DNA from: an uncultured Erysipelotrichaceae bacterium
GTDB lineage: Bacteria > Bacillota_I > Bacilli_A > RFN20 > CAG-826
NCBI GenBank assembly: GCA_947166565.1
Contig: CAMVEL010000002.1
Span: 1 to 64,000, forward strand
DNA: 64,000 nucleotides
Reading direction: 5' to 3'
The notes under the pieces: generated by a model
Databases searched by the model: none
Seen by the model: the letters and a program-made list of their open reading frames with translations, nothing else
What the model was told of the DNA's origin: nothing
Shown: positions 1-64,000 of the stretch, one piece after another
Numbering within the stretch: the first letter of the stretch is position 1
How the letters are laid out: each line of letters starts with the position of its first letter
Position numbers and translations under genes: made by a program

Positions 1-789
1 ATAAAGGGGGCCTATGATACGGCTTACGCGAACCGTAACGACCTCTTCGATTACGACGCCCCCTATACGATAACTCTCCTCGTCCAACTCGCGATTGAGC
101 AGGAGGACTTCGATTTGGCGGAAAAAACCCTTGGGGAGCTGGAGAATTTCCCCTATGTGAACCAGCAGACCGAGGAGACCCTACGCGATATGAAAAAGCA
201 TATCAAGGACGAGATGAAATCCTTCTATTCCAGGAACAGGGTCAAAGGGTATCTACCCTATTCCGAATCCCTCTCGGACGAAGTGATTTCCTCCTATCTC
301 CAAGACAAGGATTTCTGCAATTCCCCATACGCGATTCCCTTCGCGGTTTCCTTAGTCGAAGACCTAAAAAGAAACGGCAAGACCAAGACGGCCGGGCTCA
401 TCCTCCTCATTGAGAAAAAGTATGGGAAAGAGGTCTATCTCAAAAAGAATGGCATAATATACAAGATAGTGCCTAAGAATACGAAAATGCCCTTTGAGGA
501 CGAGAATTTCATTAAGCTAGATATGGCTTTCCAAAGGATGAAGGATGTCAGTCAGGGCCGTATCTGCCATTCGATCCTGATCTCTCTTTCAGTCGCGATT
601 TTCCCATCCGAGGTCTTCTCCCTTGCCAAGTCCGAATCCTTGGAGAAGGCGATCATCCAAGTTTCCGCTCTTTGCTTAAGACAGGAATTCGCCTTCTCAA
701 ACGAGGAGGAAGAAGAGCTATTCAAAAGGGTCTATGAACTCGTCTTCGATGAATGCTATTCCCCCAAAGGGGGTATCCCGAAGTCCTAA
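1..789 (+). CDS. Hypothetical protein, 3' part (helical, TPR-like)
   Basis: The reading frame is open from the left edge of the window to the TAA at 787-789, so the true start lies outside; a TTG at 115 is an internal codon rather than a convincing start. About 262 residues are visible. The protein is rich in Glu, Lys and Leu, has no signal peptide or membrane segment in the visible part, and looks all-helical, with a first region resembling a tetratricopeptide-like pair (residues LAIEQEDFDLAEKTLGELE) and a hydrophobic C-terminal block. This pattern recalls DUF3196/TPR-like proteins of Mollicutes and related Bacilli, but I cannot confirm that. A terminator follows directly, so it is the last gene of its unit. 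Function unknown. Confidence 0.7.
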   Translation: MKGAYDTAYANRNDLFDYDAPYTITLLVQLAIEQEDFDLAEKTLGELENFPYVNQQTEETLRDMKKHIKDEMKSFYSRNRVKGYLPYSESLSDEVISSYLQDKDFCNSPYAIPFAVSLVEDLKRNGKTKTAGLILLIEKKYGKEVYLKKNGIIYKIVPKNTKMPFEDENFIKLDMAFQRMKDVSQGRICHSILISLSVAIFPSEVFSLAKSESLEKAIIQVSALCLRQEFAFSNEEEEELFKRVYELVFDECYSPKGGIPKS

Positions 790-813
790 AGGATAACCCA
801 AAACCCTCGATTC

Positions 814-835
814 AAGGCCTTCATTTGGCCTTTTT
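814..835 (+). terminator. Intrinsic terminator of the first gene
   Basis: AAGGCC (814-819) pairs with GGCCTT (827-832) across a 7-nt loop and runs into TTTTT, 25 nt after the stop codon. Confidence 0.75.
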
Positions 836-867
836 CTATCGAAAAGACAAAAATAGTTGTTGCAGGG

Positions 868-881
868 CTATCTTAAGATAG
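868..881. promoter_or_regulatory. 14-bp perfect palindrome upstream of tig
   Basis: CTATCTTAAGATAG is a perfect palindrome about 80 bp before the tig start. A weak promoter can be drawn around it (TTGCAG at 860-865, TAGACT at 884-889), which would place the palindrome in the spacer. A second hairpin (GGAGG 906-910 with CCTCC 916-920) lies in the would-be leader. Candidate operator; no regulator is identified. Confidence 0.35.
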
Positions 882-959
882 TTTAGACTATTCCACGCTG
901 AAGACGGAGGGGTTACCTCCCTCCAGTCAAAACCATTCAATTTAGAGGTAGTAGAACAA

Positions 960-2393
960 ATGAAAACTGAAGTGAAACGTCTGGAGGACTGCAAGGTCGT
1001 CCTCAAGGTCGAAGTCGATTCCGACATCTGGACCGAGGCCCAAAAACGCGCCTTCTCCAAGCTTGCGAAGAACATCTCGATCAAGGGCTTCCGCAAAGGC
1101 CATGTCCCCGAAAGCATGGCCAGGAAATACATCTCCGACTCCCAAGTCGTCCAACAGGCCCTCGAAGACGTCGCCAATCCGGTCTATGCCCAGGCTCTCC
1201 AACAAGAACGCATCTCCCCATTCACCCGTCCCGATGTCGATGTTGAAAGCCTCACCGACAAGACCCTTACCCTTGTCTATAAATTCACGGAATCCCCACG
1301 CGTCAAATTAGGCGCCTACACCGGACTTACCGCCGAAAAGCCAGGGGCCTCCGTTAACGAAGAGGAAATCGAAAAGGATATCCAAAACCGCCTCGAGCAG
1401 GCCGCGGACCTCGTTTCCGTCGATCGGCCCGCCAAACTCGGCGATACCGTCATCCTCGATTTCAAGGGCTTTGTCGACGAGAAGGAATTCGAAGGCGGCT
1501 CTGCCGATAATTACGAATTGCTCCTTGGCTCCAATTCCTTCGTCCCGGGCTTCGAAGAGGCCCTCGTCGGTGTTAAGCCAGACGAAGAGAAAGACGTCAA
1601 CATCGTCTTCCCGGAGCAATATGTCGCTTCTCTTGCAGGCAAACCCGCGACCTTCAAATGCAAAATCCACGAAGTCAAGGAGAAGAGGGTTCCCTCCCTT
1701 TCCGATGAAGCGGTCCTCGACCTCAATATCGCCGACGTCAAAACCGTCGACGAACTCAAGGAATTCGTCAAGAAAGACCTCCTCCAGAGGAAAGTCAACG
1801 CGATCGAGCAGACCTACCTCAACGCGATCATCGACCAAATCGTCGATAACGCGGAGATCACCATCCCCTCGATGGTCGTCGAGAAAGAAGGCGCTGCCGC
1901 TCTCGATAAGCTCCGCCATCAGATTGAGGATAACGGCCTTACCTTCCAGCAATACCTCGAGATCACCGGTTCCACCGAAGCCGAGCAACTTGAGAATCAG
2001 AAGAAGGAAGCCGAGAGGAACCTCCGCCATTATTTCGTACTCGAGACCCTCATGGCCAAAGAGAAGATCGAGGCCAGCGAAGAGGAGATCAACCTCGAAC
2101 TCGCGAGGATCGGCGAACAATACCATATGGACGTCGAAGCCGTCAGGAAGGCCCTTGGTGAGAACCTCGATTCCATCCGTTCCCAGATCCGCAACAACAA
2201 ACTAACCAGATTCCTCCTCGAGAAGAACCCCGCGAAAGCCGCCCCCAAGGCGGAAAAGCCCGCGGCCAAGAAGGCTCCAGCTAAGAAACCAGAAGCCCCA
2301 AAGGAAGAGGTCCAAGAGGAGAAAAAGGAAGCTAAACCAGCCGCGAAGAAACCCGCAGCCAAGAAAGCTCCCGCCAAAAAAGAGGCCGAATAA
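960..2393 (+). CDS. tig: Trigger factor with Lys/Ala/Pro-rich C-terminal tail
   Basis: Ribosome-associated chaperone and peptidyl-prolyl isomerase that receives nascent chains at the exit tunnel. The N-terminal ribosome-binding domain carries the expected GFRKGHVP signature near residue 43, a FKBP-type domain follows (GDTVILDFKGFVD and FVPGFEEALVG, roughly residues 160-245), then the helical C-terminal domain. ATG at 960 has AGAGGT at 944-949. Family length is about 430 residues; this protein has 477 because of a tail of roughly 53 residues made of AAKKAPAKK-type repeats separated by an acidic patch (EEVQEEKKE). The tail is not part of the usual family and could bind nucleic acid or rRNA, which is inference. 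In Bacillus, clpX follows tig; here lon follows. Confidence 0.97.
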   Translation: MKTEVKRLEDCKVVLKVEVDSDIWTEAQKRAFSKLAKNISIKGFRKGHVPESMARKYISDSQVVQQALEDVANPVYAQALQQERISPFTRPDVDVESLTDKTLTLVYKFTESPRVKLGAYTGLTAEKPGASVNEEEIEKDIQNRLEQAADLVSVDRPAKLGDTVILDFKGFVDEKEFEGGSADNYELLLGSNSFVPGFEEALVGVKPDEEKDVNIVFPEQYVASLAGKPATFKCKIHEVKEKRVPSLSDEAVLDLNIADVKTVDELKEFVKKDLLQRKVNAIEQTYLNAIIDQIVDNAEITIPSMVVEKEGAAALDKLRHQIEDNGLTFQQYLEITGSTEAEQLENQKKEAERNLRHYFVLETLMAKEKIEASEEEINLELARIGEQYHMDVEAVRKALGENLDSIRSQIRNNKLTRFLLEKNPAKAAPKAEKPAAKKAPAKKPEAPKEEVQEEKKEAKPAAKKPAAKKAPAKKEAE

Positions 2394-2431
2394 TCCGGCT
2401 TAAGCATTTCAATCATAAGGAGGTCGTAGCA

Positions 2432-2458
2432 TTGTCCCGTGCCGATTTTGGCACTTAA
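2432..2458 (+). CDS. Possible 8-codon leader peptide upstream of lon
   Basis: A strong Shine-Dalgarno AAGGAGGT (2417-2424) sits 7 nt before a TTG that opens MSRADFGT and a TAA stop. The codons overlap a hairpin GTGCC-GATTTT-GGCAC (2439-2454). The unit lies between tig and the lon promoter, so it would be translated only on read-through transcripts from tig. It may be a chance arrangement; no function is claimed. Confidence 0.2.
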   Translation: MSRADFGT

Positions 2459-2461
2459 GGC

Positions 2462-2489
2462 TTGACAGTGCCAGCGACCTCTTTATAAT
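2462..2489 (+). promoter_or_regulatory. Consensus sigma-A promoter of lon
   Basis: TTGACA (2462-2467) and TATAAT (2484-2489), both perfect hexamers, are separated by 16 bp. The predicted start falls inside the CIRCE element that begins 5 bp downstream. Confidence 0.9.
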
Positions 2490-2493
2490 TTGT

Positions 2494-2520
2494 CTAGCAC
2501 TCAACATTCTAGAGTGCCAA
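2494..2520. promoter_or_regulatory. CIRCE element (HrcA operator)
   Basis: CTAGCACTC (2494-2502), nine bases, then GAGTGCCAA (2512-2520) matches the CIRCE consensus TTAGCACTC-N9-GAGTGCTAA with one change in each arm. It overlaps the predicted transcription start of lon, the usual position for HrcA repression of heat-shock genes. Confidence 0.9.
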
Positions 2521-2567
2521 TAACGGCTCATTACCCTATATATAAATAATAAGGAAAGGAGAAGTCC

Positions 2568-4901
2568 ATGACCCCTGCTGAAAGCACCACCATCGCCCTC
2601 CCATTATTGGTGACAAGAGCCCTTGTCGTCTTCCCCAATATGTCCGAAGAGATCGAAGTCGCCCGTCCATTCTCGGTCGTCTCGGTCGAAAAGGCCAAGA
2701 AGGAAACCAATAACCTCATCTTCATCGTCACCCAGCGCGACGCCAAAGTGGATAACCCCAACAAAGATGATATCTACGCAATCGGCACGATGTGCCGCAT
2801 CGTCTCTTACGCCCCGATGGGCGAAAAGATCCGCATCAGGGTCGTCGGTAGCAAACGGGCCCGCCTTTTCGATGTCTCCATGAACGAAAACGGCTGCTTC
2901 GCGACCGGCGAACTCCTCGAATCGACCCGCGGAGGCAAAGAGGAGGAGATGAAGCTCTCCAAATCCCTTGTCGAGGTCATCACGGGGACCCCGGGCTTCA
3001 ATACCTCCCTTCCCCATTCGGTCATCCAAACCCTCCGTAACGGCACTTCAAGCGATGACCTTCCCGATGCAATCGCCTCCTATTTTGGCCTAACCATCGA
3101 ACAAAAACAGAAGATCTTGGAGGAGACTAACCTCAATAACCGCCTCTCCTTGCTTCTAGGTTTCATCAATGACCTCAAGGGCATGAGCGAGGTTGAGAAC
3201 AATCTCAACGAGAAAGTTAGGGAATCTAGCGAAAAGGCCCAGAAGGAATACTATCTTCGCGAAAAGATGAAGGCCATCAAAGAGGAATTAGGAGAGGATA
3301 CCGATTCCTCCTCTTCCCCGGAGAACATCAGGGAGAAATTAACGAAGAACCCCTATCCGGAGAACATCAAAAAGCGCGTCGAGAAGGAGCTCAAGCGTTA
3401 TGAATTGATGCCCGAATCCTCCCTCGAATCCTCCCTTATCATGAATTACATCGAGACCCTCATGGGGGTCCCTTGGTTTGAGAAAACCGAGGATAACGAA
3501 TCCCTCGATAACGTCAGGAAGGTCCTAGATGAAGACCATTATGGCTTGGAGAAAGTCAAGAAGCGCATCATCGAATATCTTGCCGTCAAGAAGATGACGG
3601 GAAACCTCAAAGCCCCGATATTATGCTTCTATGGCCCCCCAGGATGCGGCAAAACCTCGCTTGCAAGGTCGATCGCTAGGGCTCTTGGCCGTAAATTCTT
3701 CAAGGCTTCCTTAGGAGGCATCTCCGATGAAGCCGAGATCAGGGGCCATCGCCGCACCTACGTCGGCTCCTTGCCAGGACGTATCATCCACGGCATGAGC
3801 AAGGCCGGGACCGTCAACCCCGTCTTCCTCCTCGACGAAATCGATAAGGTCGGCGGCTCCAATTATCGCGGCGACCCTTCAAGCGCCCTCCTCGAAGTCC
3901 TCGACCCCGAGCAGAATTTCGCCTTCAACGACAATTACCTCGAAGAGCCCTATGACTTAAGCAACGTCTTGTTCATCTGCACCGCGAACGACATCTCCGC
4001 GGTCCCAGGACCCCTTCGCGACCGTCTTGAACTAATCGAGGTCCCTTCCTATACGGAAATCGAGAAAACCAAGATCGCGACGGGCTTCCTTATCAATAAA
4101 CAGATGAAGGCCAACGGCTTGAAGGAAGGGGATATCGTCTTCGAAGACGACTCCCTCCCCGAGATCATCGAGCATTACACGATGGAAGCGGGCGTCCGTC
4201 AGCTTGAAAGGACGATTGCCTCGATTTGCCGCAAGGCGGTCGTCGAACTCCTCTCTAACGAATCAATCGCCCGCCCAATTAAAGTCGACGCGAAGAAGGC
4301 GATCGAATATCTCGGCGTCGAATTATTCGAGGGCACGAAGAAAGAGAAGGAGAACCAAATCGGCGTCGTCACGGGCCTCGCCTATACCGATTTCGGTGGC
4401 GATATCCTCCCGATTGAGGTCACCTATTTCCCTGGAAAGGGCGGACTCGTCCTAACAGGAAGACTAGGCGACGTCATGAAGGAAAGCGCCTCGATCGCCC
4501 TCGATTTCGTCAGGGCCAATTCCAAGAAATACGATATCGATGACGCTTTGTTCCAATCTAACGACATCCATATCCATATCCCTGAGGGCGCGGTCCCAAA
4601 GGATGGGCCATCCGCGGGCGTTGCCCTTACGGTCGCCCTTATCTCTTGCCTCTCCAACGTCCCGGTATCCAGCGATATCGCGATGACCGGGGAAGTCACT
4701 CTCCGTGGCAAAGCCCTCCCAATCGGCGGACTTCGCGAGAAATCCCTCGCGGCCATGAGAAGCGGCATCAAGGCCATCATGGTCCCTTACGATAACCGCA
4801 AAGACGTCGAGGAGCTCCCGGAGGAAGTGAAGAAAGGCCTCACCATCAAATACATGAAATGCGTTGATGACGCGGTCGAATTCGCCTTCGTCAGGGGGTA
4901 A
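2568..4901 (+). CDS. lon: ATP-dependent protease Lon (LonA type)
   Basis: Cytoplasmic AAA+ serine protease that degrades misfolded and regulatory proteins. Order of domains: N-terminal substrate-binding LAN domain (to about residue 210), coiled-coil linker, AAA+ module with Walker A GPPGCGKT (about 356-363) and Walker B VFLLDEIDKV, then the protease domain with the catalytic dyad Ser682 (in PKDGPSAG) and Lys725 (in REKSLAA). The 777 residues match the family. ATG at 2568 follows a GGAAAGGAG ribosome site. It is driven by a consensus promoter overlapped by CIRCE, so heat-shock control by HrcA is likely. ysxC starts 2 nt after its stop, the same pairing as in Bacillus. Confidence 0.98.
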   Translation: MTPAESTTIALPLLVTRALVVFPNMSEEIEVARPFSVVSVEKAKKETNNLIFIVTQRDAKVDNPNKDDIYAIGTMCRIVSYAPMGEKIRIRVVGSKRARLFDVSMNENGCFATGELLESTRGGKEEEMKLSKSLVEVITGTPGFNTSLPHSVIQTLRNGTSSDDLPDAIASYFGLTIEQKQKILEETNLNNRLSLLLGFINDLKGMSEVENNLNEKVRESSEKAQKEYYLREKMKAIKEELGEDTDSSSSPENIREKLTKNPYPENIKKRVEKELKRYELMPESSLESSLIMNYIETLMGVPWFEKTEDNESLDNVRKVLDEDHYGLEKVKKRIIEYLAVKKMTGNLKAPILCFYGPPGCGKTSLARSIARALGRKFFKASLGGISDEAEIRGHRRTYVGSLPGRIIHGMSKAGTVNPVFLLDEIDKVGGSNYRGDPSSALLEVLDPEQNFAFNDNYLEEPYDLSNVLFICTANDISAVPGPLRDRLELIEVPSYTEIEKTKIATGFLINKQMKANGLKEGDIVFEDDSLPEIIEHYTMEAGVRQLERTIASICRKAVVELLSNESIARPIKVDAKKAIEYLGVELFEGTKKEKENQIGVVTGLAYTDFGGDILPIEVTYFPGKGGLVLTGRLGDVMKESASIALDFVRANSKKYDIDDALFQSNDIHIHIPEGAVPKDGPSAGVALTVALISCLSNVPVSSDIAMTGEVTLRGKALPIGGLREKSLAAMRSGIKAIMVPYDNRKDVEELPEEVKKGLTIKYMKCVDDAVEFAFVRG

Positions 4902-4903
4902 AG

Positions 4904-5473
4904 ATGAAAGACGTCAATTTCCGCAAGGTGAGGTTTGTCACCTCCGCGAATAGCTTTACCCGCCACTTGGAAAAAGAACTGCCGATCATCCTCATGGTCG
5001 GTCGTTCTAACGTCGGCAAAAGCACGCTTATCAACGGCTTAATCGGCCAAAACCTCGCTTTTTCCTCCAAAAAGGCCGGGAAGACCAAATTGCTCAATTA
5101 TTTCCTCATCGACGATACCTTCTATCTTCTAGATTCGCCAGGATATGGCTCGACCTCCTATGCGACGATGTCGACGATCCATTTCTCGAAGATGATGGAG
5201 GAAGGGCTAAAGAGGAATGACCTCAAGGCCATCTGCCTCCTGCTTGATTTCCGCAATGAACCCGGCGAAGACGATAAGGCCTTCTTCCGATATCTCCGCG
5301 CTTCGGGAAAGCCGATCATCGCGATCCTCACCAAGACCGATAGGATGAACCAATCCGAAAAGGCCAAGGCGAGGAAAATCGCCAAGGATAACGGCTTCGA
5401 TCTCTATATCGAGAGCGAGTTAAGCGGGAAAAGCAACGACAAAATCCGCAAAGCGATCCTTAGTTACGTCTAA
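4904..5473 (+). CDS. ysxC: Ribosome biogenesis GTPase YsxC/YihA/EngB
   Basis: Small essential GTPase for 50S subunit assembly. Motifs seen: G1 GRSNVGKST (near residue 30), G3 DSPGYG, G4 TKTD and the ELSGKSN G5 region. Length 189 residues is normal. It is co-transcribed with lon (2-nt gap, GGGGG upstream of the ATG within the end of lon). The stem of its own terminator starts inside the last codons, and the stop codon lies in that stem. Confidence 0.96.
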   Translation: MKDVNFRKVRFVTSANSFTRHLEKELPIILMVGRSNVGKSTLINGLIGQNLAFSSKKAGKTKLLNYFLIDDTFYLLDSPGYGSTSYATMSTIHFSKMMEEGLKRNDLKAICLLLDFRNEPGEDDKAFFRYLRASGKPIIAILTKTDRMNQSEKAKARKIAKDNGFDLYIESELSGKSNDKIRKAILSYV

Positions 5474-5487
5474 GGGTCGCTTTTTTT
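5452..5487 (+). terminator. Terminator overlapping the end of ysxC
   Basis: AGCGATCCTTAG (5452-5463) pairs with CTAAGGGTCGCT (5470-5481) over a 6-nt loop, giving a 12-bp stem with one wobble, followed by seven T. The ysxC stop codon (5471-5473) is within the 3' arm. Confidence 0.92.
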
Positions 5488-5529
5488 GATCGCCTATAAA
5501 ATAGGGGGTTATCAAAAAGGGCTTTTGCA

Positions 5530-5755
5530 TGCATAATATCCGCGGTCTTGATGATCTAGGAGGGAGAATTGCCCTTCTTGCGTAAGATAGAGAGCTAGGG
5601 ACGGTGGAAGCCTGGCAAGCAAGGAGAAGGGATTCGAGTCGCTTAGGGAAGGACCGACAAACAATGAAGGGCCCCAAACAAAAAGGGGAATTCAGGTGGT
5701 ACCGCGTCTTCTAGGGCGTCCTGAAGGAAGTTTCAGGAGGCCTTTTTATTTAAAA
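5530..5755 (+). promoter_or_regulatory. T-box riboswitch of valS
   Basis: The leader holds the conserved apical stem I block (AGAGAG, then GGTGGAAGCC around 5590-5612), a plausible Val specifier GTC at 5638-5640 after GATTCGA, and the T-box core AGGTGGTACCGCG at 5694-5706. The variable base T of TGGT fits tRNA-Val discriminator A73. TTCAGG before the core pairs with CCTGAA (5720-5725) as antiterminator, while TCCTGAA (5719-5725) with TTCAGGA (5732-5738) plus a T-run forms the competing terminator. The outer limits and the specifier are approximate. Confidence 0.92.
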
Positions 5756-5767
5756 AGGAAAACCTAT

Positions 5768-8341
5768 ATGTTGGATAAGCATTATGACCATAACCTCGTG
5801 GAAAAGGGAAAATACGAGAACTGGAAGGACAAGGGTTATTTCCTCGCGGGGGATAAATCCAAGGACCCATTCTGCATCGTTATCCCCCCGCCTAACGTCA
5901 CGGGCAAACTCCATCTTGGCCACGTCATGGATACGGTCACCCAGGATATCATCGCTAGATACAAGAGGATGAAGGGCTACGATGTCCTTTATGTCCCCGG
6001 GATGGACCACGCCGGTATTGCAACGCAGGCCAAAGTCGAGGCAAGGCTAAGGAAAGAAGGGGTCTCCCGTTATGATTTGGGAAGGGAGAAATTCCTCGAG
6101 AAGGCCTGGGAATGGAAAAAGGAATACGCGGATTTCATCCATACCCAATGGGCCAAAGTCGGCATTTCCGTCGATTATAGCAGGGAAAGGTTCACCCTCG
6201 ACGAAGGGTTAAGCGAGGCCGTAAAGAAGGTTTTCGTGACCCTTTATAACGAAGGTCTTATCTATCAAGGCGAGAAGATCATCAACTGGGACCCCGAACT
6301 CCGTACGGCTTTGTCTAACGTCGAAGTCATCCATAGCGATGACCCCGGCGAATTCTATTATTTCAAATATCGCGTGGAGGGTTCTGACAAGGTCCTTATC
6401 GTCGCGACCACCCGTCCGGAGACGATGTTTGGCGATACGGCGATCTTCGTTAACCCCAAAGACAAGCGCTATGCCGATTTGGTCGGGAAGAAAGCGATTA
6501 ACCCCGCTAACGGGGAACCCCTTCCGATCATGGCCGACGAATACGTCGATATCGATTTCGGCACGGGCGCGATGAAATGCACTCCCGCTCATGACCCAAA
6601 TGACTTCCTTCTTGGCAAGAAATATAACTTCCCCTTCATCAAATGCCTCGATGAATGCGCGAAGATGAACGAGAAGGCCGGAAAATACCAAGGCATGGAT
6701 AGATATGAATGCCGCAAAGCCTTGGTCAAGGATATCGAGGAAGCGGGGAATCTCGATCATATCGAGCATATTATCCATTCCGTTGGCCATTCCGAAAGAA
6801 GCAATGCGGTTGTTGAGCCGATGCTATCGAAGCAATGGTTCGTCAAGATGAAGCCCCTCGCTGAACGCGTTTTGAAGCAACAGAAGAGCAAGGACAAGGT
6901 CGAATTCTTCCCCGCCCGTTTTGAGAAGGTCCTCCTAAGGTGGATGAATAACGTCGAGGATTGGTGCGTCTCCCGTCAGCTTTGGTGGGGACACCGCATC
7001 CCCGCTTATTACAATAAGGAAACGGGAGAGGTGCTGGTCTCTGAAAAAGCGCCCGACATGAATCTATATACCCAAGACGAGGATGTCCTCGATACCTGGT
7101 TTTCTAGCGCCCTATGGCCTTTCTCGACCCTAGGCTGGCCCAATACCGAAGCCCCTGACTTCAAGAGGTATTATCCGACCGACTGTTTGGTCACGGGCTA
7201 TGACATCATCTTCTTCTGGGTCTCCCGCATGATCTTCCAAGGTGAGCATTTCACCGATAAGGCCCCTTTCAAAAAGGTCCTTATCCATGGCCTTATCCGC
7301 GATGAGCAGGGCCGCAAGATGAGCAAGACCCTAGGAAACGGTATCGATCCGATCGACGTCATCGATAAATATGGCGTCGATGCCCTTCGTTATTTCATCA
7401 CCACGAACAGCACCCCGGGGCTAGACATGCGTTATAGCGACGAGAAGCTCGCCTCTAGCGAAGCCTATCTTAACAAGATATGGAACGCGACCCGTTACGT
7501 CGAAAGCGTCCTAGGCGAGGACTTCAAGGAGGAAAAACTCGATTACAAGGATCTCGATACCCTCGAAAGGTTTATCCTCTCGCGTCTAGAATCCACGATC
7601 AAGAAAGTCGAATCCAAGATGGAATCCTATCAATTCGCCTCCGCTAGCGAATACCTCTATGATTTCGTCTACGATGATTTCTGCTCTTTCTACCTTGAGA
7701 TGTCCAAGGTCTCCCTTAACGATGAGAAGAAGGCGAGTAAGGTCAAAAACGTCCTCTATAAGGTCATTAAGGAAATCATCCTTCTCCTTTATCCATATAC
7801 CCCATTCGTCTGCGAGGAGCTCTACCTTTCCCTTCCTTTCCATAAGGATTCGATCATGGAGGAAACCTATCCCCAATATATCGCTTCCTTCCATTCACCG
7901 AAAGCGGAGAAGGAAGGCATGCTCCTAGCCAAGATGATCAAGGATGTCCGCGCCTATAAGGCCAGCAAGAAGATGGCTCCTAACGCGCCTTTGACCTTGA
8001 CCTTATCCCCAAAAGCCCCCTTCAAGGGCATTGAGGATTACCTAACGCGTTTCCTTTTCGCCAAGGAAATCAAGGTCCTGCCAGAAGGTAAGGGCGATAG
8101 CCTCGTCTATAACGGGCTGACCCTCTTCCTTGAGCTTGATATCGGTAAGGGCGAATTGCTCGCTTCGCTGAATAAGGAGAAGGAGGCGATCCTCTTCGAG
8201 ATCAATAGAAGCGAGAAGATGCTTTCCAACCCTGGCTTCTTAGCAAAGGCCCCGAAGGAGAAGATCGCGGTTGAACGGGAGAAGTTAGAGGAGAACAAAG
8301 CCAAACTCGCTGAAATCGAATCTCGCTTATCCAAAATCTAA
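5768..8341 (+). CDS. valS: Valyl-tRNA synthetase
   Basis: Charges tRNA-Val. Class I signature KLHLGHV near residue 48 and KMSKT at 517-521, WWGHRIP editing/catalytic region, anticodon-binding domain, and a C-terminal coiled coil rich in Lys and Glu. 857 residues is typical. The ATG at 5768 is chosen because a longer frame from a GTG at 5696 would run through the T-box core and terminator. Expression should rise when uncharged tRNA-Val binds the leader. Confidence 0.97.
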   Translation: MLDKHYDHNLVEKGKYENWKDKGYFLAGDKSKDPFCIVIPPPNVTGKLHLGHVMDTVTQDIIARYKRMKGYDVLYVPGMDHAGIATQAKVEARLRKEGVSRYDLGREKFLEKAWEWKKEYADFIHTQWAKVGISVDYSRERFTLDEGLSEAVKKVFVTLYNEGLIYQGEKIINWDPELRTALSNVEVIHSDDPGEFYYFKYRVEGSDKVLIVATTRPETMFGDTAIFVNPKDKRYADLVGKKAINPANGEPLPIMADEYVDIDFGTGAMKCTPAHDPNDFLLGKKYNFPFIKCLDECAKMNEKAGKYQGMDRYECRKALVKDIEEAGNLDHIEHIIHSVGHSERSNAVVEPMLSKQWFVKMKPLAERVLKQQKSKDKVEFFPARFEKVLLRWMNNVEDWCVSRQLWWGHRIPAYYNKETGEVLVSEKAPDMNLYTQDEDVLDTWFSSALWPFSTLGWPNTEAPDFKRYYPTDCLVTGYDIIFFWVSRMIFQGEHFTDKAPFKKVLIHGLIRDEQGRKMSKTLGNGIDPIDVIDKYGVDALRYFITTNSTPGLDMRYSDEKLASSEAYLNKIWNATRYVESVLGEDFKEEKLDYKDLDTLERFILSRLESTIKKVESKMESYQFASASEYLYDFVYDDFCSFYLEMSKVSLNDEKKASKVKNVLYKVIKEIILLLYPYTPFVCEELYLSLPFHKDSIMEETYPQYIASFHSPKAEKEGMLLAKMIKDVRAYKASKKMAPNAPLTLTLSPKAPFKGIEDYLTRFLFAKEIKVLPEGKGDSLVYNGLTLFLELDIGKGELLASLNKEKEAILFEINRSEKMLSNPGFLAKAPKEKIAVEREKLEENKAKLAEIESRLSKI

Positions 8342-8354
8342 AAACATCCGATAG

Positions 8355-8390
8355 GTTCTAAGGAATTTAACCCTTAGGGCCTTTTTCTTT
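8355..8390 (+). terminator. Terminator of valS
   Basis: CTAAGG (8358-8363) pairs with CCTTAG (8372-8377), extended by wobble pairs, and a T-rich tract follows. Confidence 0.75.
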
Positions 8391-8428
8391 CGCTTTAATA
8401 AAATATTTTTTAAAAAAGTTTTCATTTT

Positions 8429-8472
8429 TTTGAGCCAATTTTCGAAAAAAACCACTATTAGTTAGTAGAGGG
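8429..8472 (+). promoter_or_regulatory. Conserved 44-bp promoter-like element, copy 1
   Basis: TTTGAGCCAATTTTCG (8429-8444), ten variable bases, then CTATTAGTTAGTAGAGG (8455-8471). The same two blocks at the same distance occur at 21367-21410 and 58776-58819. Here it precedes the 62-residue peptide gene by 98 nt. An A/T-rich tract lies just upstream in all copies. Probably a specialised promoter: the first block would be the -35 region and the second the -10 and start region. Confidence 0.75.
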
Positions 8473-8541
8473 AAAATTCTAGGAGCAATTGTCTTTAGCA
8501 AACGTTCTCACCCTTCTTTCCACCCTTGGATTTTCCCTCTA
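8466..8541 (+). other. Long leader hairpin upstream of the peptide gene
   Basis: TAGAGGGAAAAT (8466-8477) is perfectly complementary to ATTTTCCCTCTA (8530-8541), with a 52-nt loop and some further pairing inside. The 5' arm starts in the last bases of the 44-bp element, near the likely transcription start, so the mRNA would begin with this structure. It ends 15 nt before the ribosome binding site. Confidence 0.55.
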
Positions 8542-8570
8542 TCGAGATGATTCAATAGGAGGTTTTGCTT

Positions 8571-8759
8571 ATGAGTAAAATACCATTATCGGATTCCGAA
8601 CTATCTTCAATTAGGGCTGGGGAAGCGATCACCTTAGCGACCGTGATGGTCGTCTTCACCGTCGTCATTTTGACGGTCGTCGCCTATCGCCTTTTCGTTT
8701 CCAGGGGAGGTAAGGTAACTTTGCCTAGCGGCTATAAATTCGAGTGGTCCGCAAAGTAA
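8571..8759 (+). CDS. Small peptide with double-glycine-like leader (bacteriocin-like)
   Basis: A 62-residue peptide with AGGAGG at 8557-8562, 8 nt before the ATG. Residues 6-17 read LSDSELSSIRAG, which fits the LSxxELxxIxGG leader of class II bacteriocins and ComC-type pheromones, with AG in place of GG at the cut site. The predicted mature part is one hydrophobic helix (about residues 19-43) followed by a Gly/Lys/aromatic tail (GYKFEW). Such leaders are cut by peptidase-C39 ABC transporters; none is next to it (the exporter at 15-19 kb shows no C39 domain). It could instead be an uncleaved single-helix membrane protein. The upstream element is shared with comEA. Confidence 0.7.
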   Translation: MSKIPLSDSELSSIRAGEAITLATVMVVFTVVILTVVAYRLFVSRGGKVTLPSGYKFEWSAK

Positions 8760-8801
8760 AATATCTACTCTTTCCCACATTTCAATATAAGGAGCAAACA
8801 A

Positions 8802-8831
8802 ATGAAAATAAATCGCTATATATTTACTTAG
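8802..8831 (+). CDS. Possible 9-codon ORF with a strong ribosome site
   Basis: AAGGAG (8789-8794) stands 7 nt before ATG at 8802, which opens MKINRYIFT and a TAG stop. It lies 42 nt after the peptide gene and in the same direction. It may be a tiny co-transcribed peptide or chance; conservation is the only test. Confidence 0.2.
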   Translation: MKINRYIFT

Positions 8832-8833
8832 AT

Positions 8834-8863
8834 ATAAAAAAACGACCTAGGTTTTAGGCCGTT
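8834..8863 (-). terminator. Terminator of the cation-efflux gene
   Basis: On the minus strand AACGGCCTA pairs with TAGGTCGTT (plus-strand 8841-8863, one wobble) and seven T follow, directly after the stop at 8865. Confidence 0.8.
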
Positions 8864-8864
8864 A

Positions 8865-9998
8865 TCAATCCGCGAAATCAAGGTCTTCCACCACGTAGAA
8901 GGTGAACTCAGGATAGATTTCCTTCATCTTGTTCCTAATCTCCTCGATGGCCTTTTTCGAATCCTTGTCGGCGAAATCGAAGATGAGGTCGAAGGAGCAG
9001 AATTTCTCTTCTTCCCTAACGTAGAAGCCATGGATTTGGAGGACGGATGGATAACCCTTCAAGACCTTAAGAAGGCTATCCTTAATCTCTTTTCCTAAAG
9101 GCGAGGAATCGTTGCTCGCATAGACCCCGAGGGTCAATATGATGCCTGTCTTGAGGTAGATGTCCCCGGTGATCCTTCTGGTTAAGTCATGGATTTGCTT
9201 GGCGTTAAAACTATCATCGACTTCGATATGGGCGCTGCCGATAGAGCGGTTTGGCCCATAATTATGGAGGATAAGGTCATAGACGCCTTTGACTTCGGGA
9301 TAGGAAGCTATAGCTTTGCGGAGAGCTTGGGTTTCTTCTTTGCTAACTCTTTCCCCGATGATGAGGGAGTAGGAGCGGATAAGCATTTTGATGCCGGCCC
9401 TAAGGATGAACAAACCGATGAGGGCACCTAGATAATTTTCGATCGCGAAATGGGTGAAGAAGCTCACCAAGGCGGCAACTAAGGTCGAGAGAGAAAGGAT
9501 TGCATCGAATAAAGCGTCGATTCCAGAATCCTTCAAGGCCTCGGAATTCCATTTCTTCCCGTTATGACGGAAATATAGGCCCAAAGCCACTTTGGTCAAG
9601 ACGGCCACCCCAACGATGATGAGCATCCAAACGTCATATGCCGGGGGATTTGAGCAAGTTGGGTCAGCGATGATTCCTCTGACGGCTTCATAAACGGCGA
9701 GTCCACCCGCGAAGGTGACGATGATACCAACCGCCATCGAGGCGAGGTATTCGCTTCTACCATGTCCATAAGGGTGGTTTTTATCGGGTTTTTTCCCGGC
9801 GATCTTCGTTCCGATCATCGTGATAATCGAGGATAAGGCGTCGGTTAAGTTATTGACGGCATCGAGGATAATCGCGATGGATCCCGCGATTAAGCCGACG
9901 GTAGCCTTAAAGCCAACGAGGGCGACGTTTCCGAGAATCCCGATAATCGAGGTTTTTATAATCGCTTTTTCGCGCTTAACTAAATCGAATTGTTCCAT
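8865..9998 (-). CDS. Cation diffusion facilitator family transporter
   Basis: Proton-driven efflux of divalent metal (Zn, Mn, Fe or Co). The 377-residue form starts MEQFDLVKRE; six membrane helices are expected. Metal-site helices show DAVNNLTDAL and DSGIDALFDAI, and HPYGHGRSEYLAS is the conserved cytoplasmic motif. A C-terminal cytoplasmic dimerisation domain follows. The ATG at 9998 has no Shine-Dalgarno, but TATAGT ends 7 nt upstream on its strand, so the mRNA may be leaderless. A longer GTG start at 10067 is possible but would add a basic stretch not typical for the family. Metal specificity cannot be told from the sequence. Confidence 0.92.
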   Translation of the reverse strand: MEQFDLVKREKAIIKTSIIGILGNVALVGFKATVGLIAGSIAIILDAVNNLTDALSSIITMIGTKIAGKKPDKNHPYGHGRSEYLASMAVGIIVTFAGGLAVYEAVRGIIADPTCSNPPAYDVWMLIIVGVAVLTKVALGLYFRHNGKKWNSEALKDSGIDALFDAILSLSTLVAALVSFFTHFAIENYLGALIGLFILRAGIKMLIRSYSLIIGERVSKEETQALRKAIASYPEVKGVYDLILHNYGPNRSIGSAHIEVDDSFNAKQIHDLTRRITGDIYLKTGIILTLGVYASNDSSPLGKEIKDSLLKVLKGYPSVLQIHGFYVREEEKFCSFDLIFDFADKDSKKAIEEIRNKMKEIYPEFTFYVVEDLDFAD

Positions 9999-10100
9999 AT
10001 GAATAACTATAAAACTTTTCGAAAGCGATAGTGAAATTTTTGCTCGCAAAAGTAATTTCAAACCCACTTTTTTTCGCGCCCGCCCGCGAGTAAAATAGCA

Positions 10101-10131
10101 AAGACGAGATTCGTCTTTTCGTCTCTTTTTT
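10101..10131 (+). terminator. Attenuator-like hairpin before the diguanylate cyclase
   Basis: AAGACGA (10101-10107) pairs with TCGTCTT (10111-10117) and is followed by a T/C-rich tract ending in TTTTTT. It lies between a weak -10 (TAAAAT, 10091-10096) and the start codon and could attenuate transcription. Alternative pairing with a second CGTCTC copy is possible. Confidence 0.35.
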
Positions 10132-10135
10132 GAGT

Positions 10136-11830
10136 ATGAAGCAATCCTTGTCCCTCAAAATTACCTTCATCTCGGTCATTTCCATCCTCGTTGCGATGAC
10201 AAGTGGCCTTATTTCGACTTACCTTGTCAACAATTCCTTGGCGGACTATAACGCGAACAACCGCATGCTAATCGCCGCCAATAGCAATTCCGAGGACTTC
10301 GAGAATTCCCTCCTTGTCGCAGAAACGGTCGTCAATTCCGGCAAGCAAATCGCCGAAAACGTCCTTAGCGTCGATGTCCTAGGGGACGATGCTAAGCTTG
10401 AAAACGGCCTAATCAACATCGATTCGGCCTTTGGAGCAGTGGCTAAGCCCGTTAATTTCCTCTGTACCTATTGGCTTGTTCTCGAGCCTTCTTTATGCGG
10501 GGTTACCCAAGGGAAAGGAATCGATGGTAAGGGCATTTTCAAAGTCCGCCCAATAGACGGAAACAACTTCGCCCCCTTCCCGGTCACCAACATCCTCAAC
10601 TTCACCGAGGAAGATAAGGAAAACGTCATCTGGTGGTATACGGTTAAGGATTCTTCCAAGCCGATTTGGCTTGAGCCTTATTACAACGCGAACATTGACC
10701 AAAACCTCGTTACCTACGCGGTTCCGATTTATGAGAATAAGACCTTCCTCGGGGTAATCGGAGTCGATTTGCAATGGAATGAAATCCTCACTTACGCGAC
10801 CGACATCAATGGGGATTTCGCTACCGCGGCCTCCGCTTTCCTCGTCGGGCAAGACGACCACATCCTCTATCACGAAGATAACAAAGGCTTCGATGAAAAC
10901 GGCCATTTCGTCGGGACTTCGGTCACGGTTGAATCGATCGTTGGCCAAAAAAGCGTCGCGCTTCATGACAATAAAATCCATAACTACCCATATAAGGGCG
11001 ATTCCCTAACCGCCATCGTCATCACCCTCCGTAACGGCATGGATTATGGAATATCCGCCAAAACGAACGTCGTCTTCGAATCCAGTTTCCTCCTTACGAT
11101 CGTCCCCCTTATCGTCTATCTTTCCGTCACGGTCTTGCTAGCCTTGGCCCTTTTCTTCACCGTTAGGTATTTCTTTAAGCCGATCAAAGACCTAAATGAA
11201 GCGGTCGGAGCGATTCGCGATGGCGACTTGGAAGTAAAGATAAAACCGGGAAGAGACGATGAAATCGGTGAACTCACCGAATCCTTTGTCGCGATGGTCA
11301 CCGCCTTGAAGGCCGAGAGGGCCGCCATGAGCGTCCTTGCCTTCCAAGATGGCTTAACCGGAGTCAAAAACAAGACGGCATATGATGAGAAAGTCAATTC
11401 CATCAATAAGGCCATCGCGGAAAGGAAAGCCGAATTCGCCGTCATCATGTGCGATGTCGATAACCTTAAAGGCGTCAATGACACCCTGGGTCACACCTCT
11501 GGAGACGAGGCGATCCGCTTCGCCTGCCTATCGCTTTGCCGCGCCTTCGTCCATTCCCCCGTTTACCGCGTTGGCGGCGATGAATTCGTCGCAATCGCAG
11601 AAGGAGAGGATTACCTAAATAGGAAGGAACTCTTCAAATCCATCGTCGGGAAGCGGATTGGCGACAAGGATTATTCCTATTCTTTGGGCATGGCTTCCTT
11701 CCATCAAGACGAAGACAAATCCTTCGAGGAGGTCTTCGCTAGGGCGGATAAGAAGATGTATGCCAATAAGGCCATGAACAAAAAGGGCAAAACCCATAAA
11801 GCCAAGAATGCAAAGGAAGGGAAGGATTAA
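10136..11830 (+). CDS. Membrane diguanylate cyclase: extracellular sensor, HAMP, GGDEF
   Basis: Makes cyclic di-GMP from GTP. A 564-residue protein: N-terminal helix (about 9-30), a large extracytoplasmic domain of dCache type (about 31-320), a second helix (about 325-350), HAMP (FKPIKDLNEAV... DEIGELTESF) and a C-terminal GGDEF domain with intact RVGGDEF (GGDEF at residues 480-484). No RxxD inhibitory site is visible before the active site. The C-terminus is very Lys-rich. ATG at 10136 lacks a good ribosome site; TTG at 10130 is an alternative. A lipoprotein gene and a glycosyltransferase gene follow at 4 and 9 nt, so the signal probably controls a surface polysaccharide. Confidence 0.93.
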   Translation: MKQSLSLKITFISVISILVAMTSGLISTYLVNNSLADYNANNRMLIAANSNSEDFENSLLVAETVVNSGKQIAENVLSVDVLGDDAKLENGLINIDSAFGAVAKPVNFLCTYWLVLEPSLCGVTQGKGIDGKGIFKVRPIDGNNFAPFPVTNILNFTEEDKENVIWWYTVKDSSKPIWLEPYYNANIDQNLVTYAVPIYENKTFLGVIGVDLQWNEILTYATDINGDFATAASAFLVGQDDHILYHEDNKGFDENGHFVGTSVTVESIVGQKSVALHDNKIHNYPYKGDSLTAIVITLRNGMDYGISAKTNVVFESSFLLTIVPLIVYLSVTVLLALALFFTVRYFFKPIKDLNEAVGAIRDGDLEVKIKPGRDDEIGELTESFVAMVTALKAERAAMSVLAFQDGLTGVKNKTAYDEKVNSINKAIAERKAEFAVIMCDVDNLKGVNDTLGHTSGDEAIRFACLSLCRAFVHSPVYRVGGDEFVAIAEGEDYLNRKELFKSIVGKRIGDKDYSYSLGMASFHQDEDKSFEEVFARADKKMYANKAMNKKGKTHKAKNAKEGKD

Positions 11831-11834
11831 GGGG

Positions 11835-12692
11835 ATGAAACGGTTTGTCCCCTTATCCTTTTTCCTTTTCGCCCTTTCCTCCTGTTCCTTTCATTTAGAT
11901 GAATTCAAGGAGCTCCCATATGAAAAAGGGGTTGATGAATTCTCTTCTTACAAGGCGGATATAGAGGAAAGGGAGGTCGTTTATCCCGAAACCTTCGCGA
12001 TTTCGACAATTGCCAAGGAAGGCATCGAAGAAGAACGGAAACCCTTCTTCGGGAACATCATCTATAAGGAAACGAAAAGGGAAAGAAGCGGTTACGCCGT
12101 CTTCGATCTAATGAAAGGCTATTACGCGATAACCCAAAAAGAGGAAACGATTGAAGGGAGGAAAGAGGAATATTCCTCCTATGCCTATATTGAGGATAAA
12201 ACCATCTTTTCCTATTACTATCAATTGGAGAAAGAGGATAAGGAAAGCGAGCCGATTGAGGAAACCGACCTCCAGAAGAAGGAATTCCCCGACCAAAAAA
12301 GCGCGAAGGAATATTTTAAGGAAAAATTCTTCCCGCTTGCTAAGGAATACTTCTTCGAGTCGACTTTCGAGATAAGCGAGGTCATGTTCAAGATCCCCTC
12401 CTTATATTCGAAGCAACGCGAAAAACTCGAGGAAATCCATTATTATATCCGCCCCGAAATCGAGAAAACCGATATGAAGGTCGAATATTATAAATACGTA
12501 AACGAGGAAAAAAGCCTGCCTCCCGATTCCTATGTCGGGGTATGGAAGGACTATATCCCTTCATTATATAGAAGGATAATCCGTCATTATGGCGGCAAGG
12601 ACGTTCTAATCGAATTCGAAGAATGGAATGTTGAGTTAAACGTCAATATCGTTTATCCTTCGATTAGGGAAAACACGACTTCATCACTTTAG
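11835..12692 (+). CDS. Lipoprotein in the c-di-GMP/glycosyltransferase operon
   Basis: 285 residues with a type II signal peptide: MKRF, a hydrophobic stretch and lipobox LSSC at residue about 17, so anchored on the outer face of the membrane. The mature part is strongly charged, rich in Glu, Lys and Tyr, with no family I recognise. The start is 4 nt after the cyclase stop and the next gene follows after 9 nt, so translation is probably coupled. By position it may assist polymer synthesis or export, or sense the envelope; this is inference. Confidence 0.8.
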   Translation: MKRFVPLSFFLFALSSCSFHLDEFKELPYEKGVDEFSSYKADIEEREVVYPETFAISTIAKEGIEEERKPFFGNIIYKETKRERSGYAVFDLMKGYYAITQKEETIEGRKEEYSSYAYIEDKTIFSYYYQLEKEDKESEPIEETDLQKKEFPDQKSAKEYFKEKFFPLAKEYFFESTFEISEVMFKIPSLYSKQREKLEEIHYYIRPEIEKTDMKVEYYKYVNEEKSLPPDSYVGVWKDYIPSLYRRIIRHYGGKDVLIEFEEWNVELNVNIVYPSIRENTTSSL

Positions 12693-12701
12693 GGAGTATT
12701 T

Positions 12702-14030
12702 ATGGACATTGTTTGGAAGACCCTGGAAATCATCAATTACGTCGCGATCGGCATCTCCGCGATCACTTTCCTTTTCCAACTCGTCATGATCCTTTTCTTC
12801 TTCCTCCCCGAGAAGCATTTCAAGGATAGCGAAGATTATGGAAGGGTCGCGATCATCATCTGCGCGAGAAACGAAAAAGACGTCATCGAGGATACGGTCA
12901 AAGACCTCCTCGATAACCAAAATTACCCCAAGGACAAATTCGATGTCTACGTCGTCGCGGACAATTGTACCGATAACACCGCGGAAATCGCGGAAAAGGC
13001 AGGAGCCAAGGTCATCCCGCATTTCGATTCCGACCCCGCCCATCACCGCGCGGCCTACGCCATCCAATACGGCTTAGAGAAAATCATCGAAAGCGGCGAG
13101 GTCTACGATTTCTTCATCAAATTCGACGCGGATAACCACGGGAACCCCGATTATATCCGCCAGATGAATAACGCCTATAGAAGCGGGGTCCAGATCGCGC
13201 GTCCATTCGAGACTAGCACCAACGCGACCCAGAATACCTGGACCTCGGTCTCCGCGGCCTATTATATCCGCGATTCCCGCATCGCCTCCAATTTCCGCGA
13301 AAACCTCCATCTTGACTCGATGCTTACCGGAGCGGGCATGATGGTTTCCTATGAGATCATCAAAAACATCAAGGGCTATTGGGACGCTTTATCCACCAGC
13401 GACGATTCCGAATTCACCATCAAGAGGCTATTGGAGAAAAAGCGCGTCCATTATGTCGCCGACGCCATCGTCTATGAGGATCAGCCTTCGACCATGAAGG
13501 ACACCTGGAACCGCCTCACCCGTATGGGACATGGCCTCCACGGCGTCTTCTGGAGGAAGGGCTGGCCCTTGCTTGGCCATTTCTTCGTCTCCGGCAGATG
13601 GAGCAACGTCGATTTGTTCGTCCAGATGTTGATGATTCCCTTCACGATGGTCGCTTTCTTCTGGTTCGTGCCCTATTACGTTTTCTACGCCCTATGCCAT
13701 TTCATCAATTGGCTCGGCGTCGAATGGATGAGTGGCTTCTCGGGGCTTGATGGGGTTTTGATGACCTCCAGCGTCTCCCAAACCGCCTTCATGAACCTCC
13801 TTGTCATGGCCGCGATCGTCATCGGTTCCTTCCTTGTTATCTTCACCCTTCAGACTTTCCTTGCGATTGCGATGAGCAAGAAGAAACTAGGTTTAAAAAC
13901 CTACAAAGGCTACAAACGTTCGATCTTCCTCTCCTCTATCTTCATGGCTTTCTATGGTGTGGCCGTCTTCGTTGGGGTCTTAACCAAACCCAAATGGAAA
14001 CAGCTTAAACGCAACGTAGTCAAGAAATAA
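12702..14030 (+). CDS. Membrane family 2 glycosyltransferase (processive type)
   Basis: 442 residues. One N-terminal helix, a cytosolic GT-A domain with IIICARNEKDVIEDT, DADN (Asp142-Ala-Asp144, nucleotide-sugar/metal site), TSDDSEF near the acceptor site and NRLTRMGHG where polysaccharide synthases have (Q/R)xxRW, then about four C-terminal helices. The layout matches IcaA/PgaC/hyaluronan-synthase-like enzymes that polymerise and export a polysaccharide. There is no PilZ domain. Ribosome site TAGGGAG precedes the ATG. Co-transcription with a diguanylate cyclase suggests regulation by c-di-GMP; the sugar is unknown. Confidence 0.9.
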   Translation: MDIVWKTLEIINYVAIGISAITFLFQLVMILFFFLPEKHFKDSEDYGRVAIIICARNEKDVIEDTVKDLLDNQNYPKDKFDVYVVADNCTDNTAEIAEKAGAKVIPHFDSDPAHHRAAYAIQYGLEKIIESGEVYDFFIKFDADNHGNPDYIRQMNNAYRSGVQIARPFETSTNATQNTWTSVSAAYYIRDSRIASNFRENLHLDSMLTGAGMMVSYEIIKNIKGYWDALSTSDDSEFTIKRLLEKKRVHYVADAIVYEDQPSTMKDTWNRLTRMGHGLHGVFWRKGWPLLGHFFVSGRWSNVDLFVQMLMIPFTMVAFFWFVPYYVFYALCHFINWLGVEWMSGFSGLDGVLMTSSVSQTAFMNLLVMAAIVIGSFLVIFTLQTFLAIAMSKKKLGLKTYKGYKRSIFLSSIFMAFYGVAVFVGVLTKPKWKQLKRNVVKK

Positions 14031-14056
14031 GCCTCAAGGAAAAGATTCCATAAGAA

Positions 14057-14086
14057 AAATCCTCCCGCGGGGGAGGATTTTAATTT
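14057..14086. terminator. Bidirectional terminator between convergent units
   Basis: AAAATCCTCCC (14057-14067) and GGGAGGATTTT (14072-14082) form an 11-bp stem with a 4-nt loop; A and T flanks serve both the glycosyltransferase operon and fba. Confidence 0.92.
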
Positions 14087-14099
14087 AAGGATAAGCTTA

Positions 14100-14978
14100 T
14101 TAGGCTTTGTCGACGGAACCGAAGAGTTCCATCTTTTCCTTGACCTTGGCTTTGATGGCCTCATAGCCAGGCTTGAGGAGTTTGCGTGGGTCATAACCCT
14201 TGGCGGCGTTGGCGGCGGTTGGGTCGGCTTTGCCTTCGGCGCAGTATTTGATGGTCGCTTCGGCGAAGACGAGCTGGCAATCGGTGTTGACGTTGATCTT
14301 GGAAACGCCATTGACGATCGCGTCGCGGATTTGGTTATCGGGGATGCCTGTTCCGCCATGGAGGACTAGTGGGATGTAATCGGTGGCTTCGTTGATCTTC
14401 TCGAGGACATCGATATGGAGTCCGGTCCAGCCTTCTGGATAGATACCATGGATATTGCCAATACCGGCGGCGAGGAAGTCAATGCCGAGATCGACGATCT
14501 TGCGGCATTCTTCAGGATCGGCGACTTCGCCATCCGCGGTGATGCCGTCTTCCGTTCCGCCAATCGCGCCGACTTCGGCTTCGACGGAAACGCCTTTTTC
14601 ATGGGCGAGAGCGACGATTTCCTTGGTCTTGGCGACGTTTTCCTCGAACGGGAGAGAGGAACCATCGAACATAACGGAGGTGAAACCGGCTTCGATGCAG
14701 GCTTTCGCGGCTTCGTAGTTGCCATGGTCGAGATGGAGGGCGACTGGAACGGTGATGCCGAGGCCCTTATCCATTTCCCTGACCATCGCGGCGACGACAC
14801 GGTATCCGCCCATATATTTGGCAGCACCCATGGAAACGCCGATGATAACTGGTGAATTTAGCTCCTGAGCGGTGGTGAGGATGGCTTTGGTCCATTCGAG
14901 GTTGTTGGTGTTGAAATGGCCAATCGCGTAATGTCCCTTCTTCGCATCGCGAAGCATTTTGGTTGCATTTACTAACAT
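14100..14978 (-). CDS. fba: Class II fructose-bisphosphate aldolase
   Basis: Zinc-dependent aldolase of glycolysis (fructose-1,6-bisphosphate to DHAP and glyceraldehyde-3-phosphate). Catalytic Asp84 and zinc ligand His85 lie in LHLDHG, further zinc ligands are His177 (GNIHG) and His207 (LVLHGGTG); the phosphate-binding NVNTD motif is present. 292 residues, typical. GGAGG lies upstream of the ATG. A well-formed promoter with an inverted repeat in its spacer precedes it. Confidence 0.97.
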   Translation of the reverse strand: MLVNATKMLRDAKKGHYAIGHFNTNNLEWTKAILTTAQELNSPVIIGVSMGAAKYMGGYRVVAAMVREMDKGLGITVPVALHLDHGNYEAAKACIEAGFTSVMFDGSSLPFEENVAKTKEIVALAHEKGVSVEAEVGAIGGTEDGITADGEVADPEECRKIVDLGIDFLAAGIGNIHGIYPEGWTGLHIDVLEKINEATDYIPLVLHGGTGIPDNQIRDAIVNGVSKINVNTDCQLVFAEATIKYCAEGKADPTAANAAKGYDPRKLLKPGYEAIKAKVKEKMELFGSVDKA

Positions 14979-15016
14979 GGAATTGAAATTCCTCCTTTTC
15001 TTCTAATGCTAATAAA

Positions 15017-15045
15017 AGTATAGACCCTTATTTAGGGTCTTTCAA
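15017..15045 (-). promoter_or_regulatory. fba promoter with an inverted repeat in the spacer
   Basis: On the minus strand TTGAAA (plus 15040-15045) and TATACT (plus 15017-15022) are 17 bp apart. The spacer is filled by AGACCCT-5 nt-AGGGTCT (15022-15040). The repeat could be an operator, and it might also act as a terminator for the ABC transporter gene that ends at 15075, since a T-rich stretch follows. Confidence 0.65.
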
Positions 15046-15074
15046 AGATTTTGAGAAAGGAAAAATAAGGAAAT

Positions 15075-17003
15075 CTAATCTTTGTTTTCCCTATTTCTAA
15101 CTTCCATCTGCATATCGATGCTAAGAAGCTCGAACTGGCTTTGGTAAAGTTCGTAGTAATGGCCTTTTTTCGCCATCAATTCCTTATGGGTGCCCTTTTC
15201 CAAGATGGAACCATTCTCCATGAAGAGGATAAGCGAGGAATTGACGATCGTCGAAAGGCGGTGGGCGATCGTGATCGAGGTCCTACCCTTAAGCAATTCG
15301 TCGATCGCCTTCTGCAAATAGGCCTCGGTGGAGGTATCGACGGAGGAGGTGGCTTCATCAAGGATGAGGATGGAGGGGTCGCGCAATAAGGCCCTAGCGA
15401 AGCAGATAAGCTGTTTTTGGCCTTGCGAAAGCGAGCCCCCGCCTTCCCCTAAATGGGTATCATAACCTTCTGGCAAAGAGGCGATGAAATCATGGATTCC
15501 CACTTTCCTGCAGGCTTCCTCCATCTCTTCCTTCGTCGCGTTTTCCTTTCCGTAACGGAGGTTTTCCGCGATGGTTAGGGGGAATAGATGCGGGGTTTGC
15601 TGGACATAGCCGATTTGGGAACGAAGATAGGGGATGCCATATTCCCTATAAGGCTTGTTATCGATGAGGATCTCGCCTCCCGTTGGCTCATAGAACCTGC
15701 AAAGCAAATTCGCTAACGTGGTCTTGCCACTCCCGGTTTCCCCGACGATCGCGATATTCGTGCCCTCTGGAATCTTCAGATTGAAGGGGTGGATGACCTC
15801 GATGTTGTTGTCGTAATGGAAGGAGACGTCCTTGAATTCGACCTCGCCTTTAAAAGGAACGAAGTTCTCTTTCCTTGGGTTAAAGATATCCCCATATTTT
15901 TCGATGACTTCTGGTGAATCTACGATTTTGACTTCGGCATCGAAAAGCTGCGCGACCTTTTCCGCGCCCGCTTGGGCGGCCATGATCTCGGAGAAGGATT
16001 CGCTAAGGCTGACAAGAGGCTGGAAGATCGCGGAGACGAAGGAAATGAACAAAACGGTGATGGCTGGGGTAATCACGAAGAATTCCGGCAAATCGTTCCT
16101 TAAGGATAGGAAGACGATTAACGCGGTCAACCCTGAAGCGATCAAATCAAGAAGAGGCGAGAAAAAGGCGTTGACCCTTAAGGCGCGGACCCTCTTCTTG
16201 CGGATATCCTCGATGATATCACCCGCCTCCGCGGACGATTTCTCTTCAAGGGAAAGTGATTTGATGGTTTTGGCCCCGCTTATCGTCTCCGCGACGAAAC
16301 CAACATAATGGGAATGGGCGTTTCTGGCGATGCGATGACGCAAAAGGATCGTCCTTTCAAAGAAGGGGATCATGATGGCGACCAGTGGCAAGGCTCCCAA
16401 AACGATGGAGGCGTAGACGAAATTGACCGAATACATCGAGATGAGGGAGAAGATCAAATTGCCTATCGCCCAGAAGAAGGAGGTGACGTCGCTAGAGAGG
16501 ATGTCCCCGATCGTCGAGGTATCGCCTTGCATCCTCGCGATTAGCCAACCCGCGGAATTCCTATCGAAATAGGAGAAGCTAAGTTCCTGCACCTTCCTAA
16601 ATCCCGTCCTCCTCAAGGTGGAGACGACCTTCATCGCGAAGATCTGCGAGAAATAGAAATTGATGTAGATGAGGACGCATCTAACGAGGATTCCCCCGAC
16701 CATGATCAAGAAGAAGGGGAGGACATTCAAATCAAATTGGATTCCAAAAAGGAATTTGACGTGGATCAGGACATCGAGGAACTGCGCCTCCGATGTTAGG
16801 GGAAGTTTGGAGGCCGTATCGATGGCCCCAGCAAAGAACAAAGGCAAAAGACTGGAGTCGATGAAGGCGATGAAAATAGAGGTGACGATGGCCTTGATCA
16901 GATGTTTGATATCGCCTTTAGCTAATGCTAAAAACCTAAACCAAATCTTCAGATTCAGCTTATCGGGCAAGGCTTCTTCCTGGAATCCGCTTTTACCGGC
17001 CAT
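15075..17003 (-). CDS. ABC exporter half-transporter, second subunit
   Basis: About 642 residues: six-helix transmembrane domain, then a nucleotide-binding domain with Walker A GETGSGKTT, signature LSQGQ, Walker B ILILDEATSSVD and switch His (IAHRLS). It pairs with the gene just upstream to form a heterodimeric exporter of lipid, peptide or drug. Upstream gene and this one overlap or abut: GTG at 17009 would overlap the upstream TGA, while ATG at 17003 has the better-spaced GAGAGGGGGTG. Both ATPase sites look complete here, unlike the degenerate half seen in some heterodimers. Confidence 0.93.
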   Translation of the reverse strand: MAGKSGFQEEALPDKLNLKIWFRFLALAKGDIKHLIKAIVTSIFIAFIDSSLLPLFFAGAIDTASKLPLTSEAQFLDVLIHVKFLFGIQFDLNVLPFFLIMVGGILVRCVLIYINFYFSQIFAMKVVSTLRRTGFRKVQELSFSYFDRNSAGWLIARMQGDTSTIGDILSSDVTSFFWAIGNLIFSLISMYSVNFVYASIVLGALPLVAIMIPFFERTILLRHRIARNAHSHYVGFVAETISGAKTIKSLSLEEKSSAEAGDIIEDIRKKRVRALRVNAFFSPLLDLIASGLTALIVFLSLRNDLPEFFVITPAITVLFISFVSAIFQPLVSLSESFSEIMAAQAGAEKVAQLFDAEVKIVDSPEVIEKYGDIFNPRKENFVPFKGEVEFKDVSFHYDNNIEVIHPFNLKIPEGTNIAIVGETGSGKTTLANLLCRFYEPTGGEILIDNKPYREYGIPYLRSQIGYVQQTPHLFPLTIAENLRYGKENATKEEMEEACRKVGIHDFIASLPEGYDTHLGEGGGSLSQGQKQLICFARALLRDPSILILDEATSSVDTSTEAYLQKAIDELLKGRTSITIAHRLSTIVNSSLILFMENGSILEKGTHKELMAKKGHYYELYQSQFELLSIDMQMEVRNRENKD

Positions 17004-17005
17004 CT

Positions 17006-18811
17006 TCACTTCACCCCCTCTCCAAAGACACCTTGGATGGTGGCTATTTCCTTATATAACTTAGAGGAAACCAAAAGTTCCTCATGGGTACCGAGAGATT
17101 CGATTCGCCCTTTATCCAAAACCATGATTTTATCCGCGTCTTTCGCCGTATTGACGCGGTGGGTGATGATAATCGTCATCTTCCTCCGTCCGTTTTCGGA
17201 CAATCCTTTGCGAATCGCTAAATCGGTCTTCGAATCAACCGCGGAAAGGGAATCGTCGAGAAGGAGGATGTCGCGCTTTGTGGCTAGGGCCCTAGCTAAG
17301 GCAAGACGCTGCCTTTGCCCTCCCGAAAGGGTGACGCCCTTATCGCCAACGGGAGTTTGGTAACCTTCCGCGAAAGAAGCGATGCTTTCTTCCATTTTGG
17401 CGAGTTTCGCGCTTTCCTCAATCGTTTCCTTATCCTCCATTTCCATCCCGATGGAGATGTTGTCCGAGACCGTCTTGGAGAAGAGGAAGGGGTCTTGCAA
17501 GACGGGGGCGATATGGTGACGGAGGCTCTTTTTGCTCATGGAGGAAATGTCTTTCCCATCAAGGGTGATTTTCCCGCTTGTTGGCTCATATAGGCGCATC
17601 AATAAACTCGCGACCGTCGATTTCCCACTGCCGGTTTTACCCATGATGGCCAAGGTTTCACCGGGATTCAAGGTAAAGGAGACGTTTTCGATGACATCGA
17701 CTTCCTTTTGGTCAGGATAAGCAAAGGAAACGTTATCGAAAACGAGTTGTCCAAATGGGGCCTTATCCCCGTTTAACCTATCTTCCTCGGGCCTATTGAG
17801 GAATAAGGTGATACGGTCGCTCGAAGCAAGGGTTTGGCCAAGGGCGCTGATCCTCATCGCCGTATTGCGAAGCGGCCAGACCATCATGTTGACGAAGGTA
17901 TAGGCGATAACCGCGGTTCCCGGGGTTATTTCCTTGGAGAAAACGAGGAAAAGCGCGTAGATGACCGCGACCGTCCTTGAAAGGAAAATGAAGATATCGC
18001 TAGAGGCGAAGAAGAAGGAGGAGAGCCTTCTCCACGAGATGAAGCGGGCTTCATATTCGCCTATTTCCCTATCGAACCTTTCGCATTCGCTATTCTCCGC
18101 GGCATAGGCCTTGACTAGCCTTACCGCGTTAAGGTCATTGGAAATCGTATCCATCAAGACGGCTTCCGCATCGTCCGTGGCCCTATATCTTTTCCTAACC
18201 GTCTTGATGAGGAAGAAGGAATAGACGAAAAGGAAGGGGAAAAGGATAATCGCGATGATGAATAGCTTCCAGGATACGGAAGCAAGGATCCCTGAGCATA
18301 AGCCCACCATGAAAACGGTATAGGTCAATTGGTTAAGGTCAAATCCCAAAAAGCGACGGACGATATCGACGTCTCTGGTGCAGCATTGGATCAAATCCCC
18401 GCTTTTTTGGTTTTGGTATTCGCTATAAGGCAAGGAAACCAGATGGTTATAAAGGAGGACCTGAATCCCTTTCTGCATTGCGTTGGTGACATAAAACCTC
18501 GATAGCATCCTCACCAAAGACATCAAGAAGATGTAAATCGCCCCTAAAAGGAGAGATAGAGGCAAGACATACATATGGGAATAGATGAATTCCTCGCCAT
18601 TACCAAAGGAAAGCATGTTGACGACAAGCTTGCTAACCGGATCCAAAGTCGCCGGGTCCAAATTATGGAGGAGAGCATCGACAAGGACCTTCGACATGAA
18701 GGAAGTGAATACAACTCCCAAAACCATGAGGAATTGGAGGAAAAAGGAAAAATAGAAAAGGAAGGCATGGCCCTTGATCGCTTTTTTCGTTAACCTAAGC
18801 AAATCGCCCAT
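17006..18811 (-). CDS. ABC exporter half-transporter, first subunit
   Basis: 601 residues from ATG 18811 (GGGGAG 6-11 nt upstream). Transmembrane domain, then Walker A GKTGSGKST, signature LSGGQRQR, Walker B ILLLDDSLSAVD and switch His ITHRVN. The residue after Walker B is Asp (LLDD) where the catalytic Glu is expected, so this half probably has a weak ATPase site, as is common in heterodimeric exporters such as LmrCD/BmrCD/TM287-288. The frame continues upstream to 19006 but that part looks like non-coding promoter DNA. The promoter area has a cre-like site. Confidence 0.93.
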   Translation of the reverse strand: MGDLLRLTKKAIKGHAFLFYFSFFLQFLMVLGVVFTSFMSKVLVDALLHNLDPATLDPVSKLVVNMLSFGNGEEFIYSHMYVLPLSLLLGAIYIFLMSLVRMLSRFYVTNAMQKGIQVLLYNHLVSLPYSEYQNQKSGDLIQCCTRDVDIVRRFLGFDLNQLTYTVFMVGLCSGILASVSWKLFIIAIILFPFLFVYSFFLIKTVRKRYRATDDAEAVLMDTISNDLNAVRLVKAYAAENSECERFDREIGEYEARFISWRRLSSFFFASSDIFIFLSRTVAVIYALFLVFSKEITPGTAVIAYTFVNMMVWPLRNTAMRISALGQTLASSDRITLFLNRPEEDRLNGDKAPFGQLVFDNVSFAYPDQKEVDVIENVSFTLNPGETLAIMGKTGSGKSTVASLLMRLYEPTSGKITLDGKDISSMSKKSLRHHIAPVLQDPFLFSKTVSDNISIGMEMEDKETIEESAKLAKMEESIASFAEGYQTPVGDKGVTLSGGQRQRLALARALATKRDILLLDDSLSAVDSKTDLAIRKGLSENGRRKMTIIITHRVNTAKDADKIMVLDKGRIESLGTHEELLVSSKLYKEIATIQGVFGEGVK

Positions 18812-18894
18812 GGAAACTCCCCAATCCAACTTTGTTTCCTTAAGGAAAACATGGATTGCCTTTATCTTGTTTTTAAAAAACAAAGGGGTCAATA

Positions 18895-18943
18895 TGTAAG
18901 CGCTTCCACCTAAAACTGAAAATGGAAACTCGAGACATGTCTC
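18895..18943. promoter_or_regulatory. Divergent control region: cre-like site and palindrome
   Basis: TGTAAGCGCTTCCA (18895-18908) fits the CcpA cre consensus WTGNAANCGNWNNCA, with the same bases except one as the site at 33996-34009. GAGACATGTCTC (18932-18943) is a perfect 12-bp palindrome. Both lie between the ABC exporter operon (minus) and the alpha-glucosidase (plus). The rest of 18812-19037 shows nothing else I can name. Confidence 0.5.
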
Positions 18944-19032
18944 TAACGGAAAGAAAGGACTTATAAAAACATTGAAGAAGCAGGACATGTATCGATTAGT
19001 TTCCATTATTTCATGGGCTCAATCGATTTCCT

Positions 19033-19062
19033 TTGCACGCGTATACGCGCTTCCGATATAAT
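19033..19062 (+). promoter_or_regulatory. Promoter of the alpha-glucosidase with embedded palindrome
   Basis: TTGCAC (19033-19038) and TATAAT (19057-19062), spacer 18. CGCGTATACGCG (19038-19049), a perfect palindrome, ends 7 bp before the -10. The -10 ends 7 nt before the ATG, so the transcript probably starts at the start codon. Confidence 0.65.
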
Positions 19063-19069
19063 TGAGGCT

Positions 19070-20791
19070 ATGAATGAAAGACATTTCCTTTCACCCTGGC
19101 AAGAAGCGACTGGCTATATCATCTATCCCGATGCTTTTTATGATTCCAACGGAGATGGCATAGGCGACCTCCAAGGCATCATACAAAAACTTGATTACCT
19201 TCATGATTTGGGTATCGATTTGATATGGATCTGCCCCTTTTTCGCCTCCCCGATGGACGATAACGGATATGACGTATCCTCATATTATGATGTCGATCCG
19301 CGCTTTGGCAGCAACGAAGACTTCCGAGTTATGCTCGATAAGGCCCATTCCCTTGGTATAAGAATCATCATCGATTTCGTATTGAACCATACCTCGGACG
19401 AACATCCTTGGTTTAAGAAAGCCATTGAAGATCCTAATTCTGAGGAGGCCTCCTATTATTATTTCCTCAAGGGGAGAAGGACTGAGAACGGCATCGAACC
19501 TCCGAATAACTGGAGAAGTTATTTCAGCGAATCCGCCTGGAATAAAGTTCCCGGGAGCGAAGATACCTTCTACCTTCATCTTTTCTCGAAGAAAATGCCC
19601 GATGTCAACTGGTCTTATCCACCATTAAGGGAAAGGTATTTTGAGATAGCGAGGCATTATCTCGATATGGGGGTCGATGGCTTCCGCCTCGATGCCATTA
19701 GTCACTTAGGAAAAGACCTATCCTTCAGCGATTCCTCCCTTCCTGCTGGGCCAGATGGCTTGGTCCTTGACCCAAGCAAATACGCGAATAGGGAGGACAT
19801 GTATCAATATTTGGGGGAATTCAAGGAAAAGGTCCTCTCCCATTATGATTGCCTTACCATCGGCGAAGCCGGCGGAGGAATCTCCCCTAAGCAATCCTTA
19901 AGGCTCACCAATAAATATAATGGCCTCATCAACATGGCCTTCAATTTCGATACGGCTTGGTGCAATGGGGCCTTCGCCTCAATAGATAAGAAAGACGAAG
20001 AAATCTATACTCGCGTCATCGAGCTTAAGGACAACTTCAAGAAGTGGTACGACGAAACAAGGAATGACGTCGAGGCTTTGCCGATATATTGGACCGACCA
20101 CGACCATCCTAGGGCCCTTAGCCAATATGGAAACGTCGAATTCCGTAAGCAATCGATGAAGATGCTTATCTCGACCCTCCTTTTCTCTTATGGCGTCCCC
20201 TTCATGCTCTATGGCGATGAAATCGGGATGAGCAACGTCCAATTCGATAAACCCGAGGATTTCTACGCCGATATCAGCAGCAAAAACGAGGTTGCCTATC
20301 TCCGTTTGCAAGGCTATAGCGATAGCCACATCACCCATTATCTATGCCGCACCTCACGCATAAACGGCAGGCAACCCATGCAATGGAATTCCAGCGATAA
20401 CGCCGGATTCTCCATTAAGGAAGGCAGGGTAAAAGCAAATCCCAACGCGAAAGAAGGGGTTAATGTCCTCGATGAAGAAAACGACCCTGATTCGATCCTC
20501 AATTTCACCAAATTGGCAATCAAGCTTAGGAAGAGGGAAGAGAATATGCGCTTCCTTCGTTATGGCCATTATGACCTTTATGACCATAACCATCCAGACG
20601 TTTATGGTTATTTCTTCGAACTTAACGAGGAAAAGCTCGTCGTCATCGCTTCCTTTAGCAAACACACGACCTATTTCTCATTCCACTGGAGGCCAACGGA
20701 CGTCATCCTCCATAATTACAATGACTTTATTTACATTGACCATGTTTTCACCCTTCGTCCATTTGAATGCATCGTCATGAAGGCTTACTAG
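19070..20791 (+). CDS. GH13 alpha-glucosidase (oligo-1,6-glucosidase type)
   Basis: 573-residue cytoplasmic enzyme (no signal peptide) that would hydrolyse imported malto- or isomalto-oligosaccharides. (Beta/alpha)8 barrel motifs: IIDFVLNHTSDEH, GFRLDAIS with nucleophile Asp208, TIGEAG with acid/base Glu266, and WTDHDHPR with the stabiliser Asp345. The last motif usually reads NHDxPR; here the preceding Asn is Asp. Subfamily and exact substrate (isomaltose, trehalose-6-phosphate, maltose) remain open. A PucR-like regulator follows after 3 nt. Expression could respond to the promoter palindrome and to the cre-like site. Confidence 0.93.
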   Translation: MNERHFLSPWQEATGYIIYPDAFYDSNGDGIGDLQGIIQKLDYLHDLGIDLIWICPFFASPMDDNGYDVSSYYDVDPRFGSNEDFRVMLDKAHSLGIRIIIDFVLNHTSDEHPWFKKAIEDPNSEEASYYYFLKGRRTENGIEPPNNWRSYFSESAWNKVPGSEDTFYLHLFSKKMPDVNWSYPPLRERYFEIARHYLDMGVDGFRLDAISHLGKDLSFSDSSLPAGPDGLVLDPSKYANREDMYQYLGEFKEKVLSHYDCLTIGEAGGGISPKQSLRLTNKYNGLINMAFNFDTAWCNGAFASIDKKDEEIYTRVIELKDNFKKWYDETRNDVEALPIYWTDHDHPRALSQYGNVEFRKQSMKMLISTLLFSYGVPFMLYGDEIGMSNVQFDKPEDFYADISSKNEVAYLRLQGYSDSHITHYLCRTSRINGRQPMQWNSSDNAGFSIKEGRVKANPNAKEGVNVLDEENDPDSILNFTKLAIKLRKREENMRFLRYGHYDLYDHNHPDVYGYFFELNEEKLVVIASFSKHTTYFSFHWRPTDVILHNYNDFIYIDHVFTLRPFECIVMKAY

Positions 20792-20794
20792 ACA

Positions 20795-21352
20795 ATGGAT
20801 AAATATTATTTAATCAAATCGACCCGTCCCCTCGATTTTTTGACCATCGAAACCTTGATGGATAATCATGAGGGCCTATATTCTCTGAATATGGTCGATC
20901 CGAACCTTTGCTATTTCAGGCACGATGAGGCGATCGAGGGCAAACTTTTGAATTATCTTCGCCTTCCGCATTCAGGGAATATATCGATCCTTGTCGCCCC
21001 CTATGACGACGATTTCATGTTGAGTCTTCTTGATGACGCGCTTGCCTATTTCCCCAATACCTTGGTTTTCCCTCATGACGTCATCATGAAGCAAATCGGC
21101 TTCGGAAATTATTCCTCCTTCCAGCCCCTTCGCGATTATTTCGCCCGCGTCCCCCTCGATTTGCTCGAAACCGCGGGAGCATATCTCCGCGCTGGACTCA
21201 ATGGCCTGAAGGCGGCGGAGACCCTTTATATCCATAGGAACACCTTCAACGCGAGGATCTCCAATTTCATCTCTTTGACCGCCCTTGATATCCGCGATTA
21301 CCATAACGCCCTTTTGCTCGAGCTTTATTTCCAACTTTCATTAAGAAGATAA
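20795..21352 (+). CDS. Short PucR/CdaR-type transcriptional regulator
   Basis: 185 residues. The C-terminal part (about 125-183) has the PucR-type helix-turn-helix: LLETAGAYLRAGL, then AAETLYIHRNTFNARI, then a Leu-rich helix. The N-terminal part is a short alpha/beta region without a recognisable ligand domain; CdaR/PucR proteins are normally twice as long. It starts 3 nt after the alpha-glucosidase, so it probably regulates sugar use, perhaps its own operon. Specificity unknown. Confidence 0.8.
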   Translation: MDKYYLIKSTRPLDFLTIETLMDNHEGLYSLNMVDPNLCYFRHDEAIEGKLLNYLRLPHSGNISILVAPYDDDFMLSLLDDALAYFPNTLVFPHDVIMKQIGFGNYSSFQPLRDYFARVPLDLLETAGAYLRAGLNGLKAAETLYIHRNTFNARISNFISLTALDIRDYHNALLLELYFQLSLRR

Positions 21353-21366
21353 AAAATTTTCAAAAA

Positions 21367-21410
21367 TTTGAGCCAAATTTCGCTTTTTGCCCCTATAAGT
21401 TAGTAGAGGC
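21367..21410 (+). promoter_or_regulatory. Conserved 44-bp promoter-like element, copy 2
   Basis: TTTGAGCCAAATTTCG (21367-21382), ten bases, then CTATAAGTTAGTAGAGG (21393-21409); about 40 of 44 bases match copy 3. TAGAGGC (21404-21410) can pair with GTCTCTA (21419-21425), so the transcript would again start with a hairpin. It ends 31 nt before the ATG of the 86-residue membrane protein. Confidence 0.75.
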
Positions 21411-21441
21411 ACTTTTTTGTCTCTAGAAAAGAGGTGTGCAT

Positions 21442-21702
21442 ATGAGTGAAGAAGAAAAATATGCAAAAAACGTCAAATGGGTCCGATACGGCGGCATTTT
21501 GATGGCAATCGTTTTCCTGGTTTTGGGAATTTTCCGTCTCTTCCTCGCCAAGGATATCCTTGGCTGCGTCGAATGCGGATTGCTAGGACTAGGGATGGCC
21601 TTGATCCTTCTTTCCCTTTCCTCCAAGATGGAACATGACTTAGAGAAGGAGAAGAAGGAAGAAATCCTCAATACCCCGGAAGAACACGATATAGGATTCT
21701 AA
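21442..21702 (+). CDS. Small two-helix membrane protein
   Basis: 86 residues from ATG 21442, with GAGGTG 5 nt upstream (GTG at 21436 overlaps that site and is less likely). Charged N-terminus, a helix at about residues 17-37, a short loop with CVEC, a second helix at about 44-60, then an acidic/basic coiled C-terminus. No known family recognised. It shares its upstream element with comEA and the bacteriocin-like peptide, so it may be an immunity, channel or DNA-uptake accessory protein; this is inference only. Confidence 0.75.
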   Translation: MSEEEKYAKNVKWVRYGGILMAIVFLVLGIFRLFLAKDILGCVECGLLGLGMALILLSLSSKMEHDLEKEKKEEILNTPEEHDIGF

Positions 21703-21726
21703 AGAAATAAAGGCGCCGAAGCGCCT
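21702..21726 (-). terminator. Terminator of the DUF523 gene
   Basis: AGGCGC (21711-21716) and GCGCCT (21721-21726) form a stem closed by CGAA on the plus strand, TTCG on the minus strand. The T-rich tail lies on the minus strand side; it may also serve the small membrane gene weakly. Confidence 0.75.
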
Positions 21727-21731
21727 AGATT

Positions 21732-22547
21732 CTATTTCTTGTTGAAGGTCTTCCTTGGACCAGGTTTTCTTGACCCTTTGTTTCTATTCATCGTGTGGGG
21801 TTTACCGCGAGGCTCGAACCTTCTTTCGCCGTTTTCCTTATGGAAGGGCTTATCTTTCCTATCTTCGCGGAATGGGCGGGAACGACGCGATTCATGGAAT
21901 CTCTTCTCGCCATGAGGCTTGTCCTCGCCGTCTTTTTGGAAACGACGGTTTCCCGGCTTGAATGGAGGCTTCTTCTCATAACGACGGGGTCCATCTTCCT
22001 TCTTTTCAAAGGAATTCGCTTCTTTGATCTCCTCTAGACCGTTTGCCTTATTCGCATCGGCCTCAATCGCCTTTTTGGTGGCTTCTTCCTTCTTGGCTTG
22101 GCCTTGCTTGAGTTTGGAAAGAAGCTCAAGGGCCTCGGTTTCATTTATGACCTTAACCCCGTTTTCCCTCAATAGACGCGCGGTTATCCCTTCGCCTTTG
22201 ATTTTCTTATGGGAGAAGGTGCCATCCCCGATTTCATGGCTTCCGCAAGAAGGGGAACCTTCCTTGAGAATCGCGGTTTTGATGCCGAAGAAGCGGACGA
22301 TGCTAAGGGCTTTCTCCGCCCCAAGCGCGAAATTCTTGGACACGTCCTTGCCCGATTTGCTCTTGACGGAATCGAAGATGATCTCGCTTGGCTCCCTGGG
22401 GGTCTTCAGTCCGCCTTCGACCTCTGGGCAAAAGGGGATCAGATCGTAAAACTGCAAGAGACCTTCCAGGTCTTGGCTGAGGTTATTCCCCCCATCGTAT
22501 TTCGTGTTTTCGCCCACTAAGCAGGCCGAGATCAGAATCTTATCCAT
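21732..22547 (-). CDS. DUF523 (TudS-like) protein with basic disordered tail
   Basis: 271 residues. Residues 1-150 are a DUF523 domain with the three conserved Cys regions (ISACLVG, PFCPEVEGGL, EGSPSCGS); relatives (TudS) bind a [4Fe-4S] cluster and desulfurate 2-thiouracil. Residues about 150-271 are a low-complexity tail rich in Arg, Lys, Gly, Pro and Phe (for example RRFQKDG, KPFHKENGERRFEPRG), not part of the family and likely RNA-binding. The ATG has no ribosome site; TAAAAT lies 9 nt upstream, suggesting a leaderless mRNA. Confidence 0.85.
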   Translation of the reverse strand: MDKILISACLVGENTKYDGGNNLSQDLEGLLQFYDLIPFCPEVEGGLKTPREPSEIIFDSVKSKSGKDVSKNFALGAEKALSIVRFFGIKTAILKEGSPSCGSHEIGDGTFSHKKIKGEGITARLLRENGVKVINETEALELLSKLKQGQAKKEEATKKAIEADANKANGLEEIKEANSFEKKEDGPRRYEKKPPFKPGNRRFQKDGEDKPHGEKRFHESRRSRPFREDRKDKPFHKENGERRFEPRGKPHTMNRNKGSRKPGPRKTFNKK

Positions 22548-22592
22548 ATCGGGCGTATTTTAGAATCTTTTAGGCCAAGAAGAAAGCATTAT

Positions 22593-22607
22593 CTAAACTA
22601 AGTTTAG
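22593..22607. promoter_or_regulatory. 15-bp inverted repeat between divergent genes
   Basis: CTAAACT-A-AGTTTAG is a perfect 7+1+7 repeat midway between the DUF523 gene (minus) and the metallopeptidase gene (plus). Candidate operator for either. Confidence 0.35.
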
Positions 22608-22660
22608 CAAAAGGCCGCGGAAGCATTCAAAAAGTGGAGGTTTAGGAGTATTCTTTCCTT

Positions 22661-23293
22661 ATGGAAAAACGGGTTTACGAATATCAAGGCAAATCCTATT
22701 CGGGTCTATTGACTTGGAAAAGGATGAAATCGCTTTTCCGCGTTTCCTTTTTTCTTGATAAAAACGAACTCCATATCTCCGCGAATCCAATCCTTAGTTA
22801 TGAAGAAGTGGATAAATACGTCTACGAATCCTTGCCGAAACTCCTTAGGAAGAGCGGTAGGAAGAAAGCAAATGACGATGCGATTCCCGAAGGTTATACC
22901 TATATCCTTGGGGAATTGACCCCCTTGGATGGCCTAAGCGAGGATCAATACCTCCTTAAGCATAAAAAAGAGGCCATGCGGTATTTCGAAAGCAGGACCA
23001 GGAAATACGAGGAGATCATGAAGATAAAGGAACCCTATCGGATTTCCTTACGGCTGATGAAAAGCCGTTTTGGTTCCAATTCGCCTTCCACCCACCGGAT
23101 TTCCTATTCCCTATATTTATATAGATATGCGGAAGAAGCAATCGATTCGGTCGTCATCCATGAACTATGCCATGATACCCATCATAACCATGGGGTCCTC
23201 TTCAACCGGAAACTAAGGAAATACTGCCCCGATTACGATAAGCAAAGGAAAAGGCTTATCCACCATATCTACAAGAAGGAGGAGTCGGAATGA
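22661..23293 (+). CDS. YgjP-type zinc metallopeptidase (DUF45, SprT-like)
   Basis: 210 residues. Zinc site VIHELCHDTHHNHG, where HExxH is seen as HELCH with a third His downstream, followed by FNRKLRKYCPDY, the standard YgjP ending. N-terminal half is a beta-rich domain. Cytoplasmic; function of the family is poorly known. A possible ribosome site (AGGAG) is 12 nt from the ATG, too far; TATTCT ends 6 nt upstream with TTCAAA 17 bp before it, so the mRNA may be leaderless. The next gene overlaps by 4 nt (ATGA). Confidence 0.88.
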   Translation: MEKRVYEYQGKSYSGLLTWKRMKSLFRVSFFLDKNELHISANPILSYEEVDKYVYESLPKLLRKSGRKKANDDAIPEGYTYILGELTPLDGLSEDQYLLKHKKEAMRYFESRTRKYEEIMKIKEPYRISLRLMKSRFGSNSPSTHRISYSLYLYRYAEEAIDSVVIHELCHDTHHNHGVLFNRKLRKYCPDYDKQRKRLIHHIYKKEESE

Positions 23294-24021
23294 AGGAAAT
23301 ACTCTCTTTGAATAACCCTTTTATCAAATCCTTGAGGGACATCGCCAAAAAAGGCAACGCAGACTCCTTTTTGGTCGAAGGCTTCCACCTTGTGGAAATG
23401 GCTTCTCTCCACGGCAACCTCGACACCCTTCTTTTCGCAACGGAAGAAGAACCAAAACTCGAAGCGAAAGAGAAGATCCGCGTAAGCGAGGCCATCATCG
23501 AAAAGCTCTCCCATTCGGTTACCCCAGAACCCATTTTGGGCATATGCCATAAAAAGGAGGGGGACATGTATGGCTTTTCCCGCGTCCTCGTCCTTGACCG
23601 CGTTCAAGATCCCGGGAATCTAGGCGCCATATTCCGCAACGCCTTGGCATTCGGCTTCAAAAACATCATTCTCCTCCCGGGGACTTGCTCGCCCTTCAAT
23701 AGCAAAGCCATCTCCTCTTCCCAAGGGGCCTTATTCGGTTTGAACATCCTTTCCATGAACGAGGAGGCGGTCATTCCTTTCCTCCATTCCCGCGGAGTCA
23801 AGGTCTACGCGACTTCCTTAAAAGAAGCGGAAAGCTTCGAATCACATCGCTTCGATAAAGACGAAAAGATAGCCTTCATCTTCGGAAACGAGGGAAGGGG
23901 CGCTTCCTCTTATCTATTAGAAAACGCCGATTGCAGGCTCTATATAGCAATGGAAGGAATCGATTCCCTCAATGTCGCTGTCGCCTCTGGTATTTTGCTT
24001 CACGCGATTTACGTTCTATAA
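23290..24021 (+). CDS. TrmH-family RNA 2'-O-methyltransferase (YsgA-like)
   Basis: 243 residues, SPOUT fold. N-terminal substrate-binding domain, then motif 1 LDRVQDPGNLGAIFRNA, motif 2 FIFGNEGRG and motif 3 MEGIDSLNVAVASGIL with the SAM knot. Methylates ribose in rRNA or tRNA; the target base is not deducible. In Bacillus ysgA stands next to pheST; here two lipoprotein genes lie between. Translation is coupled with the preceding gene through the ATGA overlap. Confidence 0.93.
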   Translation: MKEILSLNNPFIKSLRDIAKKGNADSFLVEGFHLVEMASLHGNLDTLLFATEEEPKLEAKEKIRVSEAIIEKLSHSVTPEPILGICHKKEGDMYGFSRVLVLDRVQDPGNLGAIFRNALAFGFKNIILLPGTCSPFNSKAISSSQGALFGLNILSMNEEAVIPFLHSRGVKVYATSLKEAESFESHRFDKDEKIAFIFGNEGRGASSYLLENADCRLYIAMEGIDSLNVAVASGILLHAIYVL

Positions 24022-24049
24022 TGATGTTGCTATGCAAAGGAGGAAAAAT

Positions 24050-25309
24050 ATGAACAAAAAACTGCTACCCTCATTGCTAATGGCTTTGATTTTGACTTCC
24101 TGCGGGGGAGGTGGCGTCGACCCTTCCTCCTCTTCTAGCGACGCCCCCTTAGACGAACAAGGCTATTTCAACGGATTATCGGACGCGATGGATAAAACCT
24201 CGAAGGTCGATGGATATCGGATGTATACCCCCCACGCGAACGCCAAACTCGGCATTTTCGAAAACGGCTATGTAAACGCGAATGTGGGTTTCCTAATTAA
24301 CCCAGGGGAAAACGAAACGAATTTCGCCCTCGAAATAAAGAAGATGCCAATCGACATCATCTTCGCTGGCCGCAACGAGGAAGATAAGAACAAGCGCGCT
24401 TTCTCAATGACCAATTCCCTGGAAGACGTCGATGGGAAAATGAGCGGCAAACTCGGTTCCTATCCCTTCAATAACCTTCCAGTCCCCAATTTTTCCACCT
24501 ATTTCCAAGATGGGAAGCTCTATATCGACGCTTATGCGTTGGCTAGGCAAATCCGCACGATCACCCTAGGAAGCGTGAAGCTCCCCTATGATGGGAGGAT
24601 CTGCTTCCCCCCACTAAGCGAAGAGGAAATAAGAAATGACCCCGAAATATCATCGATGCTCGATGACATGCCGGTCGATGTCCCTTCCGATTACGAGGAA
24701 TTCAGCGTTAACGACATCCTCGACATGATGTCTTTCCTCGATGATCTTGGAGGAGTCGATTTCACCAAGGTCTTCGATAAGCTGAGCGAATTCGACTATA
24801 GCCTTTATGAGGTTACGGGCCCCACCTACTGGACTTTTGAAGGAGAGGATACCATCAAACTCAAGATAGAAGGACAAGATAAGCTCCGGGCTTTCCTGCT
24901 TTCCGCTTACGATGAGATTTTCGACGAAATTCCCGTCGTCGGGGCGGAAGTCCCCGATAAGGAGGAAACGATCGATTCCTTCCTCGAGACCATGAATTTC
25001 GAGTCTTTCGAAAGCGTATACAAATTCTCCGATAAGGGCCTCGCCTATAACAAATACGCCTTGGCGATTTCTTCCTTCAATAGCGATAAATTCGTCTATA
25101 AGGATGAACAAGGCGTCGAGCAGCCCCTCGATATAGTCCCTAACGGGAGATTCGCCCTTTCCTATGGCTTCGCTTACGATTATGAGGTATTGACTCCGAA
25201 AAGAGTCACCAATCCAGAGGATTTCACCGAGATTGATTACGTTGACCTCCTCAAGGACCTTTTGGAAGCCATTCCTAGCGGCGAAGAAGAGGAAACCTCG
25301 TCCAATTAA
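24050..25309 (+). CDS. Hypothetical lipoprotein
   Basis: 419 residues from ATG 24050 (AGGAGG 24039-24044). Signal peptide with lipobox LTSC, then a Gly/Ser-rich linker (GGGG... SSSSSD). The mature region is acidic, with repeated FDD/DEI segments, and has no family I recognise; it resembles the substrate- or polymer-binding lipoproteins found in related gut Bacilli. A TATAAT at 24017-24022 just after the methyltransferase stop suggests its own promoter. Confidence 0.8.
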   Translation: MNKKLLPSLLMALILTSCGGGGVDPSSSSSDAPLDEQGYFNGLSDAMDKTSKVDGYRMYTPHANAKLGIFENGYVNANVGFLINPGENETNFALEIKKMPIDIIFAGRNEEDKNKRAFSMTNSLEDVDGKMSGKLGSYPFNNLPVPNFSTYFQDGKLYIDAYALARQIRTITLGSVKLPYDGRICFPPLSEEEIRNDPEISSMLDDMPVDVPSDYEEFSVNDILDMMSFLDDLGGVDFTKVFDKLSEFDYSLYEVTGPTYWTFEGEDTIKLKIEGQDKLRAFLLSAYDEIFDEIPVVGAEVPDKEETIDSFLETMNFESFESVYKFSDKGLAYNKYALAISSFNSDKFVYKDEQGVEQPLDIVPNGRFALSYGFAYDYEVLTPKRVTNPEDFTEIDYVDLLKDLLEAIPSGEEEETSSN

Positions 25310-25344
25310 TCAAAATTGCCTTTAGCAATTGACAACTTTATCGT

Positions 25345-25375
25345 CTTTTAAATATTTAAAAGGTGCTTTTATAAT
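25345..25375 (+). promoter_or_regulatory. Promoter of the esterase gene with 18-bp palindrome
   Basis: CTTTTAAATATTTAAAAG (25345-25362) is a perfect palindrome ending 7 bp before TATAAT (25370-25375). A TTGACA at 25329-25334 lies upstream of the palindrome and could drive a second start. Candidate operator. Confidence 0.5.
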
Positions 25376-25398
25376 TCTGATTAATAGAGGTAAAAACG

Positions 25399-26469
25399 AT
25401 GAAAAAGCCGATTTATTTGCTATCTGCGACCATTCTTCTTTCCCTTTGCGCCTGCGGAGGCGGAAATAATCCCGATACCTCCAAGGCCACGGGTTTGACC
25501 ACCCCCGAAAGCTCCGCCATCGAAGAAGAGGTGGTAAACGTCTTCGTCCTTACCGGCCAATCCAACATGGAAGGACAGACCCAATTCGGCAACAACTATC
25601 TCCGTAACGCCATGCAGGCGGTTCAGGATAGCGGCGAATTCGAAGGCGTCTCCGTCGATGATTACGAAATGCTCACGACCGGCATCGAAACCGTCCGCAC
25701 GAGTTATTATGGCTGCGGATATGGCGAGATCTATGACCCCAAGAACATCCACGCTTCAAATAAGGAAACCCCGATAGAAGGCAAATTTGAGAACACAAGG
25801 ACCGGCATGGGGGCCAAAGACGATAGGATGGGCCCCGAGCTTGGCGCGGCCTATGGCTTAAGGAATTCCCCAAAAGAAGGCAAGAAAATCTATTTCATCA
25901 AGGCCGGCGTCTCCGGTTCTGGCTTCGCCCAAAACGGTGAGGATAAGATCAATTGGAACGTCGAAAAAGAGCAAAACCTCTATGTCAATCACCTCAAACC
26001 CTACACCGAGAATTGCCTTAACCTAATCAAGGGTGAAATAGGAGAAGGGGTCAAACCGATGATCCGCGGATTCCTTTGGATGCAGGGCGAATCCGATTCC
26101 GACAATGCGAAGATCCCATATTACGCGGATAGGCTAAATGCCCTCTTCGATAAATTCGAGACCGATTTCATCGATTATATCGAGGATAAGGACAAGGCTA
26201 ACTGCGCCATGATCGACGCTTGCATCTATGATAACGACGGCACCATGTGGGGCGCCCAAACCTCGCAAGACCTCAACAAAGTGAAAATGGATAACGCCGC
26301 CGCCCACGATAACGTCTATTGCATCAACACCTCCTGGAAAATCGAGGGAGGCATGAAACTAAAAACCGGTTCCCCCGGCGGAGATTTCATGCATTACAAC
26401 ACCGAATCGTCCTTCCGCCTTGGCCTAGCCTATGCGGATGTGATCCTCAAGAACAACCTCCTCAAGTGA
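25399..26469 (+). CDS. Lipoprotein SASA/CE6-type carbohydrate esterase
   Basis: 356 residues with lipobox LCAC, so surface-anchored. The catalytic domain of sialate O-acetylesterase / carbohydrate esterase family 6 type starts near residue 48: VLTGQSNMEG holds the nucleophile Ser, WMQGESD is the second conserved block, and GDFMHYNTES supplies the His of the triad. It would remove acetyl groups from plant xylan or sialylated host glycans. Ribosome site AGAGG upstream. It has its own palindrome-containing promoter and terminator. Confidence 0.88.
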   Translation: MKKPIYLLSATILLSLCACGGGNNPDTSKATGLTTPESSAIEEEVVNVFVLTGQSNMEGQTQFGNNYLRNAMQAVQDSGEFEGVSVDDYEMLTTGIETVRTSYYGCGYGEIYDPKNIHASNKETPIEGKFENTRTGMGAKDDRMGPELGAAYGLRNSPKEGKKIYFIKAGVSGSGFAQNGEDKINWNVEKEQNLYVNHLKPYTENCLNLIKGEIGEGVKPMIRGFLWMQGESDSDNAKIPYYADRLNALFDKFETDFIDYIEDKDKANCAMIDACIYDNDGTMWGAQTSQDLNKVKMDNAAAHDNVYCINTSWKIEGGMKLKTGSPGGDFMHYNTESSFRLGLAYADVILKNNLLK

Positions 26470-26484
26470 GGGGAATCGCCTACC

Positions 26485-26508
26485 CCCGGCTCCGGCCGGG
26501 TTTTATTT
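26485..26508 (+). terminator. Terminator of the esterase gene
   Basis: CCCGGC (26485-26490) pairs with GCCGGG (26495-26500) over TCCG, followed by TTTTATTT. Confidence 0.88.
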
Positions 26509-26542
26509 ATCCAAGCCCCCTTCCTTTTATAAATAAAAAGGA

Positions 26543-26788
26543 TATAATTTCCCCGTTCGTAGAAGCGGAGTAGTAACCATAATAACGGCTTCCGATACAG
26601 GGACGGCTCGATAGTGAGACGAGTCGAGGAAGAATATGGCGAATTCGCCGTGGAGAACGCCTTGGAGACTTGGCCGAATGGTCCTCGTTAAAGACCGTGA
26701 GAGCGTGATGGATAACATCGCGAATGAGGATGGCACCGCGGATATTCCGTTCCTCGGGAGTCGTCTTTTTATTTCTTAGGAGGAAAAT
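26543..26788 (+). promoter_or_regulatory. T-box-type leader of pheST
   Basis: TATAAT at 26543-26548 starts a leader of about 235 nt. T-box core AGGATGGCACCGCG is at 26727-26740. The variable base is C (TGGC), whereas tRNA-Phe (A73) normally pairs with TGGT. GGCGAATTCGCC near 26644 offers a TTC specifier candidate. GAGGA (26726-26730) can pair with TTCCTC (26750-26755) as antisequestrator, and the same TTCCTC can pair with GAGGAA (26780-26785) in the ribosome site. No good terminator stem is visible, although a short T-run exists at 26766. Confidence 0.75.
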
Positions 26789-27838
26789 ATGAGCAACGCA
26801 TTGATCGAAAAAGCCCTAGCCCTGCGTGAAGAGGCTATGGAAAAGCTCCAATTAATCAAGGATGAAATCGCCTTAGATGGCTTTTTCGCCGCTTATCTAT
26901 CAAAGAAGGGTTCCATCAAGGGCCTTCTTTCCAATATGAAGGACGTTCCTCCCGAGGAAAGAGGCAACGTCGGAAGCGAGGTCAACCGCCTTTCCGCGGA
27001 GGTCCAAAAAGCCTTTGAGGAAAGGAAGGCGGACATCGAGAAACGCAAACTCGAGAAGCGCCTTAAGGAAGAGGCGATCGATATCTCGATGCCGGGAAGG
27101 AAAGCCCCATCCGGACGCATCAATCCCTATCATCTAATCATCGATGAGGTCACCGACATCTTCCTCTCGATGGGCTATGAAGTAATCGAAGGGCGCGACG
27201 TCGAGGAGGATAAATATAACTTCGAGCTCCTTAACGTTCCCAAGGACCACCCGTCCCGCGACATGCAGGATACCTTCTATCTTGACGCGGGCAAGCTCCT
27301 CCGTACCCAAACTTCCGCCGCCCAAGCCCATACGATGGTGGAACGCTCGCTCGATCCGACCCCGATTAGGATGATTTCGCCAGGGAAAGCCTATAGGCGC
27401 GACGATGACGACATGACCCATTCCCATCAATTCGCCCAGATAGAAGGGCTCGTCGTCGATAAGAACATCTCCATCGCCAACTTAAAGGCGACCTTGGAAC
27501 TTTTCGCCAAGAAGATGTTCGGACCAAAGCGCGAAATTCGCCTTCGTTCCTCATATTTCCCCTTCACCGAACCTAGCGTCGAAGTCGACGTCAGTTGCTT
27601 CGCTTGCGGAGGAAAGGGGTGCAATATCTGCAAAGGGACCGGCTGGATCGAGATCCTTGGGGCGGGCATGGTCAACCCCAAAGTCCTCAAGATGTGCGGT
27701 TATGACCCCGAGGTTTGGAGCGGCTTTGCTTTTGGCGTCGGCGTCGAACGCGTCGCGATGCTCCGCTATGGCATCGACGATATCCGTAGGTTCTACGCTA
27801 ACGACATGAAATTCCTCGATGGATTCATCGGAAAATAG
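26789..27838 (+). CDS. pheS: Phenylalanyl-tRNA synthetase alpha subunit
   Basis: Catalytic subunit of the alpha2-beta2 class II enzyme. N-terminal coiled coil, then class II motifs: HPSRDMQDTFYL, RDDDDMTHSHQFAQIEG, and the end FAFGVGVERVAMLRYGIDDIR (motif 3 region). The CFACGGKGCNIC zinc-like segment is usual for Bacillota PheS. 349 residues. TAGGAGG is 5 nt upstream of the ATG. pheT follows after 12 nt. Confidence 0.97.
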   Translation: MSNALIEKALALREEAMEKLQLIKDEIALDGFFAAYLSKKGSIKGLLSNMKDVPPEERGNVGSEVNRLSAEVQKAFEERKADIEKRKLEKRLKEEAIDISMPGRKAPSGRINPYHLIIDEVTDIFLSMGYEVIEGRDVEEDKYNFELLNVPKDHPSRDMQDTFYLDAGKLLRTQTSAAQAHTMVERSLDPTPIRMISPGKAYRRDDDDMTHSHQFAQIEGLVVDKNISIANLKATLELFAKKMFGPKREIRLRSSYFPFTEPSVEVDVSCFACGGKGCNICKGTGWIEILGAGMVNPKVLKMCGYDPEVWSGFAFGVGVERVAMLRYGIDDIRRFYANDMKFLDGFIGK

Positions 27839-27850
27839 GAGGATAAGACA

Positions 27851-30238
27851 ATGAGAGTTTCCTATAAATGGCTTAAGCAATACGTCGACTTGGAAGGGAT
27901 TAGCCCTGAGGAAGTCGCGGATAGACTCACCTTCGCAGGAGCCGAAGTCGAAGGGATCGAAACCCTTGCCAGCGGGACCAATCTCGTGATTGGTAAGATC
28001 ATTTCCTGCACCCCCCATCCAGATTCCGATCACCTCCATGTCCTCCAAGTCGATGAAGGACAGTTCGGGGTTGAGCAGATCGTCTGCGGCGCCCCTAACG
28101 CCAGGGAAGGACTTAAGGTCATCGTCAGCCGTCCAGGAGCCAAACTCCCAGGAGGCGAAATCTCCAAAAGCAAGATTCGCGGAGTCGAAAGCAACGGCAT
28201 GTGCTGCAGTTTGCTCGAACTCGGCGTCGATAAGAAATACCTTTCCGAGAAGCAAGTCGCGGGAATCGAAGAACTCCCAGAAGAGGCCCCAATCGGGGAA
28301 ACCGATGTCTTGGGATATCTTGGCCTTGACGATAAGGTCCTCGAGGTTTCGGTTTTGCCCAATCGCCCCGACCTTAACGCGATGGAAAACGTCGCTAGGG
28401 AAGTGGCGTGTTTATTCCATCGCGACGTTAAGATCCCTTCAATCAAGGAAGAAAAGGCCGAGAAAACTTCTTTCAAGGTTGGCTCCCTTACTCCAAAATG
28501 CCCGCAATTCAGCGGAAAGGTCTATCGGGGAGTCAAGAATGGCCCCTCGCCAAAATGGCTTAAGGACATCCTTATCGCAGAAGGCATCAGAAGCATCGAT
28601 ACCATCGTCGATATCGGTAACTACGTCATGCTTCTAACCGGTCAGCCCCTCAATATGTATGACGCGGATAAACTCGAGAAGGAAGAACTAGTCGTAATCG
28701 ATGATTATGAAGGCGATTTCTTCGCGATGGACGGCAATACCTACAAACTCGAAAAAGGCGATTTGCTCGTCACTTCCAATGGGAAACCCGTCTGTCTCGC
28801 GGGTATCATGACCGCGGATGCGGCTAGAATCGACGAAAACACCAAGAACATCGTCGTCGAGGCCGCGAATTTCGATTATGCCTCGATTAGGCGTACCTCC
28901 AACCGCCTTGGACTAGCTTCCGATTCCTCCAATAGGTTCTGCAAGGGCATCAACCCCCATCAGGCCGAATACGTCCAAGAGGTGACCAAAGCCTTGCTCG
29001 TCTCCCTTTGCAAAGCGGAGAAGGTCTACGAAACCGTCGATTACGATACCCTCGACCACGCGAAAAAGCTCGTTGAGGTCTCCATTAATTACATCAATTG
29101 TCGCCTTGGAACCTCTTTCTCGAAAGAGGAGATCGTCAATGTCTTGAAGGAGGACCATTTCCTCGTTAGGGAAGATAAGGGCGACACTTTGGTTCTTGAA
29201 GTTCCCCCTTACCGTATCGATATCGAAGGGAAGGCGGATATCTCCGAGGAAGTCATTAGGCTTTTAGGTTACGAAAACGTACATTCCATCCTTCCGACCT
29301 CCGAACTTGCCTGCAAGGGTTTAACCGAATCCCAAACCAAGAAGAGGATGATCAGAAGATACCTTCTTTCCTCTGGTGTCTCCGAGGTCCTTACCTATAC
29401 CCTAATCGCGGAGAAAGATGTCAAGACCTTCGATTACATCACCAAAAAGGAAGCTTATCGCCTATCCAATCCCTTAACGGTTGACCGCGAATACGTCAGG
29501 ACCAACCTCATGCCGAGCTTGCTAAGCGTCCTTTCCTATAACGTCAACCACCAAAACAAAGACGTCGCGATCTTCGAGATAAGCGATATCGATGCGAAGG
29601 ATTACGCTTCCCGTCATTTGGCTATCGCTCTTACCGGCAAAGCCTATCAAATGGGCGAAATCGGCGGACGTCCCTATGATTTCTACGACGTTAAAGGCTA
29701 TTTGGAAGGAATCCTCACTTTATTAGGCCTTAATTCCAACCGCGTCCAGATCGTGCCTTGGACCCTTGGGGGAGAAGAACTCCATCCAGGGAGGTCCGCG
29801 GAAATCCGCATGGGCAAGAAGCTCCTTGGCTATTTGGGCGAACTCCATCCCCTTGCCTTGAAGGATTTGGGTTTGGATAACGCGGTTATCCTCGAACTCG
29901 ATTTGGGAGAGCTCCTCAACATGAAGGTCTCCGAGATCAAATACAAACCCGCCTCACGCTTTCCCGCGGTCACCCGCGATTTGGCTTTGCTCCTCGATGA
30001 AAAGGTCACTTTCGAGGAAATCAGGGTCGAATCCTTACGCGCGGATAGCCTTATCCATAAGGTCTCCGTCTTCGATTTGTATCGCGGCAAAGGGGTGCCA
30101 GAAGGGAAGAAATCCCTTGCGATCACCCTCACCCTCTACGCGGAGGACCATACCCTCAAAGATGAGGAAATCGCTTTATCGGTCAAAAAGGCCATCGATG
30201 CATTGTCCCGTAAATTCCTCGCGGAGATTCGTTCATGA
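27851..30238 (+). CDS. pheT: Phenylalanyl-tRNA synthetase beta subunit
   Basis: 795 residues. Order: B1 and EMAP-like tRNA-binding domain (TPHPDSDHLHVLQVD), B3/B4 editing domain, B5 domain, class II-like core and a C-terminal ferredoxin-fold anticodon-binding domain (KYKPASRFPAVTRDLAL). Editing of Tyr-tRNA-Phe and tRNA binding. The stop overlaps the next start (ATGA). Confidence 0.97.
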   Translation: MRVSYKWLKQYVDLEGISPEEVADRLTFAGAEVEGIETLASGTNLVIGKIISCTPHPDSDHLHVLQVDEGQFGVEQIVCGAPNAREGLKVIVSRPGAKLPGGEISKSKIRGVESNGMCCSLLELGVDKKYLSEKQVAGIEELPEEAPIGETDVLGYLGLDDKVLEVSVLPNRPDLNAMENVAREVACLFHRDVKIPSIKEEKAEKTSFKVGSLTPKCPQFSGKVYRGVKNGPSPKWLKDILIAEGIRSIDTIVDIGNYVMLLTGQPLNMYDADKLEKEELVVIDDYEGDFFAMDGNTYKLEKGDLLVTSNGKPVCLAGIMTADAARIDENTKNIVVEAANFDYASIRRTSNRLGLASDSSNRFCKGINPHQAEYVQEVTKALLVSLCKAEKVYETVDYDTLDHAKKLVEVSINYINCRLGTSFSKEEIVNVLKEDHFLVREDKGDTLVLEVPPYRIDIEGKADISEEVIRLLGYENVHSILPTSELACKGLTESQTKKRMIRRYLLSSGVSEVLTYTLIAEKDVKTFDYITKKEAYRLSNPLTVDREYVRTNLMPSLLSVLSYNVNHQNKDVAIFEISDIDAKDYASRHLAIALTGKAYQMGEIGGRPYDFYDVKGYLEGILTLLGLNSNRVQIVPWTLGGEELHPGRSAEIRMGKKLLGYLGELHPLALKDLGLDNAVILELDLGELLNMKVSEIKYKPASRFPAVTRDLALLLDEKVTFEEIRVESLRADSLIHKVSVFDLYRGKGVPEGKKSLAITLTLYAEDHTLKDEEIALSVKKAIDALSRKFLAEIRS

Positions 30239-30723
30239 ATTTCTATAAATCCTTAATAACCCCCTTCAAAAACTTCGAATATAAGGGGAATCTCGATTAT
30301 TCGGGGTTTTCCTTTGAGAAATACTACCCTCTTCTAGGCATCAAAACCTGCGAGGTCGATTTCGAGGCTTACCGCGAGGAAGACGAGACCTTGATGGCCT
30401 ATGCCTATATCAAGGCGACCCTTCTAATCGCGGATTCGCGCGACCTCACCCCTTTTGAATATCCTCTCGAAATCGAAACGGACTTTCAAATCCTTAATTC
30501 CATCGAAGAAGAAGGGGAAGGCTATATCTATAAGGAAAACGCGATTCCCTTGGAGGAGCTTATCCTCCTAATCGTTAAAGGCGAGATCCCGATTTCCCCC
30601 CATAAAGAGGAGACCCCCCTTCCGGAATCGGGCGAAGGCTATTCCTTTGTTGACGAGGATAACCAAAGCGACGATAAGGAAAGGGTCATCCTCGAGGAAG
30701 AAAGAAAAGAGGAAGAGAGTTGA
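30235..30723 (+). CDS. Divergent YceD/DUF177-like protein
   Basis: 162 residues, acidic, soluble. The segment IKATLLIADSRDLTPFEYPLEIETDF followed later by IPLEELILLIVKGEIPISPH has the layout of YceD/DUF177, including the hydrophobic-I-P ending, but the conserved Cys residues of the family are absent. In Bacilli this family normally sits directly before rpmF; here a terminator follows and rpmF is not in the window. Translation is coupled to pheT by a 4-nt overlap. Homology is likely but not certain. Confidence 0.65.
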   Translation: MNFYKSLITPFKNFEYKGNLDYSGFSFEKYYPLLGIKTCEVDFEAYREEDETLMAYAYIKATLLIADSRDLTPFEYPLEIETDFQILNSIEEEGEGYIYKENAIPLEELILLIVKGEIPISPHKEETPLPESGEGYSFVDEDNQSDDKERVILEEERKEEES

Positions 30724-30728
30724 GCCAA

Positions 30729-30760
30729 AGGACCTTCGGAACCCCCGGAGGTTCTTTTTC
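30729..30760 (+). terminator. Terminator of the pheST operon
   Basis: AGGACCTTCGG (30729-30739) pairs with CCGGAGGTTCT (30745-30755), 11 bp with two wobbles, followed by a T-run. Confidence 0.9.
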
Positions 30761-30823
30761 TTATATATCTAAGATATAATAAGGATAAAGAAAGCCCGCC
30801 CTTAACAATTGGAGGAAAAATAG

Positions 30824-31488
30824 ATGGATATCCATGCCCTCATGGCTTCCCGTCATAGCGTCCGTCAGTATCTAGATAAGCCTATCCCTATGGAGATTAG
30901 GGAACAACTCTATGATTTCGTTATCTCGCTTAACAAGGAAAGCGGCCTAAATATCCAAATAATCTATGATGAACGAAATGCTTTTCTTCGCGGATGGCAA
31001 GATATGGCAAATTCGAAGGATGCTCGAATTACATCGCTTTGATCGGAACGAAAAGCAAGGATTTGGATGAACGGGTTGGCTATTATGGTGAACACCTTGT
31101 CCTAAAAGCCCAGGAACTAGGCCTAAATACCTGTTGGGTGGCTTTGACGCATGGGAAAAGCCAGGCGGTTATCAATAAGGGCGAAACCGAAGCGATCCTC
31201 ATCGCCTTAGGCTATGGAAAAACAAAGGGCAATCCAAGAAGAAGCAAAAAGGCAGAGGAAGTCAGCAATATCCAAGACGATTCCCCCGAATGGTTCAAAA
31301 AAGGCGTGGAAGCCGCTTTGCTTGCCCCGACCGCGATCAATCAGCAGAAGTTCTTTATCGAACTAGGTGGCAATAAAGTCAAAATCAAAAAAGGCTTGGT
31401 CGGACCTGAGCTTAACGTCGATTTGGGCATTATCAAATGCCATTTCGAATTAGGCGCCGGCAAAGAAAATTTCGAATGGGCCGAATAA
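30824..31488 (+). pseudogene. Nitroreductase-family gene split by a -1 frameshift
   Basis: Frame 30824-31042 encodes the N-terminal FMN-binding part (SRHSVRQYLDKPIP) and stops early; frame 30994-31488 encodes the rest (RYGKFEGCSNYIALIG, ELGLNTCWVAL, ALLAPTAINQQ). Adding one T to the TTTT run at 30982-30985 joins them as DERNAF-SSRMARYGKFEGC, exactly the family pattern. The intact protein would be an about 221-residue FMN-dependent NAD(P)H oxidoreductase. TATAAT at 30775-30780 and GGAGG before the ATG look intact. It is either a recent pseudogene, a phase-variable allele or an assembly error. Confidence 0.85.
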
Positions 31489-31503
31489 AAAAGGAGCGGA
31501 CTC

Positions 31504-32613
31504 ATGAATATCAACAAATCGTTTATCTTTCTGCCCTGCTTGGTTTTAACGTTATCTTCCTGCGGCGATTCCTTTAGCACGTTAAGGGAGCTCCCCGTTA
31601 AGGAAGCCGATTTATCCGCGATTAACCTTTCCCATTATGAGAAAAACAAAGGGATATGGGATGAAAAAATGACTTTCACCGCGAAGGAAGATATCACCTA
31701 TGTTTATGCTAAATTCGCGAAGACCTATACGAAAGAAACCAAAAGAAGCAATTACAAAACAAGCGAAGAGGATTGCCAACATATCTATATCCTCGCCTTG
31801 CCAAGAAACGAAGGCGAGGCCGTCCTTGCGGAAGTCCGTTTTTATGTCTATTCCCATACGGATGGAACGATGGTGTTACCTAATGGCGATGCTTACGCTT
31901 TCTATGGGAATGCCTATTACGAAACCTTCAACAAGATAAAGGACCATTTCCAAATCGCCAAACAAGACTACCGTTTGACGGTAAATGGCGCGGACGTATC
32001 GCCCGATGCGCCTGAATCTGGGCTATATAAGGCCGGGCATCTATTTAGCTTCAAAGTCGAAATAGTCACGGATGTCACCTTCCACGTCTTCCTCGATCAA
32101 GACGAAGTCATCAAATGGAAGACCGATGGGACACTCGGCGGATATGATTATTTCGAATTCATGATGCCGAGCCGCGATTGCACCTTAACAATCACCGGAG
32201 ACAAATATTTTGCCGATAGAGACTACGATTTTTCGGAATTGTTCTTTTGGGTGAAAGGGATTGATGAGACCAATCTAAAAGGGATTCAAACCGAGGATGG
32301 GTATATCGGGGTTAACCCCGAAACGGCGGAAACGGTGGTTACATATAGCGAGGACGAAAGAGACCTTTCCTATAACCTCGACATCATCAAAAACGGAAAA
32401 TTAAGGAAAGCGAATGATTACCAAGATCTCGATGGGGGATGGTACCGTAAAGTCACTTTCTTCCGTGATGACGAAACCGGATTCAGTTTTGAAATCCTCA
32501 ATGGCAATTATATTAACCTGTTATGGAATGATTTCTCTTCCCCGCAAGCATTCGAATTCGTTGACGGAGAGAAAATACCGATGATAAGTTACGGGGATAT
32601 TGTCTCGGAATAA
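31504..32613 (+). CDS. Hypothetical lipoprotein
   Basis: 369 residues with lipobox LSSC at residue about 20 and an AAAGGAG site upstream. The mature region is mostly beta, with a segment (SGLYKAGHLFSFKVEIVTDVTFHVFLD... FEFMMPSRDCTLTI) that resembles the repeat/InlB-B-like or Listeria-type beta-sandwich domains of surface proteins; I cannot assign a family. It follows the nitroreductase remnant by 15 nt and is probably co-transcribed. Confidence 0.8.
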   Translation: MNINKSFIFLPCLVLTLSSCGDSFSTLRELPVKEADLSAINLSHYEKNKGIWDEKMTFTAKEDITYVYAKFAKTYTKETKRSNYKTSEEDCQHIYILALPRNEGEAVLAEVRFYVYSHTDGTMVLPNGDAYAFYGNAYYETFNKIKDHFQIAKQDYRLTVNGADVSPDAPESGLYKAGHLFSFKVEIVTDVTFHVFLDQDEVIKWKTDGTLGGYDYFEFMMPSRDCTLTITGDKYFADRDYDFSELFFWVKGIDETNLKGIQTEDGYIGVNPETAETVVTYSEDERDLSYNLDIIKNGKLRKANDYQDLDGGWYRKVTFFRDDETGFSFEILNGNYINLLWNDFSSPQAFEFVDGEKIPMISYGDIVSE

Positions 32614-32627
32614 GGCCAAATATTGGT

Positions 32628-32640
32628 TATACACTGTATA
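32628..32640. promoter_or_regulatory. 13-bp palindrome after the lipoprotein gene
   Basis: TATACA-C-TGTATA is a perfect 6+1+6 repeat, itself flanked by TTGGTTA and TAACCAA arms. No T-run follows, so it is not an obvious terminator. Between here and rpsO (32641-32718) I see only A/T-rich sequence. Confidence 0.3.
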
Positions 32641-32718
32641 GATATTTAACCAAAAAGAAGGACCCATTTATCCAAAAAGGCATTTTCGGTTTCAATTCAT
32701 TGCATTTTTAATTAGTTA

Positions 32719-32747
32719 TTGCACGCTTCGCCTTATAGGCGTATATT
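32719..32747 (+). promoter_or_regulatory. rpsO promoter with inverted repeat in the spacer
   Basis: TTGCAC (32719-32724) and TATATT (32742-32747) are 17 bp apart; CGCCT-TAT-AGGCG (32729-32741) fills the spacer up to the -10. The leader of about 80 nt could also hold the S15 autoregulatory structure. Confidence 0.65.
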
Positions 32748-32830
32748 CTTTCCGCAGCCCATCTTTGGTTTGTACCGATTCTCCCGATCAAACGAAGGTG
32801 TGGCCAAGAAATTAGGAAAGGAGAAAAACA

Positions 32831-33100
32831 ATGGCTCTATCCAAAGAAGAGACCGCCGAAATCGTCAAGGCTTATGGCAAGAACGAGAAGGACACCGGTT
32901 CCACCGAAGTCCAAATCGCCCTTCTTACCAAGAGGATCAAGGACCTCACCACCCACCTCCAAGCTAATCACGGCGACGCCGGTGCAAGACGCAGCCTTCT
33001 CATCCTCGTCGGTAAGAGACGCAGCCTTCTGGATTACCTTGCCGCTAACGACGTTGATCGCTACACCGCTCTCATCGCTAGCCTCGGCATCCGTAAATAA
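32831..33100 (+). CDS. rpsO: 30S ribosomal protein S15
   Basis: 89 residues, normal length, binds 16S rRNA helices 20-22. Conserved HxxDAGARRSLLILVGKRRSLLDYL core is present. AGGAAAGGAG precedes the ATG. Followed by a terminator, then a membrane protein gene and pnp, so the classical rpsO-pnp order is kept with one insertion. Confidence 0.98.
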   Translation: MALSKEETAEIVKAYGKNEKDTGSTEVQIALLTKRIKDLTTHLQANHGDAGARRSLLILVGKRRSLLDYLAANDVDRYTALIASLGIRK

Positions 33101-33118
33101 GGAAATAGGCAAGATTCG

Positions 33119-33143
33119 CCCACCTATATGGTGGGTTTTCTTT
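33119..33143 (+). terminator. Terminator of rpsO
   Basis: CCCACC (33119-33124) pairs with GGTGGG (33130-33135) over TATAT, followed by TTTTCTTTT. Confidence 0.9.
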
Positions 33144-33191
33144 TATTGTTTTTCCTTTATAATGAAAGACACAAAAAAAGGACACAAACCG

Positions 33192-33893
33192 ATGAAAAGA
33201 TTCGAAGACTTCTATTCTAGATTCTATTTCGACGACGATGACGGTTCGGGAGCGGATTCCTCCTGGCTTTTTGGTGATGATAGTGATAGCAAGGAAGAGG
33301 TAAAGCCCGCGGCCCCAGAGCCTTCTTCCGCCCCAAGAAGAAGGACGACGAATACCCCAATTGCCAACCCCAATTATCCGCAACAGAAAGATAAACCAGT
33401 TACTCCGCCATCTACGGGCGAGGTAACAACAAGATTAAAGAGGGTGGCTTTGATCCTGACTGTTCTCGGTATCGTGGTTTTCCTGTTTTCCTTGATTATG
33501 GTTTATGCGGTGATGGGAGAGCCTCTTTCCTTTGGAAGACCCATGACGATGAACGCCACGATTTGCCTAGTTTTGATGGGAATCGCGATTGGCTCCTTGA
33601 TCGCGGGAAAACGGGGTGGCCAAAGGATAAATTACGTTATCGGCGCCTCTTTCGGAGCCTCTTTATTCTTCGCGGCGTTGTTTAATTTTTATTCTTACAC
33701 CGTCGGATCCTTCGCTATGGGACCTAGAATTCTATTTTCCTTCGCCCCTTTCCTTATCGCCGGGATCGTCTTCATAATCATCTACGCCGTTAAGAAAAAG
33801 AAGGACTTCGCCTTCATTTCCTATTCCCTTTTCCTCGTCACCATTTTGGAATTCATCGCTTTCCTTTTTGGGACTTTCGTTTTCAAATATTAA
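33192..33893 (+). CDS. Four-helix membrane protein with acidic N-terminus
   Basis: 233 residues from ATG 33192. Residues 1-75 are hydrophilic, first acidic (FDDDDGSGADSS), then Pro/Thr/Arg-rich; residues about 80-233 contain four to five membrane helices. An in-frame ATG at 33162 overlaps the TATAAT at 33158-33163 and is rejected. Inserted between rpsO and pnp. No known family; function unknown. Confidence 0.75.
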   Translation: MKRFEDFYSRFYFDDDDGSGADSSWLFGDDSDSKEEVKPAAPEPSSAPRRRTTNTPIANPNYPQQKDKPVTPPSTGEVTTRLKRVALILTVLGIVVFLFSLIMVYAVMGEPLSFGRPMTMNATICLVLMGIAIGSLIAGKRGGQRINYVIGASFGASLFFAALFNFYSYTVGSFAMGPRILFSFAPFLIAGIVFIIIYAVKKKKDFAFISYSLFLVTILEFIAFLFGTFVFKY

Positions 33894-33915
33894 GACGAGG
33901 GCTTAATCAAAAACA

Positions 33916-33936
33916 AAGCGCCTAACCGCGCTTTTT
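33916..33936 (+). terminator. Terminator before pnp
   Basis: AAGCGC (33916-33921) pairs with GCGCTT (33928-33933) over a 6-nt loop, followed by T. Confidence 0.85.
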
Positions 33937-33995
33937 TCTTGGCAAAAGCGAATTGTCCTTTCCTCGCTTTTCCTTTTTCCCTTTGTTTTATGAAA

Positions 33996-34009
33996 TGGAA
34001 ACGCTTACA
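33996..34009. promoter_or_regulatory. cre-like site upstream of pnp
   Basis: TGGAAACGCTTACA; the opposite strand TGTAAGCGTTTCCA fits the CcpA cre consensus and differs by one base from the site at 18895. Its centre is about 56 bp before the start predicted from TATAGT (34047-34052), the position used by activating cre sites such as those of ackA and pta in Bacillus. Confidence 0.55.
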
Positions 34010-34015
34010 AATAAA

Positions 34016-34052
34016 CTTCCCCCTTAAAAGGGGAAGGCATGTGTAGTATAGT
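34016..34052 (+). promoter_or_regulatory. pnp promoter region with hairpin
   Basis: CTTCCCC (34016-34022) is complementary to GGGGAAG (34030-34036); TATAGT at 34047-34052 is the likely -10. The -35 position falls inside the repeat and has no consensus. Confidence 0.45.
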
Positions 34053-34088
34053 CATAGGCGTTTGGAACATAACAGAAAGAGAAAAAGA

Positions 34089-36347
34089 ATGAAAAAAGTA
34101 TTCGAAACAGAATTCGCCGGCAGAAAAGTAGTGGTTGAGACCGGCGAAATCGCCAAGCAAGCAGACGGTTCTTGCTTGGTCCGTTTCGGCGAGACCGTGG
34201 TCTTAGCGACCGCCTGCTGCGCCGATGAACCCAAGGAAGGAGATTTCTTCCCCCTCACCGTCAACTATGAAGAAAAGCATTATGCCGTAGGCCGCATCCC
34301 CGGGGCCTTCCTCCGCAGGGAAGGACGCCCAGGAGAGCATGGGACCCTTGCCGCCCGTCTTATCGACCGCCCCATCCGTCCTTTGTTCGCCGAAGGCTTC
34401 CGCAACGAAGTCCAAATCGTCGCCACCGTCATGAGCGTCGACCCGGACAACACCCCAGAAATGACCGGAATGCTCGGAGCTTCCTTGGCTCTTTGCACTT
34501 CCGATATCCCCTTCGATGGCCCAGTCGCCGGCGTCTATGTCGGCAGGGTCAACGGAGAATTCATTATCGACCCAACCGATGAGCAACGCAAGGTTTCCGA
34601 TATCGACCTCGCCGTCGCCGGTACCGAAGAAGCCATCATGATGGTCGAAGCCGGGGCCGCCCAAGTCCCAGAATCCGAGATGCTCGATGCCATTATGTTC
34701 GGTTTCGAAGCCATCAAGGAACTCTGCCGTTTCCAGAAGAAGATCATCGCGGAAATCGGCAAACCCAAGAGGGAAATCGTCCTCTTCAACCCGACCCCCG
34801 AAGTCGTTAAGCACATCTATGACGAAATCGGTGACAAGATGCCCGCGGCCGTCTCCACCTTCGATAAACTCGAAAGGCAGGACAAGATCGACGCCCTCCG
34901 CAAGCAGATCACCGATGAGTTCGAGGCTAAGGAATACGAAGACGAGCACGAAGAGAAGATGACCATGCTCATGGTCAACAACATCCTCGAGAAGATGGTC
35001 GCTGACGAAGTCAGACGCGAAATCATCGAGGAGAAGCGCCGTCCAGACGGCCGTAAGGTCGATGAGATCCGTCCGCTTGATTGCCAGGTCGACCTTCTCC
35101 CCCGTGCCCATGGCTCAGCCATGTTCACCCGCGGACAGACCCAGGTTATCGGCACGACCACCCTTGGGCCTCTAAGCGACGTCCAACTAATCGACGATCT
35201 CACCACCGAGACCGAACGCCGCTTCATGCATCACTATAACTTCCCACCATATTCCGTCGGTGAAATCGGCAGAATGGGCAGCCCAGGAAGAAGGGAGATC
35301 GGACACGGCAAACTCGGTGAGCGCGCCCTCTCCTACGTCCTTCCTTCAGTTGAGGAATTCCCATATACCATCCGCTGCGTCGCTGACGTAGTCGAGAGCA
35401 ACGGTTCCTCTTCCCAAGCCTCCATATGCGCGAACTGCATGTCGCTTATGGCCGCTGGCGTCCCCATCAAAGGCATCGTCTCCGGCATCGCCATGGGCTT
35501 GATCACCGATGACCCAACCCGTTCTCCAGATAAGAAGACCAACCATTACACCATCCTCACCGATATCCAAGGCCTCGAAGACCATTTCGGTGACATGGAC
35601 TTCAAATGCGCCGGTACCGAAAAAGGTATCACCGCCCTTCAGATGGACATCAAGATACACGGCGTCACCCGTGAGGTCTTGGAGGAAGCCCTTGCCCAGG
35701 CCAACAAAGCCCGCGCCGAAATCCGCGAAGCCATCAAAGCCTGCATCCCAGCCCCGCGTCCAGAAGTCTCCAAATACGCTCCGAAGATGGTCACCTTCAA
35801 GATTGACCCGGCGAAGATCCGCGAAGTCATCGGCAAAGGCGGCGAAACCATCCAAGGCATCGTCGCTTCCTGCGACCAGGCCAAGATCGACGTCGAAGAC
35901 GATGGCACCATCACCATCTACCATAAGGACAAGGAGACCCTCGAGAAGGCCAAGGCCATGATCGACGATATCGTCAGGGAAGCCAAGGTCGGCGAGATCT
36001 TCGAAGGCAAAGTCACCCGCGTTGAGGATTATGGCGCCTTCGTCAACCTCTTCGGCGATACCGATGGCCTTTGCCACGTCACCCGCCTTGCCTGGAATTA
36101 CGTCGATAAGGTTAGCGACGTCGTCAACGTCGGCGACACCCTCAAAGTCGTCGTCATCGGCATCGATGACCAAGGCAAAGTCAAGGTCAGCCACCGCGAA
36201 TTCCTCGATAAGCCAGAAGGCTATGTCGAACGTCCGGACCGTCCAGAACGTCCACATGGAAACGATAGGCGTAACGACCGTCCCCATGGCAGTGACCGTC
36301 ATGGCGATAGGCGTGGCGATAAGCGCCCAGGCGGAAAACGCAACTAA
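34089..36347 (+). CDS. pnp: Polyribonucleotide nucleotidyltransferase
   Basis: 3'-5' exoribonuclease of the degradosome. 752 residues: two RNase PH domains (ATACCADEP..., FMHHYNFPPYSVGEIGRMG and GRREIGHG in the catalytic one), KH domain with IGKGGETIQGI, S1 domain (GEIFEGKVTRVEDYGAFV), and a C-terminal Arg/Asp/Pro/His-rich tail (RPDRPERPHGNDRR type repeats) beyond the S1 domain. In the second PH domain CANC replaces the usual CGGS-like motif (QASICANCMSLM). The ATG at 34089 has only a weak purine-rich ribosome site. Confidence 0.97.
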   Translation: MKKVFETEFAGRKVVVETGEIAKQADGSCLVRFGETVVLATACCADEPKEGDFFPLTVNYEEKHYAVGRIPGAFLRREGRPGEHGTLAARLIDRPIRPLFAEGFRNEVQIVATVMSVDPDNTPEMTGMLGASLALCTSDIPFDGPVAGVYVGRVNGEFIIDPTDEQRKVSDIDLAVAGTEEAIMMVEAGAAQVPESEMLDAIMFGFEAIKELCRFQKKIIAEIGKPKREIVLFNPTPEVVKHIYDEIGDKMPAAVSTFDKLERQDKIDALRKQITDEFEAKEYEDEHEEKMTMLMVNNILEKMVADEVRREIIEEKRRPDGRKVDEIRPLDCQVDLLPRAHGSAMFTRGQTQVIGTTTLGPLSDVQLIDDLTTETERRFMHHYNFPPYSVGEIGRMGSPGRREIGHGKLGERALSYVLPSVEEFPYTIRCVADVVESNGSSSQASICANCMSLMAAGVPIKGIVSGIAMGLITDDPTRSPDKKTNHYTILTDIQGLEDHFGDMDFKCAGTEKGITALQMDIKIHGVTREVLEEALAQANKARAEIREAIKACIPAPRPEVSKYAPKMVTFKIDPAKIREVIGKGGETIQGIVASCDQAKIDVEDDGTITIYHKDKETLEKAKAMIDDIVREAKVGEIFEGKVTRVEDYGAFVNLFGDTDGLCHVTRLAWNYVDKVSDVVNVGDTLKVVVIGIDDQGKVKVSHREFLDKPEGYVERPDRPERPHGNDRRNDRPHGSDRHGDRRGDKRPGGKRN

Positions 36348-36354
36348 GCTAAAC

Positions 36355-36384
36355 TAAAAAACCTCGGGCGACCGAGGTTTTTTT
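36355..36384. terminator. Bidirectional terminator after pnp
   Basis: AAAAAACCTCGG and CCGAGGTTTTTT (36355-36384) form a long stem with loop GCGA, serving pnp and the convergent gene. Confidence 0.93.
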
Positions 36385-36400
36385 CTATATAAGAAGATGA

Positions 36401-37522
36401 TTAAGGAAGGTTAAGCGCGACCGAGGAAGCGATGTTTTTCCTCAAGGATTCGATTTTGAATTCATCCATGATGGCTTTGATGGAAGAAAGGGTTTTGTTC
36501 TTATCCTTTTCGCTTAATGAAATGAAGATCGAGGCGACCTCGGAGCCATAATCGTTAGCAGCCATCCTGAAATCGCGGTCATCCTCAAAAATGGAGAGAA
36601 GATAACGAATATATAGACGCGAATAATATTCGAGGATGTCGTTTTCGACCCAATAGAAATTCCTTTTCGCGTTGCCTTCGTTCCTGATCAAGGAAGCGTA
36701 TAGGGGAAGACCATCCATCCCATCATGCCATAAATCGGCGAAGAGGACGTCGTAAGTTTGTTTGTTCTTGGTTTTGGATGCGAATTCAAGGGCGTCGCCT
36801 TCGATGATCTCGATTTTCTCCTTATGGGGGAAAAGAGGGAGCATCAATTCCTTGAAAAGGGCGATGACGTTATGGTCGTTATCGACGATCGTCACTTTGG
36901 TTACATCGCTTTTCTCACTTGCTTCATAAGCGGCATAGCCGATTCCTAAGCCATAAAGGAGGACATGGCCATTAAAGGCGGAGAAAGGCTTGGCCATCGT
37001 GTTGATCTCATGGGGGATAAGACTCATCCATATCCTTCCCTTTTTCTTGATCGCCGGATAAGAGACTCTTTCCCTAAAGGCCCCGATTGGGGTAAAGGAA
37101 GATAAACCTTCCTCCTTGACCCTATCATCGGAAAGGAAAATCTGGTAAGGCTCATAGGTCACTTTTTCAAACGATATCGTCCCTTTCTTTCTGTTTTCCA
37201 GCCCGTTAAGCAAGCAAAAATAGGGCAAGGAAGAAAGGAAAGAAGGCTCATAAAGGGTTCTTTGCTTTGCTAAAAATGGCAGGTATTCATCGTAATAAAA
37301 CGCGATATCCGCGTCCTTATCTAACGGGTCCTCGTATAAGGAAAAACAGGTGGAGGCCAGGGCTTCATCTAGACTTGGACTTCCTGAAACATTCCCCTTG
37401 AAGACCTTGCCATCAAGGGTCAGCAAATCGTTGAGGGCCTCATCCCTTTCCTCGTTTTGGTAGATATTCTCTAGGTAATTGAGGAAGTCTTTCCTCTCTT
37501 CTTGGTCAAGCTTGATTTTCAT
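36401..37522 (-). CDS. Methyltransferase-fold protein (spermidine synthase-like)
   Basis: 373 residues from ATG 37522. The N-terminal half is unassigned; residues about 210-310 show a Rossmann SAM-binding pattern: VLLYGLGIGYAAY (glycine motif), VTIVDND (acidic end of strand 2), IIEGDALEF and VLFADLWHD. The layout is like class I methyltransferases or aminopropyltransferases, but substrate residues are not evident. On its strand TTGTAA-17 bp-GATAAT lies with the -10 ending 10 nt before the ATG and no ribosome site, so the mRNA is probably leaderless. Longer frames upstream run through the promoter. Confidence 0.75.
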   Translation of the reverse strand: MKIKLDQEERKDFLNYLENIYQNEERDEALNDLLTLDGKVFKGNVSGSPSLDEALASTCFSLYEDPLDKDADIAFYYDEYLPFLAKQRTLYEPSFLSSLPYFCLLNGLENRKKGTISFEKVTYEPYQIFLSDDRVKEEGLSSFTPIGAFRERVSYPAIKKKGRIWMSLIPHEINTMAKPFSAFNGHVLLYGLGIGYAAYEASEKSDVTKVTIVDNDHNVIALFKELMLPLFPHKEKIEIIEGDALEFASKTKNKQTYDVLFADLWHDGMDGLPLYASLIRNEGNAKRNFYWVENDILEYYSRLYIRYLLSIFEDDRDFRMAANDYGSEVASIFISLSEKDKNKTLSSIKAIMDEFKIESLRKNIASSVALNLP

Positions 37523-37616
37523 ATCAGCAAAATTATCGAAGAGAAGTGATTTATTTACAAGAAAGCAATTATTGTGCATAGGAAAAGCTAAGCTTTTATG
37601 GTAAATTATGGGGGCT

Positions 37617-39044
37617 ATGAAAGACGTAATAATCATCGGTGCCGGCGCAATCGGCTGCTTCGTCGCTCGTTATCTTTCCGCATATCGGTTAAAGACCCTC
37701 GTCATCGAAAGGGAACCAGATGTCGGAGACGGGACCTCGAAAGCCAATTCGGCGATCGTCCATTCGGGCGACGATCCAGTTCCAGGCACCAAAAAAGCCC
37801 GTTTCAATGTCGAAGGGAATAGGATGTTCCCTCAATTATGTGAGGAACTCGACGTCGAATTCGAACAAGTCGGTTCGATGAACGTCGCCCTTGATGAAAA
37901 ACAAAGGGAAAAGCTCTTCGTTTTGGAAGAAAGAGCCAAACAAAACGGCGTTCCGACGAAAATGCTAACCGGCGAAGAGGTTCTCGCCATGGAGCCAAAC
38001 ATCAATAAATGCGTCACCGGCGCCTTGCTTTGCCCAACCGCCGGGGTCGTCAATCCCTTCGAGCTAACCGCCCACGCGATGGAAAACGCCCTCGATAACG
38101 GCGTTGAGCTCGTTTTGCGCGAGTCGGTCGTCTCGATCTCTAAGAAAGATGGCCATTTCCTCGTCAAGACCAATAAGAACGAATATGAGGCCGAAGTCGT
38201 CGTCAATTGCGCGGGCCTTTTCGCCGAGGAAATCGCCAAGATGGTCGAACCGATCGATTGGTATATCCGTCCCCGCAAAGGCGAATATTACGTTTTGGAC
38301 CATTTCGGCAAAGGCTTCGTCAACCACGTCCTCTTCCCTCTTCCTAGCGAAAAGGGCAAAGGCATCCTTGTGACGATGACCAGCGCTTGGAATTACCTTG
38401 TTGGACCTAGCTCCGAATTCGTCGATGACAAAGAGGATATGTCCACCGATTCTCCAACTCTTGCCGATGTTAAGGCCCAAGCCCTCAACATGGTGCCCTC
38501 GATCCCCTTCAATCAGCAAATCCGCATCTTCGCTGGATGCAGGGCCACCCCCTCAACCGGCGATTTCATCATCGAGCCAGCGAAGAGCGAACCCAAATTC
38601 ATCAACGTCGCGGGAATCGAATCCCCGGGGCTTGTTTCTTCCCCTGCCATCGGACGTTATGTCGCCGATGAACTCGTGGCCCCAATCCTCAAGGCCAAGA
38701 AGAAAGATAACTGGAACCCCCGCATCAAACCTTATGTCCATCCGCTTAAGATGGATATCGAGGAAAGGAAGGCCTTTGTCAAAGACCATCCCGAATATGG
38801 GGCGATCATCTGCAACTGCGAACAGGTCTCCATCGGGGAAATCAACGATGTCCTCTCGCGTTCCCTCCCAGCGACCACGATTAGGGCCGTAAGGAAAAGG
38901 ACGCGCGCCGGGTTTGGCAAATGTCAAGGCGGTTTCTGCCAAAGCCAGGTTTTATGGCTGATAGCCAAGGCCACGGGCAAATCCCCAATGGAAATCGAAT
39001 ACGAACACGAAGGAAGCATTATCCTTGAAAGGGAGAGCAAATAA
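37617..39044 (+). CDS. FAD-dependent oxidoreductase with [2Fe-2S] BFD-like domain (GlpA-type)
   Basis: 475 residues. FAD-binding DAO domain from residue 3 (VIIIGAGAIGCFVARYLS), then a C-terminal BFD-like domain with a Cys set ICNCEQV ... GFGKCQGGFC. This architecture is the anaerobic glycerol-3-phosphate dehydrogenase GlpA type and related 2-hydroxyacid oxidases. The start is ATG 37617; ATG 37608 in frame is possible. TATGGT (37597-37602) is only 14 nt upstream and no proper ribosome site exists. The next gene overlaps by one base (TAATG). Confidence 0.9.
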   Translation: MKDVIIIGAGAIGCFVARYLSAYRLKTLVIEREPDVGDGTSKANSAIVHSGDDPVPGTKKARFNVEGNRMFPQLCEELDVEFEQVGSMNVALDEKQREKLFVLEERAKQNGVPTKMLTGEEVLAMEPNINKCVTGALLCPTAGVVNPFELTAHAMENALDNGVELVLRESVVSISKKDGHFLVKTNKNEYEAEVVVNCAGLFAEEIAKMVEPIDWYIRPRKGEYYVLDHFGKGFVNHVLFPLPSEKGKGILVTMTSAWNYLVGPSSEFVDDKEDMSTDSPTLADVKAQALNMVPSIPFNQQIRIFAGCRATPSTGDFIIEPAKSEPKFINVAGIESPGLVSSPAIGRYVADELVAPILKAKKKDNWNPRIKPYVHPLKMDIEERKAFVKDHPEYGAIICNCEQVSIGEINDVLSRSLPATTIRAVRKRTRAGFGKCQGGFCQSQVLWLIAKATGKSPMEIEYEHEGSIILERESK

Positions 39045-40306
39045 TGGAAAGGCGCGATTTGGTTATCATCGGCGGTGGATCCGCCGGATTATCCGCCGCG
39101 GTCGCGGCCTACGACAAGGGCGTTAAGGACATTTTGATCCTCGAAAGGATCGCTTTCCTTGGCGGCATCCTCAATCAATGCATCCATAATGGATTCGGCC
39201 TTCATGAATTCAACGAAGAACTCACGGGCCCCGAATTCCTCACCCGTTTCGTAAAACAAGTCGAGGAAAGGCATATCGATTACAAACTCAATGCCTTCGT
39301 AACCGATATTAGCAAGGATAAGGTAGTCACCTATTCCTCCGCGGAAGACGGCGTAACCCAAATCCAAGCTAAAGCCATCATCATGGCCGCGGGCTGCTAT
39401 GAAAGAAACGCAGGCGCGATCGGAATTCCCGGAGACCGTCCATCGGGAGTGGTCACCGCCGGGCAAGCCCAACTCTTCCTAAATGATTACGGCTATATGG
39501 TGGGAAAGCGCGTCTTTATCCTCGGTTCTGGCGATATTGGCTTAATCATGGCTAGACGTATGACCTTGGAAGGGGCCAAAGTCCTTGGCGTTGCTGAGCT
39601 CATGCCCTATAGCAACGGACTTAACCGCAATATCCAACAATGCCTTAAGGATTTCGATATCCCTCTCTATCTTTCCCATACCGTCACCAAGACGATCGGA
39701 AGAAGTAGGCTCGAGGCGATTGAGATCTCGGAAGTCGATTCCTCCTTCCGCCCAATCAAGGGAACGGAGAAGCGATTCGAAGTCGATACCTTGCTTCTTT
39801 CCGTTGGCCTAATTCCTAATAACGGGCTGCTCGATAACCTTGGAATCCCCCAATCTAGAAGTAGGGGCTCAGTTGTCAACCAAAAAATGGAAACAGAAAT
39901 CGAAGGCATCTTCTCATGCGGTAACGTTCTCCACGTCCATGACCTTGTAGATTACGTCGTCGCGGAAGGACGAGTGGCAGGCGAAGCCGCCGCGGAATAT
40001 ATCGAGGGCAAACTCAAAAAGAGCGATAGCCTCATCCTCACGGAAGCAGGAGAAGGGGTCGGCTATGTCGTTCCCGGAAGAATCGAGTTGACCGACGAAG
40101 ATGAGAAAATCACCTTCAAATTCCGCGTCAGGAAGCCGATGAAAAACGTTTATATTGTTTTCTCACTCAACGGAATTCCGTTCAAAAAGATATATAAACA
40201 AGCGATAATACCGAGTGAAATGGAAATTGTTAATATTCCTAGAAATCTACTAGTTTCCAACCAAGGTAAAATAGTGGTTTCTACCGAGCCCAAGGAGGTC
40301 AAATAA
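39044..40306 (+). CDS. FAD/NAD-dependent oxidoreductase (partner of the GlpA-type protein)
   Basis: 420 residues, pyridine nucleotide-disulfide oxidoreductase fold: FAD site VIIGGGSAGLSAAVAA, second GxGxxG VFILGSGDIGLIMA, and ATG-like IMAAGCYERN. In many Bacillota and Thermotogota this gene sits between the GlpA-type protein and a DUF1667 protein, and the three likely form an electron-transferring complex. Starts in TAATG overlap with the previous gene and is followed by another such overlap. Confidence 0.9.
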   Translation: MERRDLVIIGGGSAGLSAAVAAYDKGVKDILILERIAFLGGILNQCIHNGFGLHEFNEELTGPEFLTRFVKQVEERHIDYKLNAFVTDISKDKVVTYSSAEDGVTQIQAKAIIMAAGCYERNAGAIGIPGDRPSGVVTAGQAQLFLNDYGYMVGKRVFILGSGDIGLIMARRMTLEGAKVLGVAELMPYSNGLNRNIQQCLKDFDIPLYLSHTVTKTIGRSRLEAIEISEVDSSFRPIKGTEKRFEVDTLLLSVGLIPNNGLLDNLGIPQSRSRGSVVNQKMETEIEGIFSCGNVLHVHDLVDYVVAEGRVAGEAAAEYIEGKLKKSDSLILTEAGEGVGYVVPGRIELTDEDEKITFKFRVRKPMKNVYIVFSLNGIPFKKIYKQAIIPSEMEIVNIPRNLLVSNQGKIVVSTEPKEVK

Positions 40307-40653
40307 TGGCTACCACCCTTACTTGCATCATTTGCCCAAACGGCTGCCAACTCACGGTCGACGATGATCTTAACGTCACGGGGAACAAATGCCTTAGAGG
40401 CGTCGAATACGGAAAACAGGAAGTAACCGATCCAAGAAGAACGGTGACCTCAACCGTGAAAATCGCCTCCAAGCAATTACGCGTTTGCCCTGTCAAAACG
40501 AATGTTGCGATTCCAAAAAACATGATTTTCAAAGTAATGGAAATCGTCAACCAAACCTCGATTGTCCCTCCAGTTTACATTGGCGAAGTCATCGTTAAGG
40601 ATATCGCTGGGACTGGTGCCGATCTTGTTTCCACCAGGGAAGTCCTCGACTAA
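40306..40653 (+). CDS. DUF1667 cysteine-rich protein
   Basis: 115 residues with TCIICPNGC, KCLRG and RVCPVKT: the four-Cys arrangement of DUF1667, suitable for an iron-sulfur cluster. It is the small third subunit of the oxidoreductase set, overlapping the previous stop by one base, with AAGGAGG upstream. Likely substrate of the complex is glycerol-3-phosphate, by family and context; no glpK is seen here. Confidence 0.9.
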   Translation: MATTLTCIICPNGCQLTVDDDLNVTGNKCLRGVEYGKQEVTDPRRTVTSTVKIASKQLRVCPVKTNVAIPKNMIFKVMEIVNQTSIVPPVYIGEVIVKDIAGTGADLVSTREVLD

Positions 40654-40666
40654 AAAAACATTGAAG

Positions 40667-40702
40667 AAGCGTCAAAAAGCGATTCCTGACGCTTTTTCTT
40701 TT
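40667..40702 (+). terminator. Terminator of the oxidoreductase operon
   Basis: AAGCGTCA (40667-40674) pairs with TGACGCTT (40687-40694), followed by TTTCTTTT. Confidence 0.85.
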
Positions 40703-40763
40703 CCATCATCTACAAAAACCGCTTATCTAAAGTTATTATTTTATTGAGAATTAGGAGGCCGAT

Positions 40764-41306
40764 ATGCGAATCATCATTGCCAGCGATATCCATGGACGCC
40801 TTCTCGTGGCCAAAAAGCTTGCCCACTTATTTTCGATTTACCGTCCTGATTCCATCCTTCTTTTGGGAGATTATCTCTACAATGGCCCTCGAAACGGTGT
40901 TCCTTCCGATTATGATCCGATGGGAACCTGCGAAATCCTCAACCGTTTCTCCTCGAAAATCATCGGAATCCGCGGCAATTGCGATTCCCGTATCGATGAG
41001 GCCCTCCTTAAATTCGATTTGAAGGATTCGCGTGTATTGCAGATAAACGGCCTCCGTTGCGACCTCGTCCATGGGGATTTGCTCACTTCCGACCTTCTTG
41101 AGGTCCAACGCGGGGATATCCTGATGTTTGGCCATACGCATGTCCCGATGCTCCAGAAAAGGGATGGGGTGGTCTATTTGAATCCCGGTTCCGTCTCTTT
41201 CCCAAAGGAAGAAAAACCCGCGAGTTATGCCGTTATGGAAGGAAGGCATCTGGAATTAAGGCGTTTGGAGGATTATTTTCCCTTCGCTTCCTTGGATTTA
41301 TATTGA
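40764..41306 (+). CDS. yfcE: YfcE-family phosphodiesterase (calcineurin-like)
   Basis: 180 residues. Metal ligands in DIHGR, LLGDYLYNGP, GIRGNCDS, LVHGD and FGHTH. Manganese-type phosphodiesterase; natural substrate unknown. AGGAGG 40753-40758 precedes the ATG. Its own unit, with no strong terminator seen after it. Confidence 0.93.
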   Translation: MRIIIASDIHGRLLVAKKLAHLFSIYRPDSILLLGDYLYNGPRNGVPSDYDPMGTCEILNRFSSKIIGIRGNCDSRIDEALLKFDLKDSRVLQINGLRCDLVHGDLLTSDLLEVQRGDILMFGHTHVPMLQKRDGVVYLNPGSVSFPKEEKPASYAVMEGRHLELRRLEDYFPFASLDLY

Positions 41307-41343
41307 TAAAAAGCCCATAAAACCGCTTTCTTTTTCTTTTTTA

Positions 41344-41371
41344 TTTCCCTTAGGGAAAAACTTGCTATAAT
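41344..41371 (+). promoter_or_regulatory. Promoter of the RNase J2-like gene with palindrome
   Basis: TTTCCCT-T-AGGGAAA (41344-41358) ends 7 bp before TATAAT (41366-41371). Its arms resemble the palindrome TTTCCGTTAACGGAAA at 50864, which has the same spacing to its -10. Confidence 0.6.
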
Positions 41372-41422
41372 CTAGCCATCAAAGCGACGTTTATAGAAAT
41401 GGGATTACTTTGAGGTGTATTT

Positions 41423-43078
41423 ATGGATGATAGAATCAGAATCGTTGGATTAGGCGGCCTTGACGAAGAAGGCAAAAACTGTTTTTGCGTCGAGATCAAT
41501 GACGACATCTTCGTTATCGAATGCGGTCTTCGCGACCCGGACAAGACTTTGCCCGGCGTCGATTACGTCATCCCCCGTTTCGATTATCTAGTCGAAAACA
41601 AAAGCCGCATCAAAGCCTATTTGCTTTCGCATGGGCATGACGATGTCATAGGAGGACTAGCCTATATATATGAGTCCGCCCCCGCGCCTATCTACGGTTC
41701 GAAGATCTCCCTCAAGATGCTTGAGATGTTCACCACCCATATCCATAAAGACCCATCTATTTACGATATGCATACGGTCGAGCCGACAAGCGATTTCACC
41801 GTCGCCGGCCATCGCATCCATTTCTTCCATACGGCCCATAACATCGCGGGAAGCAGTGGTATCTGCCTAGAAACCAGTTTGGGAAGTATCGTTTTCACCA
41901 GTGACTATGTCATCGAAAACGCCGCGGTTCCTAGCTATCTTAACGACATGAACGCCTTGGCGCAGATCGCGGAACACCCAACCCTCGCCCTTCTTAGCGA
42001 ATCCGTATATGCCGCCCCTCTTTATAAACTCACACCCCATATCGAGGAAACATTCAAAAACGCCCCTGGCCGTATATTCGTTTCCTTGTTCAGCAACGAT
42101 CTATATAACGTGAGCGAGGTCATCTCCCTTTGCGTCCGCTATTCCAAGAAGGTCGTTTTCTACGACGAATCCGTCAAAGCGACCATCGATGTCCTCCAAT
42201 CCTGCGGGGAGCTTGATATTCCAAGAAGCAATTTCGCCTCTTTGGAGGATGTCCTCCGTCTTCGCGATCAGGATACCGTCATCCTTATGATGGGATTCGG
42301 CGAAAGGCTCTTCCGCAAAATCGCCCTTTTGGCTACCGGAGAAAACGAGGATAGGCGAATCAGATTGAAGCTAGACGATACCTTCATCATGGCTTCGATG
42401 AGCAACGACAACACCGAAATCGAATACACGGATGCCGCGGATGAGCTTTATCGCTCAGGCTGCCACGTGCAGATCATCAACAAGAAGAAGTTCCTTCGCA
42501 TGCATGCCTCGGAGGAGGATCTTAAGATGATGGCAAGCCTTCTTAAGCCGAAGTACTACATCCCCGTCAAGGGCCTATACAAGGATTTGCTCGCCAACGC
42601 GATGCTCGCCTTATCGATGGGTATCAACCTCAATCACCGCAACGTCTTCGTCCCATCAAACGGCGATTCCATCCTCATCGATTCTTCGGGAGCAAGGCTA
42701 TTCAATGAGGGCATCCCTCACGGCGATGTCATGATCGATGGCTCGGTCGCGGGAGACGTCTCCTCCCTTGTCCTTGCAGATAGGGAAAAGCTTGGGGACG
42801 GCGTCATTCTTCTTGGTCTCACAGTTTCGATGTCATCGAGAAAAATCGTCTCGACCCCTGACATTCAAATGAAGGGTTTGGTCTTTGGGAAGGAAGCGGA
42901 TCTCCTGGTTCGCGACGTTACCAAAATGCTCGTTGCCTCCGTCGACGAGGAACTCCAAAAACCCGAATCCGGGATCGATGAGGTCAAACAGGCCGTTTTC
43001 GAGAAATGCGGTAGGCTGATTAGGCGTTTGACCGGCCGCGACCCAATGGTTCTCCCATTAATCCTAGAAGCCAAGTAA
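41423..43078 (+). CDS. rnjB: RNase J family protein, degenerate (RNase J2-like)
   Basis: 551 residues with metallo-beta-lactamase, beta-CASP and C-terminal domains. The active-site motif HxHxDH reads HGHDDV (residues 70-75), so the last His is lost, and the usual SDSTN and GTQGE blocks are LSESVYA and GFGER. This matches RNase J2 of Bacillus, which has little activity alone and works with J1. Position directly before ftsK also matches rnjB of Bacillus. No RNase J1 gene is in the window. Ribosome site TTGAGGTG. Confidence 0.9.
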   Translation: MDDRIRIVGLGGLDEEGKNCFCVEINDDIFVIECGLRDPDKTLPGVDYVIPRFDYLVENKSRIKAYLLSHGHDDVIGGLAYIYESAPAPIYGSKISLKMLEMFTTHIHKDPSIYDMHTVEPTSDFTVAGHRIHFFHTAHNIAGSSGICLETSLGSIVFTSDYVIENAAVPSYLNDMNALAQIAEHPTLALLSESVYAAPLYKLTPHIEETFKNAPGRIFVSLFSNDLYNVSEVISLCVRYSKKVVFYDESVKATIDVLQSCGELDIPRSNFASLEDVLRLRDQDTVILMMGFGERLFRKIALLATGENEDRRIRLKLDDTFIMASMSNDNTEIEYTDAADELYRSGCHVQIINKKKFLRMHASEEDLKMMASLLKPKYYIPVKGLYKDLLANAMLALSMGINLNHRNVFVPSNGDSILIDSSGARLFNEGIPHGDVMIDGSVAGDVSSLVLADREKLGDGVILLGLTVSMSSRKIVSTPDIQMKGLVFGKEADLLVRDVTKMLVASVDEELQKPESGIDEVKQAVFEKCGRLIRRLTGRDPMVLPLILEAK

Positions 43079-43086
43079 TTCAAAAT

Positions 43087-43131
43087 GAGGATCTAGTAAG
43101 CGATTGAATCGCTTCTAGGGTCCTCTTTTTT
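43087..43131 (+). terminator. Terminator of the RNase J2-like gene
   Basis: GAGGATCTAGTAAGCGAT pairs imperfectly with ATCGCTTCTAGGGTCCTC, and a T-run follows. Confidence 0.88.
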
Positions 43132-43164
43132 ATACATTGTCTAAAAATGGGTCCAAACCATCTC

Positions 43165-43191
43165 TAATCCTAAGGATTATTGGTCTATAAT
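43165..43191 (+). promoter_or_regulatory. ftsK promoter with inverted repeat
   Basis: TAATCCT-A-AGGATTA (43165-43179) ends 6 bp before TATAAT (43186-43191), which ends 12 nt before the ATG. Confidence 0.6.
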
Positions 43192-43203
43192 TTACCCGCT
43201 ACG

Positions 43204-46113
43204 ATGAAGAAGAAAGCGAAAAAACAATTTACCTTCGAACCGGCGTTGACCGCCTTTGGCGTCATCCTGATTCTTTTCTTCGCCCTCATCGCGATTTCCC
43301 CAGGGACCCACCTTTATGGCTTAGCCTATGGGGTCGTTTATGTTTTTGGAAGCGTGGGTCTATATTTCATCACGGCCTTCTTCCTTTTCCTTGGGCTGTC
43401 TATCATCCTCCGTCACAAATTGATGGCCCAAGGCTTTTCGAGAATCCGCATTTTCTTCGGCATCCTCATCGCTTTTGTCGGAACCATCGTTTTCCTCGCC
43501 TATATCGGAAACCTCGGCAAAGGCTCCCCGACCGATTTCCGTTACTTCAACGAGGAAATCGATTTATCCCATGGAAACCTTGGAAAGAACCTCTATCTTT
43601 CCCCGACGTTATTCGGCGGAATCATCGGTTATGCCATTTCGGGATTGCTCGTTAACCTAGTTGGTTCTTGGCTCATCATCCTTCTTTTTGCCCTCTTCCT
43701 CCTTATCGGTTTGGTCGTCATTTTCTTCCCCCTTATCCGTGGGGGTTTCTCGGCTTTGGCCAAATCCATCAAGAAGAGCAACCAAAGGAAGGCCGAAGCC
43801 AAGGATAGGGCGGCTAAGGAAGCTAGCCTTGAGGCCTTATCGAAAGAAAAGGAGAGCTCTGCCACTCCAGTAATCGCCCCAGAGGATATCGATAATTCCT
43901 TCTTCGAGGGACATGAAAACGAAGCCTGGTCCTCGCCGTTAGACAAATACGCTTTCGCCCCGGCTTCCTCTTCCCCGATTCCTTCATCCGATAGAATCGC
44001 GGAAAGCCGCGTCGAGCGGAAAATGGGCGCTAGCGCCGGTGTTTTGGGCTATGGTCCAAGGGAGACCCCCGTCGTCGCCCCAATCAGCAGGACCGCGCCA
44101 ATCACCCCATTAGGCTTGCAGGAAGCCCATTTCGATTTCTTCGACGAGAAGGAGAAACCCGCCGACCCAACCATGATGTTCGCGGAATCCCTCCCTCCAA
44201 CCGGAGAGCCGCCAACCCCGGTTATCGAAAAACCGGTTCCAGAGGAGGAGCCGAAAGAAGAAGCGGCCCCCGTCAAGGAAGAGGTTTTCGATTTCAACGA
44301 TTTCGCTCCGCGTTTAGGCGGGAATTCCGAAGCGGTCATCGAAACCGCCCCGGTTGCCCCTGCTATGCCAGTTAGGGAAACCCCATATGAAGCCCCAATC
44401 GAAGAGGATATCCCAGAAAATTACGAAGAGGAGAAGGCTTTTGTTGAGGAACCAGCTCCCTCTCCGATTCCTCCGATCGTTCCTACGCCAACGCCAGTCT
44501 CTCCAAAACCAGCCTCTGCACCAGTCAAGGAAGTCCCCCCAGAACCCAAGAAAGAATGGATTTATCCTTCGACCGATTTGCTTAAGACCTATGATGAGAC
44601 GGTCGATTTGGATGCGATCAATGAAGTATGCGCTAGAAGAGCTGCGGCCATTGACCAGAAATTCCGCGATTTGGGCGTTGGCGCCCACGTTTCAGGCTAC
44701 ACTGCCGGGCCTTCCGTCACCCGTTACGATATCGAGACCGATCCCAATGTTTCGGTTAATTCCATTTCCCGTTATATCACCGATATCTCTCAGGCCATGG
44801 GCGGAGTTGCCACCCGTTTCACCGAAATCGTCCCCGGCCATACGACCTCCGCTTTGGAAGTCGTCAATGAGCCGGATTCAAGGAGGCTTGTCCCCTTCAG
44901 CGAATGCTTCAATGGCTTACCTCCGTTATCCCCAAAGACCACCATGCAGATTCCCTTTGGAGTCGATATCGAAAACCACGTTATCTCCGGTGATTTGTCT
45001 TCCTTCCCCCATATGCTCGTCGCTGGTACCACGGGTTCAGGCAAATCGATCTTCATCCAAGGCATTCTGATGTCTTTGGTCATGCGCAATAGACCCGATG
45101 AAATGAAGCTTATGCTCATTGACCCTAAGCGCGTTGAATTCGCCAAATACCGCGATATCCCCCATCTTCTTTGCCCGATCATCAAAGAGGCGAGCGAAGC
45201 CAAGGTCGCCTTAAGAAAAATCTGCGAGGAGATGGAAAGGCGTTATAAGCTATTCGAGGATTCCGCGGTCAGCAACATCAGGGAATACAATACCGATTAT
45301 TGCGAAGTGACCGGGGCCACCCCGCTTTATTACATCGTCATGGTCGTCGATGAATACGCGGATTTGGTCGAGCAGGAGAAGGACGTCGCCTCCTCGGTCT
45401 TGCGCCTATCCTCCAAGGCCAGAGCTTGCGGTATCCACATGCTCATCTGCACCCAGCGTCCTGACACCAAAGTCATCACGGGCACCATCAAAAACAACCT
45501 TTCGACCCGTGTTGCCCTCCACCTAAAATCGGTATATGACTCCTCCACGATCCTCAATGAGCCTGGCGCGGAGGAACTATCGGACCACGGCGATATGATC
45601 GTCGATTGCGACAAGGTTTCCCGTTATTTCATGCGTTTGCAGGGCTGCATGGTTCATAACCGCGAGATCATGGCGGTTACCGAATTCCTCCGTAACCAAC
45701 AAAAGGTCGAATACAATCCATATTTCTCCGATTTCAGCGATCCAGAGGCCAAAGCCGCGGAAGCCGCCGCCAAAAATGGAGGGGCAGCCCCAACTAACGT
45801 CAACCTCAAAGAGGATTCCTTCGAAACGGTCTACCTTTATGTCCGTGACGCCATCATGGCGATGGACGCGACCTCCATATCGAGGATCCAACGCGATTTC
45901 CGCGTCGGTTACCCCCGTGCATCCGAAATTTTCAACAAACTCATCGAAGATGGCATCGTCGCCCCGAAAACCGACGCGCCAAATTCCTCTAAACCATGCC
46001 AAGTCCTCGTCCATTCCTTGGAGGAACTTAACGGTGGAACCCCGGCCCAAGTCGGCCCCGGAAGCGTCTCCTCTTCCTATACCGAACCGGCCGGAATCGA
46101 TGATTTCTCATAA
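43204..46113 (+). CDS. ftsK: DNA translocase FtsK/SpoIIIE
   Basis: 969 residues. Four N-terminal membrane helices (about residues 20-185), a long Pro/Glu/Ala-rich linker (about 190-460), then the motor domain with Walker A GTTGSGKS and Walker B YIVMVVDEYADL, and a C-terminal gamma winged helix (ISRIQRDFRVGYPRASEIFNKL) that reads KOPS-like sites. Moves chromosomal DNA at division. ATG 43204 has no Shine-Dalgarno and TATAAT ends 12 nt upstream, so the leader would be about 6 nt. In-frame TTG upstream (43180) covers the -10 and is rejected. Confidence 0.95.
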   Translation: MKKKAKKQFTFEPALTAFGVILILFFALIAISPGTHLYGLAYGVVYVFGSVGLYFITAFFLFLGLSIILRHKLMAQGFSRIRIFFGILIAFVGTIVFLAYIGNLGKGSPTDFRYFNEEIDLSHGNLGKNLYLSPTLFGGIIGYAISGLLVNLVGSWLIILLFALFLLIGLVVIFFPLIRGGFSALAKSIKKSNQRKAEAKDRAAKEASLEALSKEKESSATPVIAPEDIDNSFFEGHENEAWSSPLDKYAFAPASSSPIPSSDRIAESRVERKMGASAGVLGYGPRETPVVAPISRTAPITPLGLQEAHFDFFDEKEKPADPTMMFAESLPPTGEPPTPVIEKPVPEEEPKEEAAPVKEEVFDFNDFAPRLGGNSEAVIETAPVAPAMPVRETPYEAPIEEDIPENYEEEKAFVEEPAPSPIPPIVPTPTPVSPKPASAPVKEVPPEPKKEWIYPSTDLLKTYDETVDLDAINEVCARRAAAIDQKFRDLGVGAHVSGYTAGPSVTRYDIETDPNVSVNSISRYITDISQAMGGVATRFTEIVPGHTTSALEVVNEPDSRRLVPFSECFNGLPPLSPKTTMQIPFGVDIENHVISGDLSSFPHMLVAGTTGSGKSIFIQGILMSLVMRNRPDEMKLMLIDPKRVEFAKYRDIPHLLCPIIKEASEAKVALRKICEEMERRYKLFEDSAVSNIREYNTDYCEVTGATPLYYIVMVVDEYADLVEQEKDVASSVLRLSSKARACGIHMLICTQRPDTKVITGTIKNNLSTRVALHLKSVYDSSTILNEPGAEELSDHGDMIVDCDKVSRYFMRLQGCMVHNREIMAVTEFLRNQQKVEYNPYFSDFSDPEAKAAEAAAKNGGAAPTNVNLKEDSFETVYLYVRDAIMAMDATSISRIQRDFRVGYPRASEIFNKLIEDGIVAPKTDAPNSSKPCQVLVHSLEELNGGTPAQVGPGSVSSSYTEPAGIDDFS

Positions 46114-46146
46114 ACAGGAGACCCCCAACAGAAGAAGGAAGATACT

Positions 46147-48210
46147 ATGAAAGATTCCTATGTAAACGCCAAATTAGTCGAACCAAACCTAATCCGCCTC
46201 GTGATTTTCTCTTCCCTTCCTTTCACTCGACCCGAACCGACTTTAGTGAAGGATAGGAAAGCCGTTGGAAAGCTTATTCCTAGCCGCGTATCGACTCTTT
46301 CCTCCTTGGCGATCATCGACTTTAGGCTCGAAAACGACCTAGAACTCGGACATAGTTATTTTTTGGTGGTCTACGGTTATGGAATCTTGCCCTTAGACGT
46401 AACCGAGGCCACGGGCTTCCCAGATTTCGATTTGAAATATTATTACGATGGAGACGATTTAGGCTGCACCTATACCAAGAAAAGGACTTCCTTCGTGGTC
46501 TGGGCCCCTTTAGCTAGTTCGGTCAACCTTCTTATCAGAAAAGAGAAACAAGATGGGTATGATCGATTCAAAATGAACCGCGAGGATAAGGGCATCTACC
46601 GCCTCGAACTCGATGGCAATTACGAGAATTATCGTTATCTATATGAGATAACCAACAACGAAACTACCCATAACGTGACCGATATCTACGCGAAGGCCTC
46701 CACCCTCAACGGCAAGGAGTCCGTCGTCCTCGATTTCAAGAAAATCAAGGTCGATTCTCGAAGGGACTGCCTTCCAATCCTCAATTCCCCAACCGATGCC
46801 ATCATCTATGAATGCCATGTCCGCGATATGACGATAGATGGCGGTTCCGACATTGTGAACAAAGGCACTTTCAAAGGCTTGGCGGAAAGAGGAAGGACCA
46901 CTGAAGGGGGCCATCCCGCGGGTTTCGATTACATCAAATCCCTCGGCATCACCCATCTCCAATTGCTTCCGATCTATGACTATAAAACGGTCAATGAGGA
47001 AGAACCGGATTCCAGCTATAACTGGGGTTATGACCCTCAGCAATATTTCGTCCCCGAAGGATCTTTCGGGTCGAAAAGAGAGGATCCGACCTCCAGAATC
47101 CGCGACTTGAAGGAAATGGTCGCCGAATTCCATAAAGAAGGCATCAGAATCGTCATGGACGTCGTCTATAACCACGTCTTCGAATACGAGACGAGCATCT
47201 TCGAAAGGGTGGTCCCCAATTATTTCTTCCGCAAGAGGTATAATGGGACGATGGCCAATACCTCCGGATGCGGGAATGACCTTGCCTCCGAACGGCCGAT
47301 GGTCAGAAAACTCATCGTCGACGCCTGCAAATGGTGGATCGACGAATATTCCATCGACGGATTCCGCTTCGATTTGATGGGTATCATCACCGTCGATTGC
47401 CTTAATGAAATCAAAGATTACGCAAGGTCGGTCGATAAAAACTTCCTCCTTTATGGGGAAGGCTGGAATATGGGCGGAGACCTTGCGGTTCCACTTGGCC
47501 ATATGGGCAATTTCGCGATGCTCCAGGATTTCGCTTTCTTCAACGATCATTTCAGGGAATGCACGAAGCGTTACCTAACTGGCGATACCTCGATCTTCGG
47601 GGCTTTCAAGCATGCCTTCGTTTCCTCTTCCCTCCATTATATCCTCCCTGCGAAATTCCTTAACGCGAATCAGACTATCAACTACGTCGAATGTCATGAT
47701 AACGCGACTTTCTACGATTATATCGACCATTCCCATCCCGATTGGAGCGTCGATGAGAAATTAGATATCTGCAAGCTCGGTTTCAAAACGGTTCTTTATT
47801 CCTTCGGTATTCCCTTTATCCATATGGGGCAGGAGATAGGCCAATCGAAATGGGGAGAAGACAATACCTACAACAAAGGCGATAGATGGAATAAATTCTC
47901 CTATTCCTTGCTCGATAAACGTTATGACATGGTCGAGGAATTCATGGAGGCGGTTGAATTCAGAAAGAAGACGCCTCCACTACATTTCTACGACCCAAGG
48001 GTCATCGAATCCTGCTTCGATATCCGCGATTACGGGATGATGATGAACGGGTTCTTCCATGATCCGCTTTCCTATTCCCCCTATAAGAATCTTTCCCTTT
48101 TCCTCAACCCAACCTTCGAGAGCATGAAGGTGACCTTGGAAGGCGGGGAGCAAATAAAAGTGGCCCCCCGTTCAACCTACATCATCAGCGAAAGGGGTGA
48201 GGCGAAATGA
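46147..48210 (+). CDS. pulA: Type I pullulanase (GH13_14)
   Basis: 687 residues without signal peptide, so cytoplasmic. An N-terminal beta region and CBM48 (FVVWAPLASSVNLLI) precede the barrel. Pullulanase signature YNWGYDP; nucleophile Asp in DGFRFDLMG, acid Glu in YGEGWNM, third Asp in VECHDN. Debranches glycogen or imported alpha-1,6-linked glucans; fits with the alpha-glucosidase at 19 kb. GAAGGAAG before the ATG. plsC overlaps its stop by 4 nt. Confidence 0.95.
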   Translation: MKDSYVNAKLVEPNLIRLVIFSSLPFTRPEPTLVKDRKAVGKLIPSRVSTLSSLAIIDFRLENDLELGHSYFLVVYGYGILPLDVTEATGFPDFDLKYYYDGDDLGCTYTKKRTSFVVWAPLASSVNLLIRKEKQDGYDRFKMNREDKGIYRLELDGNYENYRYLYEITNNETTHNVTDIYAKASTLNGKESVVLDFKKIKVDSRRDCLPILNSPTDAIIYECHVRDMTIDGGSDIVNKGTFKGLAERGRTTEGGHPAGFDYIKSLGITHLQLLPIYDYKTVNEEEPDSSYNWGYDPQQYFVPEGSFGSKREDPTSRIRDLKEMVAEFHKEGIRIVMDVVYNHVFEYETSIFERVVPNYFFRKRYNGTMANTSGCGNDLASERPMVRKLIVDACKWWIDEYSIDGFRFDLMGIITVDCLNEIKDYARSVDKNFLLYGEGWNMGGDLAVPLGHMGNFAMLQDFAFFNDHFRECTKRYLTGDTSIFGAFKHAFVSSSLHYILPAKFLNANQTINYVECHDNATFYDYIDHSHPDWSVDEKLDICKLGFKTVLYSFGIPFIHMGQEIGQSKWGEDNTYNKGDRWNKFSYSLLDKRYDMVEEFMEAVEFRKKTPPLHFYDPRVIESCFDIRDYGMMMNGFFHDPLSYSPYKNLSLFLNPTFESMKVTLEGGEQIKVAPRSTYIISERGEAK

Positions 48211-49055
48211 AGATCAAATTATTGTTCAAATGGATTAGAAGCGGCCTGACCTCCGGCGTTTTGCTTCTCCATTATTGGTTTTGGTATTTCATTCGTTATT
48301 CCAACCATCCCGAGAAATATCCAATTGAGAAGCGTTATGGCATGGTAAGGAGGGCCTGTGTTCCAATTCTTAAGCATTTCCGCGCGGATCTCCGTATCGA
48401 AGGCTTGGATAACCTCCAGGAATCGCTTGATTCCGGCAAAGGGACTTTGGTCGTTATGAACCACCTTTCGATTTTCGATATGCTGACGGTCATCATGGCT
48501 TGCGAAAAGCCCGTTACCTTCATCGCCAAGAAAGAACTTAGGAAGACCCCTCTTTTGGGTAGGGCAACCCGCTCGATCGATGCCTTGCTTCTCGATAGGG
48601 ATGACCCCCGTCAAGCCATCACGGTTTTCCAAAAAGCCGCGGAAGTTGGGAAAAACAAGGGAATCGTCTGCGTTTATCCTGAAGGAACCCGTAATAAGCA
48701 CCCTTTGGAGACGCCGGTCGCGGATTTCCACCCAGGGTCTTTCAAAGTGGCCCTTAGGGGCGAATGCAACATCGTCTGCATCTCTTGCTTCGGGACCTTC
48801 CGTTATCTAGCCGGGCCAACCGCCTATAGAAGCAGCCCCGTCAACATACATATCCATAAGATGATCCCATATGAGGAGATCAAGGGCCTTAACACCACCC
48901 AACTCGCCGAGAAATGCCATAAGATCATCAACGATGAAGTCGATCTCCTAAAGATCAAGGACAAGGAATACCTTGAGGCTGGCCTCCATAAGAAGAAGGG
49001 GCCGAAATGGTGGAAAAAAAGCCCGGCCCTTGAGGCAATGGGGAAGAAGAAATGA
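48207..49055 (+). CDS. plsC: 1-acyl-sn-glycerol-3-phosphate acyltransferase
   Basis: 282 residues. N-terminal membrane helix, then NHLSIFD (HX4D catalytic motif) and VYPEGTRNK substrate motif. Second acylation step to phosphatidic acid. Coupled by ATGA overlaps both to pulA and to the next gene. The C-terminus is strongly basic (KKKGPKWWKK), as for a membrane-surface enzyme. Confidence 0.94.
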   Translation: MKIKLLFKWIRSGLTSGVLLLHYWFWYFIRYSNHPEKYPIEKRYGMVRRACVPILKHFRADLRIEGLDNLQESLDSGKGTLVVMNHLSIFDMLTVIMACEKPVTFIAKKELRKTPLLGRATRSIDALLLDRDDPRQAITVFQKAAEVGKNKGIVCVYPEGTRNKHPLETPVADFHPGSFKVALRGECNIVCISCFGTFRYLAGPTAYRSSPVNIHIHKMIPYEEIKGLNTTQLAEKCHKIINDEVDLLKIKDKEYLEAGLHKKKGPKWWKKSPALEAMGKKK

Positions 49056-49504
49056 GAGACCGCATCGAGAAAACCGATAATCCAAGCATCAAGACCCTTT
49101 CAACCGCGGTCGTCATCTCCGCTTTCGTCATGGTCGCCGCGCTTATCTATATCATCTATTCGGGTGACGAGACCTTAAAGGAGATGATACCTGCGGATAA
49201 TTTAGTCGTCTTCAAAACTTCGTTAGGGATCGCTTTGGGACTAGGGGCCTTGCTTTCCGCGACTTTTGGGATGCTAGGCTTAACCCATTCTTGGGATAAC
49301 AAATACCAACGTTACGCGGTTTTCTCTTCCTTAGGGATAACGCTTACCCTTATCGCTTCGGGCGTTTTGACGATTATCTTCTATAAAAACTACCCGATAG
49401 GAATCTCCTTCCTTGGAATCGGGGTTTGCATCGTGGTCCTTTGCTTGATCAGCTCGCCGTTAAAGATTCTTCGCGAAAAGAGGAAAAACGAGCCTCTTCA
49501 ATAA
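49052..49504 (+). CDS. Four-helix membrane protein
   Basis: 150 residues with four hydrophobic helices (about 18-38, 55-75, 85-105, 115-135) and charged ends. It overlaps plsC by 4 nt and its last 7 nt overlap the convergent methyltransferase gene. No family recognised; position suggests an envelope role. Confidence 0.8.
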   Translation: MRDRIEKTDNPSIKTLSTAVVISAFVMVAALIYIIYSGDETLKEMIPADNLVVFKTSLGIALGLGALLSATFGMLGLTHSWDNKYQRYAVFSSLGITLTLIASGVLTIIFYKNYPIGISFLGIGVCIVVLCLISSPLKILREKRKNEPLQ

Positions 49505-50811
49505 CCTATATATTTATATATATGGCGTAAGCCCTTGGGATAATGGTTCTTGCCAAGCCCATGGGTTATTTTTATATAACCGAGATTAACCTGATTGTAT
49601 GCGACAATATGGAAGCCGTCTTCCGCGTTCAAAGATAGGGTTTCGCCCGCTAGATAACGTCTAGCTTCATCAAGGCTCAACCCGATTGCCATAACTTTGA
49701 GAAAATGCGATAAAGCGTAATCGGGGATCAGGGTTTTCGCTTTCTCGGCGATTTTGACCCCCACCCTTAGAGGAGAAGGGGAATTCATAAGGGGCAGTTC
49801 GCCATCATAGCCATAATAGACTTCGTTAAGTTCAACAACAGATGAAGGCTCGTATCCAAAGGAAGAAGCGAATTCTTTTATCGCTTTGTTCTCCTTGAAT
49901 TTGGCTTTCCTTCTTATGGATGGCATATCGCCTTTTTTCTTCATCAAAGCCACGAATTGCCCTTCGCCTTCATAGAAGCAAGGAAGAAGGTAAACCATTC
50001 CTTTGCTATTAGAAGGATGATAGAAACGGGGTTCCTCGGGCAATCCGATCAATTCCATATCGTCATGAACAGAGAGGAAATAGGCGATATTGTCTTCGTT
50101 TTCCTCCCGCGAGAAGGAGCAAGTGCTATACACTAGACGTCCGCCTTCTTTTAATAAGAAATAGGCAATTTCAAGCAATTCGCGTTGAGTCTTCGCATTT
50201 CCCAAAACCTTATTCTCGGTCCAATCGGATTCGGATAATTCGTTTTTGCGGAACATCGCGCTTCCTGAGCATGGGGCATCGAGGATGACGTTATCAAAAG
50301 TTGGACCATAGAATTTGCTTAGCAAGGAAGGCTGCACGCTCATGATGATGGTATTCCCTAGGCCTAGCCTTTCGATGTTTGAAGAAAGCTCTTTGGCTCT
50401 AGGGAAGGAGAGGTCATTGGAAACTATAGTCCCTTCATTACCGATTTTAAGCGAGGCATCTATCGTTTTTCCGCCAGGAGCAGCGCATAAATCGATACAT
50501 GATTCGCCTCTTTTTGGATTAAGGAAATGAACGGGCATCATCGCGGAAGCATCTTGGATATAGATCGCTCCGGAAGCGTGGAGAATCGACTTTCCGAAAT
50601 CGTAATCGGCCTTATCGTAATAGAAGGCGTTTTCAATGAAAGGATGCTCCCTAACGGCAGGGAAAAGGCTTTTGAAAGCCTCCTTGCTTAGCCTTTCTTC
50701 ATTCAAAACCAAGGCATGGGTTTGCTCTTTTTCCATAGAGGAAAGAATCTCTTTCCCTAAGCTTTCCCCGAAATGTTCAAGAATAGAAGAAGCAAAATCT
50801 GTCATGGCCAT
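49498..50811 (-). CDS. rsmF: RsmF-like rRNA (cytosine-C5)-methyltransferase
   Basis: 437 residues. NOL1/NOP2/Sun fold: CAAPGGKT SAM motif, NDLSFPRAKEL, DAPCSGS with one catalytic Cys and YSTCSF with the second. The C-terminal extension (about 300-437) is the RsmF-type domain plus a PUA-like end (NLGYIKITHGLGKNHYPKG). Methylates C5 of cytosine in 16S rRNA. The start MAMTDF may also be the second Met (50805). No ribosome site; a TATTAA lies just upstream. Confidence 0.92.
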   Translation of the reverse strand: MAMTDFASSILEHFGESLGKEILSSMEKEQTHALVLNEERLSKEAFKSLFPAVREHPFIENAFYYDKADYDFGKSILHASGAIYIQDASAMMPVHFLNPKRGESCIDLCAAPGGKTIDASLKIGNEGTIVSNDLSFPRAKELSSNIERLGLGNTIIMSVQPSLLSKFYGPTFDNVILDAPCSGSAMFRKNELSESDWTENKVLGNAKTQRELLEIAYFLLKEGGRLVYSTCSFSREENEDNIAYFLSVHDDMELIGLPEEPRFYHPSNSKGMVYLLPCFYEGEGQFVALMKKKGDMPSIRRKAKFKENKAIKEFASSFGYEPSSVVELNEVYYGYDGELPLMNSPSPLRVGVKIAEKAKTLIPDYALSHFLKVMAIGLSLDEARRYLAGETLSLNAEDGFHIVAYNQVNLGYIKITHGLGKNHYPKGLRHIYKYIGY

Positions 50812-50863
50812 ATTTTAATAAGAAAAAACGTCTTCTTCATCTTAAAGTTCATCGCTTTCTATC

Positions 50864-50892
50864 TTTCCGTTAACGGAAAAATAGACCATAAT
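50864..50892 (+). promoter_or_regulatory. Promoter of the nucleoside phosphorylase gene with 16-bp palindrome
   Basis: TTTCCGTTAACGGAAA (50864-50879) is perfect and ends 7 bp before CATAAT (50887-50892). The -10 ends 6 nt before the ATG. Confidence 0.6.
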
Positions 50893-50898
50893 TAGCGC

Positions 50899-52212
50899 AT
50901 GAGTATTCGCATGGTTGATATCATCGCCAAGAAACGCGATGGGGCCGCTCTCACCAAAGAAGAGATCCATACCTTCATCAAAGGTTTTACCGATGGGGAA
51001 ATCCCTGATTACCAAGCCAGCGCCTTATGCATGGCCATTCTTTTCAAGGGAATGAACAAAGAGGAAATCGCTATTTTGACTGACGAAATGGAACATTCCG
51101 GCGGAACTATCGATTTATCTGGCATAAAAGGAACTGTTGTCGATAAGCATTCGACCGGCGGGGTAGGCGATAAAACCTCCCTTGCCGTTGGACCTCTTGT
51201 CGCCGCCTGCGGGGCAAAATGCGCCAAAATGAGCGGAAGGGGTCTTGGCCATACTGGTGGAACGCTCGATAAACTCGAGGCGATTCCAGGATTCCGCATC
51301 GGTTTGACCGAAAAGGAATTCATCGATCAAGTGAACCGCATCGGGCTTTGCATCATCGGCCAAACCGCCGCGGTCGACCCCGCGGATAAAAAACTTTATG
51401 CGCTTCGCGACGTCACCGCGACCGTCGAATCGATTCCCCTAATTGCCTCCTCGATCATGAGCAAGAAACTCGCTTCCGGATCAGATGCTATCCTCCTCGA
51501 TGTCAAATTCGGGGCTGGGGCTTTCATGAAAACCGAAGAAAGAGCCTTGGAACTTGCCAAAACCATGGTCGATATCGGCTGTTTGCTAGGACGCGACACG
51601 CGCGCTGTCCTAACTGATATGGATCAGCCTCTTGGCCTAGCGGTAGGAAACGCGCTCGAAGTCAAGGAAGCCATCCATACCCTTAACGGCAAAGGGCCCG
51701 CAGATTTCGTAGAGCTTTGCATTTCCTCTGGAGCCATCATGCTTGAACAAGCCAAAATCGTCGATAACGAAGAAGACGGACGCAAACTCATCAAGAAGGC
51801 GATCGACGATAGAAGCGGTCTAGCAAAACTCGTCGAGATGGTCGAAGCCCAAGGCGGCGATTCTTCCTATATCCTTCATCCGGAGAAATTCCCTCTTGCC
51901 GCCAATATCATCCCAATAAAAGCCAAACAATCCGGTTATATCGCCCGTATCGATCCTCTAGCCATCGGCCTAGCTTCCATGAAATTAGGCGGAGGAAGGG
52001 AGAAGATGGACGATATCATCGATTATGCGGCCGGTGTCATGCTCACCCATAAAGTCGGCGATAAGGTAAGCGAAGGAGAAGTCCTCGCTTATGCGCACAC
52101 CAACAAAAACGATGTAATGGATGCCCTAAACCAAATCGACGGGGCCTTTGTCATTTCCAAGAAAGAGGTTTCCATCCCTCCGGTCGTCCATAATTATCTT
52201 TCAGGCAAATAA
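50899..52212 (+). CDS. pdp: Pyrimidine-nucleoside phosphorylase
   Basis: 437 residues. Splits thymidine, uridine and deoxyuridine with phosphate. Signature SGRGLGHTGGTLDKLEAIPG, phosphate site KHSTGGVGDKTS, and the C-terminal domain with KLGGGR and the GDKVSEGE loop. ATG at 50899 is 6 nt after a CATAAT -10 and no ribosome site is seen, so it is probably translated from a leaderless mRNA. dtd follows, separated by the overlap TAATG. Confidence 0.95.
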   Translation: MSIRMVDIIAKKRDGAALTKEEIHTFIKGFTDGEIPDYQASALCMAILFKGMNKEEIAILTDEMEHSGGTIDLSGIKGTVVDKHSTGGVGDKTSLAVGPLVAACGAKCAKMSGRGLGHTGGTLDKLEAIPGFRIGLTEKEFIDQVNRIGLCIIGQTAAVDPADKKLYALRDVTATVESIPLIASSIMSKKLASGSDAILLDVKFGAGAFMKTEERALELAKTMVDIGCLLGRDTRAVLTDMDQPLGLAVGNALEVKEAIHTLNGKGPADFVELCISSGAIMLEQAKIVDNEEDGRKLIKKAIDDRSGLAKLVEMVEAQGGDSSYILHPEKFPLAANIIPIKAKQSGYIARIDPLAIGLASMKLGGGREKMDDIIDYAAGVMLTHKVGDKVSEGEVLAYAHTNKNDVMDALNQIDGAFVISKKEVSIPPVVHNYLSGK

Positions 52213-52667
52213 TGAGAATCGTTTTGCAAATCGTCAAATCCGCCTACGTCGAACTTAACGGCGAAAACATCTCCGAAATCGGAAAGGGTTTTGTTTTGCT
52301 CGTTGGTTTTACGCCTACGGATAACGAGGAAATCGTTAGGAAAATGGCGGAAAAAGTAGCTAAGCTCCGCATTTTCCCAGACGAAAACGGAAAGACGAAC
52401 CTTTCCTTATCGTCTTTTAATGGAGAGGTGCTTTCCGTTAGCCAATTCACGGTCTATGCATCCGCAAAAAACGGTAACCGCCCCGATTTCATTTCCTGTA
52501 TGAACAAGGATGAAGCTTCCAAGCTTTACCAATGCTTCCTCGATGACCTTCGGCCTTTAGTCCCCAATCTAAAATCGAATGTCTTCCATACGGATTGCCA
52601 AATCCATCTTATAAACGATGGTCCTTTCACCCTGATCCTCGATTCCAAGGAGCTATTTGGATTATGA
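52212..52667 (+). CDS. dtd: D-aminoacyl-tRNA deacylase
   Basis: 151 residues. Removes D-amino acids (and Gly from tRNA-Ala) from tRNA. Motifs SVSQFTVYA and NDGPFTLILDS; the family NxGP Cis-Pro motif is intact, GNRPDF is the GNRPSF variant. It overlaps the previous and next genes by 1 and 4 nt. Confidence 0.95.
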   Translation: MRIVLQIVKSAYVELNGENISEIGKGFVLLVGFTPTDNEEIVRKMAEKVAKLRIFPDENGKTNLSLSSFNGEVLSVSQFTVYASAKNGNRPDFISCMNKDEASKLYQCFLDDLRPLVPNLKSNVFHTDCQIHLINDGPFTLILDSKELFGL

Positions 52668-53800
52668 AGGTGATGGTTGGACTTTCAGGCGGAGTCGATT
52701 CCGCGGTCGCGGCCTATTTATTACAGCAGCAAGGCCATGAAGTCGTCGCCGGATTCATGCGTAACTGGGACGCCCTTGCCAATAACGATTATCTAGGCAA
52801 TCCGACGATCGGCGACCCCCAATGCCCACAGGAGAAGGACTACGAAGACGCCAAAATGGTCGCCGAGAAACTCGGTATCCCCCTTCTCCGCGCCGATTTC
52901 GTCAAGGAATATTGGGATGATGTCTTCTCTTATTTCCTTAATGAATATAAAAAAGGAAGAACCCCGAATCCCGATGTTTTCTGTAACAAATACATCAAGT
53001 TCGACCGTTTCCTTAATTTTGCGAAAAGCCAAGGATGCGACAAAATCGCGATGGGCCATTATGCGAAAAAGGTCAATGAGGGTGGAATCGATTATATTTT
53101 CAAGGCCGCCGACAAAAACAAAGACCAATCCTATTTCCTTTGTCAGATAAATGAGGAACAAATCTCCAGTTGCTTGTTCCCCCTTGCGGACATCGATAAG
53201 CCCAAGGTCAGGGAAATAGCCCACCAATTAGGACTATCCTCCGTCATGGACAAAAAGGATTCGACCGGCGTTTGCTTTATCGGCGAGCGCAATTTCAAGC
53301 AATTCCTCTCCAATTACCTCCCCTCCAAAAAAGGCGATATCATCGATGGGGGAACCGGAAAAGTTGTCGGAACCCATAACGGGGTCATGTATTATACGCT
53401 AGGCCAAAGAAAAGGCCTTGGCATCGGAGGAATCCGCGGGATTAACGCCGATGGAGGCTATTTCATCTACAAGAAAGATGTGCCCAACAACATCCTCTAC
53501 GTCGCCAAAGTCGAGGATTCCTATCTTCTTGAAAGCGATAAGGCCATCATCGATAACGTCAATTGGATCGGACCAAAGCCAACTAACGAAATCGAAGTCG
53601 GGGTCAAATTCCGTTACCGTCAGGCTGACCAGAAGGCCAAACTCCATTTCGAAGGGGAGAAGATCGTCCTCGATTATTCCTTTGCCCCCGTCAAGGCCGT
53701 TACCCCAGGCCAAATCGCCGCCATTTATCAAGGTGAGCGCATGCTTGGGGGTGGTATCATCGATGCCATATATAGACAAGGAAAGCGAATCGACCTATGA
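52664..53800 (+). CDS. mnmA: tRNA 2-thiouridylase MnmA
   Basis: 378 residues from ATG 52664. Adenylation P-loop GLSGGVDSAVA, catalytic Cys in DVFCNKYIKF and GVCFIGE, RxxP-type RTPNP; C-terminal beta-barrel. Thiolates U34 of Lys, Glu and Gln tRNAs. Four-base overlap (ATGA) with dtd. Confidence 0.97.
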   Translation: MKVMVGLSGGVDSAVAAYLLQQQGHEVVAGFMRNWDALANNDYLGNPTIGDPQCPQEKDYEDAKMVAEKLGIPLLRADFVKEYWDDVFSYFLNEYKKGRTPNPDVFCNKYIKFDRFLNFAKSQGCDKIAMGHYAKKVNEGGIDYIFKAADKNKDQSYFLCQINEEQISSCLFPLADIDKPKVREIAHQLGLSSVMDKKDSTGVCFIGERNFKQFLSNYLPSKKGDIIDGGTGKVVGTHNGVMYYTLGQRKGLGIGGIRGINADGGYFIYKKDVPNNILYVAKVEDSYLLESDKAIIDNVNWIGPKPTNEIEVGVKFRYRQADQKAKLHFEGEKIVLDYSFAPVKAVTPGQIAAIYQGERMLGGGIIDAIYRQGKRIDL

Positions 53801-53822
53801 TTTCCTTAAGGAAGGTATACTT

Positions 53823-55055
53823 ATGAAGAGATTCCAAACCATCTTATTCGGCGCCTTGGCTCTTTCCTCTTGCGCCGGCGATCCGATTTCGAGCGCCTCG
53901 AACCCCGTCGAAATCGGCAATTTCGTCTATAACCTTCCCCGCGCAACTTCCGTCCAACGCCTTGAAGCCGAAGACGTCGATCGTTTGGGCCTCCAGGCCT
54001 TCGAAGACGTCGGTGGAATCCTCGATAACGCCCCAGGCAACGTCTCGGTCTCGCCGGCCTCCTATCTTCTTGCGGTCGCGGGCCTCGCCAGCGTTTCCAA
54101 AAACTTCCCCAACGCCTCCTTCGGATTGCAGGATGAGCCCATCAATGACCTCAAGAACCTATTGACCGCTTGGAACTTTGAATATGCCTCCAACATGGAT
54201 AGCAAGGATAAGTACAAAAGCCAGCAATATTGCGAATTCGAGGCGGTCGTCGCCCATCAAACCGTGGGATCGAAGTACCGTTTCGACCAGGCGAAGAGAC
54301 AATCCTTCGTTTCCGATTACGTCTCGACCATCGAATCGAGCCTATCCTCCTATTATGCCGATGCGAACAAGCTTTTCCATGACCTATTGAAGTTCACGAT
54401 CCCCGTACCGGATCCCCACCTTAATGGCGACGCCGTCCTCACCTATGGCGGATTCAGGATGAAGGATTATGTCCCCGGCGGACTAAACACCGCGAAGAAG
54501 CAGTTCAAACTAAAGAAAGTCGACGCTATGCCCTTTGGTAACGAGTTCTTTCCCTTATACACCCCATATCTAAGCGAGGAGAAGTACGAGGTCTTCAAGG
54601 TCTCCATCGAGAGGACCGACCTCGCGATCGTCTTACCCAAAGAGGGCGTTGATATCAATGAGGTCTCCGCCTATGAGGCCTTCGCCAAATTCTCCGAGAA
54701 GCGGACCTCGGTCTATGCGATCGGCTATGTCCCATTCTTCCATGTTATGAGCGAAAACCTCGATCTGACCGCGCCTCTTCGTGCCAAGATGAAGGGCAAC
54801 GAGGTCTTCTACGACAAGCTTTTGACCGCAGACACGAGGAACGACCTCAAGATCGATGCGGTCTTGCAAAACACCGACTTCGAATTCAACCGTTATGGGG
54901 TCTCCGGCGAATCGATCACCGTGATCGCCGAATCCGGTGCCGCCGCCGAGCCCGAACATGAGATCGTCTACCTCAACGTCGACCGCCCATTCTACGCGAT
55001 CTCCCTCAAGGATGGGTTTCCCCTTTTCGCGAGCAAAGTGGTCGACATCGGCTGA
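53823..55055 (+). CDS. Lipoprotein of the serpin family
   Basis: 410 residues with lipobox LSSC at about residue 17, so surface-exposed. The mature domain has serpin landmarks: NVSVSPASYLLAVAGLASVS (helix B), LAIVLPKEG (strand), and the C-terminal DRPFYAISLKDGFPLFASKVVDIG (F and conserved end). The reactive-centre region lies around residues 355-385: GVSGESITVI, then AESGAAAEPEHE. The hinge lacks the classic run of small residues (E-G-T-E-A-A), so it may be a substrate-type or non-inhibitory serpin, or inhibit by other means. Its target, if host protease or a competitor, is unknown. Confidence 0.85.
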   Translation: MKRFQTILFGALALSSCAGDPISSASNPVEIGNFVYNLPRATSVQRLEAEDVDRLGLQAFEDVGGILDNAPGNVSVSPASYLLAVAGLASVSKNFPNASFGLQDEPINDLKNLLTAWNFEYASNMDSKDKYKSQQYCEFEAVVAHQTVGSKYRFDQAKRQSFVSDYVSTIESSLSSYYADANKLFHDLLKFTIPVPDPHLNGDAVLTYGGFRMKDYVPGGLNTAKKQFKLKKVDAMPFGNEFFPLYTPYLSEEKYEVFKVSIERTDLAIVLPKEGVDINEVSAYEAFAKFSEKRTSVYAIGYVPFFHVMSENLDLTAPLRAKMKGNEVFYDKLLTADTRNDLKIDAVLQNTDFEFNRYGVSGESITVIAESGAAAEPEHEIVYLNVDRPFYAISLKDGFPLFASKVVDIG

Positions 55056-55064
55056 TTTTTCCCT

Positions 55065-55257
55065 CTTCCTATAATAGGAAGCCTAGAGTAAGATAGTCAG
55101 GAAATCGGGAACTTGCCACTCCCCCTTATGCGGGTAATGCCGCCGTGCCTAGCGTTAATAGGAAAGAAAGAGCACCCTAAAAAAGGTGAAGAAGGATGGT
55201 ACCGCGCCTCACCCGCGTTCCTTCGATGGGGGTGTTTTATTTTTTGAGGTAAAGAAC
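55065..55257 (+). promoter_or_regulatory. T-box riboswitch of alaS and its promoter
   Basis: A TATAAT (55070-55075) lies at the centre of the repeat CTTCCTAT-A-ATAGGAAG (55065-55081). The T-box core AGGATGGTACCGCG is at 55193-55206, with GAAGGA before it pairing with TCCTTC (55219-55224) as antiterminator. The terminator uses CACCC (55210-55214) and GGGTG (55230-55234) plus the T-rich run. TGGT fits tRNA-Ala A73. The leader between promoter and core is short (about 115 nt); specifier not assigned with confidence. Confidence 0.88.
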
Positions 55258-57852
55258 ATGAAAAGACTAACAGGAGCCGAAATCCGCAGAAAATGGATTT
55301 CTTTCTTTGAGTCCAAAGGCCATAAATGGCTGCCGGGCGTCAATTTGATCCCCCAAGGCGACAAGAGCCTTCTTTGGGTCAACGCCGGGGTCACCGGATT
55401 AAAGAAATATTTCGATGGTTCGGAGATTCCGCCTTCGAGGAGGATCGTCAACGTCCAAAAATCGATCAGGACCAACGACATCGAAAACGTCGGCCATACG
55501 GCAAGGCATCATACCTTCTTTGAGATGCTTGGCAATTTCTCCATCGGCGATTATTTCCGTAACGAAGTCATCCCCTGGGCCTATGAGCTTTTAACTAATG
55601 AGGAGACCGGCTTTGGAATCCCCGTCGAAAAGCTTTATTTCACCTATAACCCGATGGATAAGGATACCTTTGAACTATGGAAGAAGTGCGGCGTTCCCGA
55701 AAGCCATCTGATTCCCTTGGAAGGCAACTTCTGGGAAATCGGCGAAGGACCCTGCGGGCCTGACACCGAGATGTTCTTCGATAGAGGGGAGGAATACGAT
55801 CCAGACCATCTAGGCGAGAAACTTCTTCGCGAAGACATGGATAACGACCGTTATATCGAAATCTGGAACATCGTCTTCTCCCAGTTTAATTCAGTCGCCG
55901 GAGTAGCGAGGAAGGATTACAAGGAACTTCCTTCCAAAAACATCGATACGGGCTCAGGATTAGAGAGGATCGCCTGTATTCTTCAAGGCACTCCGACCAA
56001 CTTCGAGACCGACCTCTTCATGCCGTTAATCGAAGCCACCAAAGCCTTAGCCAATAAGCCTTACGAAGGAGAGAACCTCCTTCCTTACCGCGTCATCGCT
56101 GACCATGCAAGATGCCTGACCTTCGCTCTTAGCGATGGGGCTTATTTCTCTAACGAAGGAAGGGGCTATGTCCTCCGTCGCATCATAAGGCGCGCCATGC
56201 GTTATGGCAGAAAACTCGGCATCGATAAACCATTTATCTACGATTTGGTCGGAATCGTTGCCAAGATGTATGAGGATTTCTATCCCGAAATCACCGCGAA
56301 AGTCGATTTCGTCTCCAAGATGATCAAGGCCGAGGAAGAGAAGTTCCTCAAGACCCTTTCCTCTGGCGAAGCCCTGCTTTTGGAAATGATCAAAGGCAAG
56401 AAGGAGTTAGACGGCCCAAGCGCCTTCAAACTCTACGATACATTCGGCTTCCCTCTTGATATGAGCAAGGAAATCGCCGAGGAAAACGGCGTTTCCATCG
56501 ATATCGAGGGTTTCAACAAGTGCATGGCGGAGCAAAAGGAAAGGGCAAGGAACGCCAGAGGCCAAATCGAATCCTTCCATAAACAAAGCAAAGACCTCCT
56601 CGAATTTAACGTCCCTTCCGAATTCATCTATGAGAAAACCGAGGTCAAGAGCAAAGTCATCGGACTATTCGTCGATGGCAATAAAGTCGATTCCATCGAA
56701 GAAGAAGGCGAAGTGGCCTTTGAAGTAACCCCCTTCTATGCCGAATCCGGTGGACAGGTTTCGGATGAAGGCCATATCGAATCATCCTCGACCTATGGCG
56801 AGGTCCTTGGGGCCTCCAAAGCCCCGGCCGGCCAGCATTTGATCCACGTCCATCTTTCCTATGGATCGCTTCATGTCGGCGATGAACTTACCCAGATCGT
56901 CGATAAGAGCAAGCGCGCCCTCACCGCGAGGAACCATTCGGCGACCCATCTTCTCCATGCCGCCTTATCTAACGTCTTGAAGGAGCACGTCGATCAAAAA
57001 GGCAGCTTCGTCAATTCCTCCTACCTCCGTTTCGATTTCTCCTTCCTCCGTAAATTAACAAAAGAAGAACTCGCGGATATCGAAAAAGAGGTTAACGAAA
57101 AAATCGCGGAAGGAATCGAAGAAGTGACCGAGGTTTTGCCTTTCGAAGAAGCCAAAACCCGCGGAGCCGAAATGGAATTCTCCGAAAAATACGGTGATAC
57201 CGTCCGCGTCGTCGAATTCGGGGAATATTCCCGCGAATTCTGCGGAGGAACCCATGTTAGGAATTCTTCCGATATTGGGGCCTTCGTCATCGTTTCGGAA
57301 GGGGCCGTTTCTAGCGGAACACGCCGTATCGAAGCAAGGACGAGCTTAGGGGCCTATTCCTATCTTTCCGGCAAGAAAGAGGTTCTCGAAAGCGTCAAAG
57401 AAGGATTAGGAGGGGCGATCGATACCCTCATTCCGTCCTCTTTATCCTCTTTGAAGGAAGAGAATTCCGCTTTGCGCAAGCAAATCGATTCCCTGAAGGA
57501 GAAGCTTGCTTCTAGCGAAGCCGAATCCCTTCTTAACGAAATCGAGGAAATAGATGGCGTCGCTTATTTAGCCAAGAAAGTCGAAGGCGGACGCGACGAA
57601 CTCCTCAAACTCGGCGATTCCATCAAGAGCCGTTATTCCGATTATCTGATTTTCCTTGCAGGAAGTAACGGCGCCCTTCTTTGCTTTGCTAACGGCAAGG
57701 CCTTAACCAAAATCAAGGCAGGAGAAGCGATGAAACTCGCCGCCCCGCTTCTTGGCGGTAACGGCGGAGGCCGTCCCGAAATGGCAAGCGGTAGCGCCAA
57801 AGACCTAACATCCTTCCAAGAGGTGGTCAAACTGTTACGCGAGAAGCTATAA
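55258..57852 (+). CDS. alaS: Alanyl-tRNA synthetase
   Basis: 864 residues. Class II catalytic core, editing domain with HSATHLLHAAL and the CGGTHV motif, and C-Ala/DHHA1 domain (GGNGGGRPEMASG). Start ATG 55258 with TTGAGGTAAAG upstream; a longer frame from 55186 would pass through the T-box. The next gene follows after 19 nt. Confidence 0.97.
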   Translation: MKRLTGAEIRRKWISFFESKGHKWLPGVNLIPQGDKSLLWVNAGVTGLKKYFDGSEIPPSRRIVNVQKSIRTNDIENVGHTARHHTFFEMLGNFSIGDYFRNEVIPWAYELLTNEETGFGIPVEKLYFTYNPMDKDTFELWKKCGVPESHLIPLEGNFWEIGEGPCGPDTEMFFDRGEEYDPDHLGEKLLREDMDNDRYIEIWNIVFSQFNSVAGVARKDYKELPSKNIDTGSGLERIACILQGTPTNFETDLFMPLIEATKALANKPYEGENLLPYRVIADHARCLTFALSDGAYFSNEGRGYVLRRIIRRAMRYGRKLGIDKPFIYDLVGIVAKMYEDFYPEITAKVDFVSKMIKAEEEKFLKTLSSGEALLLEMIKGKKELDGPSAFKLYDTFGFPLDMSKEIAEENGVSIDIEGFNKCMAEQKERARNARGQIESFHKQSKDLLEFNVPSEFIYEKTEVKSKVIGLFVDGNKVDSIEEEGEVAFEVTPFYAESGGQVSDEGHIESSSTYGEVLGASKAPAGQHLIHVHLSYGSLHVGDELTQIVDKSKRALTARNHSATHLLHAALSNVLKEHVDQKGSFVNSSYLRFDFSFLRKLTKEELADIEKEVNEKIAEGIEEVTEVLPFEEAKTRGAEMEFSEKYGDTVRVVEFGEYSREFCGGTHVRNSSDIGAFVIVSEGAVSSGTRRIEARTSLGAYSYLSGKKEVLESVKEGLGGAIDTLIPSSLSSLKEENSALRKQIDSLKEKLASSEAESLLNEIEEIDGVAYLAKKVEGGRDELLKLGDSIKSRYSDYLIFLAGSNGALLCFANGKALTKIKAGEAMKLAAPLLGGNGGGRPEMASGSAKDLTSFQEVVKLLREKL

Positions 57853-57871
57853 TCTTCCGGGAGGAAACAAA

Positions 57872-58138
57872 ATGCTCGAAATCAAAGATGATAACGATTT
57901 GATCGTCACCGCCGAAGACGGCACCGAAGAACTCTTGAAGATCCTTTTCTATTACCATAACGACGAAAGGGGAAAGGATTATTATTTCGTCTACCGCCTC
58001 GAGGAGGAGGACGAGGTTTTCGTCCTTTGCTCTTCCGATGGGGAATCCTTGGAAACCCCAAGCGAAGAGGAATTCGAGGAAGCGGAAGAGGTTTTCGAAG
58101 CCTATCAGCAGGACCCGAAAATCGCTTCCATCAAATAA
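57872..58138 (+). CDS. DUF1292 protein (YrzB-like)
   Basis: 88 residues, very acidic, no Cys except one. Layout of DUF1292: N-terminal strands (DDNDLIVTAEDGTEELL), then YYFVYRLEEEDEVFVL, and an acidic helix. In Bacillus yrzB is downstream of alaS, as here. GGGAGG before the ATG. Function unknown. Confidence 0.88.
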   Translation: MLEIKDDNDLIVTAEDGTEELLKILFYYHNDERGKDYYFVYRLEEEDEVFVLCSSDGESLETPSEEEFEEAEEVFEAYQQDPKIASIK

Positions 58139-58155
58139 AGAGGGGCAAAAACGAA

Positions 58156-58192
58156 TGTGAAACTTGTTTCACAACCCCCAAACATCTATACT
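58156..58192 (+). promoter_or_regulatory. greA promoter with symmetric operator-like repeat
   Basis: TGTGAAAC-TT-GTTTCACA (58156-58173) overlaps a TTGTTT -35 (58164-58169); TATACT is at 58187-58192, spacer 17. Confidence 0.6.
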
Positions 58193-58217
58193 ATTGACCG
58201 CAAAAAGGAGAAACAAC

Positions 58218-58706
58218 ATGGCCGACAATAGAAAAGTCCTTACCAAAATCGAAAGAGAAAATCTACAAAAGGAACGCCGCCACATTCTTGACGTCGAACG
58301 TCCCGAAACACTTAACGAATTGACCCTCGCCCGCAGCCAAGGCGACCTTTCCGAAAACGCTGACTACGATGCCGCTAAGGATCACCTTACCAGAATCGAA
58401 AGCCGCTTAAGGGAAATAGACGATATCCTTGATAACGCCATCGATTACGAAGAAAGCGATATCACCGAGACCAAGGGCAAAATCACCATCGGCTACATCG
58501 TCAAATATCAGGAGAAGGGAACCAAGGATACAATCACCGTCCGCATCGTCGGTTCGGTCGGTGCCGATCCTCTTGCCGAAGTTCCTTCCGTTTCCAACGA
58601 ATCGCCAATAGGACGTGCCCTCATCGGTCATAACGCCGGCGATACCGTCACGGTCGAAGCCATTGATTCCTACGACATCAAGATCTTGTCCGCGGAAAGA
58701 GGCTAA
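58218..58706 (+). CDS. greA: Transcription elongation factor GreA
   Basis: 162 residues from ATG 58218 (AAAAGGAG upstream). N-terminal coiled coil with the acidic tip ARSQGDLSENADYDAAK, then the C-terminal FKBP-like domain (SPIGRALIGHNAGDTVTVE). Rescues backtracked RNA polymerase. In-frame bases upstream of 58218 run through the promoter. It ends with a terminator. Confidence 0.95.
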   Translation: MADNRKVLTKIERENLQKERRHILDVERPETLNELTLARSQGDLSENADYDAAKDHLTRIESRLREIDDILDNAIDYEESDITETKGKITIGYIVKYQEKGTKDTITVRIVGSVGADPLAEVPSVSNESPIGRALIGHNAGDTVTVEAIDSYDIKILSAERG

Positions 58707-58724
58707 AAATTTCTTTAAAAAATT

Positions 58725-58752
58725 GGCTCGATTAAATCGGGCCTTTTTCTTT
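58725..58752 (+). terminator. Terminator of greA
   Basis: GGCTCGA (58725-58731) pairs with TCGGGCC (58737-58743, one wobble), followed by TTTTTCTTTTT. Confidence 0.88.
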
Positions 58753-58775
58753 TTCCTTAAAAAATTTTTCAAAAA

Positions 58776-58819
58776 TTTGAGCCAAATTTCGATTTTTACC
58801 ACTATTAGTTAGTAGAGGC
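58776..58819 (+). promoter_or_regulatory. Conserved 44-bp promoter-like element, copy 3 (comEA)
   Basis: TTTGAGCCAAATTTCG (58776-58791), ten bases, then CTATTAGTTAGTAGAGG (58802-58818). Copy 1 differs mainly in the variable middle; copy 2 differs at 4 positions. It ends 35 nt before the comEA ATG, and GGAGG (58843-58847) follows as ribosome site. GGCA (58817-58820) can pair with TGCC (58827-58830). Confidence 0.8.
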
Positions 58820-58854
58820 AAAAAAATGCCCGCGATACTTTAGGAGGTAAAAAA

Positions 58855-59397
58855 ATGAAAACTATCATCATCGTGGTCGTCTTGACTCTAGTTGGCTTAA
58901 TCGGCTTCAGTTTCGTTTCCTCTTCTTATGAGGCAAGCAATGATGCGATGTCTAGTGTGGTCAACGAAAAGAATACGGCGTCTTATACCATTTCCGGAGC
59001 GGTCAACCGCCCAGGGACCTATGTCTTGCCCGCGGATTCCACAATGGACGATCTCATCATCGCCGCGGCGGGGGCAACCGTTAACGCGGATTACCTTTCT
59101 TATGATGTCACCTTCACCCTTCGCCCTGCTGATAAATCGTATTACATCGCCCCAATTTACGATAACGAGGATACATGCGCGAAGGACCCAATCGTCAAAT
59201 GCGACATCAATTCGGCGGATATCGACACCCTCCATGAGGTGGCGGGTTTATCTAACGCCTTATGCCAGGCCGTCGTTTCATTCCGCGCGACAACCGTTTT
59301 CCAGGCTTTGGAGATGGTTAAGGACGTTCCGGGAATAGGCCAAGCCACCTATTTGGCCATTCGCAACAAGATCACTTTAAGATCTCCTGGAGCGTAA
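58855..59397 (+). CDS. comEA: Competence protein ComEA (DNA receptor)
   Basis: 180 residues. N-terminal membrane anchor (about 3-25), an SLBB-like beta domain (SYTISGAVNRPGTYVLPADS), a short linker with CAKDPIVKC, and C-terminal helix-hairpin-helix motifs (INSADIDTLHEVAGLS, VKDVPGIGQATY). Binds double-stranded DNA at the cell surface for uptake. comEC follows after 12 nt; comEB is absent. Its upstream element is shared with two small membrane protein genes. Confidence 0.93.
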   Translation: MKTIIIVVVLTLVGLIGFSFVSSSYEASNDAMSSVVNEKNTASYTISGAVNRPGTYVLPADSTMDDLIIAAAGATVNADYLSYDVTFTLRPADKSYYIAPIYDNEDTCAKDPIVKCDINSADIDTLHEVAGLSNALCQAVVSFRATTVFQALEMVKDVPGIGQATYLAIRNKITLRSPGA

Positions 59398-59409
59398 TGA
59401 TTTAGACTC

Positions 59410-61449
59410 ATGAAAGCCCTCTTCCTGCTTCTAGGGCTTTGCTCGGGCATACAACTTGGATTCCTAATTGCGGTCAATGATTATTTAGGTGTTGTGTGCC
59501 AACTCGTCCCTTCCTTTCTGTTTATGGTGTTGTCTATTAAAAAGAAGCAGGTTTTTCCTTTTCTTCTTGCCTATACGATAAGTTTTCTCCTTGGGATAAT
59601 CGCCCTTCCAATCGAAGGAAAAAGCGAATTTTCCGGTATCGTCATAAGAAGTAGCGATAATTATTTTGTCCTCTTTAGCAATTTCCGCAGATATTACGTT
59701 TACGAAAAGGACAATATCCGCGAAGTTGGGGACATCCTTACAATTAACGGGAGGGCTTCCGCTTACCAAGGGGCGTTCTACGAATCCAGGTTCGATTTTG
59801 GGCGTTATCTAGCAAGTTTGGGAGTCCGTTATCAAATCAATGCCTATTCGATTTCCGCAAGATTCGAAAATCCATTAAGGCTCAAAGCGCTCGAGAACGG
59901 GTTTCTCAATGGGCTTGTTCCATCCGCGAAAGGGTTGACCTCAAGCCTCTTTTTTGGAAGAAAGGATTACGAAACGGAAATAACATCTTTGGCGGATTCG
60001 ATGAATTTGGTATTCGCAATATCCTCTTCAGGATTAATATACGGATTCTTCCTTAGGGAACTGGAGAAGCGGTTATCCTGGAAGATAGATGAAGGCAAAG
60101 CCGCTTTGACAACGTTGTTGATTTCATTTGTCGTTCTGCCTTTAGGAATTCATAAAATTGGCATTAGACGTGTATTTCTAACTAGATTGCTGCGCTTCAT
60201 CAACGTCAGATTCTTAAACAAGAGATTTAGCAGGATCGAGATAATCTCCTTCGCGGGGATAATCATGTTTGCCCTGAATCCTTTCGATGCCTTGCAAAGC
60301 GGCTTTCAGCTTGGCTTTGGTATCTCGATGGCCTTTCTCCTAAGTGAAAGAAGAATCAAGGATTTCGGGGTTTTTCTGCCCTATCTAATAAGGATTGTCT
60401 TCCTCCGCTTGCTTATCCTCCCATTTACCCTTTCTTCATCTAGCGGAAAACTCCATTTGTTATCCGGAATCTATAGCCAGATTCTTCTTCCTTTATCGAT
60501 TCTTTATACCCTAATTTCAGGCGTTACGTTTCTTATTCCCTATATAAAAGGAATCCTCAATCCTTTAGGGAAAGGCTATTATTACGTTCTAAAAGGCTTC
60601 TCTTATCTTGATCCTTCGATTAGATTGCCGCCTCCAAGCCCTCTCTTCTATCTTCTTTATTATCTAATACTTTTCCTGTTAATCCTTTTGCTAGAGATAA
60701 AAGCCCATCGATTAGCGGGGATCATTACGATTTCGAGCCTTTCGATCTATGCCTTATCATGCACTCCACTTCCGCTTGCCTTCACCGATCAAGTCAGCTT
60801 CATAAACGTCGGACAAGGGGATTCGATTCTTATTAGGGATAACTTCAATACGGTTTTAATCGACACGGGTGGAAACATATCATTCGATATGGCAGAAGAA
60901 GTGTTAATACCATTTTTCCGTAAGGAGAGAATCGACCATATCGATTATCTTTTCATCACCCACGGGGACTTCGACCATGATGGGGCCAAAGACTCTTTGA
61001 TGCGGAATTTCGATGTTAGACACTGTATAGATTCCCATTTAGATTTCCCCATAAAAATAGGCGGACTAACTTTTACGTCTTACAATATATATGGTGGTAA
61101 TGAAGAAAATGATTTATCCCTAGTTTTAGGCGTTTCTTTAATGGGTAAGAAATGGCTATTTACGGGTGATGCACCGAAAAAGGTGGAGAAAAACATCATT
61201 AAGGACAACCCTGAAATTGATTGCGATATCCTTAAACTCGGCCACCATGGATCAAACACTTCGACTTGCCCAGAATGGCTTGACGTCCTGACCCCCGAGA
61301 CCGTCATCGTCTCTTGCGGGCGGAACAACAAATATGGTCACCCACATAAGGAGGTAATCCAGGAATGTGAGAAAAGAGGAATCGAAATCCGAAGAACCGA
61401 TCAAGAAGGTACGATAACCTATCGGAGTTTCTCTTTTATCGGGGTATAA
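59410..61449 (+). CDS. comEC: Competence protein ComEC/Rec2 (DNA channel)
   Basis: 679 residues. DUF4131 region, the central competence domain with many membrane helices, and a C-terminal metallo-beta-lactamase domain with GQGDSILI, THGDFDHDGA, LFTGDA and LGHHGSNTS. Makes the channel for single-stranded DNA; the lactamase domain probably degrades one strand. Translated from inside the comEA transcript. Its end overlaps the promoter of holA. Confidence 0.95.
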   Translation: MKALFLLLGLCSGIQLGFLIAVNDYLGVVCQLVPSFLFMVLSIKKKQVFPFLLAYTISFLLGIIALPIEGKSEFSGIVIRSSDNYFVLFSNFRRYYVYEKDNIREVGDILTINGRASAYQGAFYESRFDFGRYLASLGVRYQINAYSISARFENPLRLKALENGFLNGLVPSAKGLTSSLFFGRKDYETEITSLADSMNLVFAISSSGLIYGFFLRELEKRLSWKIDEGKAALTTLLISFVVLPLGIHKIGIRRVFLTRLLRFINVRFLNKRFSRIEIISFAGIIMFALNPFDALQSGFQLGFGISMAFLLSERRIKDFGVFLPYLIRIVFLRLLILPFTLSSSSGKLHLLSGIYSQILLPLSILYTLISGVTFLIPYIKGILNPLGKGYYYVLKGFSYLDPSIRLPPPSPLFYLLYYLILFLLILLLEIKAHRLAGIITISSLSIYALSCTPLPLAFTDQVSFINVGQGDSILIRDNFNTVLIDTGGNISFDMAEEVLIPFFRKERIDHIDYLFITHGDFDHDGAKDSLMRNFDVRHCIDSHLDFPIKIGGLTFTSYNIYGGNEENDLSLVLGVSLMGKKWLFTGDAPKKVEKNIIKDNPEIDCDILKLGHHGSNTSTCPEWLDVLTPETVIVSCGRNNKYGHPHKEVIQECEKRGIEIRRTDQEGTITYRSFSFIGV

Positions 61450-61456
61450 TAACCCC
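61441..61456 (+). promoter_or_regulatory. -10 region of holA inside the comEC end
   Basis: GGGGT-ATAATA-ACCCC (61441-61456) is a repeat centred on TATAAT (61445-61450) and covers the comEC stop. The -10 ends 9 nt before the holA ATG; the -35 is poor. Confidence 0.5.
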
Positions 61457-61459
61457 GAG

Positions 61460-62431
61460 ATGATTTACCTTATCGCCTGCCCAGATTCGACCCTTGCGAT
61501 CTCCTTGGCAAGAAACGCCATTAAAAAGGAATTGCCCGTCCGTGACGAGTTCAATTTCGTTTCTTTCAATATGGCCGACACCCCTTTGCTGGAGCTATCC
61601 CAAGAAGCAGGTTTTCTCCCTCTTGGCTACGATAAGAAAGCGATTATTGCCCAAAATTGCTATTTCCTTGAAAAACAAGGAAAAGGTTCGAAGAAGATGA
61701 TGGACGGCCTTGATGACCTTAAGGCCTATTTGGAGCATCCCGCGGAATTCACCGATTTATATTTGCTTGTCTATAGCGATAAGCTCGATGAAAAGTCCCC
61801 TCTTTATGAGGCCATCAAGAAAAATGGGCATATTCAGATCGAGAAAGCCCCGGACGAGGCCTTCTTGAGGAAGGTCATGAATAATTTCCTCGCCAAAAGA
61901 GGAATCAAAATAGAAGAAGCGGCCGCCAGAGAACTTTTATCAAGGGTCGGCAATGATTACGCAAGACTTTCCAACGAACTGCGCAAGCTCGACATTTACG
62001 TCGATGGGGAGGATATCCGCCTTGAAGCCGTTAAGTTGTTGGTTAATGCTAGACTTGAGGACAATGTTTTTCAAATAAGCGAAGCCCTTTTAAACGATAA
62101 CGTCAAAAAAGCATTATCGACCTATTACGACTTAAAGGTTTTGAATACCGATGAGGTTTCACTGATTTCGATTTTGGCGACGCAATTCCGCTTCGCAGAT
62201 CAAGTTTCCTATCTTGATTCGATGGGTCGAACAAAAAGGGAAATCGCCTCGATTCTTTCCGCTAATGAATGGCGCGTTGGGAAAACGTTGCAAACCCTAT
62301 ATGGAGTTAAACGCGAAACAATAGCCAGAATAATCGAACAACTATATGAAGCGGATAAAATGATATTGACGGGATCCGCGAATCCCGAATTCGCCTTTAC
62401 TAGATTCTTGGCTAACTTCAGTTTAGATTAA
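61460..62431 (+). CDS. holA: DNA polymerase III delta subunit
   Basis: 323 residues, clamp-loader delta fold: an AAA+-like domain without Walker motif, DDLKAYLEHPAEFTDLYLLV, ELLSRVGNDYARLSNELRKL lid region, then the C-terminal collar helices. Opens the sliding clamp. comEC-holA adjacency as in Bacillus. No ribosome site; leaderless or made from the comEA-comEC transcript. Confidence 0.92.
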   Translation: MIYLIACPDSTLAISLARNAIKKELPVRDEFNFVSFNMADTPLLELSQEAGFLPLGYDKKAIIAQNCYFLEKQGKGSKKMMDGLDDLKAYLEHPAEFTDLYLLVYSDKLDEKSPLYEAIKKNGHIQIEKAPDEAFLRKVMNNFLAKRGIKIEEAAARELLSRVGNDYARLSNELRKLDIYVDGEDIRLEAVKLLVNARLEDNVFQISEALLNDNVKKALSTYYDLKVLNTDEVSLISILATQFRFADQVSYLDSMGRTKREIASILSANEWRVGKTLQTLYGVKRETIARIIEQLYEADKMILTGSANPEFAFTRFLANFSLD

Positions 62432-62434
62432 AGA

Positions 62435-62460
62435 AAACGCCGATTGCTCGGCGTTTTTTT
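62435..62460. terminator. Bidirectional terminator between holA and rpsT
   Basis: AAACGCCGA (62435-62443) pairs with TCGGCGTTT (62448-62456) over TTGC, with A and T flanks. Confidence 0.92.
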
Positions 62461-62474
62461 CGTTAGATTGATGC

Positions 62475-62738
62475 TTAGGCTAAGCTAGCGACGAGACGCT
62501 GAAGGCGAGCTTTCTTGCGGGAAGCGGTGTTCCTTGCGAAGATCTTATCGCCAGCGGCCCTATCAATGAGGGAGATAACCTCCGGAAGAGCCTTGAGCGC
62601 TTCGTCCTTTTTCCCTTCGGCAGCAAGAGCTTCAAGCTTCTTGGTGGCGGTGCGGATTTCGTTCTTGCGGGAATTGTTCGCAACGTTGGTCTTCTTGGAA
62701 TTGAGGTCGCGTTTCACAGCGGATTTGATATTTGCCAT
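62475..62738 (-). CDS. rpsT: 30S ribosomal protein S20
   Basis: 87 residues from ATG 62738 (MANIKSAVKRDLNSKK). Helical bundle binding 16S rRNA; normal length. AAGGAA upstream. In Bacillus it follows holA in the same direction; here it is inverted. Confidence 0.97.
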   Translation of the reverse strand: MANIKSAVKRDLNSKKTNVANNSRKNEIRTATKKLEALAAEGKKDEALKALPEVISLIDRAAGDKIFARNTASRKKARLQRLVASLA

Positions 62739-62772
62739 TTTTATATTGTTCCTTATCGATATTTGCCCGCAT

Positions 62773-62801
62773 ATATTAGCCTTGAGGCTAAGAGTAATCA
62801 A
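62773..62801 (-). promoter_or_regulatory. rpsT promoter with inverted repeat at the -10
   Basis: On the minus strand TTGATT and TAATAT, spacer 17 (plus 62773-62801). TTAGCC-TTGA-GGCTAA (62776-62791) overlaps the first half of the -10 and the spacer. Confidence 0.65.
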
Positions 62802-62829
62802 GACTTTTTAACGGGAACAAGTCTATTTG

Positions 62830-64000
62830 TTATTTGTTTTTCTTGAGGTCGATGATGCACTTGGTGAAATCGTAGACATGGGCAAGCGCGCCATATTTCT
62901 CTTCGGGAATCTCAACGTCAAATTCCTTATTTAGAAGTTGGCACATCTCGATGTAGCTCATGGAGTCACCACCTAAATCCGTGGTCCAAATCGCGGTTGG
63001 GCCGATTTTGAATTCCGGAAGAAGAAGGACTTTGGAGAAGATCTTGGTGATGCGCTTTGCGACTTCATCAACCTCTTTTTGGTCGTACCCTTCAAAGGAG
63101 ACAACGACTTTCTTTGCTCCAGAAGTATCGACGAAATCGTCACTTCCGGCTTCAATCGCCTTCTTGAGTTCGAAGCGCTTGACCTTCATTGATCCGGAGA
63201 CAGGAAGAGGACGTTTGTCAATGAGGACATCCATAACTTTCTTTTCGTTAGGAAGCGTATCGTTGATGGCTTTGATGTCCTCGTTGATTTTCTTCATCTT
63301 CTTTTCGTCGACGGTATTATCGACTTCGACGACGAGGACGATGCTTTCGTCAGCGTGCCCTGGAATCTTCGCACCTAAGCAGACGACGTTGTTAACGTTC
63401 TTGATGTCCTTGAAATAATATTCGATTTCATCGGGGAAAACGTTTTCGCCATTAGAAAGGATGATCGTGTCTTTGATACGTCCTTTGATATAGAAGTAGC
63501 CCTGGCTATCCTCCATGACGATATCGCCGGTTGGGAAGAAATCATCCTCCCAGCTAACGCGTTTGAGCATGCCTCCGATGATTTCGCGGGTATGGGTGAT
63601 TGGGGAGCGGATGAAGAGCTCGCCTTGCCTTTCCCCGTTTTCGTTGCGGACGACATTGCCATCGCCGATGCGGTATTCGATGCCATGGAATGGCTTTCCA
63701 ATCGCGCCTTTTAGCCTTTGGGCGACATCGGTCGACATCTCAACGGAGGTAACGCCGACTTCGGTCATACCGAAACCGTTATATAAAGGGTACCCGAGAC
63801 CGTTGATGGTCGCCGCGGTCTTCGGGGAGAGATAGCCTCCGCCGGAGATGCAGTATTCGACTTCCGTTCCGAAAAGCTTCTTCTGGAAGGCTTTTCTAAC
63901 GGTATTGCTAGCGCCGAAACCGGCTTCCTTTTTGGAGATGCGGCCAGTATTGAAAGCAACCATTTTGGAGAATAAGTCGGCTTTGTTTCCGCCTAAGGAA
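62830..64000 (-). CDS. AMP-dependent acyl ligase fused to an acyl carrier domain, 3' part
   Basis: Open to the right edge; at least 389 residues visible. ANL superfamily motifs YNGFGMTEVG, TGDIV and KGRIKDTIILSNGENVFPDEIE in the adenylation domain, then a carrier domain with DLGGDSMSYIEM in which Ser is the phosphopantetheine site. Such fusions load fatty acids onto their own carrier for lipid, polyketide or lipopeptide making. Neighbours outside the window decide the pathway. The stop is followed by the rpsT promoter. Confidence 0.9.
   Translation of the reverse strand, partial: SLGGNKADLFSKMVAFNTGRISKKEAGFGASNTVRKAFQKKLFGTEVEYCISGGGYLSPKTAATINGLGYPLYNGFGMTEVGVTSVEMSTDVAQRLKGAIGKPFHGIEYRIGDGNVVRNENGERQGELFIRSPITHTREIIGGMLKRVSWEDDFFPTGDIVMEDSQGYFYIKGRIKDTIILSNGENVFPDEIEYYFKDIKNVNNVVCLGAKIPGHADESIVLVVEVDNTVDEKKMKKINEDIKAINDTLPNEKKVMDVLIDKRPLPVSGSMKVKRFELKKAIEAGSDDFVDTSGAKKVVVSFEGYDQKEVDEVAKRITKIFSKVLLLPEFKIGPTAIWTTDLGGDSMSYIEMCQLLNKEFDVEIPEEKYGALAHVYDFTKCIIDLKKNK

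Follow-up and report, generated by a model that had tools for sequence, protein, structure and literature searches.

Here we describe a short DNA element in the genome of an uncultured rumen or gut bacterium that is probably the promoter of a competence (natural transformation) regulon read by a SigH-type sigma factor. The copies of the element keep one register and have DNA-uptake and recombination genes among their neighbours. Functional equivalents recur across the genus, and a SigH-like gene occupies a conserved locus in these genomes. The window referred to below is the whole stretch of 64,000 nucleotides that was analysed, and the window genome is the assembly (1.85 Mb, about 92% complete) to which it belongs.

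Structure of the element and its copies

An earlier note on the window described two sequence blocks that recur at 8429, 21367 and 58776 with exactly ten bases between them. These coordinates and the spacing were borne out with zero mismatches, and the expectation for the pattern in shuffled sequence is 0. The count of three proved too low for the whole genome. When up to three mismatches were allowed, the two-block pattern occurred 10 times in the assembly and not at all in the reversed control, and a query with only the 3' block pointed to some twenty sites. A sequence-only profile made with 19 copies identified 21 copies at E < 1e-5 (E = 2e-17 to 5e-6), and the next match has an E value of 0.74. 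All 21 have a coding start or an RNA-like unit downstream on the same strand. No exact copy of the element was found in IMG/VR. The three window copies and the genes around them are as follows.

8419..8471, + strand: putative competence element, copy 1 (TGAGCC 8431-8436, CTATTAGTTAGTA 8455-8467, predicted start site A8467)
8571..8759, + strand: small secreted-peptide candidate of 62 aa, with a double-glycine-like leader (LSDSELSSIRAG) and a hydrophobic core
21357..21409, + strand: putative competence element, copy 2 (TGAGCC 21369-21374, CTATAAGTTAGTA 21393-21405, predicted start site A21405)
21442..21702, + strand: small membrane protein gene, 86 aa, without known family
58725..58743, + strand: terminator-like hairpin of the upstream gene, directly ahead of copy 3
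58766..58818, + strand: putative competence element, copy 3, the top-scoring copy (TGAGCC 58778-58783, CTATTAGTTAGTA 58802-58814, predicted start site A58814)
58855..59397, + strand: comEA (SLBB and helix-hairpin-helix)
59410..61449, + strand: comEC (Competence and metallo-beta-lactamase domains)
61460..62431, + strand: holA, DNA polymerase III delta subunit, final gene of the comE operon

Twenty copies align without gaps, and in this register C33-T-A, G39-T and A42-G-T-A45 are invariant, as are most bases of the 3' block. The order is TTTTCAAAAA (or a T tract), TGAGCC, AATTTTCGATTTTT, NCCA and CTATTAGTTAGTA, followed by G and a GAGG- or GGAGG-like continuation. The element extends upstream in most copies, where TTTTCAAAAA or TTTTCATTTT precedes TGAGCC, and positions 24 to 28 are T-rich in most of the 20. 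The gap from TGAGCC to CTATTAGTTAGTA is 18 nt in nearly all copies. In the weak 21st copy, on contig C3, the 3' block is longer by one base.

The motif looks like a promoter, with TGAGCC as the -35-like block, the 18-nt gap as the spacer, and CTATTAGTTAGTA as the -10-like block, the last A of which would be the start site. The earlier note had proposed a dedicated promoter or activator site. A sigma-70-type promoter match was looked for at the window copy and none was seen. Judged by its distance from the CTATTA hexamer, the start of transcription would be near A45. At comFA and at a gene for a C39 peptidase the ATG lies inside the element and its A is the invariant A45, and in the majority of the other copies the element is followed within one or two bases by GAGG or GGAGG. 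Because the predicted start coincides with the A of the ATG, the comFA and C39 mRNAs should be leaderless. If transcription does begin near A45, the mRNAs of the regulon would be either leaderless or would begin with a ribosome-binding site.

Competence genes and other targets

The element lies directly upstream of a pilus-ATPase operon, comEA-comEC-holA, comFA-comFC, dprA and recA. The late-competence gene classes that carry it therefore include pilus, DNA-uptake, ssDNA-protection and recombination functions. The third window copy precedes the comEA-comEC genes as had been noted, with holA as the last gene. The comFC assignment is based on position and zinc-finger-like cysteines and has no Pfam match, and the recA under the element was recognised by reading its sequence. 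The ATPase of the pilus operon is TadA/VirB11/ComGA-like and is the sole T2SSE-family protein found in the genome. This protein is closer to TadA/VirB11 than to ComGA, and two membrane proteins occupy the TadB/TadC position. The genome has no other operon for pilus-type secretion than this one (L089 2628-7296), which possibly encodes a Tad-like DNA-uptake pilus.

The earlier note expected the element to mark com genes and few others. The com genes that were located are marked, but the second part fails, as some 16 of the 21 targets fall outside the classical com genes. Copies with no relation to genes, or com genes that lack the element, would have spoken against its reading. Instead comFA-comFC, dprA, recA and the pilus-ATPase operon all carry it. 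The remaining targets are genes for a C39-peptidase membrane protein, for a TnpB and for a 156-aa protein, an operon that encodes two MacB-like ABC proteins, three paralogues without a family, and a gene for a 125-aa protein with a VanZ-like one behind it. The two small ORFs of the window, the 37-aa peptide unit in five copies and a long ORF-less stretch complete the set. Those with coordinates outside the window are listed here by locus.

L081 2625-3794: TnpB/Cas12f-like protein (OrfB_IS605), directly under the element
L084 8821-9342, L085 221-742 and L090 2616-3119: three paralogous genes for 167-173-aa proteins, with the element within near-identical upstream DNA
L087 3392 (+), L093 2973 (+), L094 2785 (-), L096 2757 (-) and L097 2892 (+): five dispersed units encoding 36-37-aa peptides (coding-strand positions)
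L091 2630-3250: ORF-less stretch of ~620 nt (contig C22 of the window genome), directly downstream of the element copy at 24081-24133

The first small ORF of the window (8571-8759) is the sole one with a double-glycine-like leader in the DNA of this genome that was scanned. It differs from its counterpart in a sister species by 5 synonymous and 2 nonsynonymous codon changes, and the leader reads SIRTG there. The product may be an exported peptide, a candidate competence pheromone or bacteriocin. The C39 peptidase gene shares the element with this ORF. The second small gene (21442-21702) shows 8 synonymous and 2 nonsynonymous codon changes. Both had been described in the earlier note as small membrane peptide genes.

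No family was found in Pfam, PHROG or PADLOC for the 167-173-aa paralogues. The peptide of the dispersed units has the sequence KAALRILLAALLxLGTLFPxRW. In these units the ribosome-binding site is strong, an ORF upstream and the 3' region are conserved, the latter apparently able to fold, and one copy is frameshifted. A glmS ribozyme is present at L094 6820-6969. The ORF-less stretch is strongly folded (z = -4.75), about 96% identical in the sister species and without a match to any Rfam family. It is possibly an undescribed structured RNA of the competence regulon.

Species-specific versions and the candidate sigma factor

The full-strength element is confined to the window genome and its sister species (G025) among the 61 genomes searched. 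The sister species has 21 full-strength copies, and 29 other genomes of the same genus have none. Nearly all of the sites fetched from the sister species correspond to sites of the window genome, with 0-3 changes in a 37-nt core. The other genomes of the genus keep the system with element sequences of their own, and most related species have their own version. Within a genome, a 49-nt stretch upstream of comFA matches one upstream of dprA in 15 of 23 same-genus genomes and one upstream of comEA in 10 of 14 (p <= 0.05; the counts leave out the window genome and its sister, and the p-values, from simple letter shuffles, are rough). The comFA-dprA sharing is not significant in some genomes, for example G001, G005, G022 and G026. 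Similarity matches to dprA rest on the first 200 query residues. AGGAGG usually stands directly after the shared stretch at dprA and comEA. At comFA a TATAA-like box lies at a fixed distance from the start codon, and a Shine-Dalgarno sequence is absent in nearly all genomes of the genus. The consensus of 24 aligned comFA upstream regions is CC...TTT...CCTATAAgTaAGT followed directly by RTG, with TATAA at -11 to -7 and a T at -1 in 23. The Shine-Dalgarno sequence is also missing at 44 of 65 wider comFA loci, which come from public genomes. These are MAGs of Bacilli from rumen and gut, often under the title uncultured Erysipelotrichaceae or Bacillales, and they include a 99% match, RUG266.

Four sigma-like genes are present in the window genome: rpoD, an adjoining small RpoD-like sigma, an ECF-like gene (contig C20) and a gene for a 216-aa protein at the rlmB-secE-nusG locus. 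A SigH-like gene occupies the last position in 28 of 31 genomes, in 26 by similarity and in two by position. The gene rlmB is directly upstream in nearly all and secE or nusG downstream in several, which gives the neighbourhood cysS-rlmB-sigH-secE-nusG. In the PDB, a profile of the family matches chains of sigma-H, sigma-E and SigA, with homology to sigma regions 2 and 4, and its best match is a sigma-H factor (E = 1.2e-8). The protein of the window genome alone matches spore_sigH weakly (E = 0.0027) and falls below the cut-off of the curated SigH family; the top genus member reaches E = 2.9e-9 to a SigH model. Mean identity between genomes is 28% for the SigH-like protein versus 63% for ComFA. 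The distance between elements tracks the SigH distance when the ComFA distance is controlled (partial r 0.29, permutation p 0.001), a correlation that ignores phylogenetic non-independence and may stem from phylogeny beyond what ComFA captures.

The same competence promoter could have another reader, either the small RpoD-like sigma beside rpoD (C2:86484-87161) or the ECF-like protein, although we consider this unlikely. The rpoD-adjacent gene directly follows rpoD in the window genome, the sister species and several other genomes of the genus, and it evolves fast (40% identity to G021). However, in G002, G003, G004, G006, G007, G016, G017, G020, G022, G023 and G027 a trmK-like gene stands right behind rpoD, without a sigma gene in between (this concerns that position only), and the element shared between com genes is kept in at least seven of these (G002, G004, G006, G007, G020, G023 and G027). 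The SigH-type sigma at the rlmB-sigH-nusG locus is thus our leading candidate for the reader because of its locus, the sigma-H match of its profile, the tracking of distances and the lack of the rpoD-adjacent sigma from its position in those genomes. The sigma-factor reading of the earlier note is the favoured one.

There is also a small probability that sigma-A initiates at these sites with the help of a dedicated activator, the CTATAAG block serving as the -10 and TGAGCC as the activator site. The -10-like block of many relatives is indeed near TATAAT, but the window copy lacks a sigma-70-type match, and the near-constant 18-nt gap is what would be expected of one polymerase footprint. That the copies are a mobile or extragenic repeat family found near genes by chance is very improbable. 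Five copies do lie inside the dispersed unit of the 37-aa peptide, and three stand before the paralogues, whose upstream DNA is near-identical. Outside the element the other copies have nothing in common, and all aim at a start codon or an RNA unit, while the close correspondence of sites in the sister species and the equivalents found across the genus also stand against chance.

In the SigH-type promoter model, RNA polymerase with the sigma factor would contact TGAGCC and CTATTAGTTAGTA, the latter as -10 and discriminator, and transcription would start at or beside the final A of CTATTAGTTAGTA. Transcripts would then be leaderless (comFA, C39 peptidase) or would have the ribosome-binding site right at their 5' end (dprA, recA and others). 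Activation of the sigma factor would switch on DNA uptake through the pilus operon, comEA-comEC and comFA-comFC, as well as strand integration through dprA and recA. The accessory outputs would be exported peptides, the C39 peptidase, ABC transporters, TnpB and the structured RNA.

Relationship to known competence regulons

The ComK box is a pair of the form AAAAN5TTTT, and ComK targets the same gene class. AT-rich tracts flank the element, as they do the Bacillus subtilis ComK box. By this definition the view of the earlier note that the element is not a ComK box stands, the conserved core having no such pair. Bacillus SigH promoters have a GAAT-type -10 element. The conserved block contains no GAAT, and by that definition we rejected an identity with these promoters.

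In Lactobacillus sakei, sigH lies in a cysS-nusG neighbourhood and activates com genes, and the SigH proteins of L. sakei and L. plantarum share 29% of their residues (PMC3364868). The SigH of Staphylococcus aureus also controls competence (PMC3486894). The SigH-like gene described here has the same cysS-nusG neighbourhood as that of L. sakei and also diverges fast, its 28% being comparable with that 29%. Unlike the competence regulons of L. sakei and S. aureus, the regulon described here has putative promoters that are not of the GAAT type. The SigX regulon of streptococci combines a -10-type box with a T-rich tract upstream of it and with extras that are bacteriocin-like (PMC6001120, PMC6328492). 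The SigX (ComX) late-competence regulon resembles the present one in the T-rich stretch before the -10, in dprA, comFA, comEA, the pilus operon and recombination genes, and in extras of the bacteriocin type. In S. mitis SK321 the SigX box lies only 7 nt before the comFA ATG (PMC6001120, Table 4), a near-counterpart and precedent for the comFA arrangement described here. However, the cin-box is TACGAATA, and the block at the -10 position here is CTATTAGTTAGTA, which does not match it with one mismatch allowed. There is an additional conserved -35-like TGAGCC, and the accessory genes differ. The earlier note had likewise set the element apart from the cin-box. We liken the regulon to those of SigX and SigH but do not place it among the cin-box members, because the design is shared and the sequence is neither cin-box nor GAAT-type.

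Tentatively, these genomes may hold a competence regulon common to a lineage of gut Bacilli. It would combine a fast-evolving SigH-type sigma factor, promoters fused to translation starts (leaderless or with 5'-end ribosome-binding sites) and a recognition sequence that turns over between species of one genus. Exported peptides, the nuclease TnpB and a large structured RNA that belongs to no described family would be co-expressed with it. The element and its targets predict natural transformation in a large uncultured gut lineage, for which a likely sigma factor is named. The promoter sequence allows the members of the regulon to be listed. The drift of the promoter set between species of one genus would offer a natural series for the study of sigma and promoter co-change, and the joining of promoter and start codon at comFA, which is conserved in the genus and also outside it, lends itself to a direct test.
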